37,831 nt of DNA, taken from NCBI GenBank assembly GCA_025963185.1, contig JAOPVE010000320.1, forward strand, positions 1 to 37,831, given 5' to 3'. The position numbers and the translations under genes are program-made. This document shows, in pieces, positions 1-37,831 of this stretch; the stretch's first letter is position 1; the number at the start of each line of letters is the position of its first letter. This DNA is from Actinomycetes bacterium (GTDB lineage: Bacteria > Actinomycetota > Actinomycetes > Mycobacteriales > Cryptosporangiaceae). The notes beneath the pieces were generated by a model. The model had not been told where the DNA came from. It searched no databases and saw only the letters and a list, made by a program, of their open reading frames with translations.

Positions 1-573
1 CGGGCGCACCGGCGGGAGCGCGCCGACGCGCTCCTGCTCGGCGCGGCCCTAGACGCGGTTGCGGGGCTGGCCGCGGACTTGCGAGCCGGTCAGCTGCCCG
101 CCCGCGCCCTGGTGGCCGCCCTCACCGCCATCGACGGCGCCGCAGGCCCGCACAGCGTGCTCACCATGGCCGCCGCCGAGGCCGACTCTCCGGTCGCCGT
201 TGCCGCGGCCCTGCGCTCGGCCGACGAGCCCGCCCTGGCCGGGGTGCTCGGCCGGCTCGCGGCGATCTGGTCACTCGCCGACTCGGGGGTCCCGATGGCC
301 GATCTGCTCGACCTGCTCGACGCCGAACTCCGCGCCCGCCGCAGAGCGGGGGAGAAGACGGCGGCGCAACTGGCGGCGGCACGAATGACCGCCGCGCTGC
401 TCGGCGCACTGCCCGCCGTGGGCCTGGTCCTCGGGCAGCTCACCGGTGCCCACCCGGTCCGCGTCCTGCTGCACACGGTCCCGGGCGGTGTCTGCGCGGT
501 GGTCGCGATGGCGCTGCACGTCGCCGGGGCCGTCTGGGTCCAGCGGATCGTCACCGGGGCGGTGCTCCGATGA
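1..573 (+). CDS. TadB-like type II secretion F-domain protein (5' partial)
   Basis: The reading frame is open from base 1, so the start lies upstream; the TTG at 79 is only the first start-like codon inside the window. The visible 190 residues end in two hydrophobic segments (from about position 385 on) after an alanine-rich helical region. This is the shape of the C-terminal half of a T2SS F / TadB inner-membrane platform protein of the Flp (tad) pilus machine. The assignment rests mainly on neighbours: the stop overlaps the next start as ATGA (570-573), and that gene is a second F-domain protein, followed by a Flp-like pilin and TadE-like genes. TadB and TadC form the membrane platform on which the TadA ATPase works. 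The TadA gene would lie upstream, outside the window. Confidence 0.75.
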   Translation, partial: RAHRRERADALLLGAALDAVAGLAADLRAGQLPARALVAALTAIDGAAGPHSVLTMAAAEADSPVAVAAALRSADEPALAGVLGRLAAIWSLADSGVPMADLLDLLDAELRARRRAGEKTAAQLAAARMTAALLGALPAVGLVLGQLTGAHPVRVLLHTVPGGVCAVVAMALHVAGAVWVQRIVTGAVLR

Positions 574-1328
574 GCGGAGTCCACGCCGCCGCGCCACAGC
601 TGGCGGCCGTGTTCGCGCTGGTACTGGCCGCGCTGGTGGCGATCACCGCGCCTGGCCGATCGAGGCGCCGATCGAGGCGGCGGCTCGCCAAGCTCGTCGC
701 GCACCCGGAAACACCGCGTGACACTCCGAGCCCCAAGTTGCGCTGGCTCGCCGGCGCCGCTGGTGGCGTGTCCGCCGCGGTCCTGGTCGGCGGGTGGGCC
801 GGCGCGGGCACTGGGGTCCTCGTCGCGGTGGTCCTCGTTCGCGTTCTGAGCCGGCTGGAGCCACGATCCGTGCGGGTGCGGCGCGAGGCCATGGAGGCCG
901 ACCTGCCCTTCGCGGCGGATCTGCTCGGTGCCGCACTCCGATCCGGCGCGCCCGTCGCCAGGGCACTGGACGGTGTAGCCACGGCCGTCGGCGGGCCGCT
1001 CGGCGAGCAACTGGCGGCGTCCTCGCGCCTGGCCGGGCTCGGCGCGCCGGCTGCGGAGGTGTGGCAGCCCGTCGCGGCCGCGGTCCCTGGCGCTCGTGGC
1101 CTGGCTGGAGCGGCGATCCGGTCGGCCGACAGCGGATCCGCGATCGCCGGTGCCTGTACCCGCGCGGCCGCAGAACTACGGGCCGGGCGATCGGCCAGCA
1201 CGGATGCCGCGGCGCGGCGCGCGGAGGTCCTCGTCGTCCTCCCGCTCGGCTGCTGCTTCCTGCCGGCGTTCGTCCTGATCGGAATCGTGCCGGTGGTCCT
1301 GGGAGTGCTCCATGACGTCCTGGGCTGA
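570..1328 (+). CDS. TadC-like type II secretion F-domain membrane protein
   Basis: A 252-residue protein starting at the ATG of an ATGA overlap with the preceding tadB-like gene, so the two are probably translationally coupled. It has an N-terminal membrane segment (about residues 10-25), an arginine-rich loop, a second hydrophobic stretch (about 60-90), a cytoplasmic F-domain with the typical sequence around MEADLPFAADLL, and a C-terminal membrane segment ending in a string of V, I, L and G. The length and the paired arrangement fit TadC, the second platform protein of the tad pilus or competence-like secretion system of actinobacteria. About 50 bp separate it from the pilin gene, so all five genes here are probably one operon. 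Confidence 0.8.
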   Translation: MSGVHAAAPQLAAVFALVLAALVAITAPGRSRRRSRRRLAKLVAHPETPRDTPSPKLRWLAGAAGGVSAAVLVGGWAGAGTGVLVAVVLVRVLSRLEPRSVRVRREAMEADLPFAADLLGAALRSGAPVARALDGVATAVGGPLGEQLAASSRLAGLGAPAAEVWQPVAAAVPGARGLAGAAIRSADSGSAIAGACTRAAAELRAGRSASTDAAARRAEVLVVLPLGCCFLPAFVLIGIVPVVLGVLHDVLG

Positions 1329-1381
1329 CACCGGCGTACCGCACCTGCCGGGACCGTCCCGGCCGGAGAGGGGAGGAACCC

Positions 1382-1564
1382 ATGTCCGTTCATGGCCTGG
1401 TGGATCGGCTGCGCCTGCAAGGAGACGAGGGGATGAGCACGGCCGAGTACGCGGTCGGCACGGTGGCCGCGGTCGCCTTCGCCACGCTGCTGTACAAGGT
1501 CGTGACCAGCCCGGGGATCCAGGAGTCGCTGCAGGCCATCATCAGCGGCGCCCTGAAGTCCTGA
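1382..1564 (+). CDS. Flp-type pilin, DUF4244 family
   Basis: A 60-residue protein with a strong ribosome-binding site (GGGAGG, 1371-1376, five bases before the ATG). It has a prepilin signature: a 17-residue leader ending in glycine, then MSTAEY with the glutamate at +5 and tyrosine at +6 of the mature protein, and a hydrophobic run (about residues 25-40). This matches the G^XXXXEY processing site of Flp pilins, cut by a TadV-type peptidase, and the DUF4244 family found next to TadB/C and TadE genes in actinobacteria. The mature pilin would be about 43 residues. The stop overlaps the next start (TGATG at 1562-1566). It is probably the major subunit of the pilus assembled by the flanking proteins. 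Confidence 0.85.
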   Translation: MSVHGLVDRLRLQGDEGMSTAEYAVGTVAAVAFATLLYKVVTSPGIQESLQAIISGALKS

Positions 1565-1953
1565 TGGCGATCCCCGCCGGCGCTCGCTGGCACCGATGGC
1601 GTTCGCTCCGCGGCGCCGGCGGGGACGCCGGGTCGGCCACCGCAGAGATGGCGGTGGCGCTCCCGGCGCTCATCGTGGTGCTGGTCGCCGCCCTCGCCGC
1701 GGTGTCCGCCGTGACCGCGCAACTGCGGTGCGCCGACGCCGCGTCCCGGGCGGCCCGCCTCGCTGCCCGTGGCGAGCCCACCGGGGCCGCGTTGGGCTCG
1801 GCACCCGGTGGCGCGCGGCTCGCGCTGTCCCGGTCCGGCGGAGAGGTCTCGGCAACGGTCACGATCCGGTGGTCGCTGGGTCCGCACCTGCCGGGCGTCG
1901 AGCTGTCGGCGGCCGCGGTCGCCGAGGCCGAGCCCGGGGAGCCCCAGTCGTGA
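1564..1953 (+). CDS. TadE-like minor pilin
   Basis: A 129-residue protein starting at ATG 1564, which overlaps the pilin stop. After an arginine-rich N-terminus it has the TadE signature GSATAEMAVALPALI (about residues 22-36), followed by one transmembrane helix and a small extracytoplasmic domain rich in beta-type residues. TadE-like proteins are pseudopilins cleaved before the hydrophobic helix that help pilus assembly. The next gene overlaps its stop by GTGA. A start further upstream in the same frame at 1312 would run through the pilin gene and is rejected. Its length fits the Rv3655c-like members of the actinobacterial tad cluster. Confidence 0.85.
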   Translation: MAIPAGARWHRWRSLRGAGGDAGSATAEMAVALPALIVVLVAALAAVSAVTAQLRCADAASRAARLAARGEPTGAALGSAPGGARLALSRSGGEVSATVTIRWSLGPHLPGVELSAAAVAEAEPGEPQS

Positions 1954-2295
1954 ATGGACGATCGCCGGACCAGGGCTCGGCGACGATCTGGGTCCTCGGC
2001 GCCTGCGCGGTGCTCGCCGTCCTGACCGTCACGGGCCTCTCGCTCGGCACCGCGGTCCTGACCAGGCACCGCGCCGCCGCGGCGGCCGATCTGAGTGCAC
2101 TGGCGGCCGCCACACACGCCATCGAGGGACCGGACACCGCGTGCGCGGCGGCTGCCCGGATCGCGGCCCGCAACGGCGCCAGGGTCGAATCCTGCCAGCT
2201 CGACGGCCTGGACGCGCTGGTCACAGTCGTCGTCACCCCGCCGGGCCCGTGGCTGTTCGGCAGTGCAGAGGTGACGGCACGCGCGGGTCCGGTGA
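1950..2295 (+). pseudogene. second TadE-like pilus protein (Rv3654c-like), stop codon out of frame
   Basis: The gene starts at GTG 1950, overlapping the previous stop. The N-terminus has the expected DQGSATIWVLGACAVLAVLT segment: a short basic leader, a glycine/serine site and one transmembrane helix, then the RHRAAAAADLSALAAA region typical of Rv3654c-like proteins, and a small domain with two cysteines. The family usually ends in ARAGP or similar. Here ARAGP is reached at about 2290, but the next in-frame codon is GTG, and the TGA at 2293-2295 lies one base out of phase. The frame then stays open to 6014, antisense through the helicase gene, which cannot be real protein. One surplus G, as a mutation or sequence error, would explain this. 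I give the feature the expected end at the displaced TGA. Confidence 0.6.
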
Positions 2296-2327
2296 GCGCC
2301 GGTCCCGAGCCGCTGGACCGTCCCTTG

Positions 2328-2615
2328 CTACGGACCGAGCAGGAACGGATCGTCGGTCTGGGTCGCCTGAAGGCGAGCCCTGGCCCGGTTCGCGGCGCGG
2401 AACCGGCGGCGCCGCGTGATCTGGGCGCGTACCAGGGCGAGTCCGCAGGCCACCGTGAGGCCGAGGAGTACCCCCACGATCACCAGCGCCCGCGCGGAGA
2501 GATTCGGCAGGATCAGCCCGAAGAACTCGATCTCCGAGGTGCTGCCGGGAACGAGTACGACCCCGGCGAGCAGCAACGCGGCGAGGACGATCAGCAGCAG
2601 TCCGACGATGATCAT
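2328..2615 (-). CDS. small two-helix membrane protein, unknown function
   Basis: A 95-residue protein starting at ATG 2615 with a good ribosome-binding site (GGGAGGA before GAAGA). It has two transmembrane helices, about residues 2-21 and 42-62, joined by a short loop containing EIEFFGLILPNLSARA. A basic tail rich in R and A (about 64-85) ends in DDPFLLGP. The layout loosely resembles LapA/DUF1049-type small membrane proteins, but I do not recognise a family. It lies downstream of the helicase gene on the same strand with a gap of about 160 bp, and converges on the pilus operon. No function is assigned. Confidence 0.7.
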   Translation of the reverse strand: MIIVGLLLIVLAALLLAGVVLVPGSTSEIEFFGLILPNLSARALVIVGVLLGLTVACGLALVRAQITRRRRFRAANRARARLQATQTDDPFLLGP

Positions 2616-2774
2616 TCTTCGTCCTCCCGAGGCCAGCGTCCTGAGAGTGCGACCGCCGGAACTGCGCGGGCGCTGCGTCCATTCTGCCGATCCCAGTGGT
2701 GGCTCGGCGGGCGCACGGGAGATCTGGGGCCTGGGGGATCGGCGTGCCGCAGCGCCACGCCGCCGAACGCGGTG

Positions 2775-5102
2775 TCAGCTCGCCGAGGCCGTACGGACCA
2801 CCTGCGGTTCCGCGGATCGCAGCGCGGCGATCACCACGTCCAGCAGCCGCACCGCCCCGCTCTTGTCCAGCGGATCGTTGCCGTTGCCGCACTTCGGAGA
2901 CTGCACACAGGACGGACAGCCGCTTTCGCAGACGCACCCACGGATCGCGTCCCGAGTGGCGGACAGCCAGGTCAGCGCGGCCCGGTACCCGCGCTCGGCG
3001 AAGCCGGCCCCGCCGGGGTGCCCGTCGTAGACGAAGACCGTCGCGAGGCCGGTGTCGGGGTGCAGGTTCGTGGAGAGCCCGCCGATGTCCCAGCGGTCGC
3101 AGGTCGCGACCAGCGGGAGCAGCCCGATCGCGGCGTGCTCGGCCGCGTGGGCGGCGCCGGGAATGTCGTCGTGGATGTCCGCGGTGGTGAGTGCGCTGTC
3201 GCTGATCGTGTACCAGACGGCCTTGGTCCGCAGCTCCCGCGCCGGCAGGTCGAGGGGCTGCTCGTCGATGACCTGGCCGGTCACCAGGCGGCGGCGCAGG
3301 AAGCTCACGACTTGGTTCGTCACGTCGACCGTGCCGAAGCAGAGGGTGATGTCGCCAGCGGGGATCCGCTCGTCGACCGTGACGATCCGCAGGTCCGCGA
3401 TGTCCCGGGCGTGGGTGGTCCAGTCCGGATCCGCGGTGTGGACCAGTGCCACCGATCCGTCGAGGTCGAGCTCGTCGACGAGGAAGGTCTCGCCCTGGTG
3501 CAGGTAGACCGCGCCGGGGTGGACCGTGGTGTGCGCCGCACCCGCGTCACAGGTGCCCAGCAGCCGGCCCGTCGCGGCCTCGACCACGGCGACCGGCTCG
3601 CCCCCGGATCCGCGGATGTCGGCGTCCGGCCGGTCGCGCGAGATCCAGTACCAGCCGTTCGGGCGGCGCCGCAGGACCCCGGCGGACACCAGCTCGGCGA
3701 GCACCCGCCTGGCCTCATCGCCACCGAACAACGGCAGGTCGGCCTCGGTGACCGGGAGTTCGGCCGCGGCGCAGCACAGCTGTGGACCGAGCACGTACGG
3801 GTTCAGCGGATCGAGCACAGTGGCCTCGACGGGCCGCCCGAACACGGCCTCGGGATGCTGCACCAGGTACGTGTCCAGCGGATCGTCGCGCGCGACCAGC
3901 ACGGCGAGGGATCCCTGACCGGCCCGCCCCGCCCGTCCGGCCTGCTGCCAGAGGGAGGCCAGGGTGCCCGGGTACCCGGTCAGCAGGACCGCGTCGAGAC
4001 CCGTGACGTTCACGCCGAGTTCCAGCGCGTTCGTCGAGGCCACGCCCAGCAGCTCGCCGGAGGACAGCGCGGCCTCCAGCGCCCGCCGGTCCTCCCGCAG
4101 GTAACCGGCTCGGTACGCGGCGATCCGGTCGGCGATCTCCGGCGCGCTCTCGTTGAGTGCCCGGCGGGCTCCCATCGCGACGACCTCGGCTCCGCGCCGG
4201 GACCGGACGAAGGCGAGGGTCCGGGCGCCGCACGCGGCCAGGTCGGCCAGCAGGTCGGCGGACTCCGCGGTCGCCGCGCGCCGCACCGGCGCCCCGTTCT
4301 CGCCGGTCAGAGACGTGAGCGGCGGCTCCCAGAGTGCGAACGTGGTCGCTCCGCGGGGCGAGGCGTCGTCCGTCACCGCCTCCACCGGGACCCCGGTGAG
4401 GCAGCTCGCAGACGTGCCCGGGTCCGCCGAGGTGGCCGACGCGAGGATGAAGACCGGCGCCGTGCGGTACCGCGCGCAGATCCGCCGGAGCCGCCGCAGC
4501 ACGTGGGCGACGTGCGATCCGAACACCCCGCGGTAGGTGTGGCACTCGTCGATGACGACGAACTGCAGCCGCCGGAGGAAGCTCGCCCACGCCTCGTGCC
4601 GGGGGAGCAGGCTGCGGTGCAGCATGTCGGGGTTGGTGAGCACCAGCCGGGAGTGCGCGCGCACCCAGTCGCGCTCGGCGATCGGCGTGTCGCCGTCGTA
4701 AGAGGCCGGGCGGATGCCGTCCAGGTCGAGCGCGGCCAGCGCCCGCAGCTGGTCGGCCGCCAGGGCCTTGGTCGGCGAGAGGTAGAGCGCGGTCGCCTTC
4801 GGATCCGCCATCAGCGCCGCCAGTACCGGCAGCTGATAGGCGAGCGACTTTCCGGACGCCGTCCCGGTCGCCACGACCACGGACCGCCCCGCGTACGCAG
4901 CCTCGGCCGCGGCGATCTGGTGCTCCCACGGCCGGTCGATCCCGCGGGTCTGCACCGCCTCTACCAGCGCGTTCGGCGCCCAGGACGGCCAGGCGACGTG
5001 CCGGGCGGCCCGGGCGGGCACGTGCTCGACGTGGGTCACCGGATCGTCCCTGCGGCCGGCCCGGAGGCGGTCCAGCAGCGCGTCAGGAGGAGGTATGGGC
5101 AC
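2775..5102 (-). CDS. DEAD/DEAH-box helicase with DUF1998 zinc-binding C-terminus (MrfA/YprA-like)
   Basis: A superfamily 2 helicase of 775 residues from GTG 5102. An AAGG lies nine bases before this start, and the protein then begins with the family-typical LLDRL...[10 protein letters not shown]. Visible motifs are Walker [10 protein letters not shown] (about 78-86), motif Ib region [10 protein letters not shown] (about 109-118), DECH box VVIDECH (about 182-188), motif III LASATS, and motif [11 protein letters not shown]. Near the C-terminus the cysteine cluster [18 protein letters not shown] matches the metal-binding DUF1998 end of MrfA, a 3'-5' DNA helicase needed for mitomycin damage repair in Bacillus. 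The length agrees with mycobacterial Rv3649-like members. The frame is open to an upstream start at 5252, but those 50 residues look non-coding and would overlap the bldG leader. The role in repair is inferred from the family. Confidence 0.88.
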
Positions 5103-5226
5103 GAACAAGAGCCTTGCACGAGGCGAGGCGACTGCGGAGGGGGTCCTGCGATGGTTAGATGCGCGCAAGGAGTCCGTCGTGGGGGATTGCGGCGGCCGGT
5201 CGGTACGACGCCGTGGAGGGAGCTTC

Positions 5227-5568
5227 GTGGAGCTGTCGTTGTCGGCACGCACCCAGGGCGCGCATACAGTCCTCGAAGTCGGGGGGGAGATCGACGTCTA
5301 CACCGCCCCCCAGCTGCGCGAACGGCTCATCGAGCTGGTCGAGGGCGGCCAGGCGCACATCGTCGTGGACATGGAGCAGGTCGAGTTTCTGGACTCGACT
5401 GGGCTCGGCGTGCTGGTCGGGGGGCTGAAGCGAGTGCGGGCACACGACGGATCGCTGGCGCTGGTCTGCGCACAGGAGCGGATCCTGAAAATCTTCCGCA
5501 TCACCGGCCTCGAGAAGGTCTTCGGCATATTCCCCACCGTCGAAGAGGCCGTGGCGGCGAGCGGCTGA
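5227..5568 (+). CDS. bldG: BldG-like anti-sigma factor antagonist (STAS domain)
   Basis: The start is GTG 5227, preceded at six bases by GGAGGG (5215-5220). It gives exactly 113 residues, the length of Streptomyces BldG. The protein is a single STAS domain. The phosphorylation loop reads [20 protein letters not shown] with the phosphorylatable serine at residue 57, and the C-terminal half ([15 protein letters not shown]) is nearly identical to BldG as I remember it. In Streptomyces, BldG is needed for aerial hyphae and antibiotic production and works by binding anti-sigma factors when unphosphorylated. The next gene, seven bases on, encodes the ApgA-like partner. An in-frame start at 5095 adds 44 residues of unlikely N-terminus and is rejected. 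Confidence 0.93.
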
Positions 5569-5575
5569 CGACCCG

Positions 5576-6070
5576 ATGCGCACCGTCCGGCTGGAGATCT
5601 CTCCGACACCTGCCCACGTGCGCACTGCCCGGCTGGTGGCCGTGGCGGTGGCGCGCCAGAGCGGTGTCCTTGAGGGGTTGCTCGACGAGATCCGGCTCGC
5701 CGTCGGCGAGGCCTGCTCGCGCGCCGTGGGGCTGCACCGCCTGCACGCGCCCGACGAGCTGGTCAGCATCGAGTTCGTCGGCGAGCCCCGATTCGGTGTC
5801 GCGGTCCGCGACTACGCGCCCGCCGAACTGGCCATGGTCGACGCCAGCCCGGATCCGTTCGCCTTACTGCACGCGTCCGCCCCCGCGCCAGCATCGGGTG
5901 ACGAGGGCGCGGCCGCCGATCCGGAACCGGCCAGCGAGCCGTTCTCCGAGGAGGCGCTCGCCGCCGGGGTGGGACTGGCGCTGCTCGCGGGGCTCGTCGA
6001 CGACGTCGAGGTGATCGCGGTCCAGGGCGGCAAGGGCTCGATCGTCCGGATGTCCTGGCCCATCGGCTGA
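5576..6070 (+). CDS. ApgA-like anti-sigma regulatory protein with HATPase fold
   Basis: A 164-residue protein, ATG seven bases after the bldG stop, so cotranscribed with it. The fold looks like the histidine-kinase-like ATPase domain of anti-sigma factors: N-terminal AHVRTARLVAVAVARQ, then the N-box region LAVGEACSRAVGLHR and a C-terminal VGLALLAGLVDDVEV...GSIVRMSWPI. The canonical N-box asparagine is replaced (EACSRAV) and the glycine-rich DxGxG box is missing (VRDYAPAEL), so ATP-dependent kinase activity towards BldG is doubtful. Between the two halves is a low-complexity insert rich in A, P, D and E (about residues 100-124). Streptomyces has a homologous gene (apgA) in the same place after bldG. 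The role as a BldG partner is inferred from context and family. Confidence 0.85.
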   Translation: MRTVRLEISPTPAHVRTARLVAVAVARQSGVLEGLLDEIRLAVGEACSRAVGLHRLHAPDELVSIEFVGEPRFGVAVRDYAPAELAMVDASPDPFALLHASAPAPASGDEGAAADPEPASEPFSEEALAAGVGLALLAGLVDDVEVIAVQGGKGSIVRMSWPIG

Positions 6071-6537
6071 CAGTCCGGCCCGCAGGCTCGCGTCACCGTT
6101 GCACGCGGCCCCGTCGGCGGGCCAACCGGCTCGGCGCCCAGCGCATCGCTCGGCGCCGGCCGGTCGGCTCGGAGGCCAGCGCATCGCTCGGGGCTCGGTC
6201 CGGTCGGTTCGTCGACCGGCCCAAGGCTCGCCGTCTGGCCCCGCGGGCTCGCCGTCTGGCCCCGCGGGCTCGGCGTCTGGCCCGTGGGAACCGCGTCTGG
6301 CCCCGCCACGCGGCCAGCCAGGCGAGTCCGCCGAGGTACCCCAGCCCAACCGGTTTGCCGCGCCAGCGAGCGGGCACGGAGAGCCGGCGGGCTGGTCGGG
6401 GCGAACGGCCGGGCAGGCTCGTGGAGCGGCGATCCGATTGGGAATCTTGATCGGTACGGACATAGCCTGGGGCATCGCAGCAGGCCGTGGAGGCTAGGTC
6501 ACGATCGCGGTGCGATCCGTGACGTTGTAGGAAGGGG
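6071..6537. other. intergenic region upstream of hppA, no convincing gene
   Basis: This stretch separates the bldG operon from hppA. Its first 240 bases are filled by two short tandem repeat families (listed separately). Frames open on both strands (for example 6099-6497 plus and 5864-6475 minus) translate to P/S/G/A- or R-rich low-complexity sequence and have no ribosome-binding site. From about 6310 to 6520 I see no gene, RNA or clear hairpin. The likely hppA promoter follows. Confidence 0.6.
6128..6308. repeat. two short tandem repeat blocks (38-bp x2, 21-bp x4)
   Basis: Block one has two copies of a 38-bp unit beginning GGCTCGG, at 6128 and 6166, both containing CCAGCGCATCGCTCGG. Block two has units of 21 bp beginning GGCTCG at 6225, 6246 and 6267, with a decayed fourth copy at about 6288; the core CCGTCTGGCCCCGCGGGCTC is identical in the first two. 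There are no unique spacers, so this is not a CRISPR. No reading frame across it has a ribosome-binding site. Confidence 0.75.
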
Positions 6538-6568
6538 TGTACAGGCTGTGGTGAGAGTCACCTAGACT
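6538..6568 (+). promoter_or_regulatory. possible hppA promoter
   Basis: A TAGACT hexamer (6563-6568) fits the actinobacterial -10 pattern TANNNT. TGTACA (6538-6543) is a candidate -35, but the 19-base spacing is long. Transcription would start near 6575 and give a leader of about 95 bases. Read by eye only. Confidence 0.35.
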
Positions 6569-6668
6569 CCCGCAAATCACAGCACCCTGGAGGGTCGGTG
6601 CTGGCTGCGCTCTGTCCGGTTCGTACCGGGCTAATGCGCCCCACGCGAAGTTCATCACAGGAGGACGC

Positions 6669-9008
6669 ATGCTCCGCAGTCTCGCCGCGGGCGAGAACGT
6701 GAACCTGAGCGGATCGAACCTGACCTATGTCGTCATCGTTGCCGCGATCGCCCTGGTGGCGCTCGGGGTAGCGGCGGCTCTGGTCAAGGTCGTGCTCGCC
6801 GAAGGTCAAGGCACACCAAAGATGCAGGAGATCGCCGCGGCAGTTCAAGAGGGCGCGGCGGCATACCTGAACCGGCAATTCAAGACGCTGGGCGTGTTCG
6901 TCGTCCTGGCGGTGCTCCTGTTGTTCCTGCTGCCGGTTCCGGACAACGACATGGGCGTCAAGATCGGCCGCTCGGCCTTCTTCGTGGTCGGCGCGTTCTT
7001 CTCCGCCTTCATCGGCTACGTCGGTATGTGGCTCGCGACCAGGGCAAACGTCCGGGTGGCTGCCGCGGCGAAGGACTCCGGCGGGGCGAAGGCGATGCAG
7101 ATCGCGTTCCGTACCGGTGGCGTGGTCGGCTTCTTCACCGTCGGCCTTGGCCTGCTCGGCGCGGCGGTCGTGGTGCTCGTCTACAAGGGCAACGCGCCGA
7201 CGGTCCTCGAGGGCTTCGGCTTCGGTGCGGCCCTGCTCGCGATGTTCATGCGAGTCGGCGGCGGCATCTTCACCAAGGCGGCGGACGTCGGCGCCGACCT
7301 CGTGGGCAAGGTCGAGCAGAACATCCCCGAGGACGACCCGCGGAACGCCGCGACGATCGCCGACAACGTCGGTGACAACGTCGGCGACTGCGCGGGCATG
7401 GCGGCGGACCTCTTCGAGTCCTACGCCGTGACGCTGGTCGCCGCGCTGATCCTCGGCAAGGTGGCCTTCGGCGAGCAAGGGCTCGTGTTCCCGCTGATCG
7501 TCCCGGCTATCGGTGTGGTCACGGCGATGATCGGCGTGTTCATCACCCGTCTCCGGCCGAACGACAAGAGCGGCATGACCGCGATCAACCGTGCCTTCTT
7601 CGTCTCGGCGCTGATCTCCGCGGTGCTGTGTTCCGCTGCTGCGGTGACGTATCTCCCGGCCAAGTTCAGCGGCCTCACGAGCGTCTCCAAGGACATCGCC
7701 ACCCACAACGGCAACCCGCGCCTGATCGCGATCGCCGCGGTCATCATCGGCATCGTGCTCGCAGCCTCGATCCAGCTGCTCACCGGGTACTTCACCGAGA
7801 CGGGCCGCCGCCCGGTCCAGGACATCGGCAAGACGGCGCTCACCGGCCCGGCCACCGTCGTCCTCGCCGGCATCACGGTCGGCCTCGAGTCGGCCGTCTA
7901 CACCGCGCTGGTGATCGGTGCCGGCGTCTTCGGCGCGTTCCTGCTCGGCGGCGGATCCATCATCATCTCGCTGTTCGCCATCGCGCTCGCAGGCACAGGA
8001 CTCCTGACCACGGTCGGCGTCATCGTCGCCATGGACACGTTCGGCCCGATCTCCGACAACGCGCAGGGCATCGCCGAGATGTCCGGCGACATCGACGCCA
8101 AGGGTGCCCGGGTCCTCACCGACCTGGACGCGGTGGGCAACACCACCAAGGCGATCACCAAGGGCATCGCGATCGCCACCGCGGTACTTGCGGCGACCGC
8201 ACTGTTCGGATCGTTCACCGACGCCGTCAAGACCGCGGCGACGGACGCGGGAGTCAAGCTCGGCACCCTCGCCAACCTGGACTACCAGGGCGTACTCAAC
8301 GTGTCGGACCCGAAGAACCTGGTCGGCCTGATCATCGGCGCCTCGGTCGTGTTCCTGTTCTCCGGTCTGGCGATCAACGCCGTGACCAGGGCCGCGGGCG
8401 CGATCGTGTTCGAGGTCCGGCGCCAGTTCCGGGACATCCCCGGCATCATGGAGGGCACCACGCGGCCCGAGTACGGCAGGGTCGTCGACATCTGCACCAA
8501 GGACTCGCTGCGTGAGCTGGCGACCCCGGGCCTGCTGGCGATCATGGCCCCGATCGCGGTCGGCTTCGGCCTCGGCATCGGCGCCCTCGGCTCCTACCTG
8601 GCGGGTGCCATCGCCACCGGCACGCTCATGGCGGTCTTCCTCGCGAACTCGGGCGGCGCCTGGGACAACGCGAAGAAGATGGTCGAGGACGGTGCGCACG
8701 GCGGCAAGGGATCGCCGGCGCACGAAGCCACGATCATCGGTGACACCGTGGGTGACCCGTTCAAGGACACCGCGGGCCCGGCGATCAACCCGCTGATCAA
8801 GGTGATGAACCTGGTCTCGCTGCTGGTCGCACCGGCGGTCGTCGCACTGTCGATCGGCGCGAGCAAGAACACCGGCCTGCGGATCGCCATCGCGCTCGCC
8901 GCGACTCTGGTGATCGTGGTCGCGGTCGTCATCTCGAAGCGGCGGTCGATCTCGGTCGGCGCGGACGAGGCGGCCGAGGCGGAGAAGGGCCAGAAGGTCA
9001 CGGTCTGA
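6669..9008 (+). CDS. hppA: K+-independent membrane proton-translocating pyrophosphatase
   Basis: An integral membrane pyrophosphatase of 779 residues that couples PPi hydrolysis to proton export. ATG 6669 follows AGGAGG (6659-6664). It has about 16 hydrophobic segments. The substrate loops are clear: DVGADLVGKVE at residues 206-216, followed by DDPRNAATIADNVGDNVGDCAGMAADLFESY, and near the C-terminus GDTVGDPFKDTAGPAINPLIKVMNLVSLL. The sequence GNTTKAITKG has lysine at residue 494, where K+-dependent enzymes have alanine; this marks the K+-independent H+-PPase type. The gene stands alone between its own probable promoter and a strong terminator. It lies two genes after bldG, as in Streptomyces. 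Pyrophosphate removal would help polymer synthesis and energise the membrane. Confidence 0.96.
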   Translation: MLRSLAAGENVNLSGSNLTYVVIVAAIALVALGVAAALVKVVLAEGQGTPKMQEIAAAVQEGAAAYLNRQFKTLGVFVVLAVLLLFLLPVPDNDMGVKIGRSAFFVVGAFFSAFIGYVGMWLATRANVRVAAAAKDSGGAKAMQIAFRTGGVVGFFTVGLGLLGAAVVVLVYKGNAPTVLEGFGFGAALLAMFMRVGGGIFTKAADVGADLVGKVEQNIPEDDPRNAATIADNVGDNVGDCAGMAADLFESYAVTLVAALILGKVAFGEQGLVFPLIVPAIGVVTAMIGVFITRLRPNDKSGMTAINRAFFVSALISAVLCSAAAVTYLPAKFSGLTSVSKDIATHNGNPRLIAIAAVIIGIVLAASIQLLTGYFTETGRRPVQDIGKTALTGPATVVLAGITVGLESAVYTALVIGAGVFGAFLLGGGSIIISLFAIALAGTGLLTTVGVIVAMDTFGPISDNAQGIAEMSGDIDAKGARVLTDLDAVGNTTKAITKGIAIATAVLAATALFGSFTDAVKTAATDAGVKLGTLANLDYQGVLNVSDPKNLVGLIIGASVVFLFSGLAINAVTRAAGAIVFEVRRQFRDIPGIMEGTTRPEYGRVVDICTKDSLRELATPGLLAIMAPIAVGFGLGIGALGSYLAGAIATGTLMAVFLANSGGAWDNAKKMVEDGAHGGKGSPAHEATIIGDTVGDPFKDTAGPAINPLIKVMNLVSLLVAPAVVALSIGASKNTGLRIAIALAATLVIVVAVVISKRRSISVGADEAAEAEKGQKVTV

Positions 9009-9026
9009 GCCGTCAGCCCGAACGCC

Positions 9027-9072
9027 CGGTGGGGCCGGGGTCGCCACGGCGGCCTCGGCCCCACCGCTTTGT
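9027..9072 (+). terminator. intrinsic terminator after hppA
   Basis: A long GC-rich hairpin: CGGTGGGGCCG from 9027 pairs with CGGCCCCACCG ending at 9066. The stem extends inward with one mismatch (GGGG/CCTC), and CTTTGT follows. It begins 18 bases after the hppA stop. Confidence 0.8.
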
Positions 9073-9200
9073 ACCCGATGCCCGTTATGTGATCACTTGT
9101 GATGCCGGTGACCACTGAGTACGGCCCTGCCCGTGTCCCACGCCGGCTACAGGTCGTTAGACCTCCTGTCGATCCACCGGTGCTGGAGGGCGGAGTGGGA

Positions 9201-9749
9201 ATGTCTGGGCTGACACGGTCGGCCGCGTGCCGGGTGACGGCCGCGGTGACGGTGCTCGCGGCGATAGGTGCCTGTAGCAGCGGCAATACCGCGGTGGCGC
9301 CCCGCGCCTGGGCGAAGTCGGTGTGTGCCGCGGTACGGCCGTGGTCCGCGGAGATCAAAAAGCTGCAGAGCCAAGCGCGCAAGAAGATCTCCACGAGGAC
9401 CGACGTCGAGCGCTCCAAGGGCGAGCTGATCACCCTGTTCGCGGGCATGCAGATGGCGACCGAAGGCGCGCTCAAGCAGGTCAAGGACGCCGGAGTACCC
9501 CAGGTCACGGGCGGCCGCCGGATCGCGGACCAGTTCGTCCATGCCCTCGCCGCCGCGCGGGACAGCTTCGGGACCGGCATGTCGGCGGTCCAGCGGCTGC
9601 CCACGGCCGACCAGGCCGCGTTCTACGACGGGGTGGTCGCGGCCGGCGACGAGATGAGCAAGGAGAACAACGACGCCGGGCGGACCTTCACCAAGGTCGC
9701 CTCGCCCGAGCTCGACCGCGCGTTCAACGAGGTCCCCGAGTGCAAGTAG
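9201..9749 (+). CDS. secreted lipoprotein, unknown function
   Basis: A 182-residue protein from ATG 9201, with GGAG at 9192-9195 as ribosome-binding site. An in-frame start at 9099 would put 34 residues before the signal peptide and is rejected. The N-terminus has arginines, a hydrophobic core (VTAAVTVLAAIGAC) and a lipobox IGAC, so cysteine about 24 would be lipidated. The mature part is alpha-helical and polar, with cysteines about 20 residues after the lipobox and second from the end (ECK), possibly a disulphide. Comparable small secreted proteins lie between hppA and topA in other actinobacteria, from memory. I see no enzymatic motif. Confidence 0.8.
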   Translation: MSGLTRSAACRVTAAVTVLAAIGACSSGNTAVAPRAWAKSVCAAVRPWSAEIKKLQSQARKKISTRTDVERSKGELITLFAGMQMATEGALKQVKDAGVPQVTGGRRIADQFVHALAAARDSFGTGMSAVQRLPTADQAAFYDGVVAAGDEMSKENNDAGRTFTKVASPELDRAFNEVPECK

Positions 9750-9772
9750 CGCCGCCCGGCCCCGGGGCGCCA

Positions 9773-9848
9773 CGCCCCTCCCCGAAGCGCGGTAATCGCA
9801 GCCGGTCCGGACCGGCCACAGTTACCGCACTTCGCAGGGGTGGGGGCG
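9773..9848. repeat. 76-bp imperfect palindrome with nested perfect 14-bp palindrome
   Basis: Outer arms 9773-9795 and 9822-9848 are complementary with small bulges: CGCCCC, CCCC, GAAG and GCGGTAA on the left are matched on the right by TTACCGC, CTTC, GGGG and GGGGCG. The centre CCGGTCCGGACCGG (9802-9815) is perfectly self-complementary. It lies between the lipoprotein stop and the next gene. It could terminate lipoprotein transcription, but no T-run follows. Confidence 0.7.
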
Positions 9849-9889
9849 GAGGTGGTGCGCGGGAGGTGCCTCGGCGGGCGGGTGGCGAG

Positions 9890-9902
9890 TACCGTCCCCG
9901 CC
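9890..9902 (+). promoter_or_regulatory. TANNNT -10 box for leaderless gene at 9903
   Basis: TACCGT (9890-9895) is followed by seven bases and GTG 9903, and there is no Shine-Dalgarno in between. This is the geometry of leaderless actinobacterial transcripts. Confidence 0.5.
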
Positions 9903-10490
9903 GTGCAGCTGTCGTTCTTCGGCGCCGGTGAGCGCCCCGCCGAGGTCATGGACCTCGCGGGGCTCCTGTGCGGCCCGGGGCAGATCGTGCGGTCCGGCGT
10001 GGGCGCGCGGCTCGGCGTCGTGCTCGGGGTCCCGGCGGACCGGCCGTCGTGGCGCGCGGATGCGATCCTCGCCACGTTCTCCGACTGCGGCCTCGGCGGT
10101 GAGCGAGTGGCGACCGTGGACGACCTCGCCGCGGTCCGCACCGAGTTTCGCCCGGAGCTCGCCGGGCTGGCCGCCGAATGGATCCGCGGGGCGATGAAGG
10201 TCCCTCCTAGGGGGTTCGCTCTGAGCGGATCCCAACTTCGGCTGTGGGCGATGGCGGCCGGTCATCGGGACGATTACGGCTACCTGCTGACGCTCGGTGA
10301 GTCCGACGAGACCGGCTGGACCGCCATCGGAGCGGCCCTGTCGGCGGCCGGGCTCACCGCGGCGCTGATGGGTCCCCGCGCTGGTGGGCCCGCATATCGG
10401 ATCACCAGCCGACGGCGCCTGGCCCGGCTCGCCGAGCTGGCTGGCGATCCACCTCCCGGCGCTACGGAAAGTGACTGGCCCTGTGGATAA
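9903..10490 (+). CDS. conserved hypothetical protein upstream of topA
   Basis: A 195-residue soluble protein. I choose GTG 9903 because the protein then begins with QLSFFGAGE, reminiscent of actinobacterial homologues in this position, and because a -10-like box sits seven bases upstream. The frame is open upstream to 9840, but those residues look non-coding. The sequence is mixed alpha/beta with no cofactor motif I recognise. Its C-terminal third (GWTAIGAALSAAGLTAALMGPRAGGPAYRI, then RRRLARLAELAG) looks helical. A gene of unknown function at this place next to topA is common in actinobacteria. The TAA stop lies inside a hairpin (10480-10523). Confidence 0.75.
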   Translation: MQLSFFGAGERPAEVMDLAGLLCGPGQIVRSGVGARLGVVLGVPADRPSWRADAILATFSDCGLGGERVATVDDLAAVRTEFRPELAGLAAEWIRGAMKVPPRGFALSGSQLRLWAMAAGHRDDYGYLLTLGESDETGWTAIGAALSAAGLTAALMGPRAGGPAYRITSRRRLARLAELAGDPPPGATESDWPCG

Positions 10491-10523
10491 CTTCGGGGGG
10501 CCAAACCCCCTGGTTTCCACAGG
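10480..10523. terminator. nested hairpin over the stop codon; contains DnaA-box-like sequence
   Basis: CCTGTGGA (10480-10487) pairs perfectly with TCCACAGG (10516-10523). Inside it GGGGG pairs with CCCCC around a CCAAA loop. The left arm includes TGTGGATAA (10482-10490), the complement of the DnaA box TTATCCACA. A termination role between the hypothetical gene and topA is the simplest reading, though no T-run follows. Confidence 0.5.
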
Positions 10524-10565
10524 CTGGCGGGGCGGGCACCGAATCACGTTGTCGGCGCGTTACGT

Positions 10566-10594
10566 TTGACAACGCTCGCCGCGCGGACCAACCT
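10566..10594 (+). promoter_or_regulatory. possible topA promoter
   Basis: TTGACA (10566-10571), 17 bases, then CAACCT (10589-10594). The -35 is perfect and the -10 weak. The start would be near 10601, giving a leader of about 38 bases. Confidence 0.45.
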
Positions 10595-10638
10595 GCGCCG
10601 AACGCTTCCGATCTCCGCCTGACTCGACTTGGAGTCCC

Positions 10639-13530
10639 GTGTCTCCGACCTCCGAGACCACGACCGCACCCGCCCGCCGCTCCCGGTCAGCGGGTGCGGG
10701 CCGTAGCGATGGCGTGCGCCTGGTCATCGTCGAGTCCCCTGCCAAGGCCAAGACGATCGCGGGCTATCTCGGCCCCGGCTACATCGTCGAGGCCAGCATC
10801 GGCCACATCCGCGACCTGCCGCGCAACGCTGCCGACGTCCCCGCCAAGTACAAGGGCGAGGCGTGGGCGAGGCTCGGCGTCGATGTCGACAACGGGTTCA
10901 CCCCGCTGTATGTCATCAGCCCCGACCGCAGGGCACAGGTCACCAAACTCAAGGACCTGATCAAGGGCGCCAGCGAGCTCTATCTCGCCACAGATGAGGA
11001 CCGTGAGGGCGAAGCGATTGCCTGGCACCTCATCGAGACCCTGAAGCCGACGATCCCGGTCCGGCGGATGGTGTTCCACGAGATCACCCGCGCGGCGATC
11101 GAGCAGGCCGTGAACAACCCGCGCGACCTCGACCAGGCGCTCGTCGACGCGCAGGAGACCCGCCGCATCCTCGACCGGCTGTACGGGTACGAGGTGTCGC
11201 CGGTCCTGTGGAAGAAGGTCATGCCGAAGCTCTCGGCGGGCCGGGTGCAGTCCGTCGCCACACGGATCGTCGTGGAGCGCGAGCGTGCCCGCATGCGGTT
11301 CCGCACCGGCGAGTACTGGGACATCGAGGGCACCTTCGCGGTTGCCGGGACCAAGGACGACCTCGGCCCGAAGACGTTCACCGCGACCCTCGTGGCCGTC
11401 GACGGCGACCGGGTCGCCACGGGTAAGGACTTCGATCCGGCGACCGGGCGGCCCCGGCCCGAGGTCGTGCACCTCGACGAGTCCGGCGCGCGCGGCCTCG
11501 CGGCCCGCCTCGAAGGGGTCCCGTTCAAGGTCAGCCGGGTCGAGGAGAAGCCGTACCGGCGCAAGCCGTACCCGCCGTTCATGACCTCGACGCTGCAGCA
11601 GGAGGGCTCCCGCAAGCTGCGTTTCTCCAGCCAGCAGACCATGCGCGTGGCTCAGCGGCTGTACGAGAACGGCTACATCACCTACATGCGTACCGACTCG
11701 ACGAACCTGTCGGAGACGGCGATCACGGCGGCCCGCCAGCAGGTCCGCGACCTCTACGGCGACCGGTTCGTGCCCGCCGAGCCCCGCCGGTACGCCCGCA
11801 AGGTCAAGAACGCGCAGGAGGCGCACGAGGCGATCCGGCCCTCGGGCGACCAGTTCCGCACCCCGGGCGAGCTGGCGAAACAGCTGTCGAACGACGAGTT
11901 CAAGCTGTATGAGCTGATCTGGAAGCGCACGGTCGCGTCCCAGATGACCGACGCGGTAGGCCAGAGCATCTCGGTCCGGATCACCGGTACGTCCAGCACG
12001 AACGAGGTCGCCGACTTCGGGGCCAGCGGCAAGACCATCACCGAGCCCGGGTTCCTGCGGGCCTACGTCGAGGGCCGCGACGAAGACACTGGCGAGGCGG
12101 GCGAGAGCGACGATGCCGAACGCCGGCTGCCGCAGCTCGCGAAGGACGATCCGCTGACCGCCGAGGCGCTCGAGGCAGCCGGGCACACCACCCAGCCGCC
12201 CGCCCGCTACACCGAGGCGAGCCTGGTCAAGGCCCTGGAAGACCTCGGGATCGGCCGCCCGTCGACGTACGCGTCGATCATGCAGACGATCCAGGACCGC
12301 GGGTATGTGTGGAAGAAGGGCACCGCGCTGGTGCCGTCCTTCGTGGCGTTCGCCGTGGTCCAGCTGCTCGAACTGCACTTCGCCAGGCTGGTCGACTACA
12401 GCTTCACGGCCAGTGTCGAGGCCGATCTCGACCACATCGCCGGGGGCGAACGGCACGGGGTGGACTGGCTGACCAGGTTCTACTTCGGCGGTGCCGCCGA
12501 GGCCGCGACCGCGATCAAGGCCAGCGTGGCGTCCGAGGGCGGGCTGAAGAAGCTCGTCGCCGAGAACCTGGGCGAGATCGACGCGCGGGGCATCAACTCG
12601 ATCCCGCTGTTCACCGAGAACGGGCGCGATGTCGTCGTCCGCGTCGGGCGGTACGGGCCGTACATCCAGCGGCTCGCCGGTCCGGACGATCCCGACGGCG
12701 AGCGCGCGAGCGTCCCGGAGGACCTGCCGCCCGACGAGCTCACCCCCGAGAAGGTCGAGGAACTGCTGTCGGCGCCCTCGGGCGAGCGGGACCTCGGCGT
12801 GCACCCCGAGACGAACGAGCCGGTCACCGCACGAGGCGGCCGGTTCGGGCCCTACGTGCAGTCCGGCGAGTCGACGGCCAGCCTGTTCAAGTCGATGGAA
12901 CTGGACACCGTCACGCTCGACGACGCGGTCAAGCTCCTGACGCTGCCCCGGACGCTGGGCGCTGCCGTGGACGGCGAGCCGATCACCGCGCAGAACGGCC
13001 GGTATGGCCCGTACGTCAAGAAGGGCACCGACTCGCGGTCGCTGGAGACGGAAGACCAGCTGTTCACGGTCACGCTCGACGAGGCGCTCGCGCTGCTGGC
13101 CCAGCCGAAGGCGCGGGGCCGTCGTGCGGCCGCCGCTCCGCCGCTGAAGGAGCTGGGCAACGACTCGGTGAGCGGGAAGCCGATGGTGGTCAAGGACGGC
13201 AGGTTCGGTCCGTACGTCACCGACGGCGAGACCAACGCGAGCCTGCGCAAGGACGACGAGCTCGAGAGCCTGACCGACGAGCGCGCGTCCGAGCTGCTCG
13301 CGGATCGCCGGGCCCGGGGTCCGGTCGCCAAGAAGACGGTCCGCAAGGCGGCGAAGAAGGCACCCGCCAAGAAGGCGGCCACGAAGACCACGGCGACGAA
13401 GGCCACGGCGACCAAGACCGCGGCGAAGAAGACGACCGCGGCGAAGAAGACGGCGAAGGCCGCGGTCAAGAAGGCTCCGGCGAAGAAGGCGGCTCCGGCG
13501 AAGGCGGCCGCGCAGGCGTCCGAGGACTGA
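10639..13530 (+). CDS. topA: DNA topoisomerase I (type IA)
   Basis: A 963-residue type IA topoisomerase that relaxes negative supercoils. GTG 10639 follows TTGGAG. The TOPRIM domain begins VRLVIVESPAKAKTIAGYL (about residues 26-44), with the acidic DREGEA motif (about 120). The catalytic tyrosine is Tyr349 in GYITYMRTDS. Conserved core blocks include AHEAIRPS and IGRPSTYASIM. The C-terminus has four copies of the Topo C-terminal repeat, each with G-R-[FY]-G-P-Y-[VI], and no zinc fingers, as in Mycobacterium and Streptomyces. It ends in a lysine/alanine tail of about 60 residues (KKAPAKKAA-type repeats from about 900), which in actinobacterial TopA binds DNA and raises processivity. Confidence 0.97.
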   Translation: MSPTSETTTAPARRSRSAGAGRSDGVRLVIVESPAKAKTIAGYLGPGYIVEASIGHIRDLPRNAADVPAKYKGEAWARLGVDVDNGFTPLYVISPDRRAQVTKLKDLIKGASELYLATDEDREGEAIAWHLIETLKPTIPVRRMVFHEITRAAIEQAVNNPRDLDQALVDAQETRRILDRLYGYEVSPVLWKKVMPKLSAGRVQSVATRIVVERERARMRFRTGEYWDIEGTFAVAGTKDDLGPKTFTATLVAVDGDRVATGKDFDPATGRPRPEVVHLDESGARGLAARLEGVPFKVSRVEEKPYRRKPYPPFMTSTLQQEGSRKLRFSSQQTMRVAQRLYENGYITYMRTDSTNLSETAITAARQQVRDLYGDRFVPAEPRRYARKVKNAQEAHEAIRPSGDQFRTPGELAKQLSNDEFKLYELIWKRTVASQMTDAVGQSISVRITGTSSTNEVADFGASGKTITEPGFLRAYVEGRDEDTGEAGESDDAERRLPQLAKDDPLTAEALEAAGHTTQPPARYTEASLVKALEDLGIGRPSTYASIMQTIQDRGYVWKKGTALVPSFVAFAVVQLLELHFARLVDYSFTASVEADLDHIAGGERHGVDWLTRFYFGGAAEAATAIKASVASEGGLKKLVAENLGEIDARGINSIPLFTENGRDVVVRVGRYGPYIQRLAGPDDPDGERASVPEDLPPDELTPEKVEELLSAPSGERDLGVHPETNEPVTARGGRFGPYVQSGESTASLFKSMELDTVTLDDAVKLLTLPRTLGAAVDGEPITAQNGRYGPYVKKGTDSRSLETEDQLFTVTLDEALALLAQPKARGRRAAAAPPLKELGNDSVSGKPMVVKDGRFGPYVTDGETNASLRKDDELESLTDERASELLADRRARGPVAKKTVRKAAKKAPAKKAATKTTATKATATKTAAKKTTAAKKTAKAAVKKAPAKKAAPAKAAAQASED

Positions 13531-13538
13531 TCTTCCTG

Positions 13539-13561
13539 CCCGGGCGCCGCGCGTGCCCGGG
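13539..13561. terminator. hairpin between convergent topA and EEP gene
   Basis: A perfect seven-base stem CCCGGGC (13539-13545) / GCCCGGG (13555-13561) lies in the 34-bp gap between two convergent genes. It could end transcription from both sides; no T-run is present. Confidence 0.5.
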
Positions 13562-13564
13562 TGG

Positions 13565-15580
13565 TCAGTTGTCGGGCGCGGGCCGCAGGGCTTCCAGGTC
13601 GTGGTAGGCCAGCGTGACGGCGACCGGCCGGTGGTTCGACATCCGCACCCTCGGCGCGGCGATGTCGGAGGCCGCGAGGTCCGGGGTCGTGAGCACGTGG
13701 TCCAGCTCGTCGCGGGGCTGGGCCGACGGGTAGGTCGCCAGCGGACGGGCCGCCGCGAGCCCGTCGATCAGCCCGCCCGCGATCAGCCCGGCGAACTCCG
13801 GAGTTGACGGTGACAGGCCAAGCTCGCCGCCGATCACGACCGGGCGGCCCGGCTGGGCGAGTTCCCGCGCGATCCGGCCCAGCTCGCGAGCCTGCTCGGT
13901 GGGCCGCCGGCCGCCCGCGGGCTGGAGGTGCGTGCCGATGACGCCGAGCTCCCGGCCTCCGACGTCGAGGACCACGGCGAGCGCCTGCGCGCCGATCGCC
14001 GCCCCGGCGCGGGGAAGCGGGTGGCTGCGGACCGACACCACGGGCAGCCGGGTGAGGATCGCATCGCCCCACACCGGATCCGCGGCGGGGGCGAACACCG
14101 CGCGCATGCCCAGCCGATGTGCGATCAGTACCAGATCGTCGTGACCGCCGCCGACGAACCAGCCCCGGTCGACCTCGCTGAGCAGCACGACGTCGGCCCG
14201 CAGGCCGCGGATCGCGGCGGCGACCCCGTCCGGATCGAACCGCCCCGCCGGGCCGAACCCCATCCCGATGTCGTAGCTCACCACGCGCACCGGGAACCCG
14301 CCCGGGCGAGCTTTGGGCACCGTGGCGGATCCGGTGACAATCTGCGCCCCGGCGACGACGGCGACGAGCGCGACCGCGCCTACCGCGAGACCCCAGGCCA
14401 GCCGCGGGGATCCGGGCGGCGCGCCCCACCGCAGGGCCTTGGGCCCCGCCGCGATCGCCGCCCACGCCAGGCCCGCGGCGGTCACCAGCAGGACGGCAGC
14501 CGCCGGGTACGGCATCGGGATCCCGTAGCCGGCGTAGTAGGCGAACAGCAGCGCGCCGAGCAGTACGGCCCCGGCCGCGGCCGCGATCCCGCGCCGGAGG
14601 GGCAGGTCACGGGCGGTCGCGGTGGCGGCGCGGGCGTCGGATCCGGCCCCGATCCAGCCGAGCACTGCCCCGAGCGCGAGTGCCCCGGCGGCCTGGCAGC
14701 CCGTGGTCCAGGACGGGGCCAGGCCGGCGACTCCGCCGATCCGGTACTGGATGAGCACGGATCCGGCGACGGCTGCGACGAGTGCCGCCCCGGGTAACGC
14801 GGGGTGCCTGGTCAGGCGGGGGACGGCCGCGAGTGCGGCGGCGAGGAGGGATCCGGCGACGACGATCCAGGTGCCGTAGCCCGGCGGCAGGCCGGCGGCG
14901 GCTTCGGCTCGGGAGGTGGATCCGGTGACGACCCCGACCAGTAACACGGCAGGCCCGGCGACCAGCCATAACGTGCCGCGCGCGCCCCGCCTGGCCCCAC
15001 CCTGCTCGGACGGCGACCAGCTCGCCGCCGCGGCAACGCAGCCGACGAAGACGCAGCCGAGCGTGGCCTGGGCGAGTGTGGGCAGGGATCCGGTGCGCCA
15101 GACCAGGTCGAGCGTGCCGAGGCCCGCGTGCAGCGCGACGGCGAGACCGAGCCCGGCCGTGATCCCAACCGCGGCCGACCGTCCCGACCGGACGGTCATC
15201 GCCGCGCACACCAGCCACACCAGCCCGCCCAGTAACGCCACACACAGCTGGTAGAGCTGGCGGTGGCCGCCTTCGCTCGCTCCGGTCGCCGCCACGGTCG
15301 CGAGGGTCATCGTGAGCGCCCCGCCGACGGCGAGCCGCCCGGTGCCCACCACCCACGCCAGCGGGATCGCCAGGAGGGCCGCGACGAACCACCCGATCGC
15401 GAAGAATCCCAGGTCACGGGGGCTCGCGCCGCCGTCCCCATAGATGGTCACGACCGATGGCAGCCACGCCCGCAGGACGCCGATCAGCAGTACCACGCCG
15501 AGGACGACGCCGGTGACCTCGGCCGCCGCGGTGCTGGGGGCCGGGGTGAGCGGCCGCGTCGTGGCCACGCGCGTAGTCAT
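13565..15580 (-). CDS. multi-helix membrane protein with degenerate endonuclease/exonuclease/phosphatase (EEP) domain
   Basis: A 671-residue protein from ATG 15580, preceded by GGGAGG. Residues about 20-415 contain roughly ten to twelve transmembrane helices; the C-terminal part (about 430-660) is an EEP-type domain. The fold landmarks are all there: VVSYDIGMGFG (431-441), LLSEVDRGW (E469), DAILTRLPV, GTHLQP (H551), IGGELGLSP (583-591), DELDHVL and SNHRPVAV (648-655). Four usual active-site positions differ from the family: YNI is YDI (D437), GDLN is GELG (E586, G588), and SDH is SNH (N649). The glutamate and both catalytic-type histidines remain. Membrane-anchored EEP proteins of this layout are common next to topA/tmk in actinobacteria, from memory. 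Whether this one is active is uncertain. Confidence 0.8.
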   Translation of the reverse strand: MTTRVATTRPLTPAPSTAAAEVTGVVLGVVLLIGVLRAWLPSVVTIYGDGGASPRDLGFFAIGWFVAALLAIPLAWVVGTGRLAVGGALTMTLATVAATGASEGGHRQLYQLCVALLGGLVWLVCAAMTVRSGRSAAVGITAGLGLAVALHAGLGTLDLVWRTGSLPTLAQATLGCVFVGCVAAAASWSPSEQGGARRGARGTLWLVAGPAVLLVGVVTGSTSRAEAAAGLPPGYGTWIVVAGSLLAAALAAVPRLTRHPALPGAALVAAVAGSVLIQYRIGGVAGLAPSWTTGCQAAGALALGAVLGWIGAGSDARAATATARDLPLRRGIAAAAGAVLLGALLFAYYAGYGIPMPYPAAAVLLVTAAGLAWAAIAAGPKALRWGAPPGSPRLAWGLAVGAVALVAVVAGAQIVTGSATVPKARPGGFPVRVVSYDIGMGFGPAGRFDPDGVAAAIRGLRADVVLLSEVDRGWFVGGGHDDLVLIAHRLGMRAVFAPAADPVWGDAILTRLPVVSVRSHPLPRAGAAIGAQALAVVLDVGGRELGVIGTHLQPAGGRRPTEQARELGRIARELAQPGRPVVIGGELGLSPSTPEFAGLIAGGLIDGLAAARPLATYPSAQPRDELDHVLTTPDLAASDIAAPRVRMSNHRPVAVTLAYHDLEALRPAPDN

Positions 15581-15755
15581 CGCCCTCCCGCCTGTCGTCC
15601 GCTCGGCAACGATAGGCGGCCGGTCCAGCCTGGCCCGCGCGGGTCACTGTCCACAGGGCCGTGCTGGCTTTCAGCGCCGCGGCCCGGTCCGCCGCTAGGG
15701 TTTACGAGGGATCTTCGGCCGGGCAGAGGCGGTCGGCTGGGGTCCCGGCAGGCCC

Positions 15756-15761
15756 TAGAGT
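15756..15761 (+). promoter_or_regulatory. possible -10 box for MFS-tmk gene
   Basis: TAGAGT fits TANNNT and lies 25 bases before the in-frame GTG 15786. No good -35 is visible. Transcription from about 15768 would leave both candidate translation starts in the message. Confidence 0.3.
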
Positions 15762-15785
15762 TCCGTTCTGCGGCCGTGTCAGCAG

Positions 15786-17891
15786 GTGCGGCATCGACGA
15801 ACGGGCTCCGACCGGCCCGTTCGCCCGGGGAGGAGCGAGCCCATCAGCGTCATTCCGGCGTCTGGCCTGCCCGAGATCCGCGCGGTGCTGCGCATCCGGC
15901 CGTTCCGGCGGCTGTGGATCGTTCTGGGGCTGTCCAGCCTCGGCGACTGGCTGGGCCTGCTCGCCACCACTCTGTTCGCGCAGAGCCAGGTACAGGGCGG
16001 TGCGCAGAAGGGCCTGGCGTTCGGCGGGGTCGTGGTCGTCCGGCTGCTGCCCGCGCTGATCCTCGGGCCCGTGGCTGGTGCCTTCGCCGACCGGTTCGAC
16101 CGCAGGCTCACGATGGTCGTCTGCGACCTGCTGCGCTTCGCGCTGTTCGCGTCGATCCCCATCGTGGGCATGATCGCCCGTGGCGCCGGTGCGGTCACGT
16201 GGGCACTGATCGCGACCTTCGTCATCGAGGTCCTCGCGATGTTCTGGATCCCGGCCAAGGAGGCCTCGGTCCCGAATCTGGTCAAGGAACGCCTCGAGCC
16301 GGCCAACCAGCTCAGCCTCATCACCACCTACGGCCTCACGCCGGTACTCGCCGCGCTCCTGATCGCCGGGCTGTCCCGGGCGATGCTCGCGGCGGTCGGT
16401 GACGACGCGAGCCGCCTCACTCTGACCCCCGTCGACGTCGCGCTGTTCCTCAACGCCGCGTCGTTCCTGGCGTCGGCGCTGGTGGTGCTGTTCGGGATCC
16501 ACGAGATCTCCGGGCGCGGGGGCAACGGCGGGGCCGGCAACAACCTGTTCGCGGCCCTGATGGCGGGCTGGCGGTTCGTCAAGAGCAGCCGGCTCGTGAG
16601 CGGACTGGTCGAGGGCATCCTCGGGGCGTTCGCCGCCGGCGGAGTCGTCGTGGGGCTGGCGAGCCCCTACGCGGTGAGCCTCGGCGGCGGTGACGCGGCC
16701 TTCGGGCTCCTGTTCGGATCGCTGTTCATCGGGCTCGCGGCGGGCATGGCGGCCGGTCCGCCGCTGGTCAAAGCCCTGTCCCGGCGGCGCTGGTTCGGCA
16801 TGAGCATCGTGCTCGCCGGTGTCGCGGTCACCCTGCTCGCGTTCGTGCCACACCTGGCGGTCGCCCTGCCGGTCGCGTTCTTCGTGGGGGTCGGCGCGGG
16901 CATGGCCTACCTCGCCGGGATCACGCTGCTCGGCGGCGAGATCGAGGACGACATGCGCGGGCGGGCGTTCGCGTTCGTCCAGTCGATGGTCCGGGTCGTG
17001 CTCATGCTCGCGATCGCGCTGTCGTCTGTGCTGGTCCGGCTGGGTGGCACGCCCCGGGTACACGTCGGATTCGTCGACTTCCGGCTGTCTTCGACGCGCC
17101 TGCTGCTGATCGCCGCGGGGCTGTTCGCGATCCTCGCCGGTTTCGTCGCGTTCCGCCGGATGGACGACAAGCCCGGGGTCCCGGTGCTCAAGGACCTCAT
17201 CAGCTCGCTGCGTGGGCGTCCGCTGCCGGTCCCCGGTGACGGTCCGCACCTCGGCGTGTTCGTCGCGTTCGAGGGTGGCGAGGGGGCCGGCAAGTCGACG
17301 CAGGCGGTCAAGCTGGCGGCCTGGCTCAAGGTGTCCGGCTACGAGTGCGTCACCACGCGGGAGCCTGGCGCGACTCCGCTCGGCCGCAGCATCCGCGACC
17401 TGCTGCTGCGCCACGACGAGAACGCCCCGACCCCCCGCGCGGAGGCGCTGCTGTATGCGGCCGACCGCGCGCAGCACGTCGACACCGTGATCCGCCCCGC
17501 GCTCGAACGAGGCGCTGTCGTCGTCACGGACCGGTACGTCGATTCCTCGCTGGCGTACCAGGGCGGCGGGCGGGGGCTGGCCGCTGGCGAGGTCGCGTGG
17601 CTGTCCCGGTGGGCCACCCGCGGGCTCCGGCCGGATCTCGTCGTCGTGCTCGACGTCGATCCGGCCGTCGGGCTAGGGCGGGTAGGCGACCGCGGCGACG
17701 CGGATCGGCTCGAAGTCGAGCCCGACGAGTTCCACCGGCGGGTCCGGCAGACGTTCCTCGACATCGCCGCCGAGGATCCGGGCCGGTACCTCGTCGTCGA
17801 CGCCTCGGGGAATGCGAACATGATCGCCGAGCAGATCCGCGACCGGCTCGCGGCGCTGCTGCCCGAACGAGTGGCGGAGGCCGTCCGGTGA
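15786..17891 (+). CDS. tmk: MFS transporter - dTMP kinase fusion protein
   Basis: A 701-residue fusion. Residues about 25-465 form a twelve-helix MFS permease-like domain starting with the RPFRRLWIVLGLSSLGDWLG segment. Residues about 490-700 form thymidylate kinase, which makes dTDP from dTMP. Kinase motifs are P-loop FEGGEGAGKST (about 495-505), TREPGATPLG, the DRY motif TDRYVDSSLAYQGGG, and a lid region GRVGDRGDADRLE. Such MFS-Tmk fusions are usual in actinobacteria; the transporter part may be vestigial. Start choice is unsure. GTG 15786 is the first in-frame start but has no ribosome-binding site, while a strong GGAGGA (15829-15834) sits eight bases before an ATC codon (15843). The stop overlaps holB as GTGA. 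Confidence 0.92.
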   Translation: MRHRRTGSDRPVRPGRSEPISVIPASGLPEIRAVLRIRPFRRLWIVLGLSSLGDWLGLLATTLFAQSQVQGGAQKGLAFGGVVVVRLLPALILGPVAGAFADRFDRRLTMVVCDLLRFALFASIPIVGMIARGAGAVTWALIATFVIEVLAMFWIPAKEASVPNLVKERLEPANQLSLITTYGLTPVLAALLIAGLSRAMLAAVGDDASRLTLTPVDVALFLNAASFLASALVVLFGIHEISGRGGNGGAGNNLFAALMAGWRFVKSSRLVSGLVEGILGAFAAGGVVVGLASPYAVSLGGGDAAFGLLFGSLFIGLAAGMAAGPPLVKALSRRRWFGMSIVLAGVAVTLLAFVPHLAVALPVAFFVGVGAGMAYLAGITLLGGEIEDDMRGRAFAFVQSMVRVVLMLAIALSSVLVRLGGTPRVHVGFVDFRLSSTRLLLIAAGLFAILAGFVAFRRMDDKPGVPVLKDLISSLRGRPLPVPGDGPHLGVFVAFEGGEGAGKSTQAVKLAAWLKVSGYECVTTREPGATPLGRSIRDLLLRHDENAPTPRAEALLYAADRAQHVDTVIRPALERGAVVVTDRYVDSSLAYQGGGRGLAAGEVAWLSRWATRGLRPDLVVVLDVDPAVGLGRVGDRGDADRLEVEPDEFHRRVRQTFLDIAAEDPGRYLVVDASGNANMIAEQIRDRLAALLPERVAEAVR

Positions 17892-19075
17892 GTCCCGTGT
17901 TCGACGCGGTTGTCGGCCAGCCCGGCGTGGTGGACGCGCTGGTCAGGGCCGCCGCCGCCGCGTCCCGGATCGTCGCGGGCGAACCCGTCCCGCCAGGCGA
18001 GATGACCCACGCGTGGCTGTTCACCGGGCCGCCGGGATCCGGCCGGTCGGTCGCGGCCCGCGCCTTCGCCGCCGCGTTGCAGTGCCGGCTTGGTGGGTGC
18101 GGCGAGTGCACCGACTGCCACACGGTCCTCGGCGGCACGCACGCCGACGTCCGGCTCGTCGTGCCCGACGGGCTGACGATCAGCGTCACCGAGATGCGCG
18201 CGCTCGTGCTCCGCGCCGCGACCGCGCCTGCCGGGGGCCGCTGGCAGGTCGTGCTTGTCGAGGACGCCGACCGGCTCACCGAGGCCGCCGCGAATGCGCT
18301 GCTCAAGGCCGTCGAGGAGCCGCCGCCGCGCACGGTGTTCCTGTTGTGCGCCCCCTCGACCAATCCCGAGGACGTGTCGGTGACGATCCGGTCGCGCTGC
18401 CGGGTCGTGCCGCTCCGAGCGCCCGCACCCGAGGCCGTCGCCGAGGTCCTGACCAGCCGCGACGGCGTCGACCGCACGACCGCGGTCTGGGCTGCGCGAG
18501 TCTCGCAGGGGCACGTGGGGCGCGCCCGGTGGCTGGCTAAGGATCCGCACGCTCAGGCGCGCCGCCGTGCGGTGCTCGCCGTTCCGCGATCCCTCACCGG
18601 GCTCGGTGCCTGCTTCGACGCCGCCGACTCGCTGATCAAGGCGACCGAGGAGGAGGCTGCTTCGGCGACGTCCGACCTGGCCGTACGCGAGACCGAGGAA
18701 CTCAAGCAGGCATTGGGCGCGGGCGGCACCGGCAAGGGCGCGGCGACCGCGGCGCGTGGAACGGCGGGCCAGATCAAGGACCTGGAACGGCGGCAGAAGT
18801 CCCGGGCGACTCGCGCGCAACGGGACGCGCTGGACCGGGCTCTCGTGGATCTCGCGGCCTTCTACCGGGACGTCCTCGCCGTGAAACTGGCCGCACCAGT
18901 ATCCGCAGTACACACCGATGTGACGGATGTTGCCGAGGCAGCAGCGCAGAAGTGGACCGCCGAGTCGATCCTGCGCCGGATCGAGGCGGTACTCGCCTGT
19001 CGCGAGGCGATCGACGCCAACGTCAAGCCCCGGATCGCCCTCGAAGCGATGATGCTGGACCTCTACGAGGGCTGA
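17888..19075 (+). CDS. holB: DNA polymerase III delta' subunit
   Basis: A 395-residue clamp-loader subunit. GTG 17888 overlaps the tmk stop, so the two are coupled. The AAA+ domain starts VFDAVVGQPGVVDAL; the P-loop-like GPPGSGRS (about 50-57) has arginine for the Walker lysine, as expected for delta', which does not hydrolyse ATP. A zinc module CRLGGCGECTDC follows (about 69-80). The Walker B-like VVLVEDADRL is next, then ANALLKAVEEPPPRT and the conserved SRC motif in TIRSRCRVV. The C-terminal half is a helical collar with a variable Gly/Ala insert (about 278-292). Delta' opens and loads the sliding clamp together with delta and tau/gamma. The tmk-holB pairing is widespread in bacteria. Confidence 0.95.
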   Translation: MSPVFDAVVGQPGVVDALVRAAAAASRIVAGEPVPPGEMTHAWLFTGPPGSGRSVAARAFAAALQCRLGGCGECTDCHTVLGGTHADVRLVVPDGLTISVTEMRALVLRAATAPAGGRWQVVLVEDADRLTEAAANALLKAVEEPPPRTVFLLCAPSTNPEDVSVTIRSRCRVVPLRAPAPEAVAEVLTSRDGVDRTTAVWAARVSQGHVGRARWLAKDPHAQARRRAVLAVPRSLTGLGACFDAADSLIKATEEEAASATSDLAVRETEELKQALGAGGTGKGAATAARGTAGQIKDLERRQKSRATRAQRDALDRALVDLAAFYRDVLAVKLAAPVSAVHTDVTDVAEAAAQKWTAESILRRIEAVLACREAIDANVKPRIALEAMMLDLYEG

Positions 19076-19190
19076 TCCGTGGCGGCCCGGGCGGCGTCTG
19101 TGGTCGTGCGCTAGTTCCGCCCGTCCCGTGTCTGACTCGTCCGATTGCTCGACGGCCCCGGGGTACGGCGCTCGCCAGCGTGGTGGTCGG

Positions 19191-20744
19191 TTACCGGGAG
19201 CGGCGGGCGAACAGGACGGCGAATCGGCCGGCCAGAACCATCGCCACCCCGGCGGCGAGCACCAATCCGAGGCCGGACCCCGTGATCGGCAGCGACCCGC
19301 TGTGAGCCGCGCCCTCGCCCGGAGTCGGACTGCCCGCCGCGGCCGCCTGATTGGTACCGGGCACCTTGGTGGGCTGGCCTCCGTCGCTGCCCCCGCCCGG
19401 TGTGTCGCCGGAGACGTCACTGCCAGGATCGTGCGCGACGGCACCCGGATCGTCCTCGCCCGATCCGCCCCCGGATGGCACTCCGCCCTTCGGTGCGGTG
19501 GCGGTCGCGTGCAGTTCGCCGATGCCCATGCTGAGCAGCGGCGCGCCCCCGGCAACCGGCAGCACATCGAGGCGGATCGTCGCCACATCGGCCGATACCG
19601 AGGTGTCACTGATGCGCTCGGCGAGGGAGCCAAGGCTGAGCCGCAACACGGATCCGCCCGCACTCCCGCCACCGCCGCCCCCGAGCGCGGCGGTGGTCAG
19701 GTCCCGGGTGCCGGGAAGTGCCGGGAGGCCACCTGACGGCGGTGTGACGAGGCCGCCTCCGCCCGGGAGTAGCGACGATGGCGCGTGCGGCTCCGGGATC
19801 GTCGCGAGTGGAACGTCGATTGTCTGGCCAGGCGCGTCGATCCGGTGGGCGTTGCCGCTTCCGTCGAGCACTTCGAGGATCGGCGAGATGTACCGGACCG
19901 ACGACCGCCGCGATCCGGCCGCGACGACCTGGAGGCTCGGCGGCGAGATCACCCGGACCGTGTGCTGCTGAGCACTACCGCCGAACAGCGTGACCGCGAT
20001 CGCCGAAACCCGAGCGGTCGCCGCAACTCCGAGCGCACGCTGTCCGTCGACGGCGACGAGGCCGTTCCGGCACTGCGAATAGCCGGTCGTGTGTACGTGG
20101 GCGGCCGAGGTGCCGAGGAACGGCGCCGGTACGGGCAACGCGGTGCTGGGGATCAGGGTCAGGTTCGCGAGCGCGGCGGCCGCCTCGGACAGCATGGCGG
20201 GCGCGGCGCTGCGGACGAGCGCTGGGTTCCAGCGGGCGTGCGCGCGGAGCCGCCCGATCCCTACCTTGGCAAGGCCGAGATCCTGCGCCGCTGCGTCGCT
20301 GAGCACGGCGGTGCGGTGGTCCGGACCGGCCGTCTGCGTCACCGTCAGCGGCGTAATCACCTGGCCCGCGGTGTTCAGCGAGGCGGCGGCCTCGGGAATC
20401 GCGCCGCTGCCCCCGAGCGCGCCGCCCACTGCCGGGCCTGTGTCGGCGGTGACGGCGGTGACGGCCAGGTGGGAGGCGGTCGCTGCGGTGTGCGGTGAAC
20501 GCGCGCTGTCGGCCGCGCACCGGGTGCTGGCGACCGTTGCGCTGCCGAGCGTCTCGGCACCGAGCAAGTCGCCGCCGATCGCCGCGACGCGCAGGAGCCC
20601 CGCGGATGAACCCGCGCTGAAGCGCGCTGCTGCGGCGGGGCTGGCGAACGCTGGATCTCCGGCTCCAGCCGACACCCCAGCGACCGTGAGGACGAAACCG
20701 GTCGCCGCGACGCGGGCCAGGCTCCGGCGCGAGCATGCAGACAT
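19191..20744 (-). CDS. LPxTG-anchored surface protein, unknown function
   Basis: A 517-residue exported protein. The N-terminus has arginines followed by a hydrophobic core (about residues 12-28), with likely cleavage after AFA or nearby. The mature part is rich in A, G, S, T and V with few charged residues, as in actinobacterial beta-sandwich surface proteins, possibly of the choice-of-anchor type. From about 420 there is a long G/D/P/S linker. The C-terminus is a complete sortase signal: LPITG (485-489), a hydrophobic helix and a basic tail FARRSR. It should be linked to peptidoglycan by a class E or F-like sortase. No sortase gene lies in the window. ATG 20744 has only a weak ribosome-binding site. 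It converges on holB. Confidence 0.85.
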   Translation of the reverse strand: MSACSRRSLARVAATGFVLTVAGVSAGAGDPAFASPAAAARFSAGSSAGLLRVAAIGGDLLGAETLGSATVASTRCAADSARSPHTAATASHLAVTAVTADTGPAVGGALGGSGAIPEAAASLNTAGQVITPLTVTQTAGPDHRTAVLSDAAAQDLGLAKVGIGRLRAHARWNPALVRSAAPAMLSEAAAALANLTLIPSTALPVPAPFLGTSAAHVHTTGYSQCRNGLVAVDGQRALGVAATARVSAIAVTLFGGSAQQHTVRVISPPSLQVVAAGSRRSSVRYISPILEVLDGSGNAHRIDAPGQTIDVPLATIPEPHAPSSLLPGGGGLVTPPSGGLPALPGTRDLTTAALGGGGGGSAGGSVLRLSLGSLAERISDTSVSADVATIRLDVLPVAGGAPLLSMGIGELHATATAPKGGVPSGGGSGEDDPGAVAHDPGSDVSGDTPGGGSDGGQPTKVPGTNQAAAAGSPTPGEGAAHSGSLPITGSGLGLVLAAGVAMVLAGRFAVLFARRSR

Positions 20745-20845
20745 AGCGGGATCACCCGTTCAGAACCGACAGTGGGTCTGCTGGGTGAAACGAGCCGCAC
20801 CGACGCCCAGTGACGCGCTGAACACTGTGCGCTATGGACATGGCT

Positions 20846-20872
20846 GAACGGGTGAGCTAGCCTGGCCCGTTC
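20846..20872. promoter_or_regulatory. inverted repeat in a divergent promoter region
   Basis: GAACGGG (20846-20852) and CCCGTTC (20866-20872) form a perfect 7+7 inverted repeat with a 13-base centre, between the divergent surface-protein and PSP1 genes. It could be an operator; no regulator is assigned. Confidence 0.35.
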
Positions 20873-20922
20873 GGTCGGCGTCTCTTCGCTGGGTACCGGT
20901 GCGCGAACCCGGGACCAGCGGA

Positions 20923-20935
20923 TATTGTCCGGGCC
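20923..20935 (+). promoter_or_regulatory. TANNNT -10 box for leaderless PSP1 gene
   Basis: TATTGT (20923-20928), seven bases, then ATG 20936. No Shine-Dalgarno is present, so the mRNA probably starts at the AUG. Confidence 0.55.
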
Positions 20936-21769
20936 ATGGGGATGCTGTGCGCGGTCAGCTTCACCAGGTATGGCCGCCTCTACTACCTGGACCCGGGCAC
21001 CCTTTCGCCACAGGTGGGTGACCGGGTGCTCGTGCCGACCGACGACGGTTCCGAGGTCGCCGAGTGCGTCTGGGCTGCTCAGTGGGTGTCCGAGGACACG
21101 AGCGGCTTCCCGCAACTGGCTGGGCTGGCGTCCGAGGCGGACCTCGATCGCGACGAGCAGATCCGTAAGCGCAAGGCCACGGCGAAGGTGGCCGCCAAGA
21201 AGCTGATCCGCGAGCACGAGCTGCCCATGAAGGTCGTGGCCGTGGATCACTCGGTCGACGCGAATCGCTCGACGATCTACTTCACGGCGCCGCAACGCGT
21301 CGACTTCCGCAGCCTCGTGCGGGATCTCGGAGCCACGCTCAAGTGCCGCGTGGAGCTGCGCCAGCTCTCCGCGCGAGACTCGGCGCGCGTCCAGGGCGGC
21401 ATCGGATCCTGCGGCCGAGATCTCTGCTGCGCCACCTTCCTCAAGGACTTCGAGCCGGTCAGCATCCGCATGGCCAAGGACCAGGACCTGCCGCTCAACC
21501 CGATGCGGATCTCCGGCGCGTGCGGCCGCCTCATGTGCTGTCTGAAGTACGAGCACCCCCTGTACAGCTCGTTCCTCGAGACCACACCGGCCATCGGGGA
21601 TCGCGTCGAGACGGGCGAGGGCCCGGGGCGCGTGGTGGGACGATCCGTTCCCGCTGACTCGGTAACAGTCCGCCTCGACGCCGACGGATCCCGTTGCTCG
21701 TGCAGCCGGGCGAGCGTCTGCGGATCGCGCAAGGCCTACGACGAGCGCCACGGATCCCCGGCCGACTGA
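20936..21769 (+). CDS. PSP1 domain protein (RicT/YaaT-like)
   Basis: A 277-residue protein from ATG 20936, probably leaderless. The PSP1 domain spans about residues 60-145 (RDEQIRKRKATAKVAAKKLI ... VDHSVDANRSTIYFTAPQRVDFRSLVRDL). It is followed by the cysteine motifs GSCGRDLCC and GACGRLMCCLKYEHP that characterise RicT. In Bacillus, RicT forms with RicA and RicF an iron-sulphur complex that acts with RNase Y in RNA processing; the actinobacterial role is not established. In many bacteria ricT lies directly after holB. Here a surface-protein gene on the other strand is inserted between them. The C-terminal part (about 230-277) has extra cysteines (CSCSRASVC) that I cannot place. Confidence 0.88.
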   Translation: MGMLCAVSFTRYGRLYYLDPGTLSPQVGDRVLVPTDDGSEVAECVWAAQWVSEDTSGFPQLAGLASEADLDRDEQIRKRKATAKVAAKKLIREHELPMKVVAVDHSVDANRSTIYFTAPQRVDFRSLVRDLGATLKCRVELRQLSARDSARVQGGIGSCGRDLCCATFLKDFEPVSIRMAKDQDLPLNPMRISGACGRLMCCLKYEHPLYSSFLETTPAIGDRVETGEGPGRVVGRSVPADSVTVRLDADGSRCSCSRASVCGSRKAYDERHGSPAD

Positions 21770-21870
21770 TCCGGCGAGGCGGATCCAGGTCGTGCGACCG
21801 TCCATAGCCGCCCCGGTCGCGGTTGGTCCGGCCGCGAGTGCCGAAGTTGCGGGATCGTGTGGCTCGCGCG

Positions 21871-22545
21871 CTAGAGCGGCACGTGCTGGAGCGGACCCGC
21901 CGGCCGGCGCGTCACCCGTGACTTGATCGCCGCCGCGGCAGCCCCGGGGTCCTCCGCATCGGTGATCGCCCGCACCACGACCACTCGCTCGGCGCCCGCC
22001 GCGATCACCTCGTCCAGCCGGGCCAGGTTGATGCCACCGATCGCGAACCAGGGCCGGGTGAACGACTGCTCCGCCGCCCAGGACACGAGCCCGAGGCCTG
22101 GCGCAGACCGGCCGGGTTTGGTGGGCGTTGGCCAGCATGGCCCTGTGCAGAAGTAACTCGCGTGGGCCTCCGTTGCGGCCGACTGGGCCTGTTGCGGACG
22201 GTGCGTCGAGCGCCCAATGAGCACGTCCTGGCCGACGATCTGTCTCGCTATGGCTACCGGGAGGTCGTCCTGGCCGAGGTGCAGGATGTCCGCTCGGGCG
22301 GCAAGGGCGAGGTCCGCTCGGTCGTTCACCGCGAGCAGCGCACCATGCCGAGCGCACGCATCGGCGAACACCTCGAGATAGGCCAGTTCCTGGCGCGCCT
22401 CCAGTCCCTTCTGCCGCAGCTGGACGACATCCACGCCACCAGCCAGGGCGAAGTCGAGGAAAGCCGGAAGGTCGCCTTGTCGCTCGCGCGCGTCGGTACA
22501 GAGGTACAGGCGGGACGCGGCGAGCCGCGCCTGACGATCCCTCAT
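21871..22545 (-). CDS. thiE: thiamine-phosphate synthase
   Basis: A 224-residue TIM-barrel enzyme that joins HMP-pyrophosphate and thiazole phosphate to thiamine phosphate. ATG 22545 follows AAGGAGA at nine bases; the frame is open further upstream (to 22854), but that would run through the divergent riboswitch. Visible features are LYLCTDAR, the QLRQKGLEA segment, [12 protein letters not shown] (pyrimidine and diphosphate site), [15 protein letters not shown] and the C-terminal [29 protein letters not shown] phosphate loop. It is transcribed away from the thiO riboswitch, and I see no riboswitch for thiE itself. Confidence 0.94.
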
Positions 22546-22607
22546 GTGATCGCATCTCCTTGCTGAGCCTGGCCGGCGGTCTGCCAGGGCGCGATAGGGT
22601 GGGCGCC

Positions 22608-22698
22608 GTCCGCGGGAGCCCGGTGACACCGGGCTGAGAGGGGGCCTGGCAGGCCCCGACCGTAAGAACCTGATCCGGATCATGCCGGCGCAGGGAGT
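22608..22698 (+). ncRNA. TPP riboswitch upstream of thiO-thiS-thiG
   Basis: The THI-box landmarks are all present in order: GCGGGAGCCCGG, ACCGGGCTGAGAGGG, a P3-type GC stem (GGGGCCTGGCAGGCCCC), GACCGTAAGAACCTGATC and ATGCCGGCGCAGGGAG. The aptamer ends next to the ribosome-binding site of thiO (ATG 22703), so TPP binding probably hides the site and blocks translation, the usual actinobacterial mode. Confidence 0.93.
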
Positions 22699-22702
22699 GG
22701 AG

Positions 22703-23845
22703 ATGATCGACGTGGCAACACGCCGGATCGCCGTGGTCGGCGGCGGAGTGATCGGCTTGGCCTGCGCCTGGCGCATCGCACAACGGGTGCCGTGCGAGGT
22801 GACCCTGATCGACCCGGACCCCGGCGCGGGCGCCAGCGCGGTCGGCGCGGGCATGCTGGCGCCCCTGACCGAAGCGCACCCGACCGAGCCCGACCTGCTG
22901 GAACTCGCTCTGGACTCGGCCGCGCGGTTTCCGGCGTTCGCAGCCGACCTCGCCGCCGCAAGCGGGCTGGATCCTGGCTACGAAACGGCTGGCACGCTCG
23001 CCGTGGCGCTCACCGCGGACGATCGCGCCGCACTCGGAGTGCTCGCTGGGCACCTCGCTGCGGCCGGACGGGATACCGAGCTTCTCGGATCCCGCGCGCT
23101 GCGCAACCTCGAGCCCGCGCTCGCGCCCGGCGTCCGGGGCGGGCTGCGCGTCGATGGTGACCACAGCGTCGACAACCGAGCCCTGTTGCGCTCTCTGCGC
23201 CGCGCGGCGGACCGCGCCGGTGTGCGATTTGTTGCCGACCAGGCGCTTGCGATCACGGACTCGGGCGACCGTGTCACCGGTGTGCGGCTGGTAGGAGGCG
23301 CTCACCAGCGCGCCGATGTGGTTGTCGCCGCCGCGGGTTGCTGGTCGGCCGGTCTGCACCCCGCGGCGGCGGGGCTCATCAGGCCGGTGAAGGGCGAGAT
23401 CATCAGGCTGCGCGCCCGGGCCGGCGTGGTCCGTCCACAACGGACTCTGCGAGCGACGGTCGACGGGCGATCCGTGTACCTGGTGCCCAGATCCAGCGGT
23501 GAGCTCGTCGTCGGCGCGACCCAGTACGAAGCGGGGTTCGACACGAGTGTGAGCGCGGGGGCCGTACACGCGCTGCTGAGCGACGCGCGGGCGGTCCTCC
23601 CCGGCATCGACGAATACGAGCTCACAGAGGCCCGGGCGGGCCTGCGTCCGGGCAGCAGGGACAACGCGCCGCTGATCGGGCCGATCGGCCCCGCCGGCCT
23701 GGTCGCGGCCACGGGACACCACCGGAACGGGATCCTTCTGGCGCCCGTAACCGCCGACGCGATCACCGATTTCCTGATCGATGGCCACCTGCCGCGGTTC
23801 GCCGAAGCGGCAGCGGCCGCCCGATTCCAGACTGTGCGGAGGTGA
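22703..23845 (+). CDS. thiO: glycine oxidase ThiO
   Basis: A 380-residue FAD enzyme that oxidises glycine to the imine (dehydroglycine) used in thiazole synthesis. The dinucleotide-binding motif [19 protein letters not shown] begins at about residue 8. The middle of the protein has the DAO substrate domain ([35 protein letters not shown]). The C-terminus contains the second FAD region [15 protein letters not shown]...[14 protein letters not shown] choose ATG 22703, just after the riboswitch and GGGAGTGGAG, over ATG 22682, which lies inside the aptamer. It is the first gene of thiO-thiS-thiG and is controlled by the TPP riboswitch. Confidence 0.95.
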
Positions 23846-23849
23846 CGCA

Positions 23850-27447
<3,598 letters not shown>

Positions 27448-27497
27448 GGACTCGACCACCGTAGTGAGAACGCTGGAGGCGCTTCAACCGGATCGGC

Positions 27498-27560
27498 TTG
27501 TATCAACTGCTTGACACATCCTGCGCCGCCCACCATCATTGTGTCAAGCGTTCAATACAA
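27498..27560. promoter_or_regulatory. large inverted repeat over promoter of membrane protein/GntR operon
   Basis: Two 21-base arms (27498-27518 and 27540-27560) match at 17 of 21 positions when one is inverted: outer TTGTAT/ATACAA and inner GCTTGACACA/TGTGTCAAGC are perfect. A -35 TTGACA lies in the left arm (27511-27516), and a weak -10 CATCAT (27534-27539) follows at 17 bases, so the right arm covers the transcription start. This fits an operator for the GntR regulator encoded downstream. Confidence 0.7.
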
Positions 27561-27575
27561 GTTGAGGACCTGCCG

Positions 27576-28466
27576 ATGATTCGCCTGCTCGTTCCGCTCG
27601 CGGCGCTGCTGGTCGCCGCCCTCGCTGCCGCCTCGGTGCTCCGCCGCTCGCGGAGTGGGCCCGCCGATCTGGTGGGGGACCCGCTGAAGCGCGTCGCGAC
27701 TCGGGCGTTCGTGTGGCGTTCCGCCGGTTTATTGTTCGGGGTCGTCGTGGCGCTCCGGCTGGCGTTCGCTCCGCCGTCGTGGCTCGGCCTCGGGCTCGCC
27801 GTTATCGCACCGGCAGTCGCGCTGTGCGTTCTGCTGGGTGTGCTCGCCGGAGAGCTGTCGGGATACAAGAATCGTGGACCCGCACGCAGCGCGTCGCTCA
27901 GCGCCCGGTCGATCGCCTCGTATCTGCCGCCCGTGGCGACGCGGTGGATGGTCGGATTGACAGTGCTCCTGACCGCGCTGCTGACGGCGACGACGGCCGC
28001 CGGGTCAGCCGACGATCAGGGCCGGCCTGGCCGATCCCTGACCGTGCTGTGCGGTGGCGGCGCGGGTGACATGTACAGCTCCTCGCACGGTCCGTGGCCT
28101 GGCCTGTTCTACTCTGGACCCATCGGCGGCGGAACGCTGGCGGGCCTGGTTGCCGCCGCGGTGGTCCTGCACCGGATCGCGCACCGCCCGCGTCCAGGCG
28201 CGGAGGTGGAGGTCTCCGACGATGCCCTTCGGCGCCGGTCAAGCCGGATGGTCATCGCGGCGGCTGGGCTGCTCGTCGCCACGAGCCTGACGGGCGCGGC
28301 GCTGTTCGCTGGCGGTGCGATGCTCAACGTCGACTGTGGTCCCACGTGGTTGCCGGTGCTGGGCTGGCTGACCTTGGCGAGCGCGGCCGTGGGATTCATC
28401 AGCGCGGCAACGTTTGCCAGCATTCTCCTTGTCCCCGGTCGTATCCCCGTGGGAGCGCCTCGATGA
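27576..28466 (+). CDS. multi-pass membrane protein linked to GntR regulator
   Basis: A 296-residue protein from ATG 27576 with GAGGA upstream; an in-frame start at 27498 would lie inside the operator repeat and is rejected. I count six or seven transmembrane segments: near the N-terminus (2-20), about 45-63, 68-90, 127-148, 190-212, 228-250 and 265-288. Between the fourth and fifth is an exposed loop rich in G, S and Y (about 150-187). I do not recognise the family. Its stop overlaps ATG 28463 (ATGA), the usual coupling with a following regulator gene, and a YtrA-type GntR regulator lies downstream. Such pairs respond to cell-envelope stress or antibiotics in other Gram-positive bacteria; this is analogy only. 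Confidence 0.75.
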   Translation: MIRLLVPLAALLVAALAAASVLRRSRSGPADLVGDPLKRVATRAFVWRSAGLLFGVVVALRLAFAPPSWLGLGLAVIAPAVALCVLLGVLAGELSGYKNRGPARSASLSARSIASYLPPVATRWMVGLTVLLTALLTATTAAGSADDQGRPGRSLTVLCGGGAGDMYSSSHGPWPGLFYSGPIGGGTLAGLVAAAVVLHRIAHRPRPGAEVEVSDDALRRRSSRMVIAAAGLLVATSLTGAALFAGGAMLNVDCGPTWLPVLGWLTLASAAVGFISAATFASILLVPGRIPVGAPR

Positions 28467-28675
28467 GGCACACAGTGAGGGTCGCGCCCGGTGGTGCCGC
28501 CGCTATCGGGATGGCCGACGCGCGCGGCCGGCCCACCTTGACCTACGCACGTGGCGCACGGCTGGGCGATGGCGATGCGCCGATGTGGAGCGACGAAGTC
28601 CTTCACCTCAGAAGGGGTCCTGCGCCAATGCAGAGCCACGTCCGCGCGCCGTCCAGGTACCCGATACCGACGCGC

Positions 28676-28880
28676 GGCACGCCGAGGATGGGGATCGCCG
28701 GCACGCCGAGGACTGCGGCGAGTTTGGGCGGTACGGCGACGACGGCGGCGAGGCCGGGTGGCACGCCCAGGACCGCGTTGTTGGATGGCACGCCGACGAT
28801 GGGCGTTGTTGGGTGGCACGCCGGCGATGGGCGAGGCCGGCGGCACACCGAGGATGGCGCCCTTGTTGGGCACACCAGGA
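28676..28880. repeat. array of eight degenerate GGCACGCC repeats, period 24-30 bp
   Basis: Units starting GGCACGCC (or GGTACGGC, GGCACACC) occur at 28676, 28700, 28730, 28760, 28787, 28815, 28842 and 28869. The steps are 24, 30, 30, 27, 28, 27 and 27 bases. Most are multiples of three, which suggests a once-coding repeat. Read on the minus strand the units give GVPxxxAxxL-like peptides, for example AVLGVPPGLAAVVAVPP. Confidence 0.75.
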
Positions 28881-28885
28881 CGGCT

Positions 28886-28938
28886 GTGCGCAGCCACCCT
28901 TCGGGCGGCGCCGCGGTGCGCAGCCACCCTTCGGGCGG
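28886..28938. repeat. direct repeat, two 23-bp copies 30 bp apart
   Basis: A 23-base sequence starting GTGCGCAGCCACCCTTCGGG occurs at 28886-28908 and again, identical, at 28916-28938. It directly follows the GGCACGCC array. No spacer pattern or terminal inverted repeat is evident. Confidence 0.8.
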
Positions 28939-28943
28939 TGGAC

Positions 28944-29552
28944 ATGACCGGTGAGACAGCTGGTGGAACCTCGGCCGGGCCACCGTTCCGCGGCAGATCG
29001 GGCGACGGTGTAGCAGGCCCCGCTGAGCACCACGGCGGCTCGTCGACAGAGGAGATGGCGGAGCAGGGTGGGATTCGCACCGGATCCGCTGATGAGGTTG
29101 CTCGGGGCCCCGGTGACCGCAGGACGGAGGATCCCCAGGCGGACGGCCGAGAGACCAGCGAAGGTGTCCCGGGCCGGTCAGCGATCGCGGTTGACACGAC
29201 GAGTCCGGTCCCGCCATACGAGCAGATCCGTCGGCAGGTTGCCGAACTCATCCGGCACGGGGTTCTGCGCGAGGGCGACAGGTTGCCGCCCGTACGGCAG
29301 CTAGCGGGCGACCTCGGCCTGGCTGTGGGCACCGTCGCTAGGGCGTATCGAGAGCTGGAGCTCGGCGAGTTGGTGCGGTCCCGCCGTGGCGCCGGGACGC
29401 GGGTGGCCGCGAGTACCCCGCTGACCGAGGCGGAACGCGAGCGGTCACTCGCCGAACAGGCTCATGCCTTCGTGGCCGAGGCTCGCCGGTTCGGCGCGTC
29501 CACCGGCGAGGTCATGGCCGCGGTCCGCTCCGCGCTGGAGGGACCACGGTGA
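28944..29552 (+). CDS. GntR-family (YtrA-like) transcriptional regulator, N-terminus uncertain
   Basis: The certain part is a winged helix-turn-helix from codon 29193: DTTSPVPPYEQIRRQVAELI, REGDRLPPVRQLAGDLGLAVGTVARAYRELE and RRGAGTRVA. A short helical C-terminus follows (ERSLAEQAHAFVAEARRFGAS...). The 120 codons from there match a complete YtrA-subfamily regulator. The first in-frame ATG is 28944, which adds 83 hydrophilic residues not seen in the family. ATG 29055 is an alternative, although its GAGGAG abuts the start. The natural start may be ATG 28463, coupled to the membrane gene, now cut off by inserted DNA. The regulator probably represses its own operon through the inverted repeat at 27498-27560. 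Confidence 0.65.
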   Translation: MTGETAGGTSAGPPFRGRSGDGVAGPAEHHGGSSTEEMAEQGGIRTGSADEVARGPGDRRTEDPQADGRETSEGVPGRSAIAVDTTSPVPPYEQIRRQVAELIRHGVLREGDRLPPVRQLAGDLGLAVGTVARAYRELELGELVRSRRGAGTRVAASTPLTEAERERSLAEQAHAFVAEARRFGASTGEVMAAVRSALEGPR

Positions 29553-29617
29553 CGGCGAGCCGGGCTCGATGGGGCGCGATCGCACGCGACCGAGGAGCGC
29601 TCGCCGATCCCGTCGCC

Positions 29618-29815
29618 TCACTTCCAGCGGCCGGCGGCGTACGCCGGCAGCAGCAGCGCCTGCGCGACGAGGACGCGGTCGCCATCGTGGGTGATCGCGG
29701 GAGATCCGTAGAGCTCGTACCCCTCGTCGATCGCCGCGCTGACCTTCGCCGAGAACTCGCCGTCGTCCGGACCCGTGATGAGCCGGTACCTCAGCCGTTC
29801 CTTGACGTGCTCCAT
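29618..29815 (-). CDS. DUF1737 domain protein
   Basis: A 65-residue protein from ATG 29815 with GGAGG as ribosome-binding site. The frame is open upstream to 29899, but that part is not needed. The sequence YRLITGPDDGEFSAKVSAAIDEGYELYGSPAITHDGDRVLVAQALLLP is the DUF1737 pattern: a small alpha/beta domain found alone or attached to other proteins, function unknown. It is a single gene facing the GntR gene. Confidence 0.85.
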   Translation of the reverse strand: MEHVKERLRYRLITGPDDGEFSAKVSAAIDEGYELYGSPAITHDGDRVLVAQALLLPAYAAGRWK

Positions 29816-29882
29816 TCGCCACCTCCTCGCCACGCCGGACGTCCCCCACGGTAGGGGTTCAAATCGCTGCGTGGCGTGCGGG

Positions 29883-29888
29883 TACACT
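29883..29888 (+). promoter_or_regulatory. possible -10 box of tRNA-Thr
   Basis: TACACT fits TANNNT, 16 bases before the mature tRNA 5' end. No confident -35 is seen. Confidence 0.4.
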
Positions 29889-29904
29889 ATTCGACGCAAG
29901 GCCC

Positions 29905-29977
29905 GCCGCCTTAGCTCAGTCGGCAGAGCGGCTCACTCGTAATGAGCAGGTCAACGGTTCGATTCCGTTAGGCGGCT
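29905..29977 (+). tRNA. tRNA-Thr (anticodon CGT)
   Basis: A complete 73-base cloverleaf. The acceptor stem GCCGCCT pairs with AGGCGGC, and the D-arm is TAGCTCAGTCGGCAGAGCG. The anticodon arm is GCTCA-CTCGTAA-TGAGC with anticodon CGT, the variable loop AGGTC, and the T-arm AACGG-TTCGATT-CCGTT. The discriminator is T and CCA is not encoded (CCG follows). It reads ACG threonine codons, common in this GC-rich genome. A small GCTCC-GCAA-GGAGC hairpin and a strong terminator follow. Confidence 0.97.
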
Positions 29978-29994
29978 CCGCAAGGAGCACGGTG

Positions 29995-30055
29995 AAAGCC
30001 GAGGTCAGAGGCTTCCGAGAGGAGCCATCCGGCCTCGGCTTTCGTCATCTTTTGG
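29995..30055 (+). terminator. intrinsic terminator after tRNA-Thr
   Basis: A perfect ten-base stem AAAGCCGAGG (29995-30004) / CCTCGGCTTT (30033-30042) with a 28-base loop that can form a smaller stem, followed by a T-rich tail (TCATCTTTT). Confidence 0.8.
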
Positions 30056-30149
30056 CTCCGTAAGAAGACCCCGGCGACGCGCCGAGACTTCGCGATATCC
30101 GCCGCGCTCGCCGGACGCCGGCGAGGACCGCGCTCACGCCGCCGATCGA

Positions 30150-30232
30150 CGGCCGCCCCGAGCCGAGCGTGCCCGAAGCCGAGCGTGCCCGAAGCCGAGC
30201 GCACCCCAAGCCGAGCGCGCCCCAAGTCACGG
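30150..30232. repeat. 16-bp tandem repeats in intergenic region
   Basis: AGCCGAGCG recurs at 30161, 30177, 30193 and 30209 with an exact 16-base period; units read GCCCGAAGCCGAGCGT or close variants, and decay at both ends. They lie between the tRNA terminator and the end of the convergent membrane-protein gene. The rest of the interval 30056-30286 shows no gene. Confidence 0.75.
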
Positions 30233-30286
30233 CCGCGAACTTCGACGAGGGAGCTCCAGTCCGCGAGGGTGATCCGAGGGGGTGGG

Positions 30287-32608
30287 CTACCGGTGGCCCG
30301 AGGAGAGGGGCGTGTCGGATCCGGACTTGCCGCGCGAGGGGAGCTCGTAGACGGCCGTCTGGCCGTTCCGGTACCGGAGAGTCGCGAACTCGCCGAGGTG
30401 CGGGGACGCGGGCTGGTTGAGCTCGTCCACGATCAGCCACCGGACTCCGTACTGGGATTCCAGGCGCCCGACGGAGTCCTTGGAGGGCGCGTCGAAGGCC
30501 AGGTCGTTCTCGGCGAGCCGCTGCGGATCCCAGAACTTGGAGTAGTACCACTGCCCGCCGCTGAGCATCTGGGACGTGTAGCCCCAGCCCTCGACGAGCA
30601 CGTGCCGCTCGGTGTAGGCCGAGATCCAGAAATGGCGGTTGTCGCAGTGGCCCTTGTACTTCGAGTAACAGTGGACGTTGGTCGCCACCACGTCGTTGAC
30701 GCCGGAGTGATCGCGCAGCCAGCGGCTGGCTTCGAGTCCGCCGTCGGGGATCGGGAGGGCGCGCGTGCCGGACCGGATCGGTCCCATGCCGTCGTTGACC
30801 GCGGACAGCGTGAGCCCGCGAACGTCGACGAATCCCGTCCAGTAGCCGAACCCGGCGAGACTTGCGAGCAGGAGCGCGAGGGCGGTGCCGCGTAACCAGA
30901 GGATCCGCTTGCGCGCGAGCCACCAGACGAGCCCGGCGAGCGCTCCGACGATCAGGATCGGCGCGGCCATCGACTTCGCCACCTCGAGGGCGACGCGCAT
31001 GTTGCTGCCCATAACGGCTCGGGTGGGGATCCGGGTGCCGTCGAGGTCGGTCACCAGCTCGACGGCGAGGGCGCCCACCAGTGACGCGATGCCTAGCGCG
31101 CCGATCAGGAGCCCAGCGCGGCGGCCGTCGGGGAGGACCGCGGCGAGCCCTGCCGCGGCGAGCGCCCCCATGATCGGCAGCACGGACCGCACGAAGTACA
31201 GCTGGCTCCCGCCGGGGTGCCGGAACAGGATCAGCACAGCGAGTGCGGCGAGCACCATCCCGCTGAGGAACATGACCGCGGTCTCGGGTGCCTTGCGGCG
31301 CGCGAACAGGCCCACGATGCCGGCGTACTTGATGAGCCAGCTGGTCAGTGTCGCGCCGACGATGAAGGCCGTCATCGACAGCGACACGTTCCACGGCCCG
31401 ACGCCGAGAATGTCGTACGCGCTGCCCACGGTGAACGGCGCCAGCGGATCGATGTGCATGCCGCTCGAATCGCCGCCGTAGAGCACGAAGGTCGCGAAGA
31501 GGAACAGCACTCCGCCGAGGATCCCGCCGATGAGCGCGGTCCGGTCGAGCTCGCGGCGCAATAGCAGCCGGTACGCGCCCGCGACGCCTAGCCCGGCGAC
31601 GACGAGGATCAGCACGGTGGACTTGGCGCCCATGGCGGCGACCAGCAGGATCCCGATGAGGGCCCACTGACCACGCGCTCCCGGTTCGCCCCGGAAGCGG
31701 TCGACCAGTAGCAGCAGCGCGGGCGCGAGCAGCGCGGACGCGGCGACCTGGGTCGCGCTGGCCCACTGGAACGGGGCGAGCATCCGCTCGTCACTGAACA
31801 GGCGGGTCGTGAAACTGAACGGGCTGAACGCCGAGACGAAGTAGGCGATCAGGACCGCGACGGGGGCGGTCCACCAGCGGCGCGAGAGCCGGACCGCGAG
31901 CAGGCCGGTGAAGATCACGTTGAGCGCGATGAAGGCCAGCGGGGCGAGCCGGAGCTGGATCGTCCGCAGCTCGATCCCGGTTCCCCAGCTCGCGGCGGCC
32001 ATGTCGGCGTGCGAGAACCAGTGGTAGTGCAGCGGCTCACCGAGGACGTACGAGACCGTGGGCGGGATCCGCTGCTTGAGCTCGGCGGCGATCGCCAGGT
32101 TGTAGGGCATGTCCGAGTACGGGTACGCCGCGATTGGGCCGCTCAGCGGGTGGGTCCGGAAGAAGGTCAGGGCGATGTAGGCGAGGACGGCCGTGACGAG
32201 CGCGGCCATGATCCACGACCACCAGGTGGGGGCCTTGGGCTCCTCGCCAAATCGCCAGTGCCGCCGCAGCGACGGGACTCCGGCGAACACCGCGATGACG
32301 ACGGCGGGGTAGGCCAGAATCAGGATCGGCGCGCCCACGAACCGCAGCGCGATGTAGGCGAGGATCTCCATGCCGAATCCCAGCGCGGCGCCGGCCGCGA
32401 GGTCCTCCGCGAGGGATCGCGGCACGCCCCGTAAGGATCGCCAGACCAGCACGCCTGGCACCACCACGGCGTAGACCAGGTAGGCGGCGTACTTCGCGAC
32501 GTCGGCGCCCGGGGTCTGGAACGCGAGCAGCGCGGCGAGCGTCAGCCCGACGACCAGCCCCGCCGGAAGTAAGCCGGAGCGCAGAACCCGAACTGACGTC
32601 GATCGCAT
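30287..32608 (-). CDS. GT-C-like polytopic membrane protein, possible glycosyltransferase
   Basis: A 773-residue membrane protein from ATG 32608. A frame open to 32749 is rejected because a TACACT box lies seven bases before ATG 32608. About 14 transmembrane segments fill residues 8-610. After the fourth or fifth helix a large extracytoplasmic loop has acidic and histidine residues: RTHPLSGPIAAYPYSDMPYNLAIAAELKQ...LGEPLHYHWFSHADM. This resembles the metal- and lipid-sugar-binding loop of GT-C glycosyltransferases such as mannosyltransferases using polyprenyl-phosphate donors. The C-terminal 165 residues form a soluble outer domain (LEASRWLRDHSGVNDVVATN, VRWLIVDELNQP). The enzyme class is inferred from architecture alone. 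The gene is single, with the ArsR-SRPBCC operon upstream on the same strand. Confidence 0.7.
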   Translation of the reverse strand: MRSTSVRVLRSGLLPAGLVVGLTLAALLAFQTPGADVAKYAAYLVYAVVVPGVLVWRSLRGVPRSLAEDLAAGAALGFGMEILAYIALRFVGAPILILAYPAVVIAVFAGVPSLRRHWRFGEEPKAPTWWSWIMAALVTAVLAYIALTFFRTHPLSGPIAAYPYSDMPYNLAIAAELKQRIPPTVSYVLGEPLHYHWFSHADMAAASWGTGIELRTIQLRLAPLAFIALNVIFTGLLAVRLSRRWWTAPVAVLIAYFVSAFSPFSFTTRLFSDERMLAPFQWASATQVAASALLAPALLLLVDRFRGEPGARGQWALIGILLVAAMGAKSTVLILVVAGLGVAGAYRLLLRRELDRTALIGGILGGVLFLFATFVLYGGDSSGMHIDPLAPFTVGSAYDILGVGPWNVSLSMTAFIVGATLTSWLIKYAGIVGLFARRKAPETAVMFLSGMVLAALAVLILFRHPGGSQLYFVRSVLPIMGALAAAGLAAVLPDGRRAGLLIGALGIASLVGALAVELVTDLDGTRIPTRAVMGSNMRVALEVAKSMAAPILIVGALAGLVWWLARKRILWLRGTALALLLASLAGFGYWTGFVDVRGLTLSAVNDGMGPIRSGTRALPIPDGGLEASRWLRDHSGVNDVVATNVHCYSKYKGHCDNRHFWISAYTERHVLVEGWGYTSQMLSGGQWYYSKFWDPQRLAENDLAFDAPSKDSVGRLESQYGVRWLIVDELNQPASPHLGEFATLRYRNGQTAVYELPSRGKSGSDTPLSSGHR

Positions 32609-32621
32609 GTCGCGAAGTGTA
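32609..32621 (-). promoter_or_regulatory. TANNNT -10 box for leaderless GT-C-like gene
   Basis: On the minus strand TACACT (32621-32616) is followed by seven bases and ATG 32608. There is no Shine-Dalgarno. Confidence 0.5.
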
Positions 32622-32766
32622 AAAGGACGCGCCACTCGCGCCCGAGGCGCAGGCCTCCGCCGTGAAACCCCCGAGGCGGCGGCGCGCCAGGGCCGGCGCC
32701 CCGAGAGAGCGCCGGCCATGGTCCGCAATGCACACGATCGCAGACACACGATCCGCGCGAAATGTC

Positions 32767-33228
32767 TTACATGTTCTTCAGGGCCGTTCCGAGTGCGTCG
32801 AGGAGTTCGCCGGTGCCGTGCTCGCGCCCGGCCGCGCTGTCCTCGCCGTCGAGGTAGGCGCCGTGCTCGGTCAGTACCAGGCGCGTCCCGTCGCCGTCGG
32901 GCACGAACTCAATCGCGGAGACCGACACGGACGTGAGCGTGCCGTCCATGAACATCGAGTACGTCGAGATGATCCGCTCGTTCGGGAGGATGTCCTGGTA
33001 GGTCGCCTCGTAGCGGTGCACGGGGCCGCCCGCCGGGCCGCCGGCGCTGACCTCGCGGCCGCCGACGCGGAAGTCGATGCTGACTTCCTCCTCGACCCAG
33101 CCCTCGGGGCTCCCGAACCACTGCGCCTTGGCCTCGGGGTCGGCGAACGCGCGGTAGACCTTGGCCGGCGGGGCGTCGTAGGTGCGCTCCAGGGTGAAGT
33201 CGGCGTGGTTGACGATGTGGTCGCTCAT
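32767..33228 (-). CDS. SRPBCC (AHSA1-type) domain protein
   Basis: A 153-residue START/Bet v1-like fold protein. ATG 33228 has GGAG eight bases upstream; an in-frame GTG at 33237 is less likely. The AHSA1-like sequence FTLERTYDAPPAKVYRAFADPEAKAQWFGSPEGW is near the N-terminus, with DFRVGGREVS, RYEATYQDILPNERIISTYSMFMDG and LVLTEHGAYLDG following. The end, ELLDALGTALKNM, is the long C-terminal helix. Such proteins bind hydrophobic ligands or act as co-chaperone-like factors, and in actinobacteria usually follow an ArsR-type regulator, as here with a 15-base gap. The ligand is unknown. Confidence 0.92.
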   Translation of the reverse strand: MSDHIVNHADFTLERTYDAPPAKVYRAFADPEAKAQWFGSPEGWVEEEVSIDFRVGGREVSAGGPAGGPVHRYEATYQDILPNERIISTYSMFMDGTLTSVSVSAIEFVPDGDGTRLVLTEHGAYLDGEDSAAGREHGTGELLDALGTALKNM

Positions 33229-33243
33229 GGTGATCACTCCAGA

Positions 33244-33573
33244 TCAGTCGGTGTCTTTGGCCAGGTAGTCGCCCAGCCGGTCGAGCTTGCGTTCCCAGTG
33301 GGTGCGCTGGTCGGTGAGCCAGCCCTCGGCGGCGCGCAGTGCCTGCGGCTGGATCTGACACGTCCGCACGCGGCCGGTCTTCTGGGAGGTCACGAGCCCG
33401 CTGGCCTCCAGCACCTGCAGATGCTGGACAACGGCGGGCAGCGACATCGCCAGCGGCTTCGCGAGTTCGCTCACCGAGGCGGGGCCCCGGCACAGCCGCT
33501 CGACCATGCTGCGGCGACTCGGATCCGAGAGCGCCTGGAACAGCTGGTCCAGCGAGCCGCTATAGTTAAGCAC
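33244..33573 (-). CDS. ArsR-family transcriptional regulator of the SRPBCC operon
   Basis: A 109-residue winged-helix regulator. I choose GTG 33573, six bases after a -10 box in a clear promoter; the upstream in-frame ATG 33603 overlaps the -35. The family-typical sequence LNYSGSLDQLFQALSDPSRRSMVERLCRGPASVSELAKPLAMSLPAVVQHLQVLEASGLV covers the DNA-binding domain. The C-terminus (AAEGWLTDQRTHWERKLDRLGDYL) forms the dimer helix. No metal-binding CxC motif is present, so it is probably not a metal sensor. It would repress its own operon via the palindrome in the promoter. Confidence 0.9.
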   Translation of the reverse strand: MLNYSGSLDQLFQALSDPSRRSMVERLCRGPASVSELAKPLAMSLPAVVQHLQVLEASGLVTSQKTGRVRTCQIQPQALRAAEGWLTDQRTHWERKLDRLGDYLAKDTD

Positions 33574-33608
33574 ACACTTAAGTATTGTCGTTCGCCGTGC
33601 CATGTCAA
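33565..33608 (-). promoter_or_regulatory. promoter and palindromic operator of ArsR-SRPBCC operon
   Basis: On the minus strand: TTGACA (33608-33603), 17 bases, ATACTT (33585-33580), six bases, then GTG 33573. Overlapping the -10 and the start codon is ACTTAAG-TGTGTG-CTTAACT, an inverted repeat with six of seven matched positions per arm. The regulator bound there would block its own promoter. The mRNA is probably leaderless. Confidence 0.75.
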
Positions 33609-33695
33609 GAGCCAAAACGCGGCAGCGGACCGACGAGCCACCCCCCGATGGCCCACGCGCCCCCAACCCGTGGCGGGAGTCCGTAAAAAGGAGCC

Positions 33696-34397
33696 ATGGA
33701 CTACGAGCCCACGCTGAACCCCGAGGACGCCGAGCGGATCCGCGCCTGGCACGAGCGCGCCTACGCCGAGACGCTCGCGGCGGCCACCCCAGGCCGCACG
33801 GTCAGCTACCTCGGCCTCGACCTGGTGATCCCGCCGTCCGTGCACCCGATCAACCCCATGTCGGACCTGCTCGGCGAGTCCGTGCTGGCCGAGGTCCGGC
33901 CCGGCGAGCGGGTGCTCGACATGGGCACCGGGTCCGGCGTGAACGGGATCCTCGCCGCGACCCGTGGCGCGGACGTGCTCGCCGTCGACGTCAATCCGGA
34001 CGCCGTCGCCGCCGCGCGGGAGAACGCCGAGCGCAACCAGGTGACGATCCGGACCGCGCACAGCGACGTCTTCAGCCACGTCGACGGGCGCTTCGACGTG
34101 ATCGTCTTCGATCCGCCGTTCCGCTGGTTCGCAGCCCGTGACCTGCTGGAAGGCGCGTCGACCGACGAGAACTACCGGGCGCTGACCGAGTTCTTCGCGT
34201 CCGCGCGCGATCACCTCACCGAGGCCGGGCGGATGCTGATCATGTTCGGCACGACCGGCGACCTCGGCTACCTCCATCGGCTGATCGACGCGCACGGGTT
34301 CACCGCCGAGCCGATCGCCGAGCGCGGACTGAACCGCGACGGCATCCAGGTCCGGTATGTCACATTCCGAGTCACGCCCCGCGCGACGACCCAGTAG
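33696..34397 (+). CDS. class I SAM-dependent methyltransferase (MTS/HemK-like)
   Basis: A 233-residue protein; ATG 33696 follows AAAAAGGAG. SAM-binding motif I is [16 protein letters not shown] (about residues 73-88), motif [23 protein letters not shown], and the catalytic-type motif IVFDPPFRW (about 135-143), a variant of the NPPY/DPPY motif of N- and rRNA/protein-glutamine methyltransferases. The N-terminal 60 residues carry [19 protein letters not shown], a substrate-binding region like that of small-domain methyltransferases. The substrate is unknown. It is divergent from the ArsR operon. Confidence 0.88.
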
Positions 34398-34406
34398 GTT
34401 CGCCGC
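34395..34406 (+). promoter_or_regulatory. TANNNT -10 box for leaderless lactonase-like gene
   Basis: TAGGTT (34395-34400), six bases, then ATG 34407. The box overlaps the stop codon of the methyltransferase gene, so an internal promoter can drive the downstream genes. Confidence 0.45.
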
Positions 34407-35399
34407 ATGACCCGCGTCTACCTCGGCAGCTACACCGGAGAGGGCGGTCCGGGCCTCGGCATCGGCACCGCGGATCCCGAGACCGGGGCACTCACCGTCG
34501 AGCGGTGGCTCGGCGAGCGGGTGCCGGATCCGTCCTGGCTGGCACTCTCGCCCGGCGGCCGCGCGCTGTACGCGGTGAGCGAGGGCGATCCGGTCGGGGC
34601 GGTCCGTGGGCTCGACGCCGAGACCCTCGAACCCCTCGGCGAGGCCCAGCCCGTGGGGTCCGCGCCGGCGCACACGGTGGTGGATCCGTCGGGCAGGTAC
34701 CTGCTGACCTCGCTGTACGGCGGGGGAGCGGTCGTGGTCCACCCACTCGGCGACGACGGATCCGTGGGTCCAGCCTCAGGGCTCGCCGAGCACGGGCCCG
34801 GCACCGCGCACGCCCACCAGGCCGTCGCGGATCCGTCGGGCAGGTTCGTGCTCTCGGTGGACCTCGGGCTCGACGCGGTCCTCGTCTCGGAACTCGGCGA
34901 AGGCACGCTGCGTGAGCTGTCCCGGGCGAGGTTCGAGCCCGGATCCGGCCCCCGGCACCTCGCGTTCCACCCCTCCGGCGACTACGCGTACGTGGCCGGC
35001 GAACTCGGATCCACGGTCACTGTCTGCTCGTGGCGTGACGGCGAGCTGGTCCCTGGCGCGGTCCACCCCGCGACATCCGCGCAGGTCACGAACCACCCGG
35101 GCGAGATCACGGTCACCTCCGACGGCCGCTTCGCCCACGTGGGCAACCGCGGCGACAACACCATCGCGGTGTTCGCCACGAGCGGCGGCGGCGCCACGAT
35201 CAGCCTCACGGCCACGGCGGACTGCGGCGGCGACTGGCCCCGCCACCACGCGATCGACCCGTCCGGACGGTGGCTCTACGTAGCCAACCAGCGCTCCGGC
35301 GACGTCACCTGGTTCCCCCTGGATCCCTCGACCGGCGTACCCGGACCGGCGGCGGGCCGGATCGCCGTCCCCGGCGCCGCCCATGTCCTGTTCGCCTAG
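34407..35399 (+). CDS. lactonase-family seven-bladed beta-propeller protein
   Basis: A 330-residue propeller of the 6-phosphogluconolactonase (YbhE/Pgl) type. Blade-like repeats are visible, such as HTVVDPSGRYLLTSLYGGG, HQAVADPSGRFVLSVDLGLD, LAFHPSGDYAYVAGELGSTV, GEITVTSDGRFAHVGNRGDNTIAVF and HAIDPSGRWLYVANQRSGDV. This pattern (D/H-P-S/D-G-R-aromatic) is characteristic. No signal peptide is seen, so it is cytoplasmic. A sugar-lactone role is likely from the family but not shown. ATG 34407 has no Shine-Dalgarno but a -10-like box six bases upstream. The end overlaps the next gene by 17 bases. Confidence 0.9.
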   Translation: MTRVYLGSYTGEGGPGLGIGTADPETGALTVERWLGERVPDPSWLALSPGGRALYAVSEGDPVGAVRGLDAETLEPLGEAQPVGSAPAHTVVDPSGRYLLTSLYGGGAVVVHPLGDDGSVGPASGLAEHGPGTAHAHQAVADPSGRFVLSVDLGLDAVLVSELGEGTLRELSRARFEPGSGPRHLAFHPSGDYAYVAGELGSTVTVCSWRDGELVPGAVHPATSAQVTNHPGEITVTSDGRFAHVGNRGDNTIAVFATSGGGATISLTATADCGGDWPRHHAIDPSGRWLYVANQRSGDVTWFPLDPSTGVPGPAAGRIAVPGAAHVLFA

Positions 35400-36768
35400 G
35401 CTCCTCGCCGCCGCGCTCGCCGTACTGCTGATCACGGCGTGCGGCGGCCCGCCACGGGCAGACGCCCAGGACCCCGGCCGCTCGGATCCCGTGGCCGATC
35501 CCGTCTACCCGGACTACGGCAACCCGTCGATCGACGTCCTCCACTACGGCCTCACCCTGGCGTGGACCCCCGCGACGACCACCCTCGACGGCACCGCCGA
35601 CCTCGCGATCCGGATCGTCAAACCCGTCACCGAGATCGCCCTGGACTTCGCGCCCGGCTACACGATCAGCGCGGCGACCCTCAACCGCCGCCCGGTCACC
35701 CCGCGCCGCAGCGGCCACAAGCTGGTGCTCCCCTCGGCGTCACCGCTGGCAACGGGCGCGCGCGTGACCGCGACGATCCGCTATCGGGGTGTGCCCACGC
35801 CGGTGCCGTTCCCGTCCCGGCGGCCCGACGCGGCAGGCGGCCTCGGCCTGCGCCCCGCACCCGGCGGCAGCGCCTGGACCCAGCAGGAGCCCTACGGCGC
35901 CTTCACCTGGTACCCGTGCAGCGACCAGCCGTCCGACGAGGCGCTCTTCGACTTCACCCTCCGGGCGCCGAGCGGGTGGGCCGGAGTCGCCAACGGCACC
36001 CTCGTGACCAGCAAAAACGGCACAAACGTGTTCCGGATCGCCGAGCCAGCCGCCACGTACGCCACGACCCTGGCGTTCGGCCACTACACCCGCACGACGG
36101 CGACGGGCCCACACGCGATCCGGATCTCGTACTGGACCACCACGCCCCCACCGGCCTGGCTCAAGCGGACCCCCGAGCTGCTGACCTGGCTCGAACAGCG
36201 CTTCGGCCGCTACCCCTTCGCCGGCGCGGGAGCGGTACTCGTCCCCGGCGGATCGGCCGTCGAGACCCAGGAGCTGATCACCTTCACCAGCGCCGGCGTC
36301 CCCGACCAGTACGGCACCAGCACCATGCTGCACGAACTCTCGCACCAGTGGTTCGGCAACGCGGTCACCCCGCGCGACTGGACCGGCATCTGGCTCAACG
36401 AGGGCTTCGCCACCTACGCACAGGCGATGTGGGACGTCAGCCAGGGCGACACCACCTGGACCGCCTGGGAACAACGAGCCCGGACCGCCGACGCCAAGTC
36501 CCGAGCCCAGGCCGGACCCCCCGGCCACTTCGCCCCGGACCACTTCGCCGAGCCCAACGTCTACTACGGACCGGCGCTGATGCTGCGCGAGCTCAACCGC
36601 GACCTGGGCGATCCGGCCTTCCTGAAGCTGGCCCGCGACTGGGTCCAGACACAGCGCAATTCCCACCAGGACCGCCGGTCGTTCACGGTGTTCGCGGGCA
36701 AGCGCGCGGGTAAGGACGTGCAGGACATCGTGAATAAGTGGCTCGACGCGAGGTCAACCCCTGGATGA
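35383..36768 (+). CDS. M1-family zinc metallopeptidase lipoprotein
   Basis: A 461-residue exported aminopeptidase-like protein. The signal peptide LLAAALAVLLITACGG has a lipobox ITAC, so the cysteine near residue 20 would be lipidated. The N-terminal beta domain (DVLHYGLTLAWTPATTTLDGTADL) is typical of M1 enzymes. The zinc site is HELSHQW (His317, Glu318, His321) plus Glu340 in NEGFATYAQ, 18 residues on. The usual GAMEN substrate motif reads SAVETQELITF here, a divergent form keeping the glutamate. The C-terminal helical domain is short, so it is a compact M1 of the kind found in actinobacteria. ATG 35383 overlaps the lactonase gene by 17 bases; the two are probably cotranscribed. Confidence 0.9.
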   Translation: MSCSPRLLAAALAVLLITACGGPPRADAQDPGRSDPVADPVYPDYGNPSIDVLHYGLTLAWTPATTTLDGTADLAIRIVKPVTEIALDFAPGYTISAATLNRRPVTPRRSGHKLVLPSASPLATGARVTATIRYRGVPTPVPFPSRRPDAAGGLGLRPAPGGSAWTQQEPYGAFTWYPCSDQPSDEALFDFTLRAPSGWAGVANGTLVTSKNGTNVFRIAEPAATYATTLAFGHYTRTTATGPHAIRISYWTTTPPPAWLKRTPELLTWLEQRFGRYPFAGAGAVLVPGGSAVETQELITFTSAGVPDQYGTSTMLHELSHQWFGNAVTPRDWTGIWLNEGFATYAQAMWDVSQGDTTWTAWEQRARTADAKSRAQAGPPGHFAPDHFAEPNVYYGPALMLRELNRDLGDPAFLKLARDWVQTQRNSHQDRRSFTVFAGKRAGKDVQDIVNKWLDARSTPG

Positions 36769-36785
36769 ACGGTTGACGTCTCGTT

Positions 36786-36798
36786 TACCTTCACTTGC
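36786..36798 (+). promoter_or_regulatory. TANNNT -10 box for leaderless hypothetical gene
   Basis: TACCTT (36786-36791), seven bases, then ATG 36799. No Shine-Dalgarno. Confidence 0.5.
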
Positions 36799-37197
36799 AT
36801 GGATCTGGCGTTCGTCCTCCTGCTGCTCTTCGGGGCGACCACTGTGGCGCTCGAGGCCTCGAACACCCTGCGCAGCCGGCGTCAGCGCCGCGCCAGGGTC
36901 GCCGCAGCGCACCTCGCCGAGGCGACCGCGCGCGCCCGCGGGGCTGTTACGCCTGGTCCCGGCACCGTGGTCGAGGCCGCCGAGCCGTTCATGGTCCGCC
37001 CGGTTCAGCCGCGGCTCGTGACGGGGTCCGACGCCTTCGATCCGGACCTCGCCGCCGCCCCGACGGTTGCCCGCCGATCCGGCCCTCGCCCGGTCCCCGC
37101 GGCGGCGGAGGAGTCGATCGAGGAGCTGGCCCAGCGCTGGGCCTGGGTAGACGACGCCCACTCCGGATCCGACGGCCCCTCCCTCGCCTCCGCCTGA
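36799..37197 (+). CDS. small membrane-anchored protein, unknown function
   Basis: A 132-residue protein with one N-terminal transmembrane helix (DLAFVLLLLFGATTVALEA, residues 2-20), a basic stretch (RSRRQRRARVA) that would face the cytoplasm, and a long A/P/R-rich disordered middle. A short amphipathic helix EESIEELAQRWAWVDDA lies near the C-terminus. I do not recognise the family. The N-out/C-in orientation is inferred from the positive charges. Probably leaderless, with its own terminator at 37217-37240. Confidence 0.7.
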   Translation: MDLAFVLLLLFGATTVALEASNTLRSRRQRRARVAAAHLAEATARARGAVTPGPGTVVEAAEPFMVRPVQPRLVTGSDAFDPDLAAAPTVARRSGPRPVPAAAEESIEELAQRWAWVDDAHSGSDGPSLASA

Positions 37198-37216
37198 CCC
37201 AGCCGCTCCCCACCAT

Positions 37217-37240
37217 GAGGCGTCCTCGAGATGCCTCTTT
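37217..37240 (+). terminator. intrinsic terminator after the gene ending at 37197
   Basis: Stem GAGGCGTC (37217-37224) / GATGCCTC (37230-37237) with one G-U pair, loop CTCGA, then TTT. Confidence 0.65.
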
Positions 37241-37270
37241 GATGGCGTGACCGCCGATGGCAGCTCATAC

Positions 37271-37307
37271 GAAACGGCGGCACCGGGGAGGTCCCCGATG
37301 CCGCCGT
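37271..37307 (-). terminator. intrinsic terminator after the minus-strand surface-protein gene
   Basis: ACGGCGGCACCGGGG (37274-37288) faces CCCCGATGCCGCCGT (37293-37307), one mismatch in 15 pairs with a four-base loop. On the minus strand it is followed by TTTCGT and lies just after the stop at 37322. Confidence 0.8.
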
Positions 37308-37321
37308 CAAGGGGGCAACGA

Positions 37322-37831
37322 TCAGTGCTTGCGCATTGCCCGCGCCTGCTGGGAGCCGAGCCGCGCGAGGTTCTTCGCCTTGGCGACGGCCCCGGGGGGC
37401 GGGGGGGCCGTATCTGGCGCCACCAGGATGTCGTAGGCGTAGTACCCCACGATGTCGATGTAGAAGTGCGTCTTCGCGGTGGCGTAGGCGCTCTGGCACG
37501 CGACCCACAGCGTGCCCCAGGTTGCCGGCTTGTTGCCGTCGGCGTCTTTGGTGCCTACGGCGCTGGTGAACGCGGTGACGCCTGAGAAGTTCGTGGAAGA
37601 CCAGACGGCGCTCGCGTACCCCCCGGGCGCCTGATCGGCGTCACCGCCCCCGATCGTGAGGTAGCCAGTGTTCTGCTCGGTGGCCTCGAGTGACACTGTG
37701 CCGACCACTGCCTTGGCCAAGCGCGCGACGTCGGAATTGAGGCACCCGGACGGAAACCAGCTGGTATCCACGAGGCGAGTGTCGCCGCGGGCGATCTTCT
37801 CGCCGGCGTACATCGAGTCCATGGTCGACTC
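37322..37831 (-). CDS. C-terminal part of a secreted or surface beta-domain protein (5' partial)
   Basis: The frame runs off the window end, so only the last 169 residues are visible. The segment RLVDTSWFPSGCLNSDVARLA...GTVSLEATEQNTGYLTIGG...THFYIDIVGYYAYD resembles the repeated actinobacterial extracellular domain that begins with a VDTR-like motif and ends with IADVVGYF. The two cysteines (GCLN and VACQ) could form a disulphide. A proline run (PDTAPPPPGAVAK) and a basic tail (ARLGSQQARAMRKH) close the protein; no LPxTG motif or C-terminal membrane helix is present. The family link is from memory of the motif; ligand and function are unknown. Confidence 0.65.
   Translation of the reverse strand, partial: ESTMDSMYAGEKIARGDTRLVDTSWFPSGCLNSDVARLAKAVVGTVSLEATEQNTGYLTIGGGDADQAPGGYASAVWSSTNFSGVTAFTSAVGTKDADGNKPATWGTLWVACQSAYATAKTHFYIDIVGYYAYDILVAPDTAPPPPGAVAKAKNLARLGSQQARAMRKH

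Follow-up and report, generated by a model that had tools for sequence, protein, structure and literature searches.

Organization of the membrane gene/regulator locus

The window (the whole stretch of DNA analysed, 37,831 nt from an actinobacterium of the Cryptosporangiaceae) contains a membrane protein gene followed at some distance by the body of a YtrA-type GntR regulator, with the following features between and around them:

27497–27562, no strand assigned: probable operator/promoter, formed by the inverted pair TTGTATCAACTGCTTGACACA ... TGTGTCAAGCGTTCAATACAA ahead of the membrane gene (pattern matches)
27576–28466, plus strand: intact membrane protein gene, 296 aa, the regulator's partner (ortholog identity, codon score)
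28463–28483, plus strand: the regulator's ancestral start and first seven codons, MRHTVRV (ATGA overlap, GGGAG, match to relatives)
28463–28954, plus strand: 163-codon ORF read from the ancestral start, without a homologue and overlapping ATG 28944 by 11 nt at its stop
28484–29192, no strand assigned: inserted interval, 709 nt (or 703 nt, 28487–29189, should TCGCG be a target duplication), absent in 84/85 pairs
28676–28895, no strand assigned: eight degenerate units built on a GGCACGCC core, arrayed at spacings of 24, 30, 30, 27, 28, 27 and 27
28886–28938, no strand assigned: two copies of GTGCGCAGCCACCCTTCGGGCGG, in 30-nt units starting at 28886 and 28916, 30 nt apart (repeat search)
28944–29192, plus strand: possible new 83-residue low-complexity N-terminal extension (open frame; coding score below that of genes)
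29193–29552, plus strand: intact YtrA-type GntR regulator body, 119 codons plus stop (PF00392, conserved columns, relatives)

The membrane gene (ATG 27576, stop 28464–28466) has a codon score of +0.19, and its product is 45% and 38% identical to its orthologs in two genomes of the same family, G001 and G003 respectively. As the original prediction had proposed, its stop overlaps ATG 28463 (ATGA), where a frame opens with MRHTVRV; this start has a good Shine-Dalgarno sequence, GGGAG, at a spacing of 7 nt, and both the overlap and the distance to VDTT agree with G001 and G003. The remainder of the regulator was likewise correctly placed: the GntR body restarts at 29193 (29190 including the preceding Val), in the +1 frame relative to ATG 28463 (29193 − 28463 = 730), and ends with a stop codon at 29550–29552. 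Joining 28483 to 29193 does yield the anticipated regulator of 126 residues, whose N-terminus agrees with those of the relatives, since deletion of 28484–29192 restores MRHTVR-VDTTSPVPPYEQ, the counterpart of which in G001 is MIERLT-VDTTDPVPPYEQ.

The regulator body itself is intact. It matches the GntR winged-helix domain PF00392 over residues 8–71 (E 1.8e-13, 50.4 bits versus a cut-off of 27), and the 48 residues that follow fit, by length, the ~50-residue C-terminal part of the YtrA subfamily. The nearest NCBIfam model is the Rv1152 equivalog (NF053730) with 85 bits, below its curated cut-off of 170, indicating a relative rather than Rv1152. Identity is 68% to the G001 and 61% to the G003 regulator, and of the 35 columns that at least 85% of orthologues conserve the body retains 34, the one deviation being equal to the ortholog median. 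The co-encoding with a membrane protein expected of this subfamily is also seen, with the membrane gene directly upstream in 84 loci and 0.7 kb away in the window.

The segment 27497–27562, ahead of the membrane gene, contains two exact matches to TTGTATN6CTTGACACA, against 0.02 expected in the window, and no such pair occurs elsewhere in the genome at up to two mismatches. Among 83 orthologous loci, 53 have related half-sites ahead of the membrane gene, compared with 4% of random pieces. The pair thus has, by sequence, the long palindromic form of YtrA operators, and is the probable operator of the regulator. Long palindromic operators and partner membrane genes are known traits of the YtrA subfamily (PMC4494728, PMC6746942), so it is natural to infer that the regulator autoregulates its own operon.

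Several other features lie nearby. A TPP riboswitch (22604–22713, plus strand) precedes a gene starting near 22682, while thiC (25709–27343, minus strand) has no upstream Rfam riboswitch match at gathering score. Convergent with the regulator is a gene for a small DUF1737 protein (PF08410, E 4.9e-16; 29621–29830, minus strand), which adjoins tRNA-Thr(CGT) at 29905–29979.

Spacing in orthologous pairs and limits of the interval

The family comparison covered five genomes, among which that of the window is the sole member of its genus. The wider set of pairs was drawn from matches in 399 genomes of the order and from 80 named loci, nearly all actinobacterial, which came from a search of genome contigs with the regulator alignment; the membrane protein, used as query in a genome-contig search, gave no match. 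In the family, the pair is present in two of the four relatives, both with a GTGA overlap, the regulator N-termini being GTGATCGAGCGGCTCACC-GTCGACACG (MIERLTVDTTDPVPPYEQ) in G001 and MTDRPALTVMTDDPTPPYEQ in G003.

The original prediction had called for related genomes to be checked for an intact pair without the 709 bp, and this arrangement proved to be the rule. Measured from membrane gene stop to regulator start, the spacing is −16 to +23 nt in 84 of 85 distinct membrane/YtrA-type GntR pairs, including the two same-family genomes, and the interval is absent from all 84. The commonest spacing, with 33 cases among the 85, is −4 (NTGA overlap); that in the window is +705, or 709 nt above the −4 arrangement. 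Such a contrast, together with the restored N-terminus, indicates by parsimony that the extra 709 nt are a derived gain confined to the window's lineage. Synteny in ~85 loci thus makes the splitting of the regulator gene by an insertion a well supported reading.

Three loci of the wider set deserve separate mention. Marmoricola sp. Leaf446 has two tandem membrane paralogues ahead of the regulator, and its apparently exceptional spacing of +832 was counted to the second of these, the adjacent partner lying at −1. An actinobacterial-type membrane/YtrA pair is also present on two contigs assigned to Ignavibacteriales and Chloroflexi MAGs, reflecting a binning error or transfer.

Because of a direct repeat, TCGCG, at 28482–28486 and 29185–29189, the cut points can be placed only to within a few bases. 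The 28483/29193 join gives MRHTVR-VDTTSP, of the same N-terminal length as in G001, and the TCGCG join (the 703-nt alternative, giving MRHTVRVAVDTTSP) produces MRHTVRVA-VDTTSP, with the length found in G003; both fit the data. As a target duplication TCGCG is not significant, because the flanks share five 5-mers (and no 6-mer), which places a 5-nt repeat at chance level.

Structure and nature of the interval

From its upstream end, the interval comprises ~190 nt of unique sequence, the eight degenerate units, the two 30-nt units and a further unique stretch of ~250 nt ending at 29192. The low-complexity repeats ascribed to it are real, consisting of eight GGCACGCC-type and two GTGCGCAGCCACCCTTCGGGCGG units, the latter occurring nowhere else in the genome with three or fewer mismatches. 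Forward-frame scores of the interval fall below those of genes. With 72% G+C the interval is native in composition, at the 26th percentile of the genome for 4-mer likelihood and the 59th for G+C. Tandem arrays built of unrelated units are frequent: a census of ~340 kb, which took in ~307 kb of the genome sampled as stretches, counted 37 non-coding arrays, some of them in the window. The repeats of the interval are thus no sign of a special element. Two arrays in the window, at 6127–6306 (38/21-nt units) and 30154–30226 (16-nt units), are non-coding, GC-rich and unrelated in sequence to the interval.

An assembly artefact, with 709 nt inserted or misjoined, might be suspected in a fragmented draft of 547 contigs that is 93% complete and 2.5% contaminated, especially where repeats are present. 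We consider this very unlikely, since the sequences on either side make up a single ancestral gene, its halves correctly ordered, and the interval is unique in the assembly, native in composition and well inside the 37.8-kb contig.

Read on the minus strand, the array encodes [AP][VI][LVA][GA]VP[PSAR] repeats with one frame break, which raises the idea that a decayed repeat-protein gene of [AP][VI]LGVPP units was brought in with the insertion. Six of the seven spacings are multiples of three, the exchanges on that strand are conservative (V/I, L/V) or synonymous (CCG/CCA), and codon-position G+C in the minus-strand frame at 28643–28792 is 0.84/0.52/0.88. Nevertheless, the codon score of +0.04 is inside the wrong-frame range (95th percentile 0.10), and the frame break and the lack of a homologue also make such an origin improbable. 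When the 163-codon ORF, the 83-residue extension and the reverse GVPP repeats were used as homology queries, just weak, composition-driven matches were obtained.

Searches with the interval as a whole were uniformly negative. The search for further copies of the 709 bp in the same genome, also suggested at the outset, found the interval to be single copy, with no second copy of it or of any part by DNA and repeat-pattern search of the 93% complete genome. No convincing homologue was found in the 399 genomes of the order; short DNA matches in 139 of them are composition-driven and fall chiefly within the repeat array, and those loci that were looked at sit in unrelated reading frames. Phages, plasmids, Pfam/NCBIfam and PHROGs gave no match, leading us to reject a phage or plasmid origin. 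Nor was there an Rfam match up to E = 1, and the interval folds no better than shuffles (z = 0.32), as is also true of hairpins of the 30-nt repeats; a known RNA was rejected on these grounds. No promoter or terminator was found inside the interval, by a scan that fits actinobacteria poorly. A group II or other intron, whose splicing from the mRNA would make the regulator whole again, would suit the length and position of the interval if it lacked an ORF, but the same Rfam and folding results render it almost inconceivable.

No terminal inverted repeats pair the interval ends, and no flanking direct repeat exceeds 5 nt. An insertion sequence or MITE was rejected, given the absence of inverted repeats and further copies; TCGCG is at chance level. 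As for an undescribed mobile or repetitive element, for example MITE-like or a passenger with TCGCG as target duplication, the sharp insertion within a gene, the occurrence of TCGCG on both sides and the internal repeats would be in keeping with it; we nonetheless hold it to be quite unlikely, because the single copy, the missing terminal repeats, the insignificance of TCGCG and the lack of a homologue in related genomes all argue against it. Hence, of the 'new kind of insertion' originally put forward, the insertion is upheld by synteny, whereas its being a mobile element is not supported, in view of single copy number, absence of inverted repeats, lack of a significant target duplication, absence of coding content and native composition. 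Rather, the interval has the look of anonymous DNA, non-coding and with degenerate short repeats, in which nothing can be recognised as a mobile element, an intron or part of a phage or plasmid.

Translation and fate of the interrupted regulator

The regulator body continues upstream as an open in-frame run of 217 codons (found in 2.75% of shuffles), in which GTG 28938 and ATG 29055 are further in-frame starts besides ATG 28944. None of the three has a well-placed Shine-Dalgarno sequence: that at ATG 28944 is weak, and an AGGAG abuts ATG 29055. The 83-residue disordered N-terminus from ATG 28944 that the original prediction offered as an alternative to insertion is in fact compatible with it, because insertion at that point would leave such an extension. 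It is unproven all the same, because its coding score is low (−0.16 bits per codon, compared with a 5th percentile of +0.08 for window genes), it is conserved in no genome searched and its Shine-Dalgarno sequence is weak; an 83-codon open run arises in 27% of shuffles. Reinitiation at ATG 28944 after the stop of the 163-codon ORF is possible, and the overlap between the two is unremarkable because 14 candidate starts lie in frame.

The main rival to continued function is that the insertion silenced the regulator by removing its start, leaving an untranslated frame, a very young pseudogene and a constitutive membrane gene. Consistent with silencing, the ancestral start and its Shine-Dalgarno sequence now lead into the unrelated 163-codon ORF, no strong new start is apparent and the extension scores as non-coding. 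We regard silencing as rather unlikely, however, since 119 codons persist without stop or frameshift, conserved residues are retained at 34 of 35 positions, the operator is intact and the open run extends so far upstream. Also improbable, and clearly more so than silencing, is that a de novo disordered regulator N-terminus of 83 or more residues arose together with a de novo protein of 163 residues, from the end of which ribosomes reinitiate at ATG 28944; in that case, one event would have made two new coding sequences while the operon feedback loop was kept.

The explanation we favour, with modest confidence, is an anonymous gain of ~0.7 kb in this lineage with the regulator still functional, bearing a non-conserved N-terminal tail, and with its operator intact. 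The ancestral unit had two genes, a membrane protein and then an overlapping YtrA-type GntR regulator. In the window lineage only, the anonymous DNA was gained between the seventh or eighth codon of the regulator and its remainder, presumably by end-joining or another illegitimate event, or by local repeat expansion, rather than by transposition. The regulator is probably translated from ATG 28944 (or GTG 28938 or ATG 29055) as a protein of 165 to 204 residues, with a low-complexity tail ahead of the intact winged-helix domain, and would still bind the operator pair TTGTAT...TTGACACA that precedes the membrane gene and repress its own operon. With the ancestral start now opening the 163-codon ORF, which ends near ATG 28944, some reinitiation could remain; the tight coupling of membrane gene and regulator should nevertheless be weakened.

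The locus is a clean example from nature in which unique, non-transposon DNA has disrupted a conserved start-stop overlap and left regulator and putative operator intact. Should the regulator still be made, the locus would show a coupled gene surviving the loss of its start and non-coding repeat DNA becoming an N-terminal extension; otherwise, it is a young gene loss of the ordinary sort. From the comparison there also emerges a well-conserved putative operator for a little-studied membrane-protein/YtrA pair.

Like MITEs and non-autonomous IS-derived elements, the interval is short DNA interrupting a gene, but unlike them it has no terminal inverted repeats, extra copies or significant target duplication. 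Translational coupling is best at stop-start spacings of −4 to +3 nt (PMC12548453), where the ancestral arrangement and most relatives fall and the window does not. The ancestral ATGA at 28463–28466 corresponds to the commonest spacing motif of NTGA (−4 nt) coupled pairs (PMC12548453), and the window keeps this overlap in its DNA, although it now opens a non-homologous ORF instead of the regulator. With the YtrA systems of S. coelicolor (SCO3812) and S. acidocaldarius (YtrASa), the locus shares the winged helix with its ~50-residue C-terminal part, the partner membrane gene and a long palindromic operator before the operon (PMC6746942, PMC4494728). It differs from them in that the regulator is the second gene, and only in the window genome is it parted from its start and partner by ~709 nt.
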